Source: Prevotellaceae bacterium (GTDB taxonomy: Bacteria; Bacteroidota; Bacteroidia; Bacteroidales; UBA932). Taken from it: DNA of 55,189 bases. Each line of letters opens with the position of its first letter. Position 1 is the first letter of the stretch. The notes beneath the pieces are model-generated. The model had not been told where the DNA came from. It saw only the letters and a program-made list of their open reading frames with translations, and ran no database searches. A program made the translations under genes and the position numbers. Location of the stretch: contig JAISNL010000170.1 in assembly GCA_031276235.1 (NCBI GenBank), forward strand, positions 1 to 55,189, in the 5' to 3' direction. This document shows, one piece after another, positions 1-55,189 of the stretch.

Positions 1-72
1 CTTGTTTATAATGTCATTCAACATTGGGCGGAACTATTCGCGCTGTTTTGTGTCCGGTAATTTGCCTTTCAT
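1..72 (-). pseudogene. IS5-like transposase N-terminal stub, cut by window edge
   Basis: Reading leftward from an ATG at 72, the frame gives MKGKLPDTKQRE, then a TAG stop, then FRPMLNDIINK up to the window edge. The stretch FRPMLNDII resembles the N-terminus of IS5-group transposases, where a short leader precedes a conserved 'FR..L...I' motif. The in-frame TAG at codon 13 would disable the gene. The sequence just upstream, near 256-280, begins like the ends of many Bacteroidetes IS5 elements (GGCTGTCTCAAAA), so the element may start near 280. Only 24 codons are visible, so the family call is tentative. Confidence 0.45.
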
Positions 73-255
73 TTTCTATGTATTTTTTGATTTATTTTTA
101 CCAATTTTTACGATACAAAATCCTGCATTATTTTCTAAATATTTTCATCATTATTTTATTATATATCAGTAATGTGTAGAGTTATTGAGGAACGACTATT
201 GAACATCAAAAGATGCCGAATCATATTGTAAACAACTAATGTATAAAAAAATGAA

Positions 256-277
256 GCTGCCTCGTTTTTGAGACAGC
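256..277 (-). terminator. Hairpin after the lipoprotein gene (terminator or IS end)
   Basis: On the minus strand GCTGTCTC and GAGGCAGC form an 8-bp stem with one G-U pair around a six-base loop. A T-rich run (TTCATTTTTTT) follows. The hairpin lies 43 bp past the stop of the 320-949 gene, so it can serve as its Rho-independent terminator. The same bases resemble an IS5-type terminal repeat, and both readings may hold. The rest of 1-319 holds no other gene that I can see. Confidence 0.5.
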
Positions 278-319
278 CCCCTCTCTTTCTAAATTAAAAA
301 TCTTAACTTATGAAAAACT

Positions 320-949
320 TTACTGTTCAGACACTTGTTCCGATTCTGACGCTTGTGTTTCTCCTTCCGTAACTTTTTCTCCTTCGTTGTGACATGATTT
401 GTCATCTTTTTTGGGACATTCAAATTCTTCAACCTTAGTCACGGTTACAGTGTAAAGTTTATCACCAACTTTGGGCGTGCTGCAGCATGATTTTCCTTCT
501 TTTTTGCAACAGCTTTTAGCCGTAGCAGTATCCTTAACTTCTTCAGTTTCGGTTTTTTGTTCTTCTTTTGCTTTTTCGCAAGCAGCCTTACATTCTGCAA
601 GTTTTGCTTCAAGGGCTGCAACAGCAGCAGAATCAATAACTTCAACTGAAAGTTTACCTGTAACCGAAACGGATTTGCCTAACAAAAGTGTGTCAACAGT
701 AACTCCATTTGCAGGAACAACTTTTACAACTGCGCCTTTGCCGGCTAAAACTACATCTTCTTTGGTAAAAGGACATAATCCCAATTTACCAACAAGCGTT
801 ACTTCATCAAGCGCTACAAGTGAATCTGCGCTTTCTACCAAAGCTTCTACGTTAACGTATTTCGGCGCTTCGGTGTTGTCTTTCTTTTTGTCTCCACAAG
901 CAACTACAACTGTTGCAAGCGTAATAACGACTAACAATTTTTTAATCAT
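320..949 (-). CDS. Cysteine-rich lipoprotein of unknown function
   Basis: This 209-aa protein starts with a lysine-containing n-region, a hydrophobic stretch and a lipobox ending VVACG, so Cys18 should be lipidated and the protein exported to an outer or inner membrane leaflet. Residues of roughly 40-105 form a Val/Gly-rich, probably beta-structured domain. A short charged helical stretch follows (about 112-140). The C-terminal third carries clustered cysteines (SCCKK, SCCS, ECPKK, SCH) and ends in an acidic Ser/Glu tail. The CC pairs and the CH suggest metal or redox chemistry, but I recognise no family. It appears monocistronic and ends before a hairpin at 256-277. Confidence 0.75.
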   Translation of the reverse strand: MIKKLLVVITLATVVVACGDKKKDNTEAPKYVNVEALVESADSLVALDEVTLVGKLGLCPFTKEDVVLAGKGAVVKVVPANGVTVDTLLLGKSVSVTGKLSVEVIDSAAVAALEAKLAECKAACEKAKEEQKTETEEVKDTATAKSCCKKEGKSCCSTPKVGDKLYTVTVTKVEEFECPKKDDKSCHNEGEKVTEGETQASESEQVSEQ

Positions 950-1074
950 TTTTTTTATTTATTCAGGTTAAAATATAAAAAACTCTGTTTAGCGCACAAA
1001 AGTATATATATTTTTTTATTTAAGTAAATTTAACCCAAATTTTAACATTATTTTCATTTCAAGTGTTTAGATAT

Positions 1075-1536
1075 TCATTTTTTTAATGAAAAATCACCCA
1101 ATAACTGTTTAAAAATAAATTCATCGGTTTTATCTGATATTATGATGATTTCGCAGTTTCCCTGTTTCTTTTTATAAACTGATGTTTTTTCCCTGTTGTC
1201 TTTATATACAACTAACAATTCGTAATCTCCGCTTTTTGCTGTTTTTGCTGCTTCTGCACGTAATTGCGCTATTGCATCATTGCTCTCGGATATTAAAATT
1301 GTAACTGTTTTTATTCTTTTCAGGTCAATTTCGGGACTTAAAAGTCGTGTGAGATTATCTCCCATATAACCCGATATTCCGCAGCCGGTGCAGCCTGTAA
1401 GTTTATCTACATCTGCAATATAATAACTTTTCACACCGTCAATCTCCGAAAATTGCGAATATAACGATGTTTGCGCCGACATGTTGTTTATGCTGGCAAT
1501 CAATATTATTGTTGATATTAGATTTTTTATTTTCAT
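1075..1536 (-). CDS. DUF4252-like secreted protein
   Basis: The reading frame opens at 1554, but an ATG at 1536 gives a cleaner signal peptide (MKIKNLISTIILIASINNMSAQ), so I prefer 1536 (153 aa). After cleavage the protein has the size and pattern of small DUF4252-type proteins of Bacteroidetes: an N-terminal 'LYSQFSEIDGVKSYYIA' block, a central beta region ending in YELLVVYKD, and a short C-terminal 'IIISDKTDEFIFKQLLGDF'. A CTGCG cluster lies near residue 50. It is last in the sigma / anti-sigma operon, 27 bp after the preceding stop codon. Its function is unknown; the context suggests an output or sensor of that sigma system. Confidence 0.7.
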   Translation of the reverse strand: MKIKNLISTIILIASINNMSAQTSLYSQFSEIDGVKSYYIADVDKLTGCTGCGISGYMGDNLTRLLSPEIDLKRIKTVTILISESNDAIAQLRAEAAKTAKSGDYELLVVYKDNREKTSVYKKKQGNCEIIIISDKTDEFIFKQLLGDFSLKK

Positions 1537-1562
1537 ATTTTTATTTTTTATCAAGTTTCAAT

Positions 1563-2063
1563 TTATAAGTTATTCAAAACTTCGTTTATTTCGCACACTT
1601 GCTCATCCGTAATGTCAAGCAGAACAACGGCATCGTCCACCACATTCGATATTTTAGAAAATGATTGTGCAAGTATTTCCAGCATTTCTGTTTCGTTTAC
1701 GTTTACGTTGGCAATAAATTTCGGTTCGTCGCCGCTGCTTATAATTGTTGCTGTAATGGAAATAAATAAAGCAATGCAGGCGGCTATGCTTATGATGCGT
1801 AATTTGGTTGCTGCCAAATATTTGCTCAAGTGTGTATTTTTAGGTTCGCTATCAATTTTTGCACTGATTTTTGCGATTAAATCAGCGGGAATTTCCACAG
1901 TATCTGCAAGATTTAAGTTTGCAAACAAATATTTTTCTGCTGCAAAATTTTCAATGTTATCGTTGTTTTCGGCGAAATATTTTTGCAACCGTTTTTCTTC
2001 TTCCAAGTTTGTTTCGCCTCCGTAGAATTTTTGCAGTAATGTTTTAATTTCGGATATATTCAT
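1563..2063 (-). CDS. Putative single-pass anti-sigma-like membrane protein
   Basis: From the ATG at 2063 (the open frame extends to 2081) this is a 166-aa protein. Residues of about 1-85 are charged and helical and would be cytoplasmic. One strongly hydrophobic segment (IISIAACIALFISITATII) crosses the membrane, and a periplasmic tail of about 55 residues follows. That topology, and the 20-bp overlap with the upstream ECF sigma gene, is what is expected of an anti-sigma factor. I do not see a clear zinc-binding HxxxCxxC motif, so the role is inferred from context and topology only. Confidence 0.65.
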   Translation of the reverse strand: MNISEIKTLLQKFYGGETNLEEEKRLQKYFAENNDNIENFAAEKYLFANLNLADTVEIPADLIAKISAKIDSEPKNTHLSKYLAATKLRIISIAACIALFISITATIISSGDEPKFIANVNVNETEMLEILAQSFSKISNVVDDAVVLLDITDEQVCEINEVLNNL

Positions 2064-2553
2064 AATTGTATAATTTATCAAATTTTTCGCGTAATAATTT
2101 TCTGGCTCGTGATAATGTTGTTCTGACGTTTGCCTCGCTTAATCCTGTCTGCCGAGCTATTTCTTCCATTGTATATTCTTTTACATGTCGCAATATGACA
2201 AGTTGTTGCTGTTGCAATGGAAGTTGTTTTATCAGCTTTTGCATTTGCAGCCATTTGAAGTGTATGTCCTCCTGTTCGTTAACTGCTTTTTCGCTTACAT
2301 ATAGTTCATTATCGGACAACGATTCGTTTTTGCGGCGTTTTCGCAACATATCCACACATATATTTTTTACAAGAGTTACACAAAATGCTTCGGTATTTTG
2401 TATTGCCAATTCATTGCGTTTATTCCAAAGTTTGAGAAATGTATCCTGCACTGCATCTGATGCTTCGGTTTTGTTGCCAAGTAATCGAAAAGCCAAAGCG
2501 TAAAGTTTTTCCGCATGTGGCAGAAACTGTTTTTTGAAATTCTCCGATGTCAT
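2044..2553 (-). CDS. ECF-type RNA polymerase sigma factor
   Basis: This 169-aa protein has the usual ECF layout. Region 2 spans about residues 10-75 and contains ALAFRLLGNKTEASDAVQDTF and the -10 recognition helix FCVTLVKNICVDMLRKRR. Region 4 (about 110-160) has LPLQQQQLVILRHVKEYTMEEIARQTGLSEANVRTTLSRARK, cut here only by words: the HTH lies at EEIARQTGLSEANVRTT. It heads a three-gene operon with a putative anti-sigma factor and a DUF4252-type protein. It should direct a small envelope regulon and probably its own operon. Confidence 0.9.
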   Translation of the reverse strand: MTSENFKKQFLPHAEKLYALAFRLLGNKTEASDAVQDTFLKLWNKRNELAIQNTEAFCVTLVKNICVDMLRKRRKNESLSDNELYVSEKAVNEQEDIHFKWLQMQKLIKQLPLQQQQLVILRHVKEYTMEEIARQTGLSEANVRTTLSRARKLLREKFDKLYNYEYIRN

Positions 2554-2673
2554 ATTTGTTTTTTTCTCTTTTCACAACAACTTTTTTGTAGAAGACGCAA
2601 ATAAAGCGAAAATGTTACAAAAAATATTGAATTATTTAATTGAAAATTCATTATTATCAATATTATCAAAGTT

Positions 2674-3531
2674 TTATAATAACATCTCAAAGATGAAAAA
2701 AATTCCGAAAACTATGCTTGCTATTCCGTTTGTTGTAAAAAAAGCTGCATTAATTCGTCTCAAATCGTTGGGTTTTATTATCAGATGCTGATATATCAAC
2801 ATTGCTGAAAATATTATCGCGCCTGATATGTATAAAATTCCAAAATGGCTGTAATAATGAATGATGACAAGTAAAATTATTACAGTAAGATGTAAAAAAG
2901 ATGAAAGCATCATTGCTTTTTTTCGACCTAATGCCGCCGGCATTGATTTTAATGACTGACTTTTGTCAAATTCTTCATCCTGTAAAGCATATATTATGTC
3001 GAAACCTGCAGTCCACAACAATACGGTTGCAGAAATCAATACAGGCATCATTCCGATGTTTCCGCAAACGGCAATGTATGCTCCTGTCGGCGCTATTGCA
3101 AGCGCCGCGCCAAGTATAAAATGGCACATTGAGGTAAAGCGTTTTGTATAACTGTAAACAAGTATTACAAAAATAGCCAGCGGCGACAAATAAAATGCAA
3201 AACTGTTGATGAAAAATGTTGTGGCGGAAAACAGAATACAATTTACAACAGTAAAAATTAACGCCGCTTTCGGCGAAATTATTTTTGACGGAATTTCACG
3301 TTTTGCAGTGCGGGCATTTTTTTTGTCAATTTCTCGATCAACATAGCGATTGAAACTCATTGCGGCATTACGCGCAAAAACCATACACAGCAACATTTTC
3401 AGAAGTAAAAGCCAGTCAAACTGTAATTCCGTATTTTCATAATATCCTAAAAAAAAGCCAATACAGGCAAATGGCAATGCAAAAACCGTATGTTCAAATT
3501 TTACTAACGATATGTAGTTTCTAAAATTCAA
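2674..3531 (-). CDS. UbiA-family aromatic prenyltransferase
   Basis: This 285-aa integral membrane protein transfers a polyprenyl chain to an aromatic acceptor, presumably in menaquinone synthesis. The first Asp-rich motif is NRYVDREID (about residue 62-70), the second is ALQDEEFD (about 182-189), and some eight or nine hydrophobic segments surround them. The N-terminus LVKFEHTVFALPFA is typical of the 4-hydroxybenzoate octaprenyltransferase/MqnP branch rather than MenA. The start is a TTG at 3531, fixed by this conserved N-terminus; no in-frame ATG lies close. The TTG overlaps the TGA of the preceding small ORF (TTGA), pointing to translational coupling. Confidence 0.88.
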   Translation of the reverse strand: MNFRNYISLVKFEHTVFALPFACIGFFLGYYENTELQFDWLLLLKMLLCMVFARNAAMSFNRYVDREIDKKNARTAKREIPSKIISPKAALIFTVVNCILFSATTFFINSFAFYLSPLAIFVILVYSYTKRFTSMCHFILGAALAIAPTGAYIAVCGNIGMMPVLISATVLLWTAGFDIIYALQDEEFDKSQSLKSMPAALGRKKAMMLSSFLHLTVIILLVIIHYYSHFGILYISGAIIFSAMLIYQHLIIKPNDLRRINAAFFTTNGIASIVFGIFFIFEMLL

Positions 3532-3710
3532 AATATATTTAATTTTAAATAATTATCTTTATCTGCAATTAATCGTTTATATATCTCTGTTAGTTCTTCT
3601 GCAATCTCTCTCAATCTTTTTAAATTTTCTTTCAATATACGTTTCTTTTCAATCTCTTTCATTGAAGCGTCTTCTTCTATTGGATTTGCTATTATTTTTT
3701 CTCTTTTCAT
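3528..3710 (-). CDS. Small charged helical protein, coupled to ubiA-like gene
   Basis: A 60-aa ORF starts at an ATG and stops inside the TTG start of the prenyltransferase gene. It is almost wholly charged: residues 17-50 (EIEKKRILKENLKRLREIAE and onward) would form one amphipathic helix or coiled coil. I recognise no family. Evidence that it is real: the precise 4-base overlap with the next gene, and a good Bacteroidetes promoter upstream at 3885-3916. It could be a genuine small protein or a leader that loads ribosomes for the TTG start. Confidence 0.55.
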   Translation of the reverse strand: MKREKIIANPIEEDASMKEIEKKRILKENLKRLREIAEELTEIYKRLIADKDNYLKLNIF

Positions 3711-3884
3711 TTTATTATTTTATTACAAAGTTCTTTAATTGTATATTGCAGATTATGCCTCATTAGTGGAAATTCTATTGAAAACAAAGATAATAAAAAA
3801 TCCAAACATACTTTAAAATAAAAAATTATATTCATCCTTTCGGACAAAGATAATTTTTCAAGTAATATTTTACCATTCATGATG

Positions 3885-3916
3885 CAAAGATAGCCTTTTT
3901 TATTTCTTTATACAAA
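3885..3916 (-). promoter_or_regulatory. Bacteroidetes-type promoter for small ORF and ubiA-like gene
   Basis: On the minus strand TTTG (3913-3916) and TATCTTTG (3885-3892) are separated by 20 bp, matching the TTTG / TAnnTTTG consensus. Transcription would begin a few bases below 3885 and leave a leader of about 170 nt before the ORF at 3710. Confidence 0.55.
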
Positions 3917-3975
3917 ACGTCATCAAACATGATTTTTTGATAGTGTTATACAATGTGTGATGCCACAAACAATGT

Positions 3976-4142
3976 AGCGCGTTGCGAAAGCTTTAGCCTG
4001 AAGCAATCCAGCAACTTTCAACTATTTCGGTTTGCTGCCTTCTCCGCAATGATCACTAAATCAGGAAAAGACTGCAAATTTTCGAGTCTTAGCGCAGACG
4101 CTTATCTTGCCATTTTGAGAACATTATAGAATGTATGACGCT
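3976..4142. repeat. Decayed copies of dispersed repeats in a gene-free stretch
   Basis: The stretch 3711-4275 has no convincing gene. At 3981-4022 it holds a decayed copy of the 3' end of the 84-bp repeat seen at 54.5 kb (shared GAAGCAATCCAG followed by AACTTTCAAC). At 4111-4142 it holds a 32-base segment whose reverse complement recurs at 13086-13117 with about four mismatches. A TAACTTTG box at 4246-4253 may be the -7 element of the kbl promoter, but I see no good -33 box for it. Confidence 0.55.
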
Positions 4143-4275
4143 GCAAAATATTTATTTTTTTCGGCACAGTATCACGCATTGTTGAAAAAAAACACTTTAT
4201 TATGCCTGTTTTGCAAAAAAAATCTAATGATTGACAAATTATTTGTAACTTTGGCAAATTTGAAAAAACATCAAT

Positions 4276-5466
4276 ATGTACGGAAAAATAAAAAATTATT
4301 TACAGCAAACACTTGCCGACATTGAATCGGCGGGGCTTTACAAAGACGAGCGGATTATAGTGTCGCCTCAACAGGCAACCATAAAAATAAGTACAGGCAA
4401 AGATGTACTTAATTTCTGCGCAAACAATTATTTGGGGCTGTCGAACAGCCGGCGGCTGATTGATGCCGCTAAACGCGCCATGGATACTCATGGCTTCGGA
4501 CTGTCGAGCGTGCGGTTTATTTGTGGTACGCAAGATATTCACAAGGAACTTGAAGCCGCAATATCACGATATTTCGGCGTTGACGACACAATACTGTACG
4601 CCGCCTGTTTCGATGCAAACGGAGGCGTATTCGAACCTCTGTTCGATGAAAACGATGCAATTATTTCTGATGCCTTGAATCATGCATCCATCATTGATGG
4701 CGTGCGGCTTAGTAAAGCCGTTCGCTACCGTTACGCCAATGCAGACATGTCAGAACTTGAACAGCGACTGATTGAAGCGCAGGCGCAGCGTCATCGTATT
4801 ATAGTTACCGATGGCGTGTTTTCGATGGATGGAAATGTTGCTCCGATGGACAAAATTTGCGATTTGGCGGATAAATACGATGCGCTGGTTATGGTAGATG
4901 AATGCCATTCTGCAGGCGTGGTTGGCAAAACGGGACGCGGCGTAAGCGAGCAGTTCAACTTGTACGGGCGCATTGATATTCATACAGGCACACTCGGCAA
5001 ATCGTTTGGCGGCGCTATTGGCGGATTTACTGCGGGACGCAAAGAAATTATAGATTTGCTGCGTCAGCGGTCGCGCCCCTATCTGTTCTCCAATTCCATA
5101 CCTCCGGCAGTTGCAGGAGCAGGATTGGAAATGTTCAAAATGCTTGAAGAAAGTAACGAAATTCACGACAAGCAGCAACGCAATGTCAAATATTTCAGAA
5201 ATAAAATGATAGAAGCAGGATTCGACATAAAGCCAACTCAGTCGGCAATATGCGCAGTAATGCTTTACGATGCAAAACTTTCGCAGACATTTGCTTCGCG
5301 AATGTTGGATGAAGGTATTTATGTTGTCGGTTTTTACTATCCTGTTGTGCCGAAAGGTCAGGCTCGTATTCGCGTACAGATTTCGGCAGGACACGAGCAG
5401 GAACATCTTGACAAAGCAATAGAAGCATTTATCAAAACAGGCAAAGAATTGAATGTGATTAAATAA
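4276..5466 (+). CDS. kbl: Glycine C-acetyltransferase (2-amino-3-ketobutyrate CoA ligase)
   Basis: This 396-aa PLP enzyme of the alpha-oxoamine synthase family interconverts 2-amino-3-oxobutyrate plus CoA and glycine plus acetyl-CoA, the second step of threonine breakdown. Visible features: the N-terminal FCANNYLGLSN, the conserved GLSSVRFICGTQDIHKELE region, the cofactor Asp in VMVDECHSAGVVG, and the Schiff-base Lys in GTLGKSFGGAIGG (about residue 244). Its length matches E. coli Kbl (about 398). No threonine dehydrogenase gene lies beside it. Family members such as BioF are close, but the overall sequence fits Kbl best. Confidence 0.92.
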   Translation: MYGKIKNYLQQTLADIESAGLYKDERIIVSPQQATIKISTGKDVLNFCANNYLGLSNSRRLIDAAKRAMDTHGFGLSSVRFICGTQDIHKELEAAISRYFGVDDTILYAACFDANGGVFEPLFDENDAIISDALNHASIIDGVRLSKAVRYRYANADMSELEQRLIEAQAQRHRIIVTDGVFSMDGNVAPMDKICDLADKYDALVMVDECHSAGVVGKTGRGVSEQFNLYGRIDIHTGTLGKSFGGAIGGFTAGRKEIIDLLRQRSRPYLFSNSIPPAVAGAGLEMFKMLEESNEIHDKQQRNVKYFRNKMIEAGFDIKPTQSAICAVMLYDAKLSQTFASRMLDEGIYVVGFYYPVVPKGQARIRVQISAGHEQEHLDKAIEAFIKTGKELNVIK

Positions 5467-5583
5467 TAATTGATGCTTTATTATTGTTAAAGAGAACTTC
5501 TAAAAGTTCAAAAAACAAGGCTTTCAGCACATACGCAAGCGGAGTTTATGGTTTTAGGAGTTTTTTTTATGTAATGATTTTTG

Positions 5584-6309
5584 TTATTCCGTTAAGGTCA
5601 TATAATATTCGCGCAAGTCGGGATCAAATTTTTCGATGGCATAGCGAAGTGCGGTGCGAGGCAGTTTTGCAGCATATTTATCAAGAAACTTTAATTCGGT
5701 TTCAGCATCGCGTTTGCCTACTTCGCGCAACATCCAGCCAATGGCTTTATGAATCAGGTCGTGTTTACTGTCCATAAGCATTTCAATAATTGCAAGCGTA
5801 TCTTCAAATCTGTTTTGACGAACGAAATAAAATGTGGCAATAACGGCAATACGCTGTTTCCACAAATTGTCGGATACCACAAAATCATAGAGAATAGATT
5901 TGTCTTTATTGTAAATAAACGCGCCAAGCAGATAGGGCGCAGATGCATCTACCAAATCCCAGTTATTTATTTTTTCTATATTGTTCATGTAGCACAACAT
6001 AATTTTTTGCCGTTTATGTTCATCTGCTTCTTTGTCCATTTTACGCACAAGAATTTCGATGCCTGTACGGCGTATTTCATGGTATTTTGATTGCAGCAGC
6101 AACGATGTTTGCGAGAGATTTATATCCTTAAAATACTGTTTGGAAATATTATGTATTTCGGGTGTTCCGATTCCTAAAAAAACATCGTTTTCGGCATATT
6201 CGCCATATCCGGTTTTAAAATATCTCGCCATTTCTTTTGCTTTCTGTTTATCGCTCATTGAGCGTAATTTTTCAACAATGACGCTTGACAATTTTCTATT
6301 TTCCTCCAT
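5584..6309 (-). CDS. AlkD-like DNA alkylation repair glycosylase
   Basis: I take the ATG at 6309 (241 aa); the frame is open to 6381, but the extra residues are hydrophobic and not typical. AlkD proteins are HEAT-like-repeat DNA glycosylases that excise N3- and N7-alkylated purines. The signature residues are here: the Trp and Asp of NNWDLVDASAPYLLG (about residue 110), the Arg of WKQRIAVIATFYFVR, and the 'HKAIGWMLREVGKRD' helix near the end. Convergent with kbl. It belongs to the base-excision repair set together with the alkyltransferase at 35.3 kb, though the two are far apart. Confidence 0.9.
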   Translation of the reverse strand: MEENRKLSSVIVEKLRSMSDKQKAKEMARYFKTGYGEYAENDVFLGIGTPEIHNISKQYFKDINLSQTSLLLQSKYHEIRRTGIEILVRKMDKEADEHKRQKIMLCYMNNIEKINNWDLVDASAPYLLGAFIYNKDKSILYDFVVSDNLWKQRIAVIATFYFVRQNRFEDTLAIIEMLMDSKHDLIHKAIGWMLREVGKRDAETELKFLDKYAAKLPRTALRYAIEKFDPDLREYYMTLTE

Positions 6310-6479
6310 AATAGTTGAATTTTTTATCAAAAATATAAAAAAAAAGCGAATTGATAATATTTTTTGAAAATATATTGGCAATCAAATATGTTAAATTGTT
6401 TATTGTTATACTGTTAATTAATTCACGAATTTCTTGTTAATTAATTTATTTTGTACATTTGCAAATTAAAATATAGAAC

Positions 6480-7241
6480 ATGAGTATTCGTAAAAAAGTA
6501 TTTTTAGGTTGTACAGTTGTTGCGTTCATTTTACTGTTGGCAGGTTTTACAATAGCTTTTGAGATGCAGCGCATACGTTCGTCCGTATCGCTTGTTGTAG
6601 CCGAAAATGTGAAAAGCATGAATGCCGCTCATAACATGCAACGTTTATTTTACAGTCAGAATATGATTCTGCTTGACTATGAATCGGCAAAAGATGATTC
6701 TGTTTTAAACGCTTATGCCGCCGAATGTAACGCCGCTTACGCCGATGCCCAGAACAGAATTTCGGTTAAAGGCGAACGCGAAATTTTGGATTCGCTTAAT
6801 ATCTGTTATTCTGCATACACGAAAATTTCAAATAATATAGTGAGGTCGGCAAAAACCGACAGAAGAAATTTGTATCTGCAATATTGCAGCGAATTGTATA
6901 GCCGATATGAGAATGTATCGTCATTGATAGACGAATTGTTTATGCTGAATAAAAAGGCGGTAGAAAGCAATTCATTGCTTATGAACGATAATTATTACAG
7001 AATGATTATGCCTGCGGTTATAGCCATTTTGGCTTGTATTGTTTTGATTTTTCTGCTAAACTATTTCATTTACATATATTTTATATCGCCAATGGTGAAA
7101 ATAGTAAAAGGAATCAATGCGTTCAACGAAACGCGCGTTCCGTATAATACAGGAGTTGAAACGAAAGATGAAATTGCCGCTCTTAACAATGAAATAAAAA
7201 AACTTGCCGAAACAGTTAAAAAATACGAGAAAGAAAATTAA
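6480..7241 (+). CDS. Membrane protein with sensor helices and HAMP domain, no output domain
   Basis: This 253-aa protein has an N-terminal membrane segment (about 8-28), a periplasmic region of about 150 residues that reads as a four-helix bundle like those of chemoreceptors (SMNAAHNMQRLFYSQNMILL), a second membrane segment (about 178-203) and a HAMP domain (ISPMVKIVKGINAF ... ETKDEIAALNNEIKKLAE). It stops straight after HAMP, so it lacks any kinase, cyclase or methyl-accepting domain. It lies 6 bp upstream of trkH and is surely cotranscribed. TACATTTG at 6454-6461 could be its -7 box. A role as a membrane partner or regulator of TrkH is inference. Confidence 0.75.
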   Translation: MSIRKKVFLGCTVVAFILLLAGFTIAFEMQRIRSSVSLVVAENVKSMNAAHNMQRLFYSQNMILLDYESAKDDSVLNAYAAECNAAYADAQNRISVKGEREILDSLNICYSAYTKISNNIVRSAKTDRRNLYLQYCSELYSRYENVSSLIDELFMLNKKAVESNSLLMNDNYYRMIMPAVIAILACIVLIFLLNYFIYIYFISPMVKIVKGINAFNETRVPYNTGVETKDEIAALNNEIKKLAETVKKYEKEN

Positions 7242-7247
7242 CATGTT

Positions 7248-8693
7248 ATGAGACCCGGTTTGATTGTACGATATATCAGTTTTGTGCTGTTGATAAACGC
7301 ATCGTTTATGCTGCTTTCCGCACTGGTTTCGGTATGTGACGGCATAGGTTCAGATTTTTTTCCGCTACTGTTAAGCGCATTTATAACATTTACAGTTGGT
7401 TGCTTTCCGTTTATCTTTGTTCCTAAAAATCCCAATCTCAACAATAAGGAAATAAATGTTTTTGTAGTTCTTGCATGGTTCATGTCCTGTGTTTTCGGAA
7501 TATTGCCTTATGTGTTGTGGGGTGGTGAATTTGATGTTGCCAACGCATGGTTCGAAAGCGTTTCGGGATTTACAACTACAGGCGCAACAATTTTGACTGA
7601 TATAGAAAACATTCCTCACGGCTTGCTTTTCTGGCGTTCGGCAACACATTATATAGGCGGAGTGGGAATTGTGCTGTTTGCCGTTCTTGTGCTGCAATCG
7701 CAATATACGACTCAAATACGGCTGACAAATGCCGAAGTTTCGCTGCTGGCAAAAGACAATTTCCACTTCAAGGCACAGCAACTGTTACGCGTGATAGTTT
7801 CGGTTTATATTGGTATCACGCTGGTTTTAACCGCGCTTCTTATACTGTTTGGCATGAATCTTTTCGATGCTGTAAATCATGCTTTTTCGACTGTGGCAAC
7901 AGGAGGATTCAGCACAAAAAATGCAAGCATATCTTCATTCAACAGCGTTCCGATAGGCATAATAATAATAATATTTATGATTATTTCAGGAATGCATTTC
8001 GGCGTTATATATTCTGCGATTACAAGACGCCCTAAAGCAATGTTCAGTTCGCCAATTATCAGATTTTATCTGACAACGATAGGAATAGGAACAGTAATCG
8101 TAACAATTAGCCTTTTGATAAGCGGAAATTATTCTGATATTTTTGATGCCGTTTATAATTCGGCATTTCAGGTTGTAGCAATAGCAAGCACTACAGGATT
8201 TGCAACCGCAGATTCAACAAGCTGGCATCCTGTGGCAATGTGCGTTTTGATATACTTTTCGGCTCAATGCGCCTGTGCAGGTTCTACTTCGGGTGGAATA
8301 AAAGTTGACAGAATTTATATATTATGGCGTTCGATTATCGAACAATTAAAAATACGTCAGCATCCCAACGCTGTAGTCTCTGTGCGTATTGCAAACAATG
8401 TAATAGATTCGGGGCGCGTATCGGCTGCCATGACATATATTTCGCTGTATCTGTTTATTACTCTTGTTGCAACTTTCATACTGTCAATGTTTAATATTGA
8501 TTTGCTTTCAGGATTTACTACATCGCTTGCGTTTATGGGAAACGTAGGACCCGGAATGGGGCAATACGGTTCGCTCGGAAATTATGCGGCATTGCCAGAC
8601 ACAGTAAAATTAACATATCCCGTATTCATGCTGTTGGGACGATTGGAAATTTATGCCGTGTTCCTGCTGTTTTTACATGATAGGCATCACTAA
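7248..8693 (+). CDS. trkH: Trk-type potassium uptake protein TrkH
   Basis: At 481 aa this matches the TrkH/KtrB family of K+ transporters of the inner membrane. The four pore-loop filter segments are visible in order: FTTTGATIL, STVATGGFST, ASTTGFATAD and FMGNVGPGMGQYG, each centred on its filter Gly. About ten membrane helices are predictable. TrkH normally works with the cytosolic NAD/ATP-binding protein TrkA, which is not in this window. The preceding HAMP protein ends 6 bp before its ATG. Confidence 0.93.
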   Translation: MRPGLIVRYISFVLLINASFMLLSALVSVCDGIGSDFFPLLLSAFITFTVGCFPFIFVPKNPNLNNKEINVFVVLAWFMSCVFGILPYVLWGGEFDVANAWFESVSGFTTTGATILTDIENIPHGLLFWRSATHYIGGVGIVLFAVLVLQSQYTTQIRLTNAEVSLLAKDNFHFKAQQLLRVIVSVYIGITLVLTALLILFGMNLFDAVNHAFSTVATGGFSTKNASISSFNSVPIGIIIIIFMIISGMHFGVIYSAITRRPKAMFSSPIIRFYLTTIGIGTVIVTISLLISGNYSDIFDAVYNSAFQVVAIASTTGFATADSTSWHPVAMCVLIYFSAQCACAGSTSGGIKVDRIYILWRSIIEQLKIRQHPNAVVSVRIANNVIDSGRVSAAMTYISLYLFITLVATFILSMFNIDLLSGFTTSLAFMGNVGPGMGQYGSLGNYAALPDTVKLTYPVFMLLGRLEIYAVFLLFLHDRHH

Positions 8694-8892
8694 ATTTAAT
8701 CGTTTCAAAATGACTGTTTATACAGTTGTTCCATACAAACTCTGCATATTATTGATATATAACAAAATAATAGCCAAAACCTTTTTCTTTTCTACATGCT
8801 CAACCAATAAAAAATAAAATACGATATTTTTTCTGCTAATTTCTTTTGCAATTTATTATTCAGGAACAACTTAAATCGTTAATAAGTAGCGC

Positions 8893-9768
8893 CTATTTAT
8901 ATATTTCTTTGCGCGCCGCTTTAAGCGTATTTTTGAGTAAGGATATGCGTGTCATTGGTCCTACGCCGTTAGGAACGGGTGTTATGTAACTGCATTTAGG
9001 CGCAACTTCATCAAATTTAACATCGCCGACAAGTCTGTATTTCCCGCTGTCGGTTTTTATTCTTGTAATTCCTACATCTATCACTACAGCGCCATCTTTT
9101 ACCATATCGGCTTTCAAAAATTCGGCAACGCCAAGCGCCGCAATAATTATATCGGCATTCGCGCATATTTCTTTTATGTTCTTTGTGCGGCTGTGGCAAA
9201 TCGTAACCGTACAATCGCCCGGCGTTGTTCGTTGCGACAAAAGATTTGCCACAGGACGTCCTACGATATTGCTGCGACCGATGACAACACAGTTTTTGCC
9301 TGCCGTTTCAATATTATATTTTGCCAGCAGTTCAACAATTCCATCGGGAGTCGCCGATACATAGGTCGGTAATCCCAGCATCAATCTGCCTGCATTTTGC
9401 GGATGAAATCCGTCAACATCTTTTTTGCAGTCAATTGCCAGCAAAACGTTGTTTTCGGATATATGCGCGGGCAACGGAAGCTGTACTATCAATCCGTCAA
9501 TGCTGTCATCTGCGTTTATTTCGATGATTTTTTCAATAAGTTCGTTTTCGGTAATATGTTCGCCGAATTTGTATATTTTTGATGTAAATCCTACTTCGCT
9601 GCAATCTTTTTCCTTGCTGTTTACATAAGTTTCGCTTGCAGGATCGTTGCCTACGAGTATTGCCGCCAAACACGGTGCGCGATGCCCTTGGGCTATAAGC
9701 TGTTTTACTTCTTTTGCAATTTCGAGTTTCATCTCGCCTGCTATTTTTTTCCCATCTATAATCTTCAT
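8893..9768 (-). CDS. folD: Bifunctional methylenetetrahydrofolate dehydrogenase/cyclohydrolase
   Basis: This 291-aa enzyme oxidises 5,10-methylene-THF to methenyl-THF and hydrolyses it to 10-formyl-THF. Visible are the active-site stretch [14 protein letters not shown] (Tyr and Lys), the [12 protein letters not shown] block, the DVDGFHPQN loop, the nucleotide-binding [14 protein letters not shown], and the C-terminal [14 protein letters not shown] signature. Length fits the family. It is the promoter-distal gene of a likely argS-ffh-folD run, 103 bp after ffh. It supplies one-carbon units, and ftcD at 40.7 kb feeds the same folate pool. Confidence 0.96.
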
Positions 9769-9871
9769 TTATCGTTTTTTTATTTTATATTTCAATCATT
9801 CTAAACTCTTTGAAAATAAGAGTATCGGCGGCTTTGTTCAAAAAATATACATATTTTGCTATTTAACTGTA

Positions 9872-11191
9872 TTATCTTTTCTTCATCATTTGCTTCATTT
9901 TTTCCTTGTTGGTCATTGTTTTCATCATTTTGCGGGTTTCGTCAAACTGTTTCATCAATTTATTTACTTCGTTGATGTTTGTTCCGCTGCCTGCGGCAAT
10001 TCTTTTTCTGCGTTTCGTATCAATTATCGATGGCTGTTCTCGTTCTTTTGGCGTCATCGACATTATTATTGCTTCGGTTGCTTTAAAAGCTGTTTCATCA
10101 ATATCAATATTCTTCATCATTTTTCCTATTTTCGGAATCATGCTCATCAAGTCCTTAATATTTCCCATTTTTTTGATTTGCTGAATCTGTTTATAAAAAT
10201 CATTGAAGTCAAATTGATTTTTCTGCAGTTTTGCCTGAAGTTTTCGCGCTTCTGTTTCGTCGAACTGTTCCTGCGCCTTTTCAACCAAAGATACAATATC
10301 TCCCATTCCCAAAATTCTGTCAGCCATACGTTCGGGATGGAATATGTCGAGTGTTTCGGGTTTTTCGCCCGAACTTGTAAATTTTATAGGTTTGTTTACT
10401 ACAGATCGAATGGAAATAGCAGCTCCGCCGCGCGTATCGCCGTCAAGTTTTGTAAGCACCACGCCATCGAAATCCAGCCTGTCGTTAAATTCTTTTGCTG
10501 TGTTAACTGCATCCTGTCCTGTCATCGAGTCAACAACAAAAAGTGTTTCACTTGGTTTCACCGCTGATTTTATTGCGGCAATTTCGGTCATCATTTGTTC
10601 GTCAATAGCCAAACGTCCTGCCGTGTCAATGATTACAGCATTGAATCCTTTGCTTTGAGCATATTTTATTGCATTTTGTGCTATTTCCACAGGGTTTTTG
10701 CTGTCTTCTTCCGAATAAAATTCGGCTTCGACCTGAGCGCCTGTAATTCTCAACTGTTCAATTGCCGCAGGGCGATAAACGTCGCAGGCTACAAGCAAAA
10801 CTGAACGTCCTTTTTTTGTTTTCAAAAAATGTGCAAGTTTACCCGAAAAAGTCGTTTTGCCCGAACCTTGCAAGCCGGAAATAAGAATTACGGCGGGATT
10901 AGGCTTGATATTTATGTCGATTGCCTGCCCGCCCATTAGCGCGGCAAGTTCGTCGTGAACAATTTTTACCATCATTTGGCTTGGGCGCACCGAAGTCAGT
11001 ACATTTTGTCCAAGCGCTTTTTGCTTCACTTCATCGGTAAACGATTTTGCTACCTTGTAGTTGACGTCGGCATCGAGCAAAGCTTTGCGAACGTCTTTAA
11101 GCGTTTCGGCAACATTTATTTCGGTAATTTTGCCTTCGCCTTTCAGTATTTTAAACGATTTTTCAAGTCGTTCCGATAAATTTTCAAACAT
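9872..11191 (-). CDS. ffh: Signal recognition particle protein Ffh
   Basis: The protein (439 aa) is the SRP54 homologue that, with 4.5S RNA, binds signal sequences on ribosomes and docks with FtsY. It has the N domain (about 1-90), the G domain with GLQGSGKTTFSGKLA, DVYRPAAIEQL, DTAGRL and TKLDGDTRGGAA, and a Met-rich M domain ending MMKTMTNKEKMKQMMKKR. The length is slightly short of the 450 or so typical in E. coli but normal for Bacteroidetes. The gene for 4.5S RNA is not evident here. It starts 34 bp after the end of argS. Confidence 0.97.
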   Translation of the reverse strand: MFENLSERLEKSFKILKGEGKITEINVAETLKDVRKALLDADVNYKVAKSFTDEVKQKALGQNVLTSVRPSQMMVKIVHDELAALMGGQAIDINIKPNPAVILISGLQGSGKTTFSGKLAHFLKTKKGRSVLLVACDVYRPAAIEQLRITGAQVEAEFYSEEDSKNPVEIAQNAIKYAQSKGFNAVIIDTAGRLAIDEQMMTEIAAIKSAVKPSETLFVVDSMTGQDAVNTAKEFNDRLDFDGVVLTKLDGDTRGGAAISIRSVVNKPIKFTSSGEKPETLDIFHPERMADRILGMGDIVSLVEKAQEQFDETEARKLQAKLQKNQFDFNDFYKQIQQIKKMGNIKDLMSMIPKIGKMMKNIDIDETAFKATEAIIMSMTPKEREQPSIIDTKRRKRIAAGSGTNINEVNKLMKQFDETRKMMKTMTNKEKMKQMMKKR

Positions 11192-11225
11192 CGTATTTTA
11201 TTTTAGTTATTAATGTGTTAATTAT

Positions 11226-13004
11226 TTACATTCTATCGGGAACATCTATTCCCAGCAATTTCATTGATTTTTTAATAATAATAGCTACTTTTTTCGATAA
11301 CATCAATCTGAATATTTTCAGTTCTTCGTTTTCTTCGCGCAAAATTTGATATTCATGGTAAAATTGATTAAATTCTTTAGCCATATCGTAAGCGTAGTTT
11401 GCCATTATCGCAGGCGAAAATTCTCTTGCCGCCAGCGCCAGCGTTTCGGGAAACATATTTATTAATTTTATGACTGATATTTCTTTTTCGCTGATTTTTG
11501 TACATGCTGATTTTTGCGGAATTTTTATTTGCTGTTCGTCCGCTTTGCGCAGAACAGAATTTATTCGGGCATAAGTATATTGTATGAATGGTCCTGTATT
11601 GCCATTGAAATCTATTGATTCGTTGGGGTCGAAAAGCATTGTTTTTTTGGGATCAACTTTCAGAATAAAATATTTAAGCGCGCCAAGTCCAATCATTCTG
11701 CAAACATTATCGGCTTCTACCGAATTCAAATCATCAAGTTTTCCAAGTTCTTTAGACATTTCGCGTGCTGTTGAAATCATCAATTCTATCAAATCATCGG
11801 CATCAACAACAATTCCTTCGCGCGATTTCATTTTTCCTTCGGGCAATTCAACCATTCCATACGAAAGATGATAAATTGAGTCAGCCCATGCAAAACCTAA
11901 TTTTTTAAGTATAAGTTTTAACGCCTGAAAATGGTAATTCTGTTCATTTCCTACAACATAAATCATGCAGTCTATATTGTATTCATCAATGCGCTGTTGC
12001 GCCGTTCCCAAATCCTGAGTCATGTAAACAGACGTTTCGTCTTTACGCAAAAGCAGTTTCTGGTCAAGCCCGTCTGCCGTTAAATCAACCCACACCGAGC
12101 CATCTTCCTTTTTGAAGAATATACCCTTTTCCAATCCTTCAATCACCAGATTTTTTCCAGAAAGATATGTTTGCGACTCGTAATAAATCTTGTCAAACGA
12201 AACGCCCAAATCATTGTACGTCTTATCAAATCCTGCATAAACCCATGAATTCATTTTTTCCCATAAAGCAATTATTTCAGGATCTTTGGCTTCCCATTTT
12301 CGCAACATTTCCTGCACTTCGAGTTGAATCGGCGCACAGTGTTTTGCTTCATCTTCGTAGATGCCGCCTGCTATGAGTTCGGAAATCTGTTTTTTGTATT
12401 CGCGGTCGTAGCGCACGTAATATTCGCCAACAAAATGGTCGCCTTTTTTGCCTGATGATTCCGGCGTTTCTCCGTTGCCGAATTTTTGCCATGCCAGCAT
12501 CGATTTGCAAATATGCACTCCTCTGTCGTTTACCAAATTCACTTTTACCACATTGTTGCCTGCCGCTTCAAGTATGTTTGCAACTGCATATCCAAGCAGA
12601 TTGTTACGAATATGACCCAAATGCAAAGGTTTGTTCGTATTGGGCGACGAATATTCTATCATCAGTTTTTTTCTGCTTTCGCATGAAAACTCGAAATTTA
12701 TATTTTCCGCTGCTGCATTAAACCTTTGAATCCAAAATTCGGAAGTGAATTTAATATTCAGAAAACCTTTGACAACAGCATACGATTCAATTTCCTTATA
12801 CAAAGATTTTAATTTTTCGCCGATTTCTATTGCCGTTGATTCTGGCGTTTTGCCGCTTACACGCAGCAAAGGGAAAACCACCAAAGTATAATCGCCTTCA
12901 AAATCTTTATTTGTAATCTGTATTTGAATTTGTTTGTCCAGAACCGTTGCGCCGTATAATTGCTCCACAACATGCCGTACATACGTTTGCATTAACTTTT
13001 CCAT
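11226..13004 (-). CDS. argS: Arginyl-tRNA synthetase
   Basis: This 592-aa class I synthetase charges tRNA-Arg. It has the N-terminal Arg-tRNA synthetase domain, the HIGH-type motif in NKPLHLGHIRNNLLG (about residue 125), and a KMSK-type loop as GKMKSREGIVVDADD (about residue 390). The alpha-helical DALR anticodon-binding domain fills the C-terminus, ending LLGIDVPDRM. A TACCTTTG box (13028-13035, minus strand) lies 24 bp upstream as a possible -7 element. One of its substrates, tRNA-Arg(ACG), is encoded at 38.6 kb. Confidence 0.97.
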   Translation of the reverse strand: MEKLMQTYVRHVVEQLYGATVLDKQIQIQITNKDFEGDYTLVVFPLLRVSGKTPESTAIEIGEKLKSLYKEIESYAVVKGFLNIKFTSEFWIQRFNAAAENINFEFSCESRKKLMIEYSSPNTNKPLHLGHIRNNLLGYAVANILEAAGNNVVKVNLVNDRGVHICKSMLAWQKFGNGETPESSGKKGDHFVGEYYVRYDREYKKQISELIAGGIYEDEAKHCAPIQLEVQEMLRKWEAKDPEIIALWEKMNSWVYAGFDKTYNDLGVSFDKIYYESQTYLSGKNLVIEGLEKGIFFKKEDGSVWVDLTADGLDQKLLLRKDETSVYMTQDLGTAQQRIDEYNIDCMIYVVGNEQNYHFQALKLILKKLGFAWADSIYHLSYGMVELPEGKMKSREGIVVDADDLIELMISTAREMSKELGKLDDLNSVEADNVCRMIGLGALKYFILKVDPKKTMLFDPNESIDFNGNTGPFIQYTYARINSVLRKADEQQIKIPQKSACTKISEKEISVIKLINMFPETLALAAREFSPAIMANYAYDMAKEFNQFYHEYQILREENEELKIFRLMLSKKVAIIIKKSMKLLGIDVPDRM

Positions 13005-13505
13005 ATATTATTCATAGAATTTGGCTGCAAAGGTAAAAATAATTTAATGATTTAAAAAAGCAACTGTTTAATTATTTGCGATGATAGCGTCATACATTCT
13101 AAAATGCCCTCAAAACGGCAGAATAAACGACCTGTTAATGCTCAAAGATTTGTCAGTTTACGCTATCCTTCGGCTTTGCAATGACGAACAAACCACGCAA
13201 TCCGCCTTTACGATTATGCTTTTCATTTCATTAAATGAATATCGTATATAACACCCAGGCAGAAATATACATAACTGCTTTGCAGAATATTCGGAAAACA
13301 TGTTTTCCGTGTTTGTTGCGCTTCCGCCAAAAGGAGAAACATCATTTTCACCATTGGATATACATTCAGGCAACATGTGTGGATTTCGTCATACTCTGCA
13401 AGACGTTGGCATTGCGGTTATGAAAATTCAGCCCTTATGGGCTGTTCAGGTAAAGAGTACTATATTCATTTATTTTTATTATCTTTGGCAAATTAAAAAC
13501 ATAAT
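13005..13505. repeat. Gene-free stretch with decayed repeats and small palindromes
   Basis: No convincing gene lies between argS and kdsC. The region 13086-13117 is the inverted partner of 4111-4142. At 13177-13191 CAATGACGAACAAAC is the reverse complement of part of the 84-bp repeat at 54.5 kb. An 18-bp perfect palindrome, CGGAAAACATGTTTTCCG, occupies 13292-13309. A short hairpin, CAGCCC-TTAT-GGGCTG, lies near 13430-13445. TATCTTTG at 13480-13487 is a plausible -7 box for kdsC, without a clear -33 partner. Confidence 0.5.
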
Positions 13506-14033
13506 ATGTCAAATTATAAAATCAATTTAAACAGAATAAAAGCATTTGCTTTTGATGTAGATGGAGTATTTACCGACGGCTCGTTACTGGTTGACAACGA
13601 TGGATATTTTTTGAGAATTTATAACGCCAAAGATGGTTATGCCGTGCGTCAGGCTGTATTGCACGGCTATCACGTAGCAATTATTACGGGCGGCGTTGCG
13701 GCGTCAATCAAACACCGTTTTGAAGATTTGGGCGTGCAGGATATTTTTTTACTGTCGGAAAATAAAATTCATGATTTCTCAACATTTTGCCTCCGCCGCA
13801 ATGTCAATGCCAACGAAGTGCTGTTTATGGGAGACGATATTCCCGATGTAGAAATAATGCAAACATGTGGAATATCCTGCTGCCCTGCAGATGCCGTACC
13901 CGAAGTAAAAAATGCCGCAAATTATATATCGTCATTCGCAGGCGGCAAAGGCTGCGTAAGAGATGTGATTGAACAGGTGATGAAAGTGCAGGGAAAATGG
14001 AACATAAATGCAAATAAAACAAAAAGCGAATAA
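13506..14033 (+). CDS. kdsC: 3-deoxy-D-manno-octulosonate 8-phosphate phosphatase (KdsC-like)
   Basis: This 175-aa HAD-superfamily phosphatase has the cap-less KdsC architecture. Motif I is FDVDGVFTDGSL (nucleophile and acid Asp), motif II is the Thr in AIITGG, and the last motif is MGDDIPDVEIM. KdsC removes phosphate from KDO-8-phosphate on the way to the lipid A-core sugar KDO, acting in the cytosol as a tetramer. The next gene, maf, starts 14 bp on, so the two form an operon. Confidence 0.88.
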   Translation: MSNYKINLNRIKAFAFDVDGVFTDGSLLVDNDGYFLRIYNAKDGYAVRQAVLHGYHVAIITGGVAASIKHRFEDLGVQDIFLLSENKIHDFSTFCLRRNVNANEVLFMGDDIPDVEIMQTCGISCCPADAVPEVKNAANYISSFAGGKGCVRDVIEQVMKVQGKWNINANKTKSE

Positions 14034-14047
14034 TAAAATCAAAAGCC

Positions 14048-14647
14048 ATGCTGCTGGACGATATAAAGAAATATAACATAATTCTTGCATCTCAATCACC
14101 GCGCAGGATAGAACTAATGCGCCAACTCGGATTGAAGTTTACCCAAGTCAAACTGTCGGATACGGACGAATCGTATCCGCCCGATTTGGATAAAAACGAA
14201 ATTCCCGCTTATGTTGCACGGAAAAAATCGGATGCATACACTCAAAACCTCAATGCCAACGATATTTTGATAACTGTTGACACAATAGTCTGGTGCAACG
14301 GCGAGATGTTCGGAAAGCCGAAAGACAGAAACGATGCTTTCCGAATGTTGAAAGCAATATCTGACAGTTCGCACGAAGTTCTTACCGGCGTTTGCTTGCG
14401 CTCCACAGCAAAAACAAGAAATTTTGTTGTTACATCAACAGTACATTTCAAAGCCTTTAGCGATGATGAAATAGAATTTTATATCAACACCTGTAAACCA
14501 TACGACAAGGCTGGCGCGTACGGAATTCAGGAATGGATAGGATATGCAGGTTTGACAAAAATAGAAGGTTCATATTTTAATGTGATGGGCTTGCCAACAC
14601 AAAATTTATATACCGAACTGGAGATATTTATAGATAGCAACACATGA
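14048..14647 (+). CDS. maf: Maf-family nucleoside triphosphate pyrophosphatase
   Basis: This 199-aa protein hydrolyses non-canonical or modified nucleoside triphosphates to monophosphates. Signature stretches are the N-terminal ASQSPRRIELMRQLGL, the catalytic DTIVWCNGEMFGKPKDR (Asp, Lys) and the C-terminal YDKAGAYGIQEWIG and NVMGLPTQNLY. Usual length is about 190-200. It follows kdsC by 14 bp. Family subtype (YhdE, YceF) is not settled from the sequence. Confidence 0.92.
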   Translation: MLLDDIKKYNIILASQSPRRIELMRQLGLKFTQVKLSDTDESYPPDLDKNEIPAYVARKKSDAYTQNLNANDILITVDTIVWCNGEMFGKPKDRNDAFRMLKAISDSSHEVLTGVCLRSTAKTRNFVVTSTVHFKAFSDDEIEFYINTCKPYDKAGAYGIQEWIGYAGLTKIEGSYFNVMGLPTQNLYTELEIFIDSNT

Positions 14648-14652
14648 AAATC

Positions 14653-14683
14653 AAAAAGGATGCTCAATTGAACATCCTTTTTT
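14653..14683. terminator. Bidirectional terminator between maf and a convergent gene
   Basis: AAAAAGGATG and CATCCTTTTT form a 10-bp stem; the ten-base apex CTCAATTGAA can extend it through TCAA/TTGA. A-rich and T-rich flanks on either side let it act for maf (+) and for the convergent outer-membrane protein gene (-). Confidence 0.8.
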
Positions 14684-14702
14684 CTAAAAAATAAAAACTT
14701 AA

Positions 14703-15239
14703 CTAAATAGACAAATAAAATCCAATAGACGTTTGATAACCGCTTAAGTCTATACCAAATCCTTTGCCAAAGTTGTGCTTGCCAACACCTTTTCCATCAT
14801 TGTATCCAATGAAACCTAAATTGGCGACAACGCTTAATCGTTTCGTTAAATCAATAGCAATACCGGGTCTAAGTCCGGCTTCAAATCCTTTCAAACCGGA
14901 AAGCCCGAATGTTGCCACACCATCAGCGAAAACACTTACTATTCCTGATTTCAGAAATGAGTAACGCAAGTAAGGACTAATGACAGTTTCTCTCAATTTT
15001 ACTTTATTGCCGTTATTTTTTTCTGTTGAATGTCTGTATTCAAAAGATGCAGCAAGAGCAAAATTGCTTGAAAATCTATAACCTAATTCCGGCGCAACAG
15101 TAAAAGCAGTTGTTTCCGTTCCGCCTGCTTTACCTGTCCAAAAACCGGCTTTCCCGCCAATAAACCATTTGTAATCCTGTGCACTTGCACCCCATATAAT
15201 AGCCATAATAAAAATGGCTGATAAAATAATTCTTTTCAT
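14703..15239 (-). CDS. Outer-membrane beta-barrel protein
   Basis: From the ATG at 15239 (the frame is open to 15290) this is a 178-aa protein with a clear signal peptide, MKRIILSAIFIMAIIWGASA. The mature part alternates hydrophobic and polar residues (VAPELGYRFSSNFALAASFE, SPYLRYSFLKSG, LRPGIAIDLTKRLSVVANLG) and ends YQTSIGFYLSI. This matches an eight-stranded OmpX/OmpA-like barrel of the 'outer membrane beta-barrel protein' group. No ligand can be inferred. It stands alone and converges on maf at a shared terminator. Confidence 0.85.
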   Translation of the reverse strand: MKRIILSAIFIMAIIWGASAQDYKWFIGGKAGFWTGKAGGTETTAFTVAPELGYRFSSNFALAASFEYRHSTEKNNGNKVKLRETVISPYLRYSFLKSGIVSVFADGVATFGLSGLKGFEAGLRPGIAIDLTKRLSVVANLGFIGYNDGKGVGKHNFGKGFGIDLSGYQTSIGFYLSI

Positions 15240-15849
15240 AATCCTTTTTATAAATTTTATTTTATATAAACATGCAAAAGTACGCAACAATTATTGCTGT
15301 CAATATCATTTACGTATGATTAACAAAAAATGAAAATGTTTAAGTATTTATGCGTAAATACACAAAAATCGTTAATCTTTTCTGGATTTACTTTTATTTT
15401 TAATACTTATTGTTTCATGCAAATTATTATGCAGCAGAGATGATATAAATACATTAACTTTTTGCTGTAATGGCATGGAAATATCCTTTTTTTATTAATA
15501 CACAATAATCTCTATTAATGCAACAATACAGCATGTTGGATAACAAAATACGTATCAGAGTTAAAAAAAGGAATCATAATGAAAAGAAAAACAATAATTT
15601 GAAGCACAATCTTATTCATAATCGTCATAAAAATCAATGCGCAGGTATTTCAAATGCAGTGAATGAAATTTATTCTGTGCAAACAGGCATGAAATTAAAA
15701 AACACTAAATTACGAACAGTATTTTGATGTGCAGGTAAAAGCACAGCGCCGATAAAACGGATTGAACTGCATGAACTCATTTTTGAAACGGAATTATCTA
15801 TATCAAATTCCTAAAAATCCAAATAACACGCAGCCGCAACGAAACGGCA

Positions 15850-15936
15850 TTTAGACGCACATCTAAATACATTTTAGACGCATATCTAAATACGTTTTAG
15901 ATGTACATCTAAAGACTGTTTAGATGCGCATCCAAA
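15850..15936. repeat. Array of four 23-bp palindromic repeats
   Basis: Four units begin at 15850, 15873, 15896 and 15919, an exact 23-bp period. Each is an 18-bp near-palindrome, TTTAGA-N6-TCTAAA, followed by 5 bp. Unit 3 (TTTAGATGTACATCTAAA) is a perfect palindrome. The arms are conserved, the six central bases vary (CGCACA, CGCATA, TGTACA, TGCGCA), and unit 4 has one arm substitution. A vague fifth unit may follow at 15942. The array sits in an otherwise gene-free stretch (15240-16089). Confidence 0.9.
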
Positions 15937-16089
15937 TCGTATTTCGACAGCCAAAGAAATTGTTGTTAGCAACTGAAGCTGCTTCACGGCAAGTGAACGG
16001 CTACACATACTGTCAAAATGGCAATGATGTTTTTTAGAAGTAGCCTGTCCTGTTTTAGCGGCGTTACATCCGCTTATCGAAGATTTGCC

Positions 16090-16512
16090 TTATCGCGGCA
16101 TTTCATACGATGTCAGCGTAATGTAGATCACCGTATCTTCTTCTACCGTAAACTTGCAATCGTCAAATGTCGGCGGACCATACTTTCCCTTGGCATTGTT
16201 GCTGCTGCCTGTTTTTTCCAAAGGAATACCGAATGTGCCTGAATCTAATTTGCCATTGTCGTTCTCGTCATGGAAAATGGAAACCGCATATTCGCCATGC
16301 GTAACGCCATCCACAACAGCACTGATTTCCTCTTTGTCCACTTTTACCATAGTTCCATACAGTTGCTTTTTCATGTAATTTTCCGCGTTATACACCGCCA
16401 CATATAATGTGCCTGAGGTTTGTTCGATGCCATCTACTACAATGGTCAGTTTGCTTTGTGCGTTGAGCGTGCTTGCTGCAAGCAGCATCAACAGAAAAAA
16501 TGTTTGTTTCAT
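16090..16512 (-). CDS. DUF2141-family secreted protein
   Basis: This 140-aa protein has a signal peptide (MKQTFFLLMLLAASTLNAQ) and one DUF2141 domain. Typical features are LTIVVDGI, SGTLYVAVYN and the Asp-rich segment SIFHDENDNGKLDSGTFGIP, which looks like a calcium-type loop. The fold is predicted to be a small beta-sandwich in the periplasm or at the outer membrane. It lies 31 bp downstream of the TonB-dependent receptor gene, an association seen often in Bacteroidetes. Function unknown. Confidence 0.87.
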   Translation of the reverse strand: MKQTFFLLMLLAASTLNAQSKLTIVVDGIEQTSGTLYVAVYNAENYMKKQLYGTMVKVDKEEISAVVDGVTHGEYAVSIFHDENDNGKLDSGTFGIPLEKTGSSNNAKGKYGPPTFDDCKFTVEEDTVIYITLTSYEMPR

Positions 16513-16543
16513 ACTCTTAATTTGTTATTGAATGTAATTTGAT

Positions 16544-18694
16544 TTATAAATTTTTTAATTCGTTTACTGTTTTTGACTTACTGAATGTAACGAAAACGCC
16601 TAAGAAAAGAAAGCGTTTGTCGTTAGCCGTTATTGCTCTTTTCACACCTGCGTTGATTGCAGAATATTCATAGCCGTAAATATTTTTATATCCCAATACG
16701 TTTTGACATCCGAAATGCACCACAATCCAATTGGTGGGCAGGTACGACCACGAAATATCCCAGCGGTTACGGAACGGCGTGTCGCCAGACTTTGCATAAG
16801 GGAAAGCCTCATTATAATAAGGCGTTCCTGAAGAAATACTGTAATTGCTCGCTATCATCGACCGTAAAGATTTTATCCAGTATTTCAGCGTTATGTTGAA
16901 TGAATGTGGCGCCACGTAAGGCGGAGCGATTTTTTCGGAAAAATAATCATACTGTTTTTTTGTGTTGTTATATGAATAGGTCAGCCAGTATTCCAGTTGC
17001 CCGATATTGTTTTTCCAAAACAGATCAACTCCATATCCGTAGCCGCTTCCTGCATTTGCAAAGGCTTCTGCGCTGTATTTTCCCTGCGAGTAAGTAACGG
17101 CGTCTTTATACTTTTTATAGTAGGCATCCACCTGAAATTTGCTTTTCTGTTTCACATAACTATATGACACAGCGCCTTTGGTTACCGACGCAAAATCAAT
17201 AGCATCCGACTGTTTCAGGTAATTCATGTCAGGCAACTGGAAATAATCGCCCACCGATACGGAAAAAATGTTTTTGGCATTAAGACGATAAGCTACATAT
17301 ATGCGTGGCGCCACATTAAACTTTTGCAAATAATCGGAATACTCGCCGCGCAAGCCCACATTCGCCGTCAAATTATTAGTCAAAAACAATTTCAAATCAT
17401 TATATACGCTAAATAAACGACTGTTCGGTTTTGAGATATAATCTTGTACCAGCGAATAGGTTTCCGTATAGGGATTGTAAATAAATTCCGTCCCCAGTCG
17501 ATTAATCAATTTACGGTATTTATATTGCAGCGTAATTTTGTTGTGATTCCACGTATTTTGCGAAGTCAGTTTGTCGGATTTAGTTTGGATATCAGTAACC
17601 GAAAGTTTGTCAATAACCACATTTCCCGCTACCGACAAGGATAGCGCGTTGCTGAACGTATGATAAAAATTCATTTGCGCATACAGATATGTTTGTTTCA
17701 TGTCGCTTTCCAGCGGAATATTGTCTATGTTTTCATAAGCATACATACCGCCGGCGTAACTGCCATTGAACTGAGCCGTCATTTTTGTGTTTGGCGAAAA
17801 TTCTTTCGTAAGAAAAAAATCGGCAGCAATTTGTTGATAATCTTTTTTCCAACGGTATTGATTTTCGTTCAACCTTTTCGATAACGCCATATTGACATAA
17901 TCAAGGTTGGCGCGGTAGGCATACGAAGGTTTTTTGTCGATATGCGTTACGCCTGCATATATTGACGATACGGAAATCGTGGTTTTGGCTTCCATCTGTT
18001 CCCTTTCTTTGGTATTGAGATTTACCACGCCCGACAGGGCTTGTCCAAACTCCGCGTTGAATCCGCCCGATTGCAGCACAATGCCCTCAAACAGGTCGGA
18101 ATTAAATCGGCTGCGCGCGCCGGCGTTCTTTGCCGATGCAGAGTAAGGATTTGACACTATCAAATCGTTAATATACACTTGCGATTCTTCGGCATTGCCG
18201 CCTTGAATAATCAGTCGTCCGTCATTGTCGTTAGCTTGCACGCCGGGCAGTATGCGCATGTTTGCGATAATGTCGGCAAGTGCCACAGGGTTGGTTACAA
18301 TGTCAAAGGTGGACATTTGCATCGTCTGTGCCGAATAGTCGCTGAAGCGTCCGTTGCGGGAAGCGGAAACTTTTGCACTGCCTAAATTATACACACTGTC
18401 CAACAAAATCACTTTCATGGTTTGTTGATTTTTGTTTAGCGCAAGCGTTTTGGTTTTGTATCCAAACGAATGAAAGCGGATGATTCTTTTTTGCAGCGTG
18501 TCGGGGTAAGTCAACGTGAATTTTCCATCACTGTCAGAAACTGTTTGAATCTGTCCGTTATTAAAATTGACCTGCACGCCCGAAAGCGGGTTATTGCTTT
18601 TATCTACAGTTTCGCCCGATAATTTTGTTTGCGCCTGTAATCCAAATACATTTACTACGAGGCAAATAAATAAAATAAATACATTTTTTTTCAT
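16544..18694 (-). CDS. TonB-dependent outer-membrane receptor with carboxypeptidase-like N-domain
   Basis: I use the ATG at 18694 (716 aa), which begins the signal peptide MKKNVFILFICLVVNVFG; the frame is open to 18733. A carboxypeptidase-regulatory-like domain (about residues 23-105, KLSGETVDKSNNPLSGVQVNF) precedes the plug (about 125-230, with LADIIANMRILPGVQANDN and GGFNAEFGQALSGVVNL) and the 22-strand barrel. No SusD partner is adjacent, which argues against a glycan-utilisation receptor. The protein ends KTVNELKNL after a final strand, LGVFVTFS, so it has no terminal aromatic. It is cotranscribed with a small ORF upstream and DUF2141 downstream. Ligand unknown. Confidence 0.9.
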   Translation of the reverse strand: MKKNVFILFICLVVNVFGLQAQTKLSGETVDKSNNPLSGVQVNFNNGQIQTVSDSDGKFTLTYPDTLQKRIIRFHSFGYKTKTLALNKNQQTMKVILLDSVYNLGSAKVSASRNGRFSDYSAQTMQMSTFDIVTNPVALADIIANMRILPGVQANDNDGRLIIQGGNAEESQVYINDLIVSNPYSASAKNAGARSRFNSDLFEGIVLQSGGFNAEFGQALSGVVNLNTKEREQMEAKTTISVSSIYAGVTHIDKKPSYAYRANLDYVNMALSKRLNENQYRWKKDYQQIAADFFLTKEFSPNTKMTAQFNGSYAGGMYAYENIDNIPLESDMKQTYLYAQMNFYHTFSNALSLSVAGNVVIDKLSVTDIQTKSDKLTSQNTWNHNKITLQYKYRKLINRLGTEFIYNPYTETYSLVQDYISKPNSRLFSVYNDLKLFLTNNLTANVGLRGEYSDYLQKFNVAPRIYVAYRLNAKNIFSVSVGDYFQLPDMNYLKQSDAIDFASVTKGAVSYSYVKQKSKFQVDAYYKKYKDAVTYSQGKYSAEAFANAGSGYGYGVDLFWKNNIGQLEYWLTYSYNNTKKQYDYFSEKIAPPYVAPHSFNITLKYWIKSLRSMIASNYSISSGTPYYNEAFPYAKSGDTPFRNRWDISWSYLPTNWIVVHFGCQNVLGYKNIYGYEYSAINAGVKRAITANDKRFLFLGVFVTFSKSKTVNELKNL

Positions 18695-18722
18695 AATATC
18701 ATTATTTGTAAATTGGTTTATA

Positions 18723-18896
18723 TTATAAACCATAATAATAAAAAAATAATACGGATTCAGTTCTGATAAATTTCTCCATTATATCTTTTATTTTTTGCTC
18801 TTTCCATGATTCTCTCCACAAATCATGTTGGCATGCGCTCAATTCTACTCTGCGCTCTGCTCGATTATTATCTTCATTATTAGTAATTTGTTCCAT
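18723..18896 (-). CDS. Small 57-aa ORF at the head of the TonB receptor operon
   Basis: An ATG at 18896 opens a 57-codon frame ending in TAA at 18723, 28 bp before the receptor start. The peptide begins MEQITNNEDNNRAERRVELS, continues through a charged helical middle (ACQHDLWRESWKEQKIKDIM) and ends FFYYYGL. I recognise no family. It is supported by a good promoter 32-63 bp upstream and by its position inside the transcript that must reach the receptor gene. It could be a regulator, a leader peptide or the relic of a larger gene. Confidence 0.45.
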   Translation of the reverse strand: MEQITNNEDNNRAERRVELSACQHDLWRESWKEQKIKDIMEKFIRTESVLFFYYYGL

Positions 18897-18927
18897 TTTT
18901 TAGTGTTCTGTAATTAATTTCACGGCG

Positions 18928-18959
18928 CAAAGATAAACTAATTTATAATATAAACCAAA
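18928..18959 (-). promoter_or_regulatory. Bacteroidetes-type promoter for the TonB receptor operon
   Basis: On the minus strand TTTG (18956-18959), a 20-bp spacer and TATCTTTG (18928-18935) match the TTTG / TAnnTTTG consensus closely. It reads into the 57-aa ORF and then the receptor and DUF2141 genes. The remainder of 18960-19328 holds no gene I can support. Confidence 0.65.
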
Positions 18960-19328
18960 TTTATTTTGAAAATTTTTGTCATGCAGTAAAAAAATACACA
19001 TTTTCCGAACGATAACAACACATTAAAATTCTGATTAATTTGATGAAAAAATCTTTACGCCATACGGCTTTAAAATCTTGTAATGCGTAGGGATTCTTTC
19101 CCTGTAACTTTTTGAAGCAGGTTAATCGGCATAAAACATCTAAATAATATAAAACAATGACAACAAAACAATTACAATATTGAAAATATTCAAAACCGCT
19201 TATCAATAATTTAATTTTGAATTGGTTATGCAATCTTAAGGTTTTACTCATGATTTAATTAATTTATTTCCGTTTACAAAAAAATCATTATATTAGCAGC
19301 AATTTTAAATTAAATAAATTGTATTATT

Positions 19329-20762
19329 ATGAATACGGAACTGGAATCACTGTTTAAGCAACATACTGGACAACAGGCAACCGACATTACAGAACTGCCT
19401 TCGTCGGGATCAAACAGACGTTATTTTCGATTGAAAAACGATAAAATTTCATTGATAGGAGTAACGGGAACTTCGACAGATGAAAATCGCGCATTTTATG
19501 AAATGGCAAAACATTTCAAAAAACAAAAAATAAATGTTCCAGATGTTTACCTGCACAGCGCCAACTGGATGCATTACATTCAGGAAGATTTGGGCGATAC
19601 GCTGTTGTTTAATCTTATACAAAAAGGTCGTTTGACGCGAGTTTTCGACCATGACGAAAAAAATATTCTTTGCAAAACTATCAGAATGCTCCCGCAGATT
19701 CAGTTCAAAGGCGCAGAAAATTTTAATTTTAACCTGTGTTTCCCGCAACCGGAATTTAATGAACGTTCGATACTTTGGGATTTGAATTATTTCAAATACT
19801 GTTTTCTCAAATCTACTGGAATAGATTTTCAGGAAAATCGTTTGGAAGATGATTTTATCGCCATGACACAGACGCTTTTGCGCAACCAAACAACTACATT
19901 TATGTACCGCGATTTTCAGTCGCGAAATGTGATGATTAAGGATGGAGAACCTTATTTTATTGATTTTCAAGGCGGGCGCAAAGGTCCATTTTATTATGAT
20001 GTTGCTTCGTTTTTGTGGCAGGCAAAAGCAAATTTCACCGATGAACTTCGCAAACTGCTGATAAAAGATTATATAGAATCATTGAAAAAATTTACGAATA
20101 TAAATGAAGATGATTTTCACAATCAGTTACAACATTTTGTGCTGTTTCGCACTTTACAGGTTTTGGGCGCTTATGGTTTCAGAGGATATTTTGAAAAAAA
20201 ACCTCATTTTATTCAAAGCGTTCCATTTGCAATCGACAACTTGCGCACTTTGCTCAATCAGGGCTACAACGAATATCCGTATCTTTGCAAAATACTTAAT
20301 GAACTGACGAATTTGAAGCAATTTTCGGCTGATTTGAAAAAACACCAACTGGAAGTTTCTGTTTACAGCTTTGCATACAAAAAAGGTATTCCCAACGATA
20401 TTTCGGGAAACGGCGGCGGCTATGTTTTCGACTGCCGCGCAATAAACAATCCGGGTAAATACGAACGCTACAGCCAGTTCAACGGCTTGGACGAACATGT
20501 AATCACATATCTCGAAGATGATGGAGAAATTACAACTTTTCTTGAAAATGTTTACAAAATAGTTGAAAGTTCCGTAAATCGTTACATCAACAGAAAATTT
20601 ACAAATCTCATGGTTTGTTTCGGTTGTACCGGCGGGCAGCACAGGTCTGTTTATGCAGCCCAGCATTTGGCGGAACATTTGCACAAAAAATTCGGCGTAA
20701 AAGTAAATCTTGTTCACCGCGAGCAGAATATTGAACAGGTTTTTGAAAATAAAAATCAATAA
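19329..20762 (+). CDS. Aminoglycoside-phosphotransferase-fold sugar kinase fused to RapZ C-terminal domain
   Basis: This 477-aa protein joins two domains. Residues of about 1-310 are an APH/choline-kinase-like kinase: GSNRRYFRL (nucleotide loop), the catalytic Asp of FMYRDFQSRNVMI and the metal-binding Asp of YFIDFQGGRKGPFYYDVAS. Residues of about 345-470 match the RapZ C-terminal domain, with GGGYVFDCRAINNPG and the signature CFGCTGGQHRSVYAAQHLAE. In Pseudomonas the related kinase AmgK phosphorylates the anomeric carbon of MurNAc/GlcNAc, and MurU then adds UMP. In E. coli the RapZ C-domain binds glucosamine-6-phosphate. A MurU-like gene lies 1.1 kb downstream, so a role in cell-wall amino-sugar salvage is the best inference. 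Confidence 0.85.
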   Translation: MNTELESLFKQHTGQQATDITELPSSGSNRRYFRLKNDKISLIGVTGTSTDENRAFYEMAKHFKKQKINVPDVYLHSANWMHYIQEDLGDTLLFNLIQKGRLTRVFDHDEKNILCKTIRMLPQIQFKGAENFNFNLCFPQPEFNERSILWDLNYFKYCFLKSTGIDFQENRLEDDFIAMTQTLLRNQTTTFMYRDFQSRNVMIKDGEPYFIDFQGGRKGPFYYDVASFLWQAKANFTDELRKLLIKDYIESLKKFTNINEDDFHNQLQHFVLFRTLQVLGAYGFRGYFEKKPHFIQSVPFAIDNLRTLLNQGYNEYPYLCKILNELTNLKQFSADLKKHQLEVSVYSFAYKKGIPNDISGNGGGYVFDCRAINNPGKYERYSQFNGLDEHVITYLEDDGEITTFLENVYKIVESSVNRYINRKFTNLMVCFGCTGGQHRSVYAAQHLAEHLHKKFGVKVNLVHREQNIEQVFENKNQ

Positions 20763-20798
20763 TAATTGATATATTTGTAAAATATTTTATTGACATTC

Positions 20799-20972
20799 AT
20801 GGCAAACGAAAGAAAAACAGAACGAAACCCTGTAATACAAGCGGCAAATGGACAAATACGGCTTTACAAAATTGTTATAGACATTATGACGATAAAATGC
20901 CGCACGAAAAAAGAAGCAAATCAAACAAATATAGAAATATGGCAAAACAACAATTATCAACAATTTCAATAG
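20799..20972 (+). pseudogene. Fragment upstream of the methyltransferase remnant
   Basis: From the ATG at 20799 the frame reads MANERKTERNPVIQAANGQI and stops at 20972, overlapping the methyltransferase frame in a different phase. The opening MANERKTE resembles the starts of several restriction or modification proteins, but the rest matches nothing I know. Together with the next two entries it looks like the debris of one restriction-modification locus that has suffered deletions and frameshifts. Confidence 0.3.
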
Positions 20973-21292
20973 ATTATTCTTGGTCGTTTTCAGATAAGAC
21001 GATTAAAGATACTTCGTATATTACGCACGGTTATTACACTTATCCCGCAAAGTTTATTCCGCAACTTGCCGAAAGGTTGATTAAGGAAAATTCTCGAGAA
21101 GGCGATGTTGTAATAGACCCATTTATGGGCAGTGGCACAACCGTTGTTGAGGCAATCGTAAATAACAGGTTGGGAATAGGAACAGATATAAATGAAATTG
21201 CGAATTTGCTTGCAAAAGTTAAAACAACGCCTATTTATTATTGGGATTCGGAAAAAGAAGTCCAGAATACGATTTATAAAATTACTTGTTAG
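20939..21292 (+). pseudogene. Truncated DNA methyltransferase (N4/N6 type)
   Basis: The 117-aa reading frame from the ATG at 20939 contains YYTYPAKFIPQLAERLI, the SAM-binding motif VVIDPFMGSGTTVVEAIV and GIGTDINEIANLLAKVKT. This is the start of a DNA N4-cytosine or N6-adenine methyltransferase. It then ends at TAG without the catalytic TSPPY/DPPY motif or the target-recognition region, and is much shorter than any active enzyme. It is therefore a dead remnant. It sits between the kinase-RapZ and murU-like genes, which are usually neighbours. Confidence 0.75.
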
Positions 21293-21294
21293 TT

Positions 21295-21471
21295 ATGCTT
21301 ACATCAAAAGAACTTTTAGAAAAGATCGTCTCGCAACTGAAAAAGCGAGTAGCCAGCTTGACAGTTTCCGAAACAGATAAATGGAGCAGTTTGTACCAAC
21401 AAAGCGGAAAACGATTTGCTTATTATTCGTTCGCGAAAAAATCTGCAAAAATTTCTTTTTGGTGTGCATGA
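21295..21471 (+). pseudogene. 58-aa fragment, possibly of a restriction endonuclease
   Basis: The frame opens at an ATG 2 bp after the methyltransferase stop: MLTSKELLEKIVSQLKKRVA, then a Trp/Tyr-rich core (KWSSLYQQSGKRFAYYSF) and an early stop. Its position right behind a truncated methyltransferase suggests the 5' end of the cognate nuclease gene. I cannot name a family, and the downstream bases contain many stops in this frame. Confidence 0.35.
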
Positions 21472-21560
21472 AATGTGGACGAAATAAAGAAAAAATATGA
21501 TAAAAAAATAAAATTTCAAATTAAATATTCAAATACGATTTTTAAAATAATTACCTGATT

Positions 21561-21743
21561 ATGAATGTTATAAAAAATAAAAGAGAATGGCAGTTTATAT
21601 TAAAAGAAACCCATAAAAGGTTTAACAATAATCGTTTGCAACGTGAAATGTTATTTACTATGCAAATAGAACTGTCAAAAATAAAACCAAACTTACAATT
21701 TTTCAATGAATTAAAAGAAAAATATTTGAAGATTAACTGCTAA
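21561..21743 (+). CDS. Small 60-aa ORF of unknown function
   Basis: The ORF begins MNVIKNKREWQFILKETHKR and ends KYLKINC. It is basic and helical, with no motif I can place. It lies in the same island as the methyltransferase debris and may be another fragment rather than a working gene. A further 36-codon frame starts at 21776 and runs into the start of the murU-like gene. Confidence 0.3.
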   Translation: MNVIKNKREWQFILKETHKRFNNNRLQREMLFTMQIELSKIKPNLQFFNELKEKYLKINC

Positions 21744-21863
21744 AATTTTATATAATTTATTAACGGACATATTGAATGGAAAAAATAAAATTATCTATTT
21801 GCAGAAATTCATTGATTGGACTTATGAAAGTTGCTTGCCACATAACAGACTCGGAAAAAACTA

Positions 21864-22625
21864 ATGCCAATGCAAAATTTGCGTAATCATAAAGCAATGA
21901 TTTTTGCCGCAGGAATGGGAACGCGCCTGAAACCGCTTACCGATAATCTGCCCAAAGCGCTTGTGCCGCTTGCTGGAAAACCTGTATTGGAGCATCTTAT
22001 AAACAAACTGAAACGTTCGGGATTTACGCAAATTGTTATTAACGTGCATCATTTTGCCGATATGATTATTGATTTTCTTGCCCGCAACAATAATTTCGGC
22101 GTAGATATTTATATATCAGACGAACGCAGCTGTTTGCTTGATACAGGAGGAGGCATAAAACATGCCGCCAGATTTTTGCAGGGCAACGAGCCGTTTTTGG
22201 CGCATAATGTAGATATTGTTTCCAATGCGGATTTGAACGATATATACGAAAAACATTGCGCCGAAAATTCGTTTGCAACACTTTTGGTAAGTGTACGCAA
22301 CACATCGCGCTGCCTGCTGTTCAATGCCGACAATAAATTATGCGGATGGCAAAACAAATTGACAAACGAACTGAAACCATGCAACTCGCAATTTACGTAC
22401 AGCGAATGTACAGCCTACGCTTTTGGCGGAATACACGTTATATCGCCGAAAATATTTAATTTCCTTGATGATTATCCGAAAATTTTTCCGATAATTGATT
22501 TTTACCTGTCGCAATCTCAAAAACAGGATATTCGCGCATACGTTCCTCATCATCTTCGACTGGCAGATATCGGCAAATACGAAACATTACCGCAAATCGA
22601 AAAGGAATATTCGGATTTGATATAA
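21864..22625 (+). CDS. MurU-like sugar-1-phosphate nucleotidyltransferase
   Basis: This 253-aa protein belongs to the NTP-transferase family. The N-terminal nucleotide loop is FAAGMGTRLKPLTDNLPKAL, followed by LAGKPVLEHLINKL; the metal-binding Asp lies in HNVDIVSNADL, and DTGGGIKHAARFL is the usual sugar-binding loop. The best match in plan is MurU (MurNAc-1-phosphate uridylyltransferase), and the anomeric kinase that would make its substrate lies upstream. The first ATG (21864) or the one 6 bp on may start it. A mannose-1-phosphate guanylyltransferase role cannot be excluded. Confidence 0.82.
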   Translation: MPMQNLRNHKAMIFAAGMGTRLKPLTDNLPKALVPLAGKPVLEHLINKLKRSGFTQIVINVHHFADMIIDFLARNNNFGVDIYISDERSCLLDTGGGIKHAARFLQGNEPFLAHNVDIVSNADLNDIYEKHCAENSFATLLVSVRNTSRCLLFNADNKLCGWQNKLTNELKPCNSQFTYSECTAYAFGGIHVISPKIFNFLDDYPKIFPIIDFYLSQSQKQDIRAYVPHHLRLADIGKYETLPQIEKEYSDLI

Positions 22626-22667
22626 TACAGCATACCGATGTTCATGCGCTTACAACTGCAAATGATA

Positions 22668-23858
22668 TTATTTGTGCTTATAACATTTTATCCAGTCAAT
22701 ATCAAACGAAATAGGCAAATCGATGTCATTCAGTTCCTGCTTTACTCCCGACGAAAATGCCAAATACATTTGTTCGCTGATAAGAATATTTGTTGAAAAA
22801 ACTTTTTTGCCGTTTATTGTCCATATTATTTCAGATGGATTCCATTCTATTCCCACAATATAAAATTTCTGTTTCAAGGGAATTGGAAGTTTTTTTACAA
22901 CACTTTGAGAATTACTGAATGCTCCAACCTGTATTTTTCCATCTTTTACGCAAAATATGTTTATAAACGGCAGCATTTGTTCGCTGCCGAGCCAAAAAGC
23001 GTGATACGTTCCTTTTGTTTTCGGCGGCAGTATTTTTGCTTCTATTTTACCGTATGTTTGCACAAATTTTGTTGCCGTGCTAATCGTTCCCGATGTATAA
23101 GAAAACTTTTTTGGTACAAATCCGCTGTCGCTCCACAAAAGTCCGTTTGCCTGTTCTTTGCGTGTTATTATTTGCAAAAGGCTGTTTGTAACATTTATGT
23201 TTTTCCCATTCGATATGAATTGCAAATCTCCCGATTGAGTGTACGGTTTATGAAGATGTCTGAAAACTGTAACAGGTTGCGTTATCCATTTTTTTTCGAG
23301 AATTGCCGATGTAAAATCATCGCCAAACGAACCTTTCCATTTCGACATTTCGCTTACATATTTTTTACATGATTCCTGCAATTTTGGTAATAATTTAATA
23401 TCTGCAGATTTTTTTAAATATGTATAATCTTCAAATGTTTTGTACGCCTCACATTTTTTATGTTTGTCCTTATCGCAAAGATATGCTTTCCGTTCTTTAA
23501 ATTCCTGTGTTTCTGATTTTTGTTTTAAGTGCAAATATTTTTCTACTTCAAATGAATTGGAATTACTGCCTGATGAAAGAAAATGTTTTACTTTTTTGTT
23601 TTTGCTTAAGTATTTCAACTTCTTTTCCAACTCATACTCTGCGCTATTTTTAAATTTTTGATTTTTGACGACATCTATATCATTTTTGCATCGTCCGGAT
23701 TCTACATATTCTTTCAGTTTCATGAATTTGAGATATGCTTCGGAATCCAGAATTTCACCCATTTTTTTGCAGTTGTTTTCCATTACGGCAATTGTTTTTT
23801 CATATTTTTCCGTTGCCGTAAGAGGACTAAAAATTCGATATTTTAAAAACTCAATCAT
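22668..23858 (-). CDS. GH16-fold protein with lost catalytic residues and helical N-terminal region
   Basis: This 396-aa protein has no signal peptide. Residues of about 30-190 are a Lys/Glu-rich helical region with repeated blocks (YLKFMKLKEYVESGRCKN; VEKYLHLKQKSETQEFKERK; YKTFEDYTYLKKSADIKLL). Residues of about 195-396 have the order of a GH16 beta-jelly-roll: FGDDFTSAILEKKWI, YGKIEAKILPP, TYHAFWLGSE, VGIEWNPSEIIWTINGKKVF and FDIDWIKCY. At the catalytic position, where active enzymes have E-[ILV]-D-x-x-E, this one reads PFINIFC, so both acids and the Asp are gone. It is thus probably a non-catalytic, cytosolic binding protein. It lies 51 bp downstream of the rprY-like gene. Confidence 0.78.
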   Translation of the reverse strand: MIEFLKYRIFSPLTATEKYEKTIAVMENNCKKMGEILDSEAYLKFMKLKEYVESGRCKNDIDVVKNQKFKNSAEYELEKKLKYLSKNKKVKHFLSSGSNSNSFEVEKYLHLKQKSETQEFKERKAYLCDKDKHKKCEAYKTFEDYTYLKKSADIKLLPKLQESCKKYVSEMSKWKGSFGDDFTSAILEKKWITQPVTVFRHLHKPYTQSGDLQFISNGKNINVTNSLLQIITRKEQANGLLWSDSGFVPKKFSYTSGTISTATKFVQTYGKIEAKILPPKTKGTYHAFWLGSEQMLPFINIFCVKDGKIQVGAFSNSQSVVKKLPIPLKQKFYIVGIEWNPSEIIWTINGKKVFSTNILISEQMYLAFSSGVKQELNDIDLPISFDIDWIKCYKHK

Positions 23859-23909
23859 CTTAAATCATTTTTTATTTTGGCGGTAAGTGTATTAAATATT
23901 CAGTGTTAA

Positions 23910-24605
23910 TCAATCGGCAATTAATTTAAAGCCTTTTCCGCGTACGTTTATTATTTGTATTGATGGATCATCTTTCATATATTTACGAAGTTTTGTAATA
24001 TATACATCCATGCTGCGTGCGTTGAAGTAACTGTCGTCATTCCAAATTGTGCGTAATGCAAAATTTCTGTCTAAAATAGCATTGCGATTGAAGCACAAAA
24101 ATTTGAGCAGTTCAGATTCTTTAGCTGTAAGTTTCTGTTCGATGTTTCCTCTTACAAGTATCTGTTTTGTAGAGTTGAATCTGTAAATGCCTATATCAAA
24201 TTCATCTTGCGACTGGTCTGTTCCGCCTTTTGTGCGGCGCAAAACTGCTTCAACCCTCAATAATAATTCTTCAATACTGAATGGCTTGGTCATATAATCA
24301 TCTGCTCCCGAATTAAATCCTTCGGCAATATCTTCTTTTTGTGATTTTGCCGTAAGAAAAATTATAGGGATAATATTATTTACATGACGCATTTCTTTAG
24401 CCAATGTAAATCCATCTTTTTTGGGCATCATTACATCCAAAATGCAAATGTCGTACGACCTTGCCTGAAATCCTTTGAATGCAGATTCCCCGTCTGCGAA
24501 AAGGTCTGTTTCATAACCTTTTACTCTTAAATACTCTAACAATAAAACGCCTAAATTTTCGTCGTCTTCTGCTAAAAGAATGCTTGCTTTAAAATTATTT
24601 TCCAT
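23910..24605 (-). CDS. rprY: OmpR-family response regulator (RprY-like)
   Basis: The protein (231 aa) has a receiver domain (1-120: acidic pair AEDDENLG, phospho-acceptor Asp in CILDVMMPKKDG, Thr in IIFLTAKS, Lys in YMTKPFS) and a winged-helix DNA-binding domain (about 135-231, with RSMDVYITKLRKYMKDDPSI). It is the partner of the kinase encoded immediately upstream. The pair resembles RprX/RprY of Bacteroides, an envelope-stress-type system; the symbol is from resemblance only. Confidence 0.9.
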   Translation of the reverse strand: MENNFKASILLAEDDENLGVLLLEYLRVKGYETDLFADGESAFKGFQARSYDICILDVMMPKKDGFTLAKEMRHVNNIIPIIFLTAKSQKEDIAEGFNSGADDYMTKPFSIEELLLRVEAVLRRTKGGTDQSQDEFDIGIYRFNSTKQILVRGNIEQKLTAKESELLKFLCFNRNAILDRNFALRTIWNDDSYFNARSMDVYITKLRKYMKDDPSIQIINVRGKGFKLIAD

Positions 24606-24673
24606 AATATTATAATTTAATTTGATTATAAAAAATGTTTTTATTCATCTGTTTAATGCCGTAAATTTACGAA

Positions 24674-26203
24674 TTATTTTTTAGTTGGCAAAAAAATTGT
24701 AAATGTACTGCCTTTTCCTTTTTCACTTTCTACACTGATTTTACCTCCGTGCATTTCTACTATTTTCTTTACGTAATTCAATCCCAGCCCCGAACCTTTT
24801 ACTGTATGTATGTTACCTGTAGGCACTCTGTAAAATTGTTCAAAAATATGCTTGTGATATTCTTTTTCTATTCCTATTCCATTGTCTGACACTGAAATAA
24901 TTATTCCCGTATTATTGTTTTCGGTGCGAACTAATATTACAGGATGTTTTTTTGAATATTTCAATGCGTTGTCTATAAGATTTGATATTATTTGCTGCAA
25001 ATGCATCTCATCTCCAACAACAATATTTTCTTTTGCATCGTACTGCGTCATTATTTTTCCTTTTTTTTCATTTAATTGCAGCATGTACGAATCCACCGCT
25101 TTTGTGATAATATTTTTAATATTTACATCATTGTGTCTTATGTTGATATTGCCGCGTTCTACGGCAGCCATACGTAATACTTTTTCAACCAAACTGCTGA
25201 GGCGTTGCGCCTCGTCCCTTATCATTTTGGATAATTTCGCCACATTTTTCTTTTCGATCGGCACATTTTCGTCTTTCAGCATTTCTGCCGCAAGCGTAAT
25301 TGTTGCTATTGGCGTTTTCAGTTCGTGAGTCATGTTTCCCATAAAGTCATGACGCATTTGCGACAATCGTTTTTGATGAAAAATTATCATAAGCGTTGCG
25401 GCAAAAGTGCCTGTTATAATAATTATTAACAGCAGAGAGGAAAAAATGATGAGAGATAATTTTTTAAAAATATAGTCGGTCAGATTTGGAACATATATAT
25501 TTAAATAATATTTCGGAGCTTGTTCGGCATCGTTAGGAAACATCTGTTTTTTATATAAACAGTCTTCTCTGTCCGACCTGTATTCTTTGGTTGTCAGCGC
25601 ATTTACTTCAACATCATCGGCGCTTGTAACTGCAAATTCAAATTCAGTATCAATTTTTTGCTGTGCAAAGTGTTTGTGTATAAGCGAATCTAATCTTATC
25701 ATCGAAAGTCTGTCTTCAATTGAAATGTCAACAGTTACTTTTGTTTCCTGTTTTTCATCTATAAACAGCTTAAATTGGTCAGATACGGGCAAATTATCAT
25801 TTCGCTTGTCCAATTCCAACCCTAAAATTCCTCCTTTTATCAAGTGATTTAATCGATTATCGGAAGTTGCCAACTGCACATCGTTTTTGTTTATCCAAAA
25901 AATTATGGATTGTTCTTCCACTATTTTATTGAATGAAGATGACCATGTAGTTAAACTTTTTTTTGATATTGAACGATAGCTTCCTTTCCCGAAATATTCG
26001 CCTATTGTTGGGGATTCTACATTGTCGTTTACAACTATTTCAGCTTCATTAATCACATTATCAAGCACCATTCGCATTTTCGCATCGAAATTATCCTTTT
26101 GTATTTTCCCTGCCGTATGCAGTGAATTTCCTTGAAGAATAACAAGCGATACGGTGCAAATACAAATAGCAATTGATAATAAAATTATAATTTTTCTCTT
26201 CAT
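24674..26203 (-). CDS. rprX: Membrane sensor histidine kinase (RprX-like)
   Basis: The start is taken at the ATG at 26203 (509 aa), which begins the first membrane segment (MKRKIIILLSIAICICTVSL); the frame is open to 26278. A large periplasmic domain (about 30-255) and a second membrane helix (about 262-290) follow. The kinase core shows the H-box DFMGNMTHELKTPIATI, N-box NLIDNALKYS, G1 SDNGIGI and G2 GSGLGLNYVKK. The sensed signal is unknown. It is cotranscribed with the response regulator 68 bp downstream. Confidence 0.92.
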   Translation of the reverse strand: MKRKIIILLSIAICICTVSLVILQGNSLHTAGKIQKDNFDAKMRMVLDNVINEAEIVVNDNVESPTIGEYFGKGSYRSISKKSLTTWSSSFNKIVEEQSIIFWINKNDVQLATSDNRLNHLIKGGILGLELDKRNDNLPVSDQFKLFIDEKQETKVTVDISIEDRLSMIRLDSLIHKHFAQQKIDTEFEFAVTSADDVEVNALTTKEYRSDREDCLYKKQMFPNDAEQAPKYYLNIYVPNLTDYIFKKLSLIIFSSLLLIIIITGTFAATLMIIFHQKRLSQMRHDFMGNMTHELKTPIATITLAAEMLKDENVPIEKKNVAKLSKMIRDEAQRLSSLVEKVLRMAAVERGNINIRHNDVNIKNIITKAVDSYMLQLNEKKGKIMTQYDAKENIVVGDEMHLQQIISNLIDNALKYSKKHPVILVRTENNNTGIIISVSDNGIGIEKEYHKHIFEQFYRVPTGNIHTVKGSGLGLNYVKKIVEMHGGKISVESEKGKGSTFTIFLPTKK

Positions 26204-26280
26204 TCCAAGTAGTTTCTCTGCGAGCAAAGTTAGGCGATTTGTTTTGAAGGCTGTTGTGTCGTTAATAAAAATTAACAATA

Positions 26281-26718
26281 CTAAATTCTCTCAAAAGCTT
26301 TGAATAAAGGTGTTTTTTTAACAGTTAAGTTCATACATGCGGTTATTTCTTTAACAGTTCTTATTGCTGATACAATGCCGTTGATTTGCTCATTTGTTAA
26401 AATCCCTGAAACTTTCAGAATAAAATCTATGTCATAAAGTTGAGGAATTAACCTTAATTCTCCATATTTATTGCAAATAAAAGAATATTCGATATTTGTT
26501 TTTTTACATAAATAATTGAAATAAGAAACGTGATTGCCGCTGAATATTTTGTTTTTCAACACGGGATGTTCCGCTTTTCTCAAATCCAGCGACAATACGT
26601 CATTGATATTCCATGCCAAATAATAATCCGCCTGCGCAGATACTATCGCAAAAACAACAAAATTTTGATTTGTCGGCTCTTGTATTGTTATTTTTTTTTT
26701 AGTTGCGTTTGATTTCAT
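26281..26718 (-). CDS. IPExxxVDY-family protein
   Basis: From the ATG at 26718 (open to 26736) this is a 145-aa cytosolic protein. Size, N-terminal FVVFAIVSAQADYYLAWNIN and the central FNYLCKKTNIEYSFICNKYG fit the small Bacteroidetes family named after its IPExxxVDY motif. Here the motif is degenerate, LIPQLYDIDFIL (E to Q, V to I, Y to F). Function is unknown. It lies between the kinase gene and a secreted coiled-coil protein, all on the minus strand. Confidence 0.7.
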   Translation of the reverse strand: MKSNATKKKITIQEPTNQNFVVFAIVSAQADYYLAWNINDVLSLDLRKAEHPVLKNKIFSGNHVSYFNYLCKKTNIEYSFICNKYGELRLIPQLYDIDFILKVSGILTNEQINGIVSAIRTVKEITACMNLTVKKTPLFKAFERI

Positions 26719-26751
26719 TATACAATTAATGAACAACTATATCTGTTACAG

Positions 26752-27414
26752 TTATTTTGGCAGATCTGATTCCTGTTTTGCCTTCTTCAATTGGGTTTCG
26801 GTGGCAATTTGCCGTTTCATTTCCACTTCCTGTTGCTTGTTTTGAATTTTTTGCGTATTTTCTTCTATTTTTTTCAAAATCTTTTCCTTGTCTTTTTGCA
26901 GCGACACCGCATCATCCTGCAAATTACGCAAATCTTTTTCCGCTTTCTTCAAATCATCCATGCTTTTATCAAGCTGAACTGTTGTTATATACAGTTCTAC
27001 ATAAGGTTTCAGATCGTTTTCAAATTCTTTCACTTTATTGATTATACTTTCGCATGTTGCGGATGTACAAAATTGTCCATTTTCCAGAGAAACAAGGATA
27101 TAAATTTTCGACTCGCTTTTGTTTTGTCTGTTTTTGTCCACTTTTGTATAGATTGTCATCGTTTCGCTGCCGAATTCTCTGAATTTTACGTTTTTGTATT
27201 CGATAAAACCTTTAGATGCGTTTTTCCCTTTCAACCCGTTTGATGCAAATCGTTTTTCAAGTGTTTTTTCAACTTCATCCACCGTATAGGGCAAATCAAT
27301 ACATACTGCATTTTGATAGCCTGTTTTCATTTCAACGGTTGTTTCATACGATTGTGCTTTGCCTGCATAAATAGCGGCAACAAAAATCAGAATTGCTGTT
27401 ATTAAATTTTTCAT
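26752..27414 (-). CDS. Secreted protein with C-terminal coiled coil, unknown function
   Basis: This 220-aa protein has a signal peptide (MKNLITAILIFVAAIYAGKA), a mixed alpha/beta domain (about 24-140, including FIEYKNVKFREFGSETMTIY and a CTSATC pair of cysteines), and a long Lys/Glu/Gln coiled coil from about 145 to the end (KKAEKDLRNLQDDAVSLQKD, ILKKIEENTQKIQNKQQEVE). It is probably periplasmic. I recognise no family. It is 33 bp upstream of the IPExxxVDY-type gene. Confidence 0.75.
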   Translation of the reverse strand: MKNLITAILIFVAAIYAGKAQSYETTVEMKTGYQNAVCIDLPYTVDEVEKTLEKRFASNGLKGKNASKGFIEYKNVKFREFGSETMTIYTKVDKNRQNKSESKIYILVSLENGQFCTSATCESIINKVKEFENDLKPYVELYITTVQLDKSMDDLKKAEKDLRNLQDDAVSLQKDKEKILKKIEENTQKIQNKQQEVEMKRQIATETQLKKAKQESDLPK

Positions 27415-27841
27415 ACTTTTATTTTTTATTATTGAAATATTATCGAATTAAAGCAATTATTATGCCAAATTTTAATCACTCATAATGCTCATGTCTATAA
27501 ATTTTTATAGAGCCAATATTTTAATCGCAGTATTTTTATTCAGTCATTTTTGTTTGTAAGTTAATTATATGGCAAAAAATTAAAAATGCCGAATTTGGGT
27601 AGCGTAAGCAGGTTAAGGAAAGTTTTTGCATAGCATTTCAATTAATTGTGTACTTTTCATTCTACCTTGATATTTTTCGTTTTCATTGTACTTATTTGTT
27701 TATGATCTATAAAGATACGAAATATCAAAGTTTTTTTTAAATGAAATTGCACTATAATTGTCTAAAGACAAAATAGTTACATGACAAAGTTGTGTTTTTT
27801 ATCATGTAGTAAACCGTACATCAATTGTAATTTTCCGAATA
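27415..27841. other. Gene-free intergenic stretch
   Basis: About 430 bp of AT-rich sequence separate two minus-strand genes. Stops are dense in all frames, and I find no tRNA, clear promoter pair or strong hairpin. Confidence 0.5.
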
Positions 27842-28498
27842 CTAAGGTTTAAAAATCCATTTCAATCTGTCCGGTTTAACATTTGATGTAATAAAAGTTG
27901 TTGAATTTATTCCTCCAATACTGGTAACATAAACTTCATTCCAGCCTTTTTTCAATTCGACAATATTATCAAAAATATTAATAACAGTCCAATTATCTTC
28001 CTCTTTATCACTTGATCCTGTAATGGTAATATCTCTGTCAACATAAATATAACTGGCGCAAATATCATGATTATCGGCAGTTTTACAAATATATTCAAAT
28101 TTGCCTGTTGCCTGTCCGTTTTTGAATGTCGCCAAATAATCCACACTTGTTGTTTTTACATGCGGGTCGCTAACATTCACACCATCTGGAATAACGTTAT
28201 TTGATATTGGAGTCCATTTGTCATCTAATATCAACAAAGGCAAAGTCATCATAAATCCTCCGTCTACATATTCGGCGCTTGCTAAAATATTGTAAAGTAC
28301 AGCGCCATTATTCTCGTGATAATTCCTTATTGCTTTCACGCTGTCAATATGCGAATTGTAATCGCTTCCGTTTTCTATATTCCTCGCATCAATAATGAAA
28401 TTTTGAGGAGTTGCATTGTCATCACCATCGTCGCTTCCGCAACCTGTGAACATAAATCCTGCACAAACGCAGGCAATCGTTAATATACTTTTTCTCAT
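27842..28498 (-). CDS. Lipoprotein of unknown function
   Basis: A 218-aa protein with a lipobox ending MFTGCGSDD, so Cys19 is lipidated and followed by an Asp/Gly-rich linker. The mature domain is mostly beta (GGFMMTLPLLILDDKWTPIS, GKFEYICKTADNHDICASYI, VELKKGWNEVYVTSIGG) and ends DRLKWIFKP. Two cysteines (ICK, ICA) may pair. I know no family. A broken copy of its central part lies in opposite orientation at 38.3 kb, so the gene has been duplicated at least once. Confidence 0.82.
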   Translation of the reverse strand: MRKSILTIACVCAGFMFTGCGSDDGDDNATPQNFIIDARNIENGSDYNSHIDSVKAIRNYHENNGAVLYNILASAEYVDGGFMMTLPLLILDDKWTPISNNVIPDGVNVSDPHVKTTSVDYLATFKNGQATGKFEYICKTADNHDICASYIYVDRDITITGSSDKEEDNWTVINIFDNIVELKKGWNEVYVTSIGGINSTTFITSNVKPDRLKWIFKP

Positions 28499-28561
28499 AA
28501 TATAATATTATATTATTTAGTTATTAATTAATATGTTTCGAATAAATTATCAATATATTTT

Positions 28562-29425
28562 TCATGGCTTCAAAGGTTCAAATTCATATCCTGCGGCTTT
28601 GCCATGTTTGATATTTCCCATTGCAGGAAAGGCAATGTGCATACCGCCTGCGGGAATTTTATTTTTTGCAGCATATTCAAGTATTTTTTTGCGTGTATCT
28701 ACAGCCTGTTCTGGATTTACATCGTAAGTAACGGCAATTTCGGGATGCGGCATTTGTATTGCCATTGCATGGGCAAGGTCTCCCCATATCAGAAATTGTG
28801 AATTTTCGGATTGCAGCAAATATGCCGTATGTCCGGGCGTGTGTCCGTATGCTGCAATGGCGTATATTCCGCTCATCAGTTCGCTTTTGGTGTTTTCCAA
28901 ATCTGAGGGAACAAATAAATGCAATTTGTTTTTATATGCCTGTATTATATTGCGTGCCTGTTCGCTTCCCCGCGAGTCGAGATTCATCCAATAATCATGT
29001 TCGGCTTGAGCAATATAAAGCTGCGCATTGGGAAATGTAATTTGTTCATCGTGCAACAAGCCGCCAATATGGTCGCCGTGCATGTGCGTAAGCAAAATAA
29101 TATCAACCTGTTTTGGTTCAACATTTTGCTGTTTCAGATTGTTAAACAGATTTCGTCCGAAGCCGGCATCAATCAGTATTGTTTTTTCGGGAGTTTTTAC
29201 CAAAAAAGCATTGCAAGCCGAAAGGAATGTTCCATCCTGAGCGTATTGGTTTATCATTTCCTCCGTTGCGCCGATTAATATTGATTTTCCGCTTTTTTGC
29301 TGTCCTTCGGAAAGCGCTGTTATTTCCATGTTTTCCATTGTAAATTTGAAAACATTAACGTTTTCCTGTGCCATTATACCTGTGCATATAAGCGAAACAA
29401 ACAATAAAATTAAATATCCTTTCAT
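28562..29425 (-). CDS. Secreted metallo-beta-lactamase-fold hydrolase
   Basis: The protein is 287 aa with a signal peptide (MKGYLILLFVSLICTGIMAQ). The metal-binding motif is LLTHMHGDHIGGLL (HxHxDH, about residue 113-118), with further ligands in AYGHTPGHTAYLL and the Asp of LIWGDLAHA. This plan is shared with AHL lactonases and related hydrolases of the MBL fold. Its substrate cannot be read from the sequence. It appears monocistronic, 63 bp from the lipoprotein gene. Confidence 0.9.
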   Translation of the reverse strand: MKGYLILLFVSLICTGIMAQENVNVFKFTMENMEITALSEGQQKSGKSILIGATEEMINQYAQDGTFLSACNAFLVKTPEKTILIDAGFGRNLFNNLKQQNVEPKQVDIILLTHMHGDHIGGLLHDEQITFPNAQLYIAQAEHDYWMNLDSRGSEQARNIIQAYKNKLHLFVPSDLENTKSELMSGIYAIAAYGHTPGHTAYLLQSENSQFLIWGDLAHAMAIQMPHPEIAVTYDVNPEQAVDTRKKILEYAAKNKIPAGGMHIAFPAMGNIKHGKAAGYEFEPLKP

Positions 29426-29565
29426 AATATCATGTTATAAAATTTTTGCAAAATTAATGTTTTTTTTACAGATAAATATCTTTTTTTAGAAATTTTAAAT
29501 AAAATTTCATTCAGTTGCGTGCAATATGAAAATAATTCATGTAAATTTGTCAAATTTTTAGTGAT

Positions 29566-30633
29566 ATGGAACATTTTAACCCAAATGATATTGGTTTGCC
29601 TAACGGCAATTTTTTTGCTCTCCCTTACTCTGTCGATGAATCTGAAATTGTGTTGATTTCGGCTCCGTGGGATGTTACGGCATCTTATCGCTGCGGAACG
29701 GCAAATGCTCCGCAACGCATTATTGCCGCATCATCTCAAATTGATATTTACGATATTGACGTGGAAAATGCGTGGAAAATAAAAATTGGGACGCATCCGT
29801 ACGATGATGAAATATTTGGAAAATCAACAAAATTGCGCAAAAAAGCCGAAAAGGTCATCGCCCATCTTGAAAATGGCGGAAATATTAACGATATATCAAT
29901 TTTGCATGAACTGGAATTAATAAACAAGGCATCGGAAAAACTGAATGTTAGAATGTATGAATATGCTAAAAAATATTACGGAGAAAATAAAATAACAGGA
30001 ATTGTGGGCGGCGAACACAGCGTGCCATTCGGATTGATAAAATTTTTGAGTGAAAAATACGACAATTTAGGGATATTGCATATAGATGCTCACGCCGATT
30101 TGCGGCACGCGTATGAAGGATTTGAATATTCTCATGCATCAATAATGTACAATGTAATCACAAAATGCAAAAATGTTGCAAAGCTGGTGCAGGTTGGAAT
30201 TCGCGATTTTTGTACCGACGAAGCCGATTTGATTGCAGGCAGCGATAAAATATCGGCATATACAGATTTTTACATCAGCGAACAACTGTTTGGAGGCGAA
30301 CAGACATGGAAATCTATTTGCAACAATATAATAAACGAATTACCCGAAAATGTTTACATAAGTTTCGACATTGACGGATTAAGCCCCGAACTTTGTCCCA
30401 ATACTGGAACTCCCGTACCGGGCGGATTGTCGTTTCAGCAGGCTTACTATCTTTTACGCGTATTATCAAAATCAGGAAGGAAAATCGCAGGTTTTGATGT
30501 TTGCGAAGTTGCTCCAAATCCTTATAATGACCATGATGAATACGATGCAAACGTAGGCGCTCGCATTTTGTATAAAATATGCTGTCTTGCACATCTGTCA
30601 AATATCGGAAAACATCCTAACCGTACAGGATAA
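29566..30633 (+). CDS. Arginase/agmatinase-family ureohydrolase
   Basis: This 355-aa enzyme has the two-manganese site of the ureohydrolase family: GGEHSVPFG, LHIDAHADLRHAYEG and SFDIDGLSPELCPNTGTPVPGG. Members hydrolyse arginine, agmatine or formimidoylglutamate. The sequence fits the 'agmatinase family' of Bacteroidetes best, but I cannot pick the substrate. A TAAATTTG box (29542-29549) lies 16 bp upstream. nhaA starts 25 bp after its stop, so the two are probably cotranscribed. Confidence 0.87.
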   Translation: MEHFNPNDIGLPNGNFFALPYSVDESEIVLISAPWDVTASYRCGTANAPQRIIAASSQIDIYDIDVENAWKIKIGTHPYDDEIFGKSTKLRKKAEKVIAHLENGGNINDISILHELELINKASEKLNVRMYEYAKKYYGENKITGIVGGEHSVPFGLIKFLSEKYDNLGILHIDAHADLRHAYEGFEYSHASIMYNVITKCKNVAKLVQVGIRDFCTDEADLIAGSDKISAYTDFYISEQLFGGEQTWKSICNNIINELPENVYISFDIDGLSPELCPNTGTPVPGGLSFQQAYYLLRVLSKSGRKIAGFDVCEVAPNPYNDHDEYDANVGARILYKICCLAHLSNIGKHPNRTG

Positions 30634-30658
30634 TTTAATTTTACTGAAATCTTAAAGA

Positions 30659-32020
30659 ATGCCCAATATAGATAAACAAATAAAGAAAATTCGCAAATAT
30701 TACTGGCTGTACAAGCGAGAAAGAAAAATACGGGATACGTTTTCTCAGTTTTTTCACAAGGAAGCGACAGGAGGAATATTATTGTTTTTTGCAACCGTCA
30801 TTGCTCTTGTTTCAGCCAACTTTCCTCAATTTTTCAATTTGAATGTAATATGGGAAAAGGAACTTGCAATATCCATAGGCGATTTTGTTCAAAAAATGTC
30901 GTTGCGCCACTGGATAAACGATGGATTGATGATGATTTTCTTTTTTGTTGTAAGCCTCGAAATCAAACGCGAGATTATGGTTGGAGAACTTTCATCGCTG
31001 AAAAAATCAAGTTTGCCCATTGCTGCCGCAATAGGCGGAATGATTGTGCCGGCTTTGATTTTTTGCGCCTTCAACATCAATTCGCCAGCAACAGATCGCG
31101 GCTGGGGAATACCTACGGCAACCGACATCGCATTTGCAATAGGAGTTCTTTCTATTTTGGGCAAACGCGTTCCCATGTCGATGAAAATATTCCTCACCGC
31201 ACTTGCAATCGCCGACGACCTTGGCGCAATCCTTGTAATTGCATTTTTTTATCCTGCGCACGCAATTAATCTCAATATTATGCTTATTGCGGCAACGGTA
31301 ATGGCAATAATACTTGTATTAAATTCATTGCAAATACGGCATACATTTCTGTATTTAATCACAGGATTTGTACTTTGGTTTCTGGTTTTGCAGTCAGGCA
31401 TACATGCCACAGTTGCAGGAATTTTACTTACTGTAATTATCCCTACTCGCACTCGCATAAGCGGAACAAAATTTTATGCTCATACCAATTTTCTTGTACG
31501 CAAATTCAGAACACATTATATTGAAAATAAAAATATTTTAGCCAACAAAGAATGTCTTGACGTTATAAATGCCATGCGGTCGGAAATAGCAAAAGCATCA
31601 TCTCCAATGCAAAAATTTGAATCTTCTCTGCACGGATTTTCGATGTACTTCATAATGCCTCTGTTTGCGCTGGCTAACGCCGGTGTTGTTGTTAACTTTA
31701 ACGAATTTAATTTTTTCAGCGAAGTATCGCTCGGCATAGCCTGCGGACTGATAATAGGCAAACCTGTCGGAATCTTTTTATTCAGTTTCATTATGATAAA
31801 GTCGGGCTTGTCGAAATTTTCGGACGGAATGAATTACAGATTGCTGTTCAATGCAGGAATATTTGCAGGAATAGGATTCACCATGTCGATGTTTGTAAGC
31901 AATTTGGCGTTTGACTGTCCAATCTACACCAACACTGCCAAAATTGCAATATTCATATCGTCTCTGATAGCCGGCATATTGGGAATAGCAGCAATCACGG
32001 CAACAAAAACCCGCAAATAA
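30659..32020 (+). CDS. nhaA: Na+/H+ antiporter NhaA
   Basis: The 453-aa membrane protein exchanges Na+ for H+ across the inner membrane. Hallmarks are HWINDGLMMIFFFVVSLEIKRE cut here to HWINDGLMMIFFFV, the unwound-helix region PTATDIAFAIGVLSILGKRVP, and the adjacent Asp pair in ALAIADDLGAI that carries the ions. The C-terminal GIGFTMSMFVSNLAF is also typical. It has a longer N-terminus (about 35 residues) than E. coli NhaA. It follows the ureohydrolase gene and precedes a small secreted protein by 4 bp. Confidence 0.95.
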   Translation: MPNIDKQIKKIRKYYWLYKRERKIRDTFSQFFHKEATGGILLFFATVIALVSANFPQFFNLNVIWEKELAISIGDFVQKMSLRHWINDGLMMIFFFVVSLEIKREIMVGELSSLKKSSLPIAAAIGGMIVPALIFCAFNINSPATDRGWGIPTATDIAFAIGVLSILGKRVPMSMKIFLTALAIADDLGAILVIAFFYPAHAINLNIMLIAATVMAIILVLNSLQIRHTFLYLITGFVLWFLVLQSGIHATVAGILLTVIIPTRTRISGTKFYAHTNFLVRKFRTHYIENKNILANKECLDVINAMRSEIAKASSPMQKFESSLHGFSMYFIMPLFALANAGVVVNFNEFNFFSEVSLGIACGLIIGKPVGIFLFSFIMIKSGLSKFSDGMNYRLLFNAGIFAGIGFTMSMFVSNLAFDCPIYTNTAKIAIFISSLIAGILGIAAITATKTRK

Positions 32021-32024
32021 AAGG

Positions 32025-32420
32025 ATGATATCTTTGCAAACCCTTAGGCAGATTCACATCTCAATGCAACTGCTGTTTTCTTTGGTTGCATTATTTGCAA
32101 TATTTGGTTTGCAAGCGCAAACTGTTAATGACATTCCATTATCGGAATTAGATGCTGAATATGTGATGATTGTTGGCACAGGTAAATTTCTGTCAAACAA
32201 AGTAACTGTTAAACTTGACTTTGGGCAAAAAACAAAGTATTGGGGAGGAGGAAAAGAGCAAAAATTACTTGACGAAAATGGTAAAAAATTGGAACTAAAT
32301 TCAATGATTGATGCTCTTAATTTTATGCAGCGGTTCGGATATGAATTTGTAAATGCTTATGTTATTACAAGTGATAAAGGAGATGTGTTTCATTGGATTT
32401 TGCGTAAAAAACGTGAATGA
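32025..32420 (+). CDS. Small secreted protein of unknown function
   Basis: The 131-aa frame starts 4 bp after the nhaA stop; a second ATG at 32064 is possible. Either start yields a hydrophobic stretch (LLFSLVALFAIFGLQAQ) with a cleavage site after AQA-like residues. The mature part, about 100 residues, contains VTVKLDFGQKTKYWGGGKEQ and ends VITSDKGDVFHWILRKK. I have seen similar short secreted proteins in Bacteroides but know of no function. Confidence 0.65.
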   Translation: MISLQTLRQIHISMQLLFSLVALFAIFGLQAQTVNDIPLSELDAEYVMIVGTGKFLSNKVTVKLDFGQKTKYWGGGKEQKLLDENGKKLELNSMIDALNFMQRFGYEFVNAYVITSDKGDVFHWILRKKRE

Positions 32421-32497
32421 TACTCAAATTACAGGTTTCCACTCAATTTATAATGCAATTACATTTTGTTTATAATGGAAAATATTTGAGTTAGTGA

Positions 32498-32752
32498 TTA
32501 TTTGGAGTAATGATACCTCATAGAGAACCAATGAATCTCTATCATGTTTTCGTTTACAGAATATATTATTCTATGTTCGGAATTGATGCGTCTTGACCAT
32601 TTGCCTGCAAGTTCGGGTTTTCCTGTTCCTGTGTATGGATGTTCGGAAATATCTATTAAAAGACGATTAATTTTATCAAATAACCTTTTTTGCCCGCTAT
32701 GCCTCCAATATTGATAATCATTATAAGCATGAGGAGTGAATATTATTTTCAT
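32498..32752 (-). CDS. yoeB: YoeB-family mRNA interferase toxin
   Basis: The 84-aa toxin cleaves mRNA at the ribosome when freed from its antitoxin. The RelE/YoeB fold is clear: FTPHAYNDYQYW, the Glu of GKPELAGKWSRRI, the Arg of EHRIIYSV and the C-terminal RYHYSK with the His and Tyr needed for cleavage. Length equals E. coli YoeB (84). Its ATG overlaps the antitoxin stop by 4 bp (ATGA). All catalytic residues appear intact, so the system should be active. Confidence 0.93.
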   Translation of the reverse strand: MKIIFTPHAYNDYQYWRHSGQKRLFDKINRLLIDISEHPYTGTGKPELAGKWSRRINSEHRIIYSVNENMIEIHWFSMRYHYSK

Positions 32753-33006
32753 CGTATAGAATTTATGTCAAATTCGATACCTTTGCCTGCCTTAATATCC
32801 TGTTCTCCTTTGCGTATTATATCCATCATTATTGGGGATTTGGCTATATATTCGGTTTCTTTAATTGAGTTGTATTCTTCCAAAGAAATCACAACAACGC
32901 TTTCATTGCCTGAACGATAAATGATCAAAGGCTCATTATCGTTGATAACTCCGTCCAAATAAGTTTTCAAGTGGTTTCTTAATTCCGTATAACTTGCTGT
33001 TTTCAT
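32749..33006 (-). CDS. yefM: YefM-family antitoxin
   Basis: From the ATG at 33006 (85 aa; the frame is open to 33093) the protein begins MKTASYTELRNHLKTYLDGV, the DNA-binding N-terminus of the Phd/YefM family, and contains SGNESVVVISLEEYNSIKET. The C-terminal part binds and inhibits YoeB. The upstream palindromes at 33023-33055 carry the TGTACA core known from yefM operators and support autoregulation. Confidence 0.93.
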   Translation of the reverse strand: MKTASYTELRNHLKTYLDGVINDNEPLIIYRSGNESVVVISLEEYNSIKETEYIAKSPIMMDIIRKGEQDIKAGKGIEFDINSIR

Positions 33007-33022
33007 ATTCACTAATATTTTA

Positions 33023-33055
33023 TTGTACAAAGACAAGTACTTATTTTTGTACTTG
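33023..33055 (-). promoter_or_regulatory. Probable yefM-yoeB operator
   Basis: Two palindromes lie 17-49 bp upstream of the yefM start. The first is TTGTACAA (33023-33030) with a TGTACA core. The second has CAAGTAC (33034-33040) and GTACTTG (33049-33055) as 7-bp arms round 8 bp. E. coli yefM operators use palindromes with a TGTACA core, so this is a likely autoregulatory site. The remainder of 33056-33246 shows nothing else. Confidence 0.6.
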
Positions 33056-33246
33056 CAAGAAAAAACCGCTTTTTCCCACCATGGCAAACGCATTTAAATT
33101 TTGAGCAGATTGATAAGACAATTTTTGTTCCATGCTGCATTGTGCCGTTTAGTGCGTAAATGAGCCTTTTTCTGTGTCTTTTTTCAACAGGTTAAGTACT
33201 GTTTTTTTATTTTTTAATGCGTTTGCCCTGTCAACATTTCGGTATT

Positions 33247-33277
33247 TTTGTCTATTTGTAAATAATATGTACATTTG
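33247..33277 (+). promoter_or_regulatory. Bacteroidetes-type promoter for lysA
   Basis: TTTG (33247-33250), a 19-bp spacer and TACATTTG (33270-33277) fit the consensus exactly. The transcript would start near 33284 and carry a leader of about 120 nt before lysA. I see no lysine-riboswitch fold in that short leader. Confidence 0.7.
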
Positions 33278-33406
33278 CGATGTTAAATTTTAAATTAAGA
33301 CAAAAACAGCATCACAAAATACGTTTAAAAAAAATAAAATAAACTGTAAGTACAAGTTAGGTAAATCAAATAAATTAACATATAAAAATATCTTAAAATC
33401 AGTAAA

Positions 33407-34561
33407 ATGCCAAGTAAAGCAATCATCGAAAAATTGAAAAAGATACAAACGCCGTTTTATTTTTACGATATTGAACTGTTAAAAAAAACAGCGCAAACAG
33501 CAATAAACGAAGCCGAAAAATTCGGATACACTATTCATTATGCGCTAAAAGCAAATTCAAATCACAAAATTCTGAAAATATTAAGCGCAGCAGGATTTGG
33601 CGCAGACTGCGTAAGCGCTAATGAAATTGTACGCGCAACAGAATGTGGATTTAATCCGAAGCATATCGCTTATGCAGGAGTAGGAAAAACCGACAAAGAA
33701 ATAAATACCGCGTTGGATTCAGGAATATTTACGTTTAACTGCGAATCGCTGCCCGAAATAGAAAACATAAACAGTATTGCGGCAAAAAAAAGCAAAATCG
33801 CCGATATTGCAATACGTATAAATCCCAATGTTGATGCTCATACTCACGAATATGTAACAACAGGACTTGAAGAAAACAAATTTGGCATAAGCGAATGGCA
33901 GTTCAATGAAGTTGTTGAAAAAATAAAATCGCTCGACAGTGTAAAACTTATAAGTCTTCATTTTCACATAGGCTCGCAAATTACAGATATGAAAGTATTT
34001 GAAACGCTTTGTGCGAGAGTGAACGAGATTCAGAAAATATTTGAAACGCTTGGAATAAAACTTCCGCATCTTAATGTTGGCGGCGGTTTGGGAATTGATT
34101 ATAAAAATCCCGATGCAAATTCTATCATAGATTTCAAATCATATTTTGAGATATTTAATAAAAATCTGAACTTATACGATGGGCAAAAATTGCATTTTGA
34201 ACTTGGGCGCTCAATTGTCGCTCAATGCGGAAGCCTCATTACGCAAGTTACTTACGTAAAAAACGGACGGCAAAAAAATTTTGTAATAACGGATGGAGGA
34301 ATGAACGATTTGATTCGTCCCGCACTGTACAGAGCTTATCATAAAATAAAAAACCTTACATCTTCAAAACCTGAAAAAATTTATGATATTGTAGGTCCTA
34401 TATGCGAATCAAGCGACTGTTTTGCAAAAAATGAAATGATTAACGAAACACAGCGCGGAGATATTCTTGCTATATGTTCGGCAGGCGCTTACGGAGAAGT
34501 TATGGCTTCGCAATACAATTTACGCGAATTGCCCAAAGCATACTATTCTGATGAAATATAA
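33407..34561 (+). CDS. lysA: Diaminopimelate decarboxylase
   Basis: This 384-aa PLP enzyme converts meso-diaminopimelate into lysine and CO2. The PLP Lys is in IHYALKANSNHKIL (about residue 48), the Gly-rich phosphate loop is LNVGGGLGIDY, LHFELGRSIVAQCG binds substrate, and the active-site Cys of the other subunit is in GPICESSDCFA. The fold is alanine-racemase-like TIM barrel plus beta-sandwich. The protein is a little short (typical about 400-420) but complete. It is cotranscribed with a secreted unknown 17 bp downstream. Confidence 0.94.
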   Translation: MPSKAIIEKLKKIQTPFYFYDIELLKKTAQTAINEAEKFGYTIHYALKANSNHKILKILSAAGFGADCVSANEIVRATECGFNPKHIAYAGVGKTDKEINTALDSGIFTFNCESLPEIENINSIAAKKSKIADIAIRINPNVDAHTHEYVTTGLEENKFGISEWQFNEVVEKIKSLDSVKLISLHFHIGSQITDMKVFETLCARVNEIQKIFETLGIKLPHLNVGGGLGIDYKNPDANSIIDFKSYFEIFNKNLNLYDGQKLHFELGRSIVAQCGSLITQVTYVKNGRQKNFVITDGGMNDLIRPALYRAYHKIKNLTSSKPEKIYDIVGPICESSDCFAKNEMINETQRGDILAICSAGAYGEVMASQYNLRELPKAYYSDEI

Positions 34562-34578
34562 CTGTAAAAAATAAAAAT

Positions 34579-35307
34579 ATGAAAAAACTGATTCTATTAT
34601 TAAGCATTGCAACGATTTGTTGTGAAAATTACGCACAGACAAACAGCAAAGGAGTATTGGCAAAGAATGTATTCCAAATGAATAACGGCATAACTCTTTC
34701 AAAAGGAGACACAATTATGTTGGGAATACCTAAAAATGAGCTAAACAAATTTACTTATGTGTACGAACCGCGACATGCTTTTGGGCTGCTCGGAGGAAAC
34801 GGAGCAGATACGAAATACTGTTATAAAATGCTTATTATTCACTTTTTTACAACAATAAAAGATAAAGAAACTAATGAGAAAAAAGTTATTGCATCATTAG
34901 GTTACGGCAAAAATGGCGAAATTATATTTGACTGCGCAATAGCAGAAGCAATTGAATATGGCGAAGTAATTGCAAAAGGCAGAGTGCCGCAAAAATTCAA
35001 TATTGCCCTAAAAACCGACAATGAAAAAAGAAAAAGTCAGACGCAATCAAATCAGACAGAACCAGAAAACAACAACGCAGCCGCAAAAGCAGATAAAAAT
35101 ACGCTTCTGGACAAAATAAACGAATTGAACAGAAATAATAATATAACCGACAGCGAACATTATCAACTGCTGAAACTTGTTACATCTGGCAATAACACAA
35201 GTGTCAGCGACAAAAAGGAACTTGTAAAAACCTTGCAGTTATTGCGCGACAGCAAAACGCTTGAAATTGAATATTACGATGAAATTATAGATTTACTTTT
35301 GCAGTAA
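34579..35307 (+). CDS. Secreted protein with C-terminal helical domain, unknown function
   Basis: This 242-aa protein has a signal peptide (MKKLILLLSIATICCENYAQ). Residues of about 22-145 form a beta-rich domain (TLSKGDTIMLGIPKNELNKF, EKKVIASLGYGKNGEIIFD). A polar Asn/Gln/Lys linker follows, then a short helical unit (DKINELNRNNNITDSEHYQL ... DSKTLEIEYYDEIIDLLLQ) that resembles SHOCT-like tail domains. It follows lysA by 17 bp and overlaps the end of the convergent ogt gene by 15 bp. No function is known to me. Confidence 0.75.
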   Translation: MKKLILLLSIATICCENYAQTNSKGVLAKNVFQMNNGITLSKGDTIMLGIPKNELNKFTYVYEPRHAFGLLGGNGADTKYCYKMLIIHFFTTIKDKETNEKKVIASLGYGKNGEIIFDCAIAEAIEYGEVIAKGRVPQKFNIALKTDNEKRKSQTQSNQTEPENNNAAAKADKNTLLDKINELNRNNNITDSEHYQLLKLVTSGNNTSVSDKKELVKTLQLLRDSKTLEIEYYDEIIDLLLQ

Positions 35308-35766
35308 AACTGCGTTTTTCTCAATGCTGATAAGATATTCTTTCATGGCAAGCCCGTAAGCGTAACCAACAAGTTTTCCGTTTGAGCCAACAACTCTGTG
35401 GCATGGAATAACTATCGGCAAAGGATTTTTATTATTTGCCATTCCTACGGCACGCGAAGCTTTCGGATTTCCTGTTTCTTCGGCAATCTGTTTATATGTA
35501 CGAAGTTGTCCGTATGGAATATTTCTCAATGCCGCCCAAACCTGCTTTTGAAATTCTCCGCCTTGCGGATTTATCGGAAAATCAAAGGATTTTCGTTTTC
35601 CTGCAAAATATTCTTCAATCTGTGAGGCAGCTGTTTTTATTGCTGCTGTTTCGGTTTTGTTGCCGTTGACTTTTTTTTCGGCTAAAGCAATTTCTACGAT
35701 ACAGCCGTTGTCTTCAACTATTAAAACACAGTTGCCATTTATGTTGTACGAATAATAATTTTTCAT
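35293..35766 (-). CDS. ogt: Methylated-DNA-protein-cysteine methyltransferase
   Basis: The 157-aa protein removes O6-alkyl groups from guanine by transfer to its own cysteine. The acceptor is in LPIVIPCHRVVGSNGKLVGY, with the helix-turn-helix region YGQLRTYKQIAEETGNPKAS before it and YAYGLAMKEYLISIE after. The N-terminal ribonuclease-like domain is present (residues 1-70). It is a single-domain Ogt rather than an Ada fusion. Along with the AlkD-like enzyme at 5.6 kb it gives two direct defences against DNA alkylation. Confidence 0.94.
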   Translation of the reverse strand: MKNYYSYNINGNCVLIVEDNGCIVEIALAEKKVNGNKTETAAIKTAASQIEEYFAGKRKSFDFPINPQGGEFQKQVWAALRNIPYGQLRTYKQIAEETGNPKASRAVGMANNKNPLPIVIPCHRVVGSNGKLVGYAYGLAMKEYLISIEKNAVLLQK

Positions 35767-36033
35767 TTGTTTTTATCTGTTAATTTATTGCTACATTTTG
35801 AGTTCATAAAATTTATGAAATTATTAAAACTGTATAGTTGTATATATTTTGTTGCTTGCTTTTTTATAATGAACAATTTCACTTTGCATCAAAAACTTAT
35901 CATTGCGCTTTTCATCTAAAATAATTTCAAACAAACAAAATTAAGAAATATTTTTTACGAAACAATATTTTTTTTGTAAATTTGCGGAACTAAAAATCAA
36001 TTATAATCTTATATCATTTTAATATTTTGTATT

Positions 36034-36420
36034 ATGGAAATAAAAGGGAAGTTTGATCATTACAATTTCAATGTGTTGAATCTTGATCGTAGCATAGCGT
36101 TTTATGAAAAAACTCTCGGTTTTGCCGAATATAATAGGCAAACGGCAGACGATGATTCATTTATCATTGTGTTTTTACGCGATAAGTACAATTCGGATTT
36201 TTTGTTGGAACTGACATGGATGCGCGATCGTAAAGAACCCTACGGTTTGGGCGATTACGAATTTCATCTTTGCGTTCGCGTAGATGGCGATTATGATGAA
36301 GTTCGCAAATTTCATAAGGAACTTGGTTGCGTATGCTACGAAAACGAAAAAATGGGTTTGTACTTTATATCCGATCCAGATGGTTACTGGATTGAAATAT
36401 TGCCGCTGAAAAGAAAATAA
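36034..36420 (+). CDS. Glyoxalase I-like VOC-family protein
   Basis: The 128-aa protein has two vicinal-oxygen-chelate modules. The four metal ligands expected of lactoylglutathione lyase can be placed: His of FDHYNFNVLNL, Glu of LLELTWMRD, His of YEFHLCVRVD and Glu of GYWIEILPL. This fits a GloA-type enzyme detoxifying methylglyoxal adducts. The thiol cofactor used is unknown. TAAATTTG at 35977-35984 may be its -7 box. It converges on tnaA with only 3 bp between the stops. Confidence 0.85.
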   Translation: MEIKGKFDHYNFNVLNLDRSIAFYEKTLGFAEYNRQTADDDSFIIVFLRDKYNSDFLLELTWMRDRKEPYGLGDYEFHLCVRVDGDYDEVRKFHKELGCVCYENEKMGLYFISDPDGYWIEILPLKRK

Positions 36421-36423
36421 TTT

Positions 36424-37797
36424 TCATAATCTTTTCAATTTAACCGTAAAATGTCGCATTACTTCGGCTTCCCATTCTATTGACATGCCGCGAGTTATGC
36501 TGTTGCGTCTGTCAAAAACATTTTTCAGAGCAACGGCAACTACATCCATGTGATTGTTGGTATATGTTCGGCGGGGAATCGCAAGGCGTAAAAAATCATT
36601 ACATCCGAATCTGTTTTCGCGAGTTACGGGGTCGCGGTCGGCAAGAATATATCCGATTTCGCATCCGCGAATTCCAGCTTCAAGATAGAGTTCAACAGTA
36701 AGCGTTTGTGCAGGAAATTCTTCTTTTGGTACATTTATCAGTACTTTCGGAGCATCAATAAAAATTGCATGTCCGCCGGCAGGACGCTGATATGGAATTT
36801 CAAATTCATCAAGCCTCGAAGCTAAATATTCAATTTGTTTTATACGGGTTTCGAGGTTTTCAAATTCCGTATTTTCGTCAAGTCCTACGGCAAGTGCGTT
36901 CATATCGCGTCCGTTCATTCCGCCGTAAGTGATATAACCTTCAAAAATAATTCCTTTTACTTTTGCCTGTTCGTACCATTCTTCTATATTTGTTGCAATA
37001 AATCCGCCCATGTTGACTATCGCATCTTTTTTGGCGCTCATTGTCATTCCATCGGCATAAGTAAACATTTCGCGGCAAATTTCTTTTATAGTTTTGTCGG
37101 CATAATCTTTTTCGCGTTTTTTTATGAAATATGCATTTTCGGCAAATCGCGCAGAATCAAACAAAACAGGTTTGTTGTATTTTTTTGCAAGTTTGTTTAC
37201 TTCTCGAAGATTTTGCATTGAAACGGGCTGACCGCCTGCTGTGTTGTTGGTAACAGTTATAATTATAAACGGGATTTTTTCGTTATGTTCAATCAAAATT
37301 TTTTCAAGTTTGCGTATGTCAACATTTCCTTTAAAAGGAAGTTCAAGTTGAGTATCAAGCGCTTCATCTATTGTGCAGTCGATTGCAAACGCTTTCCTCG
37401 ATTCTATGTGTCCCTTGGTTGTGTCAAACTGTGAATTGCCGGGAATATAATCGCCTGCTTTCACAAGGCATGAGAACAGTACATTTTCGGCGGCGCGACC
37501 CTGGTGAGTCGGCAAAACGTATTTAAAACCTGTTATTTTATTTATTGTTTCTTTCATTTTGAAGAAAGATGTTGCGCCTGCATAACTTTCATCGCCAATC
37601 ATCAGCGAAGCCCACTGTCTATCGCTCATTGCGCCTGTTCCTGAATCGGTAATCAGGTCAATATAAACATGTTCGGCTTTAAGTTGAAAAACATTGTAAT
37701 GCGCTTCTTTGAGCCATTGTTCGCGTTCTATGCGGGCGCTTTTCCGTATAGGTTCAATCATTTTTATTTTCCACGATTCTGCAAATGGTAAATCCAT
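36424..37797 (-). CDS. tnaA: Tryptophanase
   Basis: This 457-aa PLP beta-eliminating lyase splits tryptophan into indole, pyruvate and ammonia. The PLP Lys is in TMSAKKDAIVNMGG, and FDSARFAENAYF and GGHAIFIDA are characteristic. Tyrosine phenol-lyase is the near relative, but two specificity positions point to tryptophanase: Asp in FDTTKGH (Thr in the lyase) and His in MRHFTVKLKRL (Phe in the lyase). It is monocistronic, with no tnaC-like leader peptide and no tnaB permease next to it. Confidence 0.92.
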   Translation of the reverse strand: MDLPFAESWKIKMIEPIRKSARIEREQWLKEAHYNVFQLKAEHVYIDLITDSGTGAMSDRQWASLMIGDESYAGATSFFKMKETINKITGFKYVLPTHQGRAAENVLFSCLVKAGDYIPGNSQFDTTKGHIESRKAFAIDCTIDEALDTQLELPFKGNVDIRKLEKILIEHNEKIPFIIITVTNNTAGGQPVSMQNLREVNKLAKKYNKPVLFDSARFAENAYFIKKREKDYADKTIKEICREMFTYADGMTMSAKKDAIVNMGGFIATNIEEWYEQAKVKGIIFEGYITYGGMNGRDMNALAVGLDENTEFENLETRIKQIEYLASRLDEFEIPYQRPAGGHAIFIDAPKVLINVPKEEFPAQTLTVELYLEAGIRGCEIGYILADRDPVTRENRFGCNDFLRLAIPRRTYTNNHMDVVAVALKNVFDRRNSITRGMSIEWEAEVMRHFTVKLKRL

Positions 37798-37967
37798 AAG
37801 TTTTATATTTAAATTATTATTATATTTTGTATTATTATTTTTACTGTTTATTAAAATAGATGCATTGAAATGTTAACTGTAAAACATTAAAATCGTCCCG
37901 TCGTTTCTGGTTTAAATAACGGTAACAATCCGAAAGTAATATTTTGTTAAAATTTGTAAACACGGCG

Positions 37968-37995
37968 CAAATGTAATAAAAAATACTTAAACAAA
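37968..37995 (-). promoter_or_regulatory. Candidate tnaA promoter
   Basis: TTTG (37992-37995) and TACATTTG (37968-37975) on the minus strand are spaced by 16 bp, shorter than the usual 18-20. The leader would be about 165 nt. I looked for a Trp-containing leader peptide in it and found only a four-codon ORF. The stretch 37996-38275 has no gene; it holds a 9-bp hairpin, GTGGCTATG-AGAAC-CATAGCCAC, at 38233-38255. Confidence 0.4.
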
Positions 37996-38275
37996 ACACA
38001 GTAATTTGTTTTTTATTCTAATTTTCAAAACAAAAAAACAAATAATGATCAAAAAAGACAAATATTATGTGATGAAAAATAAATAAAATGTAACAAACCC
38101 CATTTTGACCGATTGATGAGATAATCAGGTTATTGTATGTTGTTTTTGTTGGAAGTGTGGTTGTTTTGTTATCAGGTGGAAATCAGGTTTAACAGAATTA
38201 TTTTTTTATGCAAACATAGGATGACGCGCTGTGTGGCTATGAGAACCATAGCCACGCTGTGGCGGTATTTGCATA

Positions 38276-38490
38276 ACTAAAGGTGTGGATTAGTTGGCGA
38301 CATTCAAAGCTGGACAGGCAAAGGGTAGATTTGAATATATTTGCAAAACTGCCGATAATCATGATATTAGCGTCAGTTATATTTATGTTGACAGAGATAT
38401 TAACGTTAGCGAATCAAGCGAAAAACAGGAAGATAATTGAACTGTTATTAATATTTTTGATAATGTTATTGCTGTAAAAATCAAATCAGG
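38276..38490 (+). pseudogene. Broken internal fragment of the 28-kb lipoprotein gene
   Basis: In the frame starting at 38285 the codons read V-D-stop-LATFKAGQAKGRFEYICK and on through TADNHDISVSYIYVDRDI, EDN-stop, then TVINIFDNV. About 48 of 66 codons match residues 119-184 or so of the lipoprotein at 27842-28498. Two in-frame stops interrupt it (TAG for Tyr, TGA for Trp). The signal peptide, the N-terminal half and the last 30 residues are absent. It is a duplicated, decayed fragment on the opposite strand, about 10 kb away. Confidence 0.85.
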
Positions 38491-38506
38491 TAATATTCTA
38501 ATACAT

Positions 38507-38534
38507 CACAGCCCGCTTGAATTTGCGGGCTGTG
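38507..38534. terminator. Strong hairpin beside the pseudogene and tRNA
   Basis: CACAGCCCGC and GCGGGCTGTG make a perfect 10-bp stem round an 8-base loop. AT-rich sequence on either side would let it stop transcripts from the pseudogene side (+) or from the rplS-tRNA side (-). Confidence 0.75.
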
Positions 38535-38621
38535 AAATAATTTAGAAGCATTTATTTTTAATTTTCTTACTCTTATATTATTAGATTTTAGATATTTATA
38601 TAAATATCCTTTGTTGATTTG

Positions 38622-38695
38622 TGACTCCGACAGGACTCTAACCTGTAACCTTCTGATCCGTAGTCAGATGCTCTATACAATTGAGCCACGGAGCC
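38622..38695 (-). tRNA. tRNA-Arg (anticodon ACG)
   Basis: The minus strand folds as a tRNA of 74 nt. The acceptor stem pairs GGCTCCG with CGGAGTC (one G-U), the D arm has GCTCAATTGTATAGAGC, the anticodon loop is CTACGGA giving ACG, and the T arm has the GGTTAGAGTCC consensus loop. The discriminator is A and CCA is not encoded. It follows rplS by 9 bp and probably shares its transcript. Confidence 0.93.
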
Positions 38696-38704
38696 TTAAT
38701 TGCT

Positions 38705-39082
38705 TTATGCTTCTTTTGATGTATTTGCAGAAGAAAAACGTTTTTCTTTTAATCTGGCTTTTTTGCCTGTAAGACTACGCAAATAGTAAATTCTTGCTCT
38801 GCGTACTTTAGCATATTTATTCACTTCTATATTTTCAATAAATGGAGAATTTGCAGGAAAAATACGTTCAATGCCTACGCCATCCGAAATTTTACGAATT
38901 GTAAATGTCTTTGCGCTTCCTTTTTTTACCTGTATCACAACTCCGCGAAAATTCTGAAGCCTTTCCTTGCTACCTTCTTTAATTTTATAGGTAACAGTAA
39001 TCGTGTCGCCTGCTTTGAATGCAGGAAATTCTTTTTGTTGTTCGTTTGCAAATGCCTGTTCGGCAACTTTTATTAAGTCCAT
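38705..39082 (-). CDS. rplS: 50S ribosomal protein L19
   Basis: The 125-aa protein matches L19, which lies at the 30S-50S interface. Recognisable blocks are FKAGDTITVTYKIKEG, LQNFRGVVIQVKKG, TIRKISDGVGIERIFPANS and KVRRARIYYLRSLTGKKARL. The C-terminus has a short extra tail (KRFSSANTSKEA). It is separated from the usual rpsP-rimM-trmD operon and has its own promoter at 39157-39186. Confidence 0.97.
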   Translation of the reverse strand: MDLIKVAEQAFANEQQKEFPAFKAGDTITVTYKIKEGSKERLQNFRGVVIQVKKGSAKTFTIRKISDGVGIERIFPANSPFIENIEVNKYAKVRRARIYYLRSLTGKKARLKEKRFSSANTSKEA

Positions 39083-39156
39083 TTTCTTTGTATTTTTATG
39101 TTTATTATATGCAACATTATCGAACTGAAATAAGAGGTTGCGCTAATTTTGGGCTG

Positions 39157-39186
39157 CAAAGGTAATAATTTTTTGTCAAACACAAA
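39157..39186 (-). promoter_or_regulatory. Promoter for rplS and tRNA-Arg
   Basis: TTTG (39183-39186), 18 bp, TACCTTTG (39157-39164) on the minus strand match the Bacteroidetes consensus. The start would fall about 70 bp before rplS. Confidence 0.65.
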
Positions 39187-39200
39187 TTTATTTTAAAAAT

Positions 39201-39485
39201 TTATTTTTTTGTCAGTTCGCTAATTCTTTTGAAAAATCCGTCAACGCATGTAAGTAAATCTTGATTAATGCTTTTATAATTAACTTTTACAAGTTTTTTG
39301 TCATATTTGCCATCCGGCTTATTTGCTCGTTCAAACATTTTATTGCGAAACTCAACAGCATCGTTAATGATTTCTATTGCTTCTTTTTTTTTATCAGGAT
39401 ATAAATAAACAAAAGTATAGCAATCGCCTAAAACTTCGCTTATTAAATAATCAATATCTTTTTTAAGAGTACGTAATTTTGCCAT
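39201..39485 (-). CDS. Conserved hypothetical protein, small and helical
   Basis: This 94-aa cytosolic protein begins MAKLRTLKKDIDYLISEVLG and ends VDGFFKRISELTKK. It should be all-helical, with a basic first helix. Small proteins of this type are found in Bacteroidales, but I know of no function. It has its own promoter (39517-39549) and is followed by the rplS promoter. Confidence 0.7.
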   Translation of the reverse strand: MAKLRTLKKDIDYLISEVLGDCYTFVYLYPDKKKEAIEIINDAVEFRNKMFERANKPDGKYDKKLVKVNYKSINQDLLTCVDGFFKRISELTKK

Positions 39486-39516
39486 AATTATTTTATAAAA
39501 TTTGTTATTTAGGTTG

Positions 39517-39549
39517 CAAAGTTAGTAAAATAATTTGATGGACTGCAAA
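39517..39549 (-). promoter_or_regulatory. Promoter for the 94-aa hypothetical protein
   Basis: TTTG (39546-39549) and TAACTTTG (39517-39524) on the minus strand are 21 bp apart, a little longer than typical. Confidence 0.5.
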
Positions 39550-39726
39550 AATGATTAATAAATTTAATCTGCAAAAATACATTTTTACACATTTTTGAAA
39601 CAAATTAATCATTTACAGGAATATTTTGTCGAAAATTTTTTGCACCTTTATAAAATATTTTTCATATTCGTTTGTCTGTATTAATAGAGAATGAATGTAA
39701 TTAAATAACAGTAAAAAAAGTATTAT

Positions 39727-40074
39727 ATGAAGAAACATATTTTATGGCACGTATTATTGGCTTTATTGGTTATCAGCGTTTTTAGTGTTACGGTAATGCT
39801 ACTGTGGAATTGGCTGATGCCTTCGATTTTCAATATGAAATCTTTAAATTTTTGGCAGGCTTTGGGTTTGCTTACTCTTTTCCGTATTCTGTTTGGCGGC
39901 ATGTCAGGCAAATACTGGGAAAAACGCAGCCATCGGCATCATTGCCATTCGTTTTGTGATAAATTTAGGAGAATGTCGGATGAAGACCGTAAAGATTTTA
40001 TAAAACGTAAATTTTTGAAACATGGCTTCGACCATGATTTTTTTCAACAGAACGAATCGGAAAAATACGACTGA
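39727..40074 (+). CDS. His-rich small membrane protein upstream of an ECF sigma gene
   Basis: This 115-aa protein has two hydrophobic segments (about 8-30 and 43-60) and a cytosolic C-terminus rich in His and basic residues (EKRSHRHHCHSFCDKFRRMS). The HRHHCHSFC cluster could bind a metal ion. It starts the operon and overlaps or abuts the sigma gene, so it may be its membrane-bound regulator. Placing the sensor before the sigma gene is the reverse of the usual order. Confidence 0.7.
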   Translation: MKKHILWHVLLALLVISVFSVTVMLLWNWLMPSIFNMKSLNFWQALGLLTLFRILFGGMSGKYWEKRSHRHHCHSFCDKFRRMSDEDRKDFIKRKFLKHGFDHDFFQQNESEKYD

Positions 40075-40645
40075 AGTGGCTGTATCAAAACATGATAAAC
40101 TTGAAAAATTAATATCGGAATATCAGCAGCAACTTAAATTTTTCATCAGAAAAAGAGTTTCGGACAAAAATGATGCCGAAGATATTTTACAGGATGTTTT
40201 TTATCAACTGATAAAAACGGTGAATAATGCCATTGACCCTATCGAACATGCGGCGGCATGGCTATACCGCGTAACACGAAATACTATTATCAATCACGGC
40301 AGGAAAAAACGAGATGAAGCTATGCCTGTAATGCAAAGCAGAGATGGGGATGATGAAGCGATGCAAGACATTTCTGAGATAATTTTCGATTGTGAATTTT
40401 CGTCTTCGCCCGAAATAGAATATTTGCGTTCGCTGGTGTGGGATGAGTTGGAAAATGCGCTGTCTGAACTGCCGCCACAGCAACGTGAAATCTTCGAACT
40501 TACCGAACTAGAAGGTATCTCGATGAAAGAAATATCAAACGCAACAGGAATTTCCATAAACACACTGCTTTCGCGAAAACACTATGCCGTACTGCATTTG
40601 CGCACTCGCATGCGCGAACTGTATAACGATATTATCAGCAGTTGA
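40022..40645 (+). CDS. ECF-type RNA polymerase sigma factor
   Basis: The protein is 207 aa from the ATG at 40022, which overlaps the upstream gene by 53 bp; a GTG at 40076, just past the upstream stop, would give 189 aa and removes a poorly conserved N-terminus. I consider the GTG start the likelier one. Region 2 contains VSDKNDAEDILQDVFYQLIK and AAWLYRVTRNTIINHGRKK, and region 4 has LPPQQREIFELTELEGISMK followed by EISNATGISINTLLSRK. The acidic linker between the two is long. Confidence 0.88.
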   Translation: MASTMIFFNRTNRKNTTEVAVSKHDKLEKLISEYQQQLKFFIRKRVSDKNDAEDILQDVFYQLIKTVNNAIDPIEHAAAWLYRVTRNTIINHGRKKRDEAMPVMQSRDGDDEAMQDISEIIFDCEFSSSPEIEYLRSLVWDELENALSELPPQQREIFELTELEGISMKEISNATGISINTLLSRKHYAVLHLRTRMRELYNDIISS

Positions 40646-40694
40646 TAGCAACTGTGCAATTTTGCAAACGGTTTATGTTTTATCTGCTTAAAAT

Positions 40695-42425
40695 TTATTT
40701 CAGTTTTTTCTCTACGGTTTCTAATATTTCATTTTCCAGCAGGCGTGCATTGTCGGCTATTTTTTGGGCTTTTGCAAGCGTTTCGTCCACAAAAACTTTA
40801 TCTTCCAGTCCCAACGCATTTATTTTCACATTCAAAAATGCGCCCAATACTCCCGACCTTGCCGCTAATGCTCCAACGCCGGCATCGCTTATCGAATTGG
40901 GATTTCCCGATTCTGCCATTGCTTTTATCACCTGCATCGAATCGTAGCAAAGTTGCATCACTCTCAATGGCACTTCAATAGCATAACGCGTCGCTTCCTG
41001 TATTTTTTGTTTGCGTATTTGTTTTTCGGCATCTGTTTTTTTCGGCAATGCAAAAGCTTCCATTATTTTGTTGAAAGCATCTGTGTCTTCATCTACTTTT
41101 TTCAGCAGTGCATCCATAGATATTTTGCCGCGTTCAGCCCAATCTGAAAATTCTTCCCAGCGGTCGTCCCAGCCTGCTTTATGTGCAGACAGATTGGCAA
41201 CCATTGTGCCAAGCGCTGCGCCAAGTACTCCCATATATGCAGAAATTGAGCCTCCGCCCGGAGCTGGCGATTCAGATGCCGTTTCGTTTGAAAATTCAGT
41301 AAGATTAAAATCTGTCAGCAGTTTTTTATTATCCTTTTCTGCAAGAATATATTCTATGATTTTTTCCTTTCCGTCAAAGGGATATAACTCATCCAAGCCT
41401 AATGACTTTACCGCAATTTTTATTATTTCATCATCCGAAATGCCTGTCGAACGTTTTTGTTTTTTTAAAAAATATTTTCCTGCATCAAGCATGGCTTTAA
41501 GCGGAACAACTCCTACAAGTTCTGAACCTGTAACTCTCAAACCTCGCGCTGTCGCACATTCGCAGGCTTTGTCGAAAGCGATATGCATTGGCGTTACATC
41601 AATATCGGTGAGATTCATTGATATTTGAGCAATGCCGTATTCCTCAATAAACCATCCAATTGCTTTTACTGATTTTAGTATTCCGGGTATCCATATTTCG
41701 TTGCCGTTTTCGTCAACAATTTTTTTGCTTACAGGCGATGATGTTTCTCTTTTGGGGCGTCCTTTTTCGCGTAAATCGAAAGCTACGGCATTTGCTCTTC
41801 TAACTGATGTTGTATTAAGATTAACATTATAAGCAATTAAAAAATTACGCGCTCCAACAGCAATAGCTCCCGTTTCGGGCATAAATTCGGCGCGTCCGAA
41901 ATCGGGTTTCCATTCGGGATTCGATAATTTTGCTTTTAATCCTTCATATTCTCCCGCTCTGCAATCGGCAAGATTTTTTCGTTGCGGAGTAAAGGCTGCC
42001 ATTTCATAGCAATAGACAGGAATATGAAGTTCATCTCCAATACGTTTTGCAAGTTTCCGAGCGTATTCTACAGTTTCGTCCATAGTAATATTGGCGATTG
42101 GAACAAGTGGCAGTACATCTGTTGCTCCGAAACGCGGATGTTCGCCGTGATGTTTCTTCATGTCTATTAATTCGCTTGCTTTTTTTACCGCGCGAAATGC
42201 GGCTTCGCAAACATTTGCTGGCGCGCCTACAAATGTAACAACTGTGCGGTTTGTGGCTTTACCTGCATCCACGTTTATCAGCGTTACTCCGTCAACACAC
42301 TCGATGCTGTCGGTGATTTGCTTGATAATATTCATATTGTGTCCTTCGCTGAAATTGGGAACACATTCAATCAGTTGAGATTTTTCGGTTTTAGCATCCG
42401 AAATTTGTGTTGATGTTGTATTCAT
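40695..42425 (-). CDS. ftcD: Bifunctional glutamate formimidoyltransferase / formimidoyl-THF cyclodeaminase
   Basis: This 576-aa enzyme moves the formimino group of formimidoylglutamate (from histidine breakdown) to THF, then releases ammonia to give methenyl-THF. The N-terminal domains (about 15-310) have IECVPNFSEGHN, HHGEHPRFGATDVLP (His catalytic region) and AIGWFIEEYGIAQISMNL. The C-terminal cyclodeaminase (about 370-576) has SPAPGGGSISAYMGVLGAAL. It is followed downstream by nothing on this strand; ridA precedes it by 24 bp. No other hut genes are in the window. Confidence 0.95.
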   Translation of the reverse strand: MNTTSTQISDAKTEKSQLIECVPNFSEGHNMNIIKQITDSIECVDGVTLINVDAGKATNRTVVTFVGAPANVCEAAFRAVKKASELIDMKKHHGEHPRFGATDVLPLVPIANITMDETVEYARKLAKRIGDELHIPVYCYEMAAFTPQRKNLADCRAGEYEGLKAKLSNPEWKPDFGRAEFMPETGAIAVGARNFLIAYNVNLNTTSVRRANAVAFDLREKGRPKRETSSPVSKKIVDENGNEIWIPGILKSVKAIGWFIEEYGIAQISMNLTDIDVTPMHIAFDKACECATARGLRVTGSELVGVVPLKAMLDAGKYFLKKQKRSTGISDDEIIKIAVKSLGLDELYPFDGKEKIIEYILAEKDNKKLLTDFNLTEFSNETASESPAPGGGSISAYMGVLGAALGTMVANLSAHKAGWDDRWEEFSDWAERGKISMDALLKKVDEDTDAFNKIMEAFALPKKTDAEKQIRKQKIQEATRYAIEVPLRVMQLCYDSMQVIKAMAESGNPNSISDAGVGALAARSGVLGAFLNVKINALGLEDKVFVDETLAKAQKIADNARLLENEILETVEKKLK

Positions 42426-42449
42426 GTAAGTAGATATTCAATCAATTTA

Positions 42450-42827
42450 TTATTTTGCTGCTACAGTTTCAATTTCTACAAGCGCTCCAAGTGGCAGTTT
42501 GGCAACTTCAAAGGCTACTCGCGCAGGCTGGTTGTATGTATAAAATTCGGCATAAACTTCGTTCATTGCGGCGAAATCATTCATATTATCCAGCAAAACG
42601 GTAGATTTTACTACGTTATCAACAGAATATCCGGCGGCGGAAAGTATTGCTTCAATATTTTTCAGGCATTGCGCTGTTTGTTCTTTAATGCCGCCTTCAA
42701 CAAAACAGGATGTTTCGGGATTAATTGGCAGTTGTCCTGAAATATAAAGCGTTCCGTTTACTTCTATTGCCTGACTGTACGGACCGACAGCCTTTGGCGC
42801 TTTTGTTGTTGAAATTATTTTTTTCAT
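42450..42827 (-). CDS. ridA: RidA-family imine/enamine deaminase
   Basis: The 125-aa protein has the YjgF/RidA signature NQPARVAFEVAKLPLGALVE, including the Arg that binds the substrate carboxylate, plus YSQAIEVNGTLYISGQLPIN and the Glu of ALVEIETVA. RidA hydrolyses 2-aminoacrylate and similar reactive enamines in the cytosol. It is the first gene of a ridA-ftcD pair. Both genes serve amino-acid catabolism that liberates ammonia. Confidence 0.94.
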   Translation of the reverse strand: MKKIISTTKAPKAVGPYSQAIEVNGTLYISGQLPINPETSCFVEGGIKEQTAQCLKNIEAILSAAGYSVDNVVKSTVLLDNMNDFAAMNEVYAEFYTYNQPARVAFEVAKLPLGALVEIETVAAK

Positions 42828-42883
42828 AATCTTTTTATTTTATTTTATCTTGAATTATAATTATTTATGTATAAATTTTAAAA

Positions 42884-45595
42884 TCAATAATTGTCGTAGA
42901 AACTTGAATGTTTTTCATATTTTAATGCATCGCTAAGCATACCTGATTTTGCGCGAATGGTAAATCCCCAGTATTTGCGCATTCCAAAAGGCGACCACGA
43001 GAACGAAAATTCAAAACAGTGCAGGTCGCGAAACAGATTTAATGATGTTGCTGTCAATTGTTTTGCAATCAAATCATATCCTGATGAAAACGATATTTTC
43101 CAATTTTTGGTAAGGCTTAAATCTCCGTTAAAATTGAGTGCGGGACGGTGTGTTTTCACAGTTTTCAGGATTTTTGTTGTCGAATTGTAATTATACGATT
43201 TGTTGAATGAATAATCAAAGCGAAAACTTAACGACCACGGAACGTCAAAATCTACGTAATATGGAGTATAATTATAATCGTCTTCATCGTGATTGTGAGT
43301 ATTCTGCAAATTGCTTTGACTGTTTGGAGCCGAACCTGTTGGTTGCTGCCCTCCGCTTGTTTTGTTGTTGCCGCTTCCTCCGCTGATATGATAATCGGTT
43401 GAAAAAGAGAAAGATGTCAAGTCGCCCAGCCCGAAATGATCTTTCCAGTAAAATTTGTTTATCCGCTGTCCGCGTTCGTTAATATCATACGGAATTAATT
43501 GGAATCCAAAACTGAAACCCAAGCCATCGATAATTGTGGAACGTCCGTTAAATGTAATATTGGACAGGTTCATCGAGTCGGCAAGTAAATTATAGTTTGT
43601 AGAAACGGAGAGCGATTCCAGTATTTTAATTTTTTTCTCAGCGTTTTCTGTGGTATCGTTTTTGGTTTTTACTTTAATTTCCAAAGTATTTCCGAGCGAA
43701 AAACTAATACTTCCATTTGCTTTACTGCTCGATGGCGAGCCTGTATTTGCCGGAGCATCATAAATATTATAATATTCTGTTTTTCCGCTTGCATCTGTCT
43801 GTACTTTTCGCCATCCGTTTGCAGCTATCATTTGGTTTGGAGTGTAATTCAACGAAATATTAGGCGTCATAACATGTCGAATTGCTTTTATTTTGGAATT
43901 TGGACTGAATTTGTCGAACAATCCGAAAACTCTTGTATTAAACGAAATTCCGCCCGAATAGGTATGCGACATTCCAAAATCTCCAAATGACGAAGTTGTA
44001 TCGGCAATTACCGAATTTGTTGAAGAATCCCATTTGCGTTTTATACTTTGGAAATACCATGCCTGTCCGTATCTGATGTTTGGGCTTGCGTTAATATATT
44101 TTGCCAGAGTGAACGATGGTAGAGATATTGAAAAATTATGATTCATTCCATGTCTCATTGCATCCCAAAATGCTTCTTTAAACAATTCGTCTTCTTTTAC
44201 GTTTGAAACATTGTTTGAAAAATTTGTGTTGTATCCGAAACTTACGTTTTCGTAAAATTTCTTTTTGCCTGTACTGCTTTTGCGCCTGAAAGGATAGACA
44301 GTTGTCATTGCAAAAGTGAAATTAGGGAAACCTATGGAATATGTGCTGTCGCGCATGTTTTGGCTGTGATTGAAGCTTGCAGTCATGCTGAACGGCGTGC
44401 CTTCCCAGTTTTTTGAAAATGAAATACTCGAACTTGCCGTATTTTGAAGATAGTCGTTATTTGTTGTCTGCTCGTTGTATCTTTTGTGTGATGATGAAGA
44501 AAAATTCACGTTTGCCTGAAAGGTTGTTGTAGGATTTGTTTGCGCAGCTTTTTGATGACTCCACGCCACCGAATAACTTTTCGACACATTATAATCGGGA
44601 GAACCTTTATCTCCAATTTTTATGGTTGATGACTGAAAATTCAGAGATCCAGAATATTTATAGCGTTTCATATATCTGGATGCAATCTGATAACCCCACG
44701 AACCTTTTGAATACCAATCGCCTGTGATTGTTGCATCGATATGGTCTTTAAACAGGATAAAATAATAGCCGAACTTTTGCAAATAAAATCCGCGTTCGGC
44801 TTCTTCGCCGTAACTTGGAATTATAACGCCCGACGACGCATCCGTCATTAAAGGGAAAAATCCGAAAGGCAAAAACAGCGGCAACGGCACATCTTCTACA
44901 ACCAGATAAGAAAAATCGAATATCATTTGTCCGTTTTTACCTCCTTTGCCATCGCTGTCCGGTTTTTTGGATGGAATCATTTTCGATTTTCTCATTTTTA
45001 CATAAAAGTGAGGATGTTCTGCATCGCAGGTTGTAACTTTTCCGCCTCTTGAATAAACAGTATTGTCGGGCATTTTTTTTATTGTATCGCCATGCATGTA
45101 AGCTTCGCCGTGCTGGGTGATTACTCCGATTATTTTTGCGATTTTTGTTTCAAAATTATAATAAACTTCTTTGATTTTGTACTCATCATTGCCATCCTGA
45201 AAAACGGGATTTCCAACAACATTGCCGGATGTATCTACAAGTCCTTTGGCATAAATAATTTTTGTATCCGAATCAAATTCTATATAATCGGCTTTTATTT
45301 TCTTGTCCTGATATGTAACCTCGGCATTTCTGTAAAGATATGATTTTCCGTTGGCAATATCATAAACAATAGCGCTGTCGGCAGTTTTAAGCACAGGATC
45401 TTCTATGAGCATTTTTGCGCCATCATTTTCAATTACAATCGAATCGGCATATATGGCAACAGAATCAATACTCACAGAAGAGGTATCCTGTATTGTTATT
45501 GTATCCGAAACAGTTTGCGGCATGGAAGCCAAATCATACAAACATCCCGACAACAGTATAAATGTTAATGATATATAACGTATTATTTTTGTCAT
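42884..45595 (-). CDS. lptD: LptD-type LPS assembly outer-membrane protein
   Basis: The 903-aa protein has a signal peptide (about 1-27), an OstA-like beta-jelly domain (about 60-190: YDIANGKSYLYRNAEVTYQD, IKADYIEFDSDTKIIYAKGL) and a large C-terminal barrel (about 240-900) of alternating strands. The sequence YLVVEDVPLPLFLPFGFFPL is a hallmark of Bacteroidetes LptD. LptD, with LptE, inserts LPS in the outer leaflet. An internal polar linker (residue 730-760, NNKTSGGQQPTGSAP) lies in a surface loop. lptE and lptA are not adjacent. Confidence 0.87.
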   Translation of the reverse strand: MTKIIRYISLTFILLSGCLYDLASMPQTVSDTITIQDTSSVSIDSVAIYADSIVIENDGAKMLIEDPVLKTADSAIVYDIANGKSYLYRNAEVTYQDKKIKADYIEFDSDTKIIYAKGLVDTSGNVVGNPVFQDGNDEYKIKEVYYNFETKIAKIIGVITQHGEAYMHGDTIKKMPDNTVYSRGGKVTTCDAEHPHFYVKMRKSKMIPSKKPDSDGKGGKNGQMIFDFSYLVVEDVPLPLFLPFGFFPLMTDASSGVIIPSYGEEAERGFYLQKFGYYFILFKDHIDATITGDWYSKGSWGYQIASRYMKRYKYSGSLNFQSSTIKIGDKGSPDYNVSKSYSVAWSHQKAAQTNPTTTFQANVNFSSSSHKRYNEQTTNNDYLQNTASSSISFSKNWEGTPFSMTASFNHSQNMRDSTYSIGFPNFTFAMTTVYPFRRKSSTGKKKFYENVSFGYNTNFSNNVSNVKEDELFKEAFWDAMRHGMNHNFSISLPSFTLAKYINASPNIRYGQAWYFQSIKRKWDSSTNSVIADTTSSFGDFGMSHTYSGGISFNTRVFGLFDKFSPNSKIKAIRHVMTPNISLNYTPNQMIAANGWRKVQTDASGKTEYYNIYDAPANTGSPSSSKANGSISFSLGNTLEIKVKTKNDTTENAEKKIKILESLSVSTNYNLLADSMNLSNITFNGRSTIIDGLGFSFGFQLIPYDINERGQRINKFYWKDHFGLGDLTSFSFSTDYHISGGSGNNKTSGGQQPTGSAPNSQSNLQNTHNHDEDDYNYTPYYVDFDVPWSLSFRFDYSFNKSYNYNSTTKILKTVKTHRPALNFNGDLSLTKNWKISFSSGYDLIAKQLTATSLNLFRDLHCFEFSFSWSPFGMRKYWGFTIRAKSGMLSDALKYEKHSSFYDNY

Positions 45596-45680
45596 TAAAA
45601 GTTATTATATTTGCACTATGTTTTGTGGCATTTTCACAAAAAGCGTACAAAACTAATGATTTTAAATAAATAATTATAAT

Positions 45681-46865
45681 ATGAAAAATAAGTTTTTGAC
45701 ATCTTTTGAAAAGAACATACTGTATTTTGCATGTTTTTTTGCATTTTTTTGTATTGTTACAGTTCCTGCCGAAGCCCAAAAATATAGTAATCCTCAGCAA
45801 ATCAAAAAAATTGTAATAGATGCGGGGCATGGGGGCAAAGATCCTGGCGCCGTTGGAAAAAAAAGTAAAGAAAAAGATATAACACTTGCCGTTGCTTTAA
45901 AATTGGGCGACCTTATCAGTAAAAATTTTCCTGATGTCGAAGTTATTTATACAAGGAAAACCGATGTTTTTGTTGAAGTGGGCGAACGCGGAAATATTGC
46001 CAATCGCAATCATGCCGACCTGTTTGTTTCAATTCATGTAGATTCTTTCAAACCAAGTGCGCGAGGAGCCTCAACATGGATAATGGGTTTGAATAAATCG
46101 AAAGCAAATCTTGAAGTTGCGCTTCGCGAAAATGCCGTAATTGCATTGGAAGATGACCCAACAAAATATAAAGACTTTTCGCTTGAATCAAGTATTATAA
46201 GTTCGATAATACAAGATGCGCAAATGAAGGAAAGTTACAAATTTGCCGAAATGGTTCAAAACGAAATGATTTCAAACGGACCAATAACAGGCGATCGCGG
46301 CGTACGCCAAGACGGTTTTTTGGTTTTGTGGAAAGCGGCAATGCCGAGAATATTGATAGAATTAGGTTTTATATCAAATCTTGCAGAAGAACAGATTTTG
46401 ATAAAAGATGAAAATCAGGCAAAAATAGCGCAAAATATTTTTTCGGCTTTCAGCAAGTATAAAAAACAGTACGAAGAAAACAACGCACTGGAAACTTTTC
46501 AAACCTCAGACAGTACAAAATTGCCGAAAGCAGAAGAAAAAACCGGCAGCGCCAAAGATGAACAAGAAAACAGAGAAGATAAAACAAATCAAAAAAATAA
46601 CGAATTGTTAATCGAAAAACCTGCATTGCAAAAAATATACGCCGTACAAATAATGGCAATAAACAAAATAATTCCGACATCCTCCAAAGATTTCAAAGGT
46701 CATAAAAATATAAAATATATGAAAGTAGGAAATTATTACAAATACATAACCGGCAATTTTACCAATTTGAACGAAGCAAAACAATTGTGCAAATCGCTGC
46801 AAAAAGATTTCAAAGGAGCGTTTGTTGTTGAAGTTGGCGGCAATAATTTAACGCCGGTAAGGTGA
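45681..46865 (+). CDS. amiC: N-acetylmuramoyl-L-alanine amidase with SPOR domain
   Basis: The protein is 394 aa with an N-terminal signal segment. The amidase_3 zinc domain (about 38-265) shows IVIDAGHGGKDPGAVG (His), the Glu of VEVGERGNIANRN, SIHVDS (His) and LIELGFISN (catalytic Glu). A Lys/Glu-rich linker leads to a C-terminal SPOR-like domain (about 320-390, IYAVQIMAINKII ... NLNEAKQLCKSLQKDF) that should bind denuded glycans at the division site. It cuts peptide stems from peptidoglycan during cell separation. The symbol is by family only. Confidence 0.9.
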   Translation: MKNKFLTSFEKNILYFACFFAFFCIVTVPAEAQKYSNPQQIKKIVIDAGHGGKDPGAVGKKSKEKDITLAVALKLGDLISKNFPDVEVIYTRKTDVFVEVGERGNIANRNHADLFVSIHVDSFKPSARGASTWIMGLNKSKANLEVALRENAVIALEDDPTKYKDFSLESSIISSIIQDAQMKESYKFAEMVQNEMISNGPITGDRGVRQDGFLVLWKAAMPRILIELGFISNLAEEQILIKDENQAKIAQNIFSAFSKYKKQYEENNALETFQTSDSTKLPKAEEKTGSAKDEQENREDKTNQKNNELLIEKPALQKIYAVQIMAINKIIPTSSKDFKGHKNIKYMKVGNYYKYITGNFTNLNEAKQLCKSLQKDFKGAFVVEVGGNNLTPVR

Positions 46866-46968
46866 TTTTTGAACAATGAAATACAAATTTGGTTTAGTTT
46901 GTTATTCTGTCTAAATGTTATTGATAACTGTACAATTCAAAAAAACACATTAATTTCGCTGAATACAA

Positions 46969-47005
46969 AACTTGCAGACCGCTGATATTGTGAGGCCTGC
47001 AAGTT
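46969..47005. terminator. Hairpin between amiC and rpmA
   Basis: AACTTGCAG and CTGCAAGTT form a 9-bp stem round a 19-base loop. On the minus strand a TTTTG tail follows, fitting termination of the rplU-rpmA transcript. On the plus strand it could serve amiC. Confidence 0.6.
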
Positions 47006-47024
47006 TATCATTACAGCACAAAGC

Positions 47025-47282
47025 CTAAGCTTGTGGGATTACGGAAACATACGATTTATTATTGCGTTTGCGGCGAAAAGTAACCTTTCCATCAATCAAA
47101 GCATAAAGAGTGTGATCTTTGCCTATGCCTACATTTTCACCTGGATTGTGAACGGTGCCGCGCTGACGTACCAAAATGTTTCCCGCTATGGCAAGTTGCC
47201 CGCCGAATAATTTTACGCCCAATCGTTTACTGTGCGATTCGCGTCCGTTTTTTGAACTGCCTACACCTTTTTTATGTGCCAT
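47025..47282 (-). CDS. rpmA: 50S ribosomal protein L27
   Basis: The 85-aa protein starts [20 protein letters not shown], exactly the L27 N-terminus that reaches the peptidyl-transferase centre, and contains [20 protein letters not shown]. It has no cleavable Firmicutes-type extension. It is the second gene of the rplU-rpmA operon, 44 bp downstream. Confidence 0.98.
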
Positions 47283-47326
47283 GTTTATAAATTTTTATTG
47301 TTTCTAAATCAAAGTATAATTACATT

Positions 47327-47704
47327 TTAAACGGCTTCTGCATTATTTTCAAGCTCGCCTGTCAATGTTTTTTCTTCGCTTTTACTTTCTTTCATACTGC
47401 TTATCTCTTCAATCTGAATTTGCGTAAACAGTTGGCGATGTCCGTTTTTGACAGCATAGCCTTTTCTTCTTTTTTTCTTAAAAACAATCACTTTATCGCC
47501 TTTAAGATGTTTAAGAATTTTAGCGCTAATTGAGGCATCTTCTATAGCAGGTGTGCCTATATTTACCTGTCCGTCATTATCAATCAGCAGAATTTTATCA
47601 AAACTTACGGAGTCGCCTTCTACGCCTTCCAGACGGTGAACAAACAGTTTTTGATCTTTTTCAACCTTAAATTGTTGACCTGCTATTTCTACTATTGCGT
47701 ACAT
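47327..47704 (-). CDS. rplU: 50S ribosomal protein L21, with C-terminal extension
   Basis: The 125-aa protein has the L21 core in residues 1-103: MYAIVEIAGQQFKVEKDQKL, VIVFKKKRRKGYAVKNGHRQ and the C-terminal LFTQIQIEEI. Some 22 acidic/polar residues follow (SMKESKSEEKTLTGELENNA), beyond the usual 103-residue end. It heads the rplU-rpmA operon and has a clear promoter at 47769-47798. Confidence 0.97.
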   Translation of the reverse strand: MYAIVEIAGQQFKVEKDQKLFVHRLEGVEGDSVSFDKILLIDNDGQVNIGTPAIEDASISAKILKHLKGDKVIVFKKKRRKGYAVKNGHRQLFTQIQIEEISSMKESKSEEKTLTGELENNAEAV

Positions 47705-47768
47705 TAATTTTTATTTTATAATATTGAATATCTTTATTTTAATCTTTACATTAACATTTTTCGGACTG

Positions 47769-47798
47769 CAAAGATAACAAAATTATTTTATTGGCAAA
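47769..47798 (-). promoter_or_regulatory. Promoter for rplU-rpmA
   Basis: On the minus strand TTTG (47795-47798), 18 bp, TATCTTTG (47769-47776) match the consensus very closely. The leader would be about 60 nt. The stretch 47799-48214 has no supported gene. TACCTTTG at 48170-48177 may be the -7 box of the DUF4922 gene. Confidence 0.7.
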
Positions 47799-48214
47799 CA
47801 TATTATAACAATATTTTTATTAAAAACATGTTTTCGATGCCAGGCAAGTACATGTTTGAAGATGTTCAATATGCCTTTATTAAGTATCGATGTCTTTGCA
47901 AAATGATTTCTGTTATAATTGTATCTATCATACTTGCTCTTTTATGTGTTTTAAAAATGTATTCTGCAAATTCGTTGTTCTGCATAAATGTAAATAAATC
48001 CCATTTGTTGTTTCTTTGTATTAAAAATGATGTAAAAATACATGAAGTATCACACAAAATTATAAAAATCTAATTATATAGCATATTATCAACTATAGTG
48101 CCATTCAAATAAACACTTGTCCAAAATTATTGAATTGTTACAGTGTTTCTGATAATACAAAAAAATATATACCTTTGTCGTCTCATATTGTAAATAGTAT
48201 ATCATTAAAAAACA

Positions 48215-49207
48215 ATGAATTTGGACGAAAAATTTTTTTACATACCGGATGCAACCGATAATATTTCATTTTTAACAGAACATCTTTTCAAACAGCAAAC
48301 AACGTTGTGGCAACTTGCCGCTGCAAACTACAAAGGTCTGGGAAAAACGCTTGTTCGCCAGTTGAATATTGATGGAATACATTTCATCATTCAATTCAAT
48401 CCTGAACGTATGCGCTCGTCGTCAGCTAAAATAGATGCAAAGTCAATAAGCGAACGCAAATGTTTTCTTTGTCCGCAAAATCTTCCTTATGAGCAGCAAG
48501 GTATTCCGGTATGCGGCAATTTTTTGATTTTGGTAAATCCTTTTCCGATTTTTCCGAAACATTTGACCATTTCAAATATGCGACACATATCCCAGTCGAT
48601 TGCTGAAAATATAGAAACGATGCTTGACTTATCTACATTATTACCTGATTATATAGTTTTTTATAACGGTCCGAAATGCGGAGCTTCAGCGCCCGATCAC
48701 TTGCATTTTCAAGCTGGCAACAAAGGATTTTTGCCTGTTGAAAACGAATTTGCAGAAATGAACAATCGCTTGCAAATTATGAAATATAAAAGCGTAGAAA
48801 TAAGTTTTGCAGTTGATTATTTGCGCAAAATGATAACTTTGCAATCGGACAACAAAAACGATTTGCTTGATATATTTGAAAAATTGTATGAAATGCTTTC
48901 AACATTGCAGCCGCACGAAGCTGAACCGATGCTGAATATAATTTGTTATGCCGATAAAAATTCGTGGACAGTGCATATTTTTCCGCGAATTAAGCACCGA
49001 CCTGCGCAATTTTTTGAGCAGGGGGAAAATCAACTTTTGATAAGCCCTGCGTCAGTTGACTTCGGCGGAGTGTTTATAACTCCGAGAATCGAAGATTTTG
49101 AAAAAATAACGGAAAATGATATTATTAATATTTTTAATCAAATTACAATAGGTAAAACCGAGTTTGAAAATATCATTTACAAAACTCACAAACTCAAAGA
49201 GCATTAA
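48215..49207 (+). CDS. DUF4922-family HIT/GalT-like protein
   Basis: The protein is 330 aa. The middle resembles nucleotide transferases of the HIT/GalT superfamily: a Cys-pair segment RKCFLCPQNLPYEQQG, the NPFPIFPKHLTISNMRHISQ block, and the catalytic-type SAPDHLHFQAGNKGFLPVE (HxHxQ). The C-terminal part is DUF4922-like and includes FPRIKHRPAQFF. This plan is shared with GDP-L-galactose phosphorylases of plants, but the bacterial substrate is unknown. It appears to be monocistronic. Confidence 0.8.
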   Translation: MNLDEKFFYIPDATDNISFLTEHLFKQQTTLWQLAAANYKGLGKTLVRQLNIDGIHFIIQFNPERMRSSSAKIDAKSISERKCFLCPQNLPYEQQGIPVCGNFLILVNPFPIFPKHLTISNMRHISQSIAENIETMLDLSTLLPDYIVFYNGPKCGASAPDHLHFQAGNKGFLPVENEFAEMNNRLQIMKYKSVEISFAVDYLRKMITLQSDNKNDLLDIFEKLYEMLSTLQPHEAEPMLNIICYADKNSWTVHIFPRIKHRPAQFFEQGENQLLISPASVDFGGVFITPRIEDFEKITENDIINIFNQITIGKTEFENIIYKTHKLKEH

Positions 49208-49342
49208 ACCAGCATATCGCTATTTAATAACTATTCAAGTTGTTTGTTAACAGCAAACATCAAATGAAAATTACTGAATAAAAATACAAGATACTGTACA
49301 CGTAAAAGAAAAATTCGGTAAAATTAAAACAATATTTTTCCT

Positions 49343-52114
49343 TTAATGCGCTTCTATCCAGTTGCTACCGTAATTAGCATCGGCAATCAAAGGCACTTTG
49401 ATACTTGCCGCATTTTGCATTTCTGTTGAAATAATATTCAAAACCTTTTCAAGTTCCTTTTTTTTAACATCAAACACCAGTTCGTCATGCACTTGCAAAA
49501 TCATTTTTGCCGATAAATTTTCTTTTTTCAATTTGTCTGCAATTTTAATCATCGCAATTTTTATAATATCTGCGGCAGACCCCTGTATTGGCGTATTTAT
49601 TGCATTTCGTTCGGCAAGTCCTCGCACAATGGCATTCCCCGACGAAATATTGGGTAGGTGACGCTTTCGTCCAAAAATTGTTTCGGCAAAGCCTTTTTCT
49701 CGCGCTTCTGCAATTGATTTGTTCATGTATGTTTTCACATCAGGATATAATTGAAAATATCCGTTGATCAGTTCATTAGCTTCTTTATTTGAAATATTCA
49801 GGCGTTGCGCCAAACCGAAAGCCGATATTCCGTAAATGATGCCAAAATTTGCTGTTTTGGCTTTTGTACGCTGTTCTCTCGTAACTTCGTTATTGCTTAC
49901 GTGATAAATCTTTGCGGCTGTAGAAGTGTGAATATCTTCGCCCGAAATGAACGCATTTATAAGATTTTTATCTTCGCTTACGTGAGCCATCAGCCTTAAT
50001 TCGATTTGGGAATAATCGGCGGAAACAAGAACATGATTTTCGTCAGATGCAACGAATGTTTTGCGTATTTCGCGTCCATCTTCGTCTCTAACGGGAATAT
50101 TTTGCAAATTAGGATTTGATGAGCTTAGCCGTCCTGTTGCCGTTACCGCCTGATTGAAAGATGTATGAATGCGTCCCGTTTTTTTGTTTATCAATTCTGG
50201 CAAAGCCTCTACATAGGTTGATAATAATTTTTTTATTGAACGGTATTCCAGAATTTTATTAATAACAGGATGTTTTCCGCGCATCGCCATTAATGTTTCT
50301 TCGTCGGTTGAATATTGTTTGGTTTTGGTGCGTTTGGCTTTGTCGTTAAGTTGCATTTTTTCAAAAAGTACAATTCCCAACTGTTTTGGAGATGATATGT
50401 TCAAAGTGGGTTCGCCTGTTATTGTTTTAATTTCTCCGTCAAGTTCATCAAGTTGCAATTTAAGCGTTTGACCGAAAGCGTTTAATTTTTCGCTGTCAAT
50501 ACGTACTCCGGCATATTCCATGTCGGCAAGAACGGTAATCAGCGGGGCTTCTATTTCGCAGTATAATTTATAAAGGTTGTTTTTTTTCAATTCTTCTTCA
50601 AGTATATATTTTAATTGAATGGTAACATCAACATCTTCAATTGCATATTCGGCAACATCATTAAGCGGAGCTTGCGAAATTTTTTTCTGATATTTTCCTT
50701 TTTCTCCAATCAGCGTTTCGATTTTTATTGGAGAATACGATAAATATTTTTCACTTAAAAGATTCATATTGTGCCGCAATTCCGGATTCAGCAAATAATC
50801 GGCAAGCATTGTATCAAACAGAAATCCGCATACGTTTATTCCGTAATTTTTAAGAAAAAGACAGTCAAATTTTAAGTTCTGTCCTATTTTTGTTATTTTG
50901 CTGTTTTCCAGTATGGGTCGAAATTTTTCGATAAAGTTTTTGCTGCCTTCGTGATTTTCGCATAAAGGAATATAATAACCTTCGTGAGGTTTTACGGCAA
51001 ATGAAATTCCTACAAGTTTATCCGAAAAATAATCAAAGCCTTCAGTTTCGGTATCAAAACAGATTTCATTTTGTTGCAGCAGCAAGTTCACTAATGAGTC
51101 AATTTCGTCATTGGTTTTCACTGTTTTATAATTGTGGGCAATATCGTTTATTGTTGCGAATCGGCTTGTATTTTCAACATTTTGCGGCGATTCTTCTATC
51201 AGTGAATTTCCGAACAGGTCGGTTTGTATGATTTTGGGTATTTCTTTATTTTGTATTTCGCGCAGAAGTGATGTAAATTCATATTTTTGCAGTATTTCCA
51301 CAAGTTTTTCATTGTCTGCATTCTGTTTTTGCAGGTTGTTTTCGTTAAACTCAACAGGAACATTTGTATCAATAGTAACAAGTTTTTGAGACAGCAAAAG
51401 TTTTTCGCGATTTTCATTTATTATTTTTTGCTGTTTTTCTGATAATTTGTCCGTATTTTCAAGCAAATGCGTAATGTTTCCGAACTCCTGCACAAGTTTT
51501 GCCGCGCCTTTTTCTCCAATTCCCGGCAATCCCGGCACATTGTCTGATGCATCTCCCCAAATAGCAAGAATGTCAATAATTTGTTTAGGTTCGTTTATGC
51601 CAAAATTGGCGCAAACTTCGTTTATTCCCCATATTTCAACATCGTTGCCCGAATGTTTCGGCTTGTACATGAATATCGATTCGCTTACAATCTGAGCGTA
51701 ATCCTTGTCAGGAGTAACCATATAAACATGAAAATTATTACGTTCAGCGCTTTTAGCCAAAGTGCCTATAATATCGTCGGCTTCGTAGCCATCTATTTCA
51801 AATGTGGCGATTCGCATGGCATCAAGGATTTCTTTGATTACAGGAATCGAAGTTTTTATAACCTCCGGCGATTTTAATCGGTTTGCCTTGTATTCCGGAT
51901 ATATTTCATGTCTGAAAGTTTTACCTTTGTATGGATCGAAAGCAACTGCAATGTGCGTAGGTTTTTCTTTTTTTAGAATTTCAAACAGCGATTTTGTAAA
52001 TCCGAAAATTGCCGATGTATCCACGCCCGATGAAGTTGTTATCGGACGTTTTAAGAAAGCATAATAAGCCCTGTATATAAGAGCATAGGCATCTATGAGA
52101 AAAAGTTTTTTCAT
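49343..52114 (-). CDS. polA: DNA polymerase I
   Basis: This 923-aa enzyme fills gaps and removes RNA primers. Three domains are present: 5'-3' exonuclease (1-290, FLIDAYALIYRAYYA and GDASDNVPGLPGIGEKGAAK), 3'-5' exonuclease (about 330-520) with intact ICFDTETEGFDYFSDKLVGI, so proofreading appears functional, and the polymerase (about 540-923) with motif A VSADYSQIELRLMA, motif B RTKAKTANFGIIYG and motif C LQVHDELVFD. Length is typical. It is followed by queD 12 bp upstream on the same strand. Confidence 0.97.
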   Translation of the reverse strand: MKKLFLIDAYALIYRAYYAFLKRPITTSSGVDTSAIFGFTKSLFEILKKEKPTHIAVAFDPYKGKTFRHEIYPEYKANRLKSPEVIKTSIPVIKEILDAMRIATFEIDGYEADDIIGTLAKSAERNNFHVYMVTPDKDYAQIVSESIFMYKPKHSGNDVEIWGINEVCANFGINEPKQIIDILAIWGDASDNVPGLPGIGEKGAAKLVQEFGNITHLLENTDKLSEKQQKIINENREKLLLSQKLVTIDTNVPVEFNENNLQKQNADNEKLVEILQKYEFTSLLREIQNKEIPKIIQTDLFGNSLIEESPQNVENTSRFATINDIAHNYKTVKTNDEIDSLVNLLLQQNEICFDTETEGFDYFSDKLVGISFAVKPHEGYYIPLCENHEGSKNFIEKFRPILENSKITKIGQNLKFDCLFLKNYGINVCGFLFDTMLADYLLNPELRHNMNLLSEKYLSYSPIKIETLIGEKGKYQKKISQAPLNDVAEYAIEDVDVTIQLKYILEEELKKNNLYKLYCEIEAPLITVLADMEYAGVRIDSEKLNAFGQTLKLQLDELDGEIKTITGEPTLNISSPKQLGIVLFEKMQLNDKAKRTKTKQYSTDEETLMAMRGKHPVINKILEYRSIKKLLSTYVEALPELINKKTGRIHTSFNQAVTATGRLSSSNPNLQNIPVRDEDGREIRKTFVASDENHVLVSADYSQIELRLMAHVSEDKNLINAFISGEDIHTSTAAKIYHVSNNEVTREQRTKAKTANFGIIYGISAFGLAQRLNISNKEANELINGYFQLYPDVKTYMNKSIAEAREKGFAETIFGRKRHLPNISSGNAIVRGLAERNAINTPIQGSAADIIKIAMIKIADKLKKENLSAKMILQVHDELVFDVKKKELEKVLNIISTEMQNAASIKVPLIADANYGSNWIEAH

Positions 52115-52126
52115 ATTGTATTTCTT

Positions 52127-52567
52127 TTAATTATCCGCTGCAAACCATTCTGCGCAGGTTGTTGCCGTTTCGCTCAACTGCAAGTGATGCAGCGAAACAT
52201 TTGCGGGCAATACCTGTTTTAATATCTTTACAAAATGTATTATTAAATTTTCGCATGTTGGCTGGTAAGCAACAATTTCAACATTGTGATATTCCCGCTT
52301 CAAATTATCTGCAAGTTTTGCCTTATTGCTTAATACAAGCGAATGGTCAAAACGTTCGATAATATTATCGGTTACTGTTTTTTTCAGGTCTCCGAAATCA
52401 ATCACCATACCCAGTTTGGGATTATTTGCGTCATCGACAGGCTTGCCCGAAACCGTAATTTTAAGCACATACGAATGTCCGTGAATGTATTTGCATTTTC
52501 CATCGTAATCGGTCAGAGCATGAGCCATTTCAAATCTAAATTCTTTTGTTACCCGTATTATTGGCAT
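52127..52567 (-). CDS. queD: 6-carboxy-5,6,7,8-tetrahydropterin synthase
   Basis: The 146-aa protein converts dihydroneopterin triphosphate into carboxytetrahydropterin, the second step to queuosine. The zinc His lies in RFEMAHALTDYDG, the QueD-type CxxxHGH is CKYIHGHSY, and the AYQPTCENL block has the conserved Glu. The C-terminal His/Glu pair (DHSLVLS; LHHLQLSET) completes the site. The CxxxHGH spacing favours QueD over eukaryotic PTPS. No queC or queE is adjacent. Confidence 0.92.
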   Translation of the reverse strand: MPIIRVTKEFRFEMAHALTDYDGKCKYIHGHSYVLKITVSGKPVDDANNPKLGMVIDFGDLKKTVTDNIIERFDHSLVLSNKAKLADNLKREYHNVEIVAYQPTCENLIIHFVKILKQVLPANVSLHHLQLSETATTCAEWFAADN

Positions 52568-52622
52568 CTTTTTATAATTATTAAATTCGTAAAGTTACGA
52601 ATTTTATGGGGAATGAAATGTT

Positions 52623-53819
52623 TTATTCTTCTATTGCTCCTGCTACTGCATTTGCCACAAGCGCACGCAAACGGACTACGCTGCCTTTGTCTTCGGGATG
52701 AACTCTGTTTGTCAATAAAATCACTGCCGTATTAGTGTCGGGGTCGATGATTAGCGAAGTTCCCGTGTAGCCGGTATGTCCAAAGGTGTTTGCGCCGAAT
52801 ATATCGCCGTTGTTGGATGCGTACGGAGAATAAATATCCCAGCCGGGAGTTCGTCCGAATTGTTTCACCGATGCGGGAACAGTGCGCATCAGTTTTACGG
52901 TGAGCGGGCTTAAAATGCGTTTGCCGTTTAATACGGATTTTCCATTGTTCAGAAGTGCGGCGGCAAGAATTGCTATGTCGTCAGCATTTGAAAAAACGCC
53001 TGCGTTGCCTGAAATCCCATCGTTCATTATTCGCGCCAGCGGGTCGTGAACTTTGCCTGAAAGCACGCTTCCGTCTGCCTGTTTTTCGGTTGGAGCGCAA
53101 AGTGCAAGCGTTTCGCCTTCGGGATTATAATCGGTATGTTTCATATCCAGCACATCAAATATATTTTCTTTGGCAAAGGAGCGTAAATCCTGTCCCGATA
53201 CTTTTTCTATTATTCGCTGAAGGGTGATAAAGTTGAGGCAACTGTACTGAAAATCTGTTTTCGGGGCAAAGTCGCGTTTACAGGTTGCTATGTGTTCAAT
53301 CAGTCCATCTCTGTTGGGCGCGCCGTATTTTGCTTTTGCGCTGTCAACGTCTGCATAGGGGGGCAAACCCGAAGTGTGGGTAAGAATATCTATAATTTTT
53401 ATATCTGTTTGCCGTCCTTTTTCGTTTTCCCAGCCCTTATATCCGGGAATATAGTTGCGTACATTGTCGTTCATGCGTATTTTTCCCTGTTCAAGGAGAA
53501 TCATTGCGCATATTGCCGTTGACATTGATTTGCTTACCGATGCCATGTCGAATACTGTATTTTCCGTCATCGGTATGGCGGCGGGATAAACCTGTTTGTT
53601 GCCGTAAGCCTTTATGTAAGCCATTTTGCCGTGGCGCACAATGGCGAGTACTGCGCCCGGTATTTCATTCCTTGCAATGGATTCGAGAATGATTTTGTCT
53701 GCATTTTTCAGTTTTTCAACATTCATGCCTGCCGCGCGTGGAGTTACGCGCTGCAACTGAGCCGTTGCCTGCATTGCAAACAGGCACAGTGCTACTGTTA
53801 TTAAAAAGTTTTTCATCAT
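52623..53819 (-). CDS. Secreted serine hydrolase of the class C beta-lactamase fold
   Basis: The 398-aa protein starts with a signal peptide (MMKNFLITVALCLFAMQATAQ). The catalytic SxxK is MASVSKSMSTAICAM (about residue 95), the second motif is FQYSCLNF (YSC in place of YSN), and the third is FGHTGYTGTS (HTG for KTG). These variants are typical of beta-lactamase-like esterases or peptidases, as found in peptidoglycan metabolism, rather than of resistance enzymes. Substrate unknown. It follows iorB on the same strand, 21 bp on. Confidence 0.88.
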   Translation of the reverse strand: MMKNFLITVALCLFAMQATAQLQRVTPRAAGMNVEKLKNADKIILESIARNEIPGAVLAIVRHGKMAYIKAYGNKQVYPAAIPMTENTVFDMASVSKSMSTAICAMILLEQGKIRMNDNVRNYIPGYKGWENEKGRQTDIKIIDILTHTSGLPPYADVDSAKAKYGAPNRDGLIEHIATCKRDFAPKTDFQYSCLNFITLQRIIEKVSGQDLRSFAKENIFDVLDMKHTDYNPEGETLALCAPTEKQADGSVLSGKVHDPLARIMNDGISGNAGVFSNADDIAILAAALLNNGKSVLNGKRILSPLTVKLMRTVPASVKQFGRTPGWDIYSPYASNNGDIFGANTFGHTGYTGTSLIIDPDTNTAVILLTNRVHPEDKGSVVRLRALVANAVAGAIEE

Positions 53820-53840
53820 TTTATTGATTTTATTAAATGT

Positions 53841-54428
53841 TTATTCATTCGTTTTGGTTTCTACCGCATCGCGCCCTGCCTGCAAGGCTTTGATATTTAT
53901 ATCTGCAATGTTGCCGCCTTTGGCTGAAAATAAATTGCGAACGGCATTTGCCAGACTTTCAAACCTGATATGTATAAAATGAGATGCCGCTCCAAGCATC
54001 ACCATATTCGACGAGCGCGGAGAGCCTGCGTTTTTTGCTATTGCATCTGCATCGATAATGATATTATTGGGATTTTTGTTGATTTCGGCAACAACCATTT
54101 CCATATCAGGATAATTTGGAATATTGACAAATGGAACGCTGTTTGTAATTATCCGTCCATTTTTGGCAAGATACGGAATGTATCTCAGCGATTCCACTGG
54201 TTCTATTGATAAAATTATATCCGCCTGCCCCAAAGGTATTAAATCCGAACATATTTCCTTGTCGGATATTCTTAAATTCGACTGCACATCTCCGCCGCGC
54301 TGGCTCATTCCGTGCACTTCTGCCTGTTTTATAAACAGGTTGCTTTCCACTGCGGCAAGTCCTATTGCTGCCGCTATTGACAGAATGCCCTGTCCGCCTA
54401 CTCCTGCTAAAATTATATCTGTTTTCAT
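53841..54428 (-). CDS. iorB: Indolepyruvate:ferredoxin oxidoreductase, beta subunit
   Basis: The 195-aa protein is the gamma-type subunit of 2-oxoacid oxidoreductases: TDIILAGVGGQGILSIAAAI, the VHGMSQRGGDVQSNLRISD block and PRSSNMVMLGAASHFIHI. With IorA (the TPP and Fe-S subunit) it turns arylpyruvates into aryl-acetyl-CoA, reducing ferredoxin. iorA normally precedes iorB directly. Here the upstream 0.7 kb holds only repeats and a small ORF, so iorA is either displaced or missing. Confidence 0.9.
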   Translation of the reverse strand: MKTDIILAGVGGQGILSIAAAIGLAAVESNLFIKQAEVHGMSQRGGDVQSNLRISDKEICSDLIPLGQADIILSIEPVESLRYIPYLAKNGRIITNSVPFVNIPNYPDMEMVVAEINKNPNNIIIDADAIAKNAGSPRSSNMVMLGAASHFIHIRFESLANAVRNLFSAKGGNIADINIKALQAGRDAVETKTNE

Positions 54429-54450
54429 TCTTTTATTGTGTGTTATTATT

Positions 54451-54763
54451 CAGTTGACAGTTGACAGTTATTTGTTTACTGTTTACTTTTCTGGATTGCT
54501 TCGCTGACGCTCGCAATGACGCGCTGCCGCTGTGTTTGTTCGTCATTGCGAATCCGCAGGGTGAAGCAATCCAGAAACTTTCAACTTTTACCTTTTCACT
54601 TTTACCTCTTCACTCCTCTGGATTGCTTCGCTGACGTTCGCAATGACGCGCTGCCGCTGTGTTTGTTCGTCATTGCGAACCCGCAGGGTGAAGCAATCCA
54701 GAGTTATTATTATGTTTTTCATTTCATTATTAATTATCATTCTCAATCGTCAACTGTCAACTG
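54451..54763. repeat. Composite element: 15-bp inverted ends around two 84-bp hairpin units
   Basis: CAGTTGACAGTTGAC (54451-54465) and its exact reverse complement (54749-54763) enclose 283 bp. Inside are two direct copies of an 84-bp unit, 54491-54574 and 54618-54701, which differ at two positions. Each unit is itself a nested inverted repeat: CTGGATTGCTTC pairs with GAAGCAATCCAG at the ends, TCGCAATGACG with CGTCATTGCGA inside. The 43-bp gap between them is pyrimidine-rich. No reading frame of note is present. It behaves like a MITE- or REP-type element. Confidence 0.85.
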
Positions 54764-54796
54764 CTTATTATCAATACTTTTAATGTCCATCGCTCC

Positions 54797-54934
54797 GATA
54801 TAGGCAACCTATATGCCCCGATATAGGCAATCTATATGCCCCGATATAGGTAACCTATATGCCCCGATATAGGCAACCTATATGCCCCGATATAGGTAAC
54901 CTGTATGCTCCGATATAGGCAACCTGTATGCTCC
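54797..54934. repeat. Array of six 23-bp palindromic repeats
   Basis: Six units start at 54797, 54820, 54843, 54866, 54889 and 54912. Each reads GATATAGG-[CT]AA-CCTATATGCCCC or a close variant; the core ATATAGG / CCTATAT forms a 7-bp hairpin with 3-base apex. Units 5 and 6 share CCTGTATGCTCC changes. The last five bases of the unit precede the first copy, so the array begins part-way through a repeat. The sequence is unrelated to the array at 15.9 kb, but the 23-bp period is the same. Confidence 0.92.
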
Positions 54935-54958
54935 GACTGTATTGCAATCATATCCTGT

Positions 54959-55153
54959 TTATACATTCAGTACATAATCAAAAAGGAATGTACGCGGCTC
55001 AATGAGGTTGTGCATTCCTTGCGAATACTGCGTAGTGATGCTCAATTTGTAGTCGCCGGCGGTTACTACGCGACCAAAACGGTCGTCTTTTCTGTCGGTA
55101 AGGGTCAAATCGTACAGTTCGACCATTACGCTTGTTTTTTCGTTATTTGTCAT
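54959..55153 (-). CDS. Short HU/DUF4469-type protein, probably internally deleted
   Basis: This 64-aa ORF begins MTNNEKTSVMVELYDLTLTD and ends EPRTFLFDYVLNV. The N-terminal half, with DRKDDRFGRVV, resembles the opening of Bacteroidales HU-like DNA-binding proteins. The rest, AGDYKLSITTQYSQGMHN, resembles the last strand pair of their C-terminal DUF4469 domain. Members known to me have well over 200 residues. The middle appears to be missing, in frame. It may be a relic or a genuine mini-protein. Upstream sequence runs off the window. Confidence 0.6.
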   Translation of the reverse strand: MTNNEKTSVMVELYDLTLTDRKDDRFGRVVTAGDYKLSITTQYSQGMHNLIEPRTFLFDYVLNV

Positions 55154-55189
55154 AATTTGTTTGTATTATTTAGTTATTAAAATCAGTTG

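Follow-up and report, generated by a model that had tools for sequence, protein, structure and literature searches.

Two tandem arrays with the same 23-bp step and unrelated bases lie in one bacterial contig, and the question addressed here is what sets the step and what sets the bases. The window, that is the whole stretch of 55,189 nucleotides analysed, is an entire contig (C21) from a draft genome of 2.62 Mb, assigned to Bacteroidales by its relatives and proteins.

Structure of the array and its neighbourhood

The array at 54795-54936 (no strand assigned) consists of 6.2 units of the form GATATAGG-YAA-CCTATAT-GCCCC, each carrying a dyad. TRF gave a period of 23, 6.2 copies, 93% matches, 0% indels and a score of 235, and inspection of the sequence revealed six full units at 54797-54934. 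The dyad of the unit, ATATAGG/CAA/CCTATAT with 7-bp arms, was significant against unit shuffles in the contiguous-stem test (p = 0.004). These results are in accordance with the preliminary description, which had claimed six units of exactly 23 bp with a central dyad. The unit pattern proposed there holds as a consensus and fails as a statement of identity across units, since CCTGTAT-GCTCC stands in units 5-6 and AATCTATAT in unit 2. The second array, at 15850-15937 (no strand assigned), is built on the 23-bp dyad unit TTTAGACGCACATCTAAATACAT (TRF: 3.8 copies of 23 bp, 81%); both arrays are real and their units unrelated, as had been stated of their bases.

The window unit gave no strong match among 300 genomes of the family, and in its own genome it is unique except for one diverged relative, the C73 array. 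Comparison of the window with Rfam revealed no structured-RNA family at the array, a tRNA being the only match. A CRISPR array was rejected, as the units run head-to-tail without spacers, unique or otherwise.

The array is intergenic, with a gene remnant on one side and, on the other, iorB as the next gene (53841-54428, minus strand), named from its sequence as an indolepyruvate oxidoreductase beta-like subunit. Conservation of the array at the iorB locus was considered and rejected; in relatives the region upstream of iorB is without such an array and the gene order differs. Two copies of an inverted repeat, TCTGGATTGCTTC...GCAATGACG / ...GAAGCAATCCAGA, were located at 54474-54703 (no strand assigned). 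This repeat is abundant in the genome, where its many relatives often flank other arrays, and it is probably incidental to the window array.

The remnant (54959-55165, minus strand) was recognised from its ORF, from alignment with the C62 gene and by HMM as a PF14848 (HU-DNA_bdg) plus PF14734 (DUF4469) gene with an in-frame deletion. It encodes 64 aa from an ATG, the first ~31 codons being fused in frame to the last ~31, and alignment with the intact C62 paralogue indicated that ~540 bp are absent. In the 5' part, between the deletion point and the end of the contig, the two genes differ by one base. The Pfam match to DUF4469 is weak (6e-4), and a home-made HMM of the family gives 6.9e-17. A short linker (54937-54958, no strand assigned) joins the array to the stop codon; the C62 gene is followed by a homologous linker, yet the C62 array has a different unit. 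As the window gene has been gutted by the in-frame deletion, its array would be a leftover of that gene or would be served by a paralogue.

Distribution and period of arrays in the genome

TRF was run in stretches on 1.375 Mb of the draft, about half of the genome, and arrays were counted from a score of at least 80 and at least 2.9 copies, where rows of different period can belong to one array. The count revealed 27 arrays of period 21-23 bp (11 at 21, 4 at 22 and 12 at 23), 16 arrays at 41, 42 or 44 bp, and about one array at each of the other periods from 18 to 40. After merging, ~46 arrays with periods of 20-24 or 40-46 bp remained in 1.38 Mb, which agrees with the earlier prediction of many arrays in the genome. 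The periods do not vary widely in the genome scan that had been proposed as a check; they cluster at 21-23 and 41-42 bp. The earlier suggestion of a shared mechanism therefore stands in that something is shared, whereas 23 bp as the sole period does not, as 21, 22, 23 and 41/42 bp are all preferred. Other Bacteroidales have fewer arrays than the source genome; 1.0 Mb of their loci contained 11 arrays at 21-23 bp, several of which are coding or low in complexity, and no such arrays were found by TRF in 200 kb of G021.

For the 21-bp arrays no single associated protein family emerged. Those at L103:4057-4671, L067:19343-19664 and L030:8733-9031 reach 15 copies and have different units, and their flanks, homologous over 150-480 bp and without a recognisable gene, are possibly MITE-like carriers. 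Another 21-bp array, of 9 units, lies ~340 bp from a gene for an MksE condensin subunit (PF21980; L023:5721-6296). Coding-type repeats of ~78 bp, possibly YD/RHS-like, occur at several places in the genome (L028:5732-7231, L064:8383-9914 and, with 36-42 bp, L121:18872-19114).

Association of arrays with protein families

When array flanks were compared with one another, some proved homologous although their arrays have unrelated units. The window and C62 arrays agree in their right flanks at 82% over 125 bp, and the C14 and C72 array flanks have 408 bp in common at 81%. ORF analysis identified this common flank as a gene, the proteins of which match PF14848 and PF14734 (DUF4469, Ig-like) in Pfam with E-values of 1e-24 to 1e-39; a homologous solved structure is PDB 4FMR, an uncharacterised protein. 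Five DUF4469 genes were found in the source genome with Pfam. All four full-length ones have a 23-bp array 3' of the stop codon, at 5 bp (C102), 19 bp (C62), 69 bp (C72) and 23 bp (C14), and the four arrays have four different units. The fifth gene, C56, is cut by the contig end and has no array behind it. In the control, an array of 20-24 bp period lay no more than 250 bp 3' of 9/960 other ORFs, which gives P(4/4) = 8e-9.

The same arrangement was observed in Parabacteroides distasonis, where each of the six DUF4469 genes found has a 23-bp (once 24-bp) array immediately 3' of its stop codon, again with six different units. The records are labelled plasmids and were taken as chromosome pieces; ~1 of ~168 other CDS in 200 kb had a 3' array (Fisher p = 2e-10). 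In relatives, DUF4469 genes lie ~250 bp (G006:C209) and ~70 bp (G008:C21) from arrays related to the unit of the likely counterpart gene. No clear array was seen directly behind the DUF4469 gene of Treponema saccharophilum or behind two from fecal scaffolds, and the viral contigs held no DUF4469 relatives. The window array conforms to the pattern, a 23-24-bp array directly following a PF14848+PF14734 gene, which here is the deleted remnant, whereas the gene beside the array is intact in C62, C14, C72, C102 and P. distasonis.

Two further families showed arrays with a step of their own. DUF6078 genes have a 22-bp dyad array 3' in 4/4 cases (two in P. distasonis, one each in Bacteroides finegoldii and T. 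saccharophilum), a count that includes the two P. distasonis genes which came out of the control and gave rise to the link. DUF6261 genes have 41-42-bp arrays in 6/8 cases, mostly upstream; the six are three genes of the source genome, where five were readable, one in Prevotella nigrescens and two in P. distasonis. A degenerate 22-bp dyad array lies behind the HU-HIG-like gene C105. A 41-bp array of 10 units at L161:4267-4690, from an uncultured Parabacteroides, was tied to no named family. The protein families were picked after seeing the data and few species were sampled; the P. distasonis DUF4469 genes, the P. nigrescens gene, the second P. distasonis DUF6261 gene and the B. finegoldii and Treponema DUF6078 genes were examined after the hypothesis had been formed.

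The period of the arrays follows the protein family and the unit sequence follows the individual gene. The gene-linked arrays sit at gene ends, which answers the proposed check of array position against genes. As the period tracks the protein family, a family-specific recognising mechanism fits better than one generating mechanism, the preliminary description having left the choice between generating and recognising open.

Dispersed arrays and mobility

Many arrays in the genome have no adjoining family gene, and that at 15850-15937, which adjoins none, is a dispersed array. Dispersed copies, identical or similar in unit, exist for several gene-linked arrays (C14 with C110 and C70; C72 with C49; C102 with C90 and C41), and the same holds for the 41-42-bp arrays of C50, C62 and C54. 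Such copies could also be explained by a mobile element, with gene and array together as its autonomous form. The in-frame-deleted copy and the dispersed arrays would then be MITE-like and non-autonomous derivatives, and the array would be the end recognised for transposition, a role proposed for BrickBuilt of P. gingivalis. The window copy would suit this explanation, as it derives by deletion, matches C62 almost completely in its 5' part and is homologous to it on both sides, and common flanks do occur at some dispersed arrays (L055/L103, L067/L103/L030, C90/C41). A precedent exists in BrickBuilt, a 23-nt minisatellite inside a MITE (PMC4596501). However, arrays of the same unit (C14, C110 and C70; C72 and C49) are without common flanks, the unit differs between two copies with similar flanks, no transposase domain was seen and the IS5-type ends of BrickBuilt are absent near the window array, so that mobility was considered unlikely.

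Dyad symmetry, covariation of arms and folding

The full-unit circular dyad score proved too weak for single arrays and the contiguous-stem test was used in its place. Contiguous dyad stems were commoner than in shuffles over 20 units (combined p = 3e-10), with weak dyads in some gene-linked units (L267, L269, C49-type). The C73 array has the core AGG-TTG-CCT and the spacer CGGGGC as in the window unit, with outer arms TATG/CATA against ATAT/ATAT. Along the C49 array a constant CGCATA core is flanked first by TCACC/GGTGA arms and then by CCC/GGG, and in the P. distasonis DUF6078 arrays and diverged DUF6261 arrays the arms likewise change together. These joint changes point to selection for symmetry. 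The spacing of the half-sites is not strictly constant. At L036:17047-17172 and L059:8735-8962 the unit type changes along the array around a constant core, as if the new units had been copied in from a related array.

Such symmetry could also act in RNA, the arrays being transcribed as trains of hairpins that serve as terminators, mRNA stabilisers or autoregulatory RNA targets. Most arrays fold better than shuffles on both strands, many stand directly behind stop codons, and the window array reached z = -5.6 on the plus strand against -1.4 on the other. Selection for hairpins, however, would give the reverse of the 21 A.C against 6 G.U mismatches counted in sense orientation; over 22 arrays there was no strand preference, the antisense strand being better in 11/22. 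The window array has no U-tract terminator, the DUF6261 arrays are mostly upstream, and hairpins need no fixed period within a family, which together make an RNA role improbable for the arrays as a whole. As the window array alone folds better as plus-strand RNA, it may give rise to an antisense RNA. Binding of DNA rather than RNA was favoured on the sequence features, because the gene partner is of the HU type, the period is fixed within a family and the half-sites lie about one helical turn apart.

Neutral minisatellites, arising by slippage at chance palindromes and without function, would account for the different copy numbers of the arrays and for the variants that neighbouring units have in common, and other intergenic repeats abound in the genome. 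This explanation was rated very improbable, as it leaves the linkage to three families, the family-specific periods and the covarying arms unexplained, together with the recurrence in Tannerellaceae, Bacteroidaceae, Prevotellaceae and Treponema.

Comparison with known systems

The nearest known repeats are BrickBuilt and PgRS of Porphyromonas gingivalis, along with plasmid iterons. BrickBuilt is a 23-nt minisatellite in a MITE, with a leader and a tail bearing IS5-like ends; BrickBuilt and PgRS elements have been interpreted as MITEs, with no link to the DUF4469, DUF6078 or DUF6261 families (PMC4596501). The present arrays resemble it in being 23-nt tandem repeats without spacers, with dyads, intergenic, several per genome and in Bacteroidales, and differ in that one unit family runs through all BrickBuilt copies whereas here the units vary by locus and stand behind HU/DUF4469 genes. 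Allowing 2 mismatches, no IS5-like terminal inverted repeat (GAGACC...) was found at a distance of up to 5 kb from the window array. A BrickBuilt MITE is therefore not supported for the window array, which shares the spacerless 23-nt repeats and the intergenic position and lacks the IS5-like ends and the many copies of the same repeat. P. gingivalis W83 has MITEPgRS/MITE464 repeats of 41 nt, and repeats of 41, 23 and 22 nt (as cited in PMC4596501). The period set 41, 23 and 22 is the same as here; as far as these repeats are described there, they carry no protein-family assignment, whereas here 41-42 bp belongs to DUF6261, 22 bp to DUF6078 and 23 bp to DUF4469.

Iterons and partition sites (Rep/iteron, ParB-parS, ParR-parC) are tandem sites of about two helical turns beside the gene of their own DNA-binding protein. 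The present arrays share this arrangement, with binding presumed here, and differ in being chromosomal, in having several paralogues each with an unrelated unit, and in the HU-type protein; no replication or partition partner was seen. Expansions of the HU superfamily in Bacteroidetes, including HU-HIG and related HU-like families (Pfam PF18291), have reportedly been analysed. The HU fold, the lineage-specific expansion and the 22-bp dyad array of the HU-HIG-like C105 gene connect them with the present case, and to our knowledge no array association has been reported for these families. Among the open papers searched, none mentions DUF4469 or DUF6078 and a single one, irrelevant here, mentions DUF6261; the pairing of gene and array is not described in the open papers, to which the search was confined.

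Conclusion

The window array is best read as the cognate tandem binding site of a DNA-binding protein of the HU/DUF4469 type, with a probability of roughly 0.6. A protein dimer would sit on each dyad and neighbouring dimers would touch, so that the geometry of the protein on DNA would set the step of 23, 22 or 41-42 bp. The specificity of each paralogue would set the bases, paralogues would ignore each other's arrays, and dispersed copies would give the same protein additional sites. Likely uses would be autoregulation, regulation, and the marking or organising of chromosomal sites (local chromatin organisation). DUF6078 (22 bp) and DUF6261 (41-42 bp) would form parallel systems, and in the window the protein part is lost.

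A wider proposal, put forward tentatively and at slightly less than even odds, is that in Bacteroidales several unrelated families (HU/DUF4469, DUF6078, DUF6261 and perhaps HU-HIG) give each member a private tandem array of palindromes, with the step set by the family and the bases by the member. This would amount to a many-channel, self-addressed labelling of DNA in which protein and array diverge together. If true, it would provide a first clue to the function of three so far uncharacterised domains, DUF4469, DUF6078 and DUF6261, would explain the 22/23/41-bp minisatellites of Porphyromonas and relatives, and would supply naturally matched proteins and DNA sites with which the acquisition of sequence specificity by an HU-type protein could be studied.
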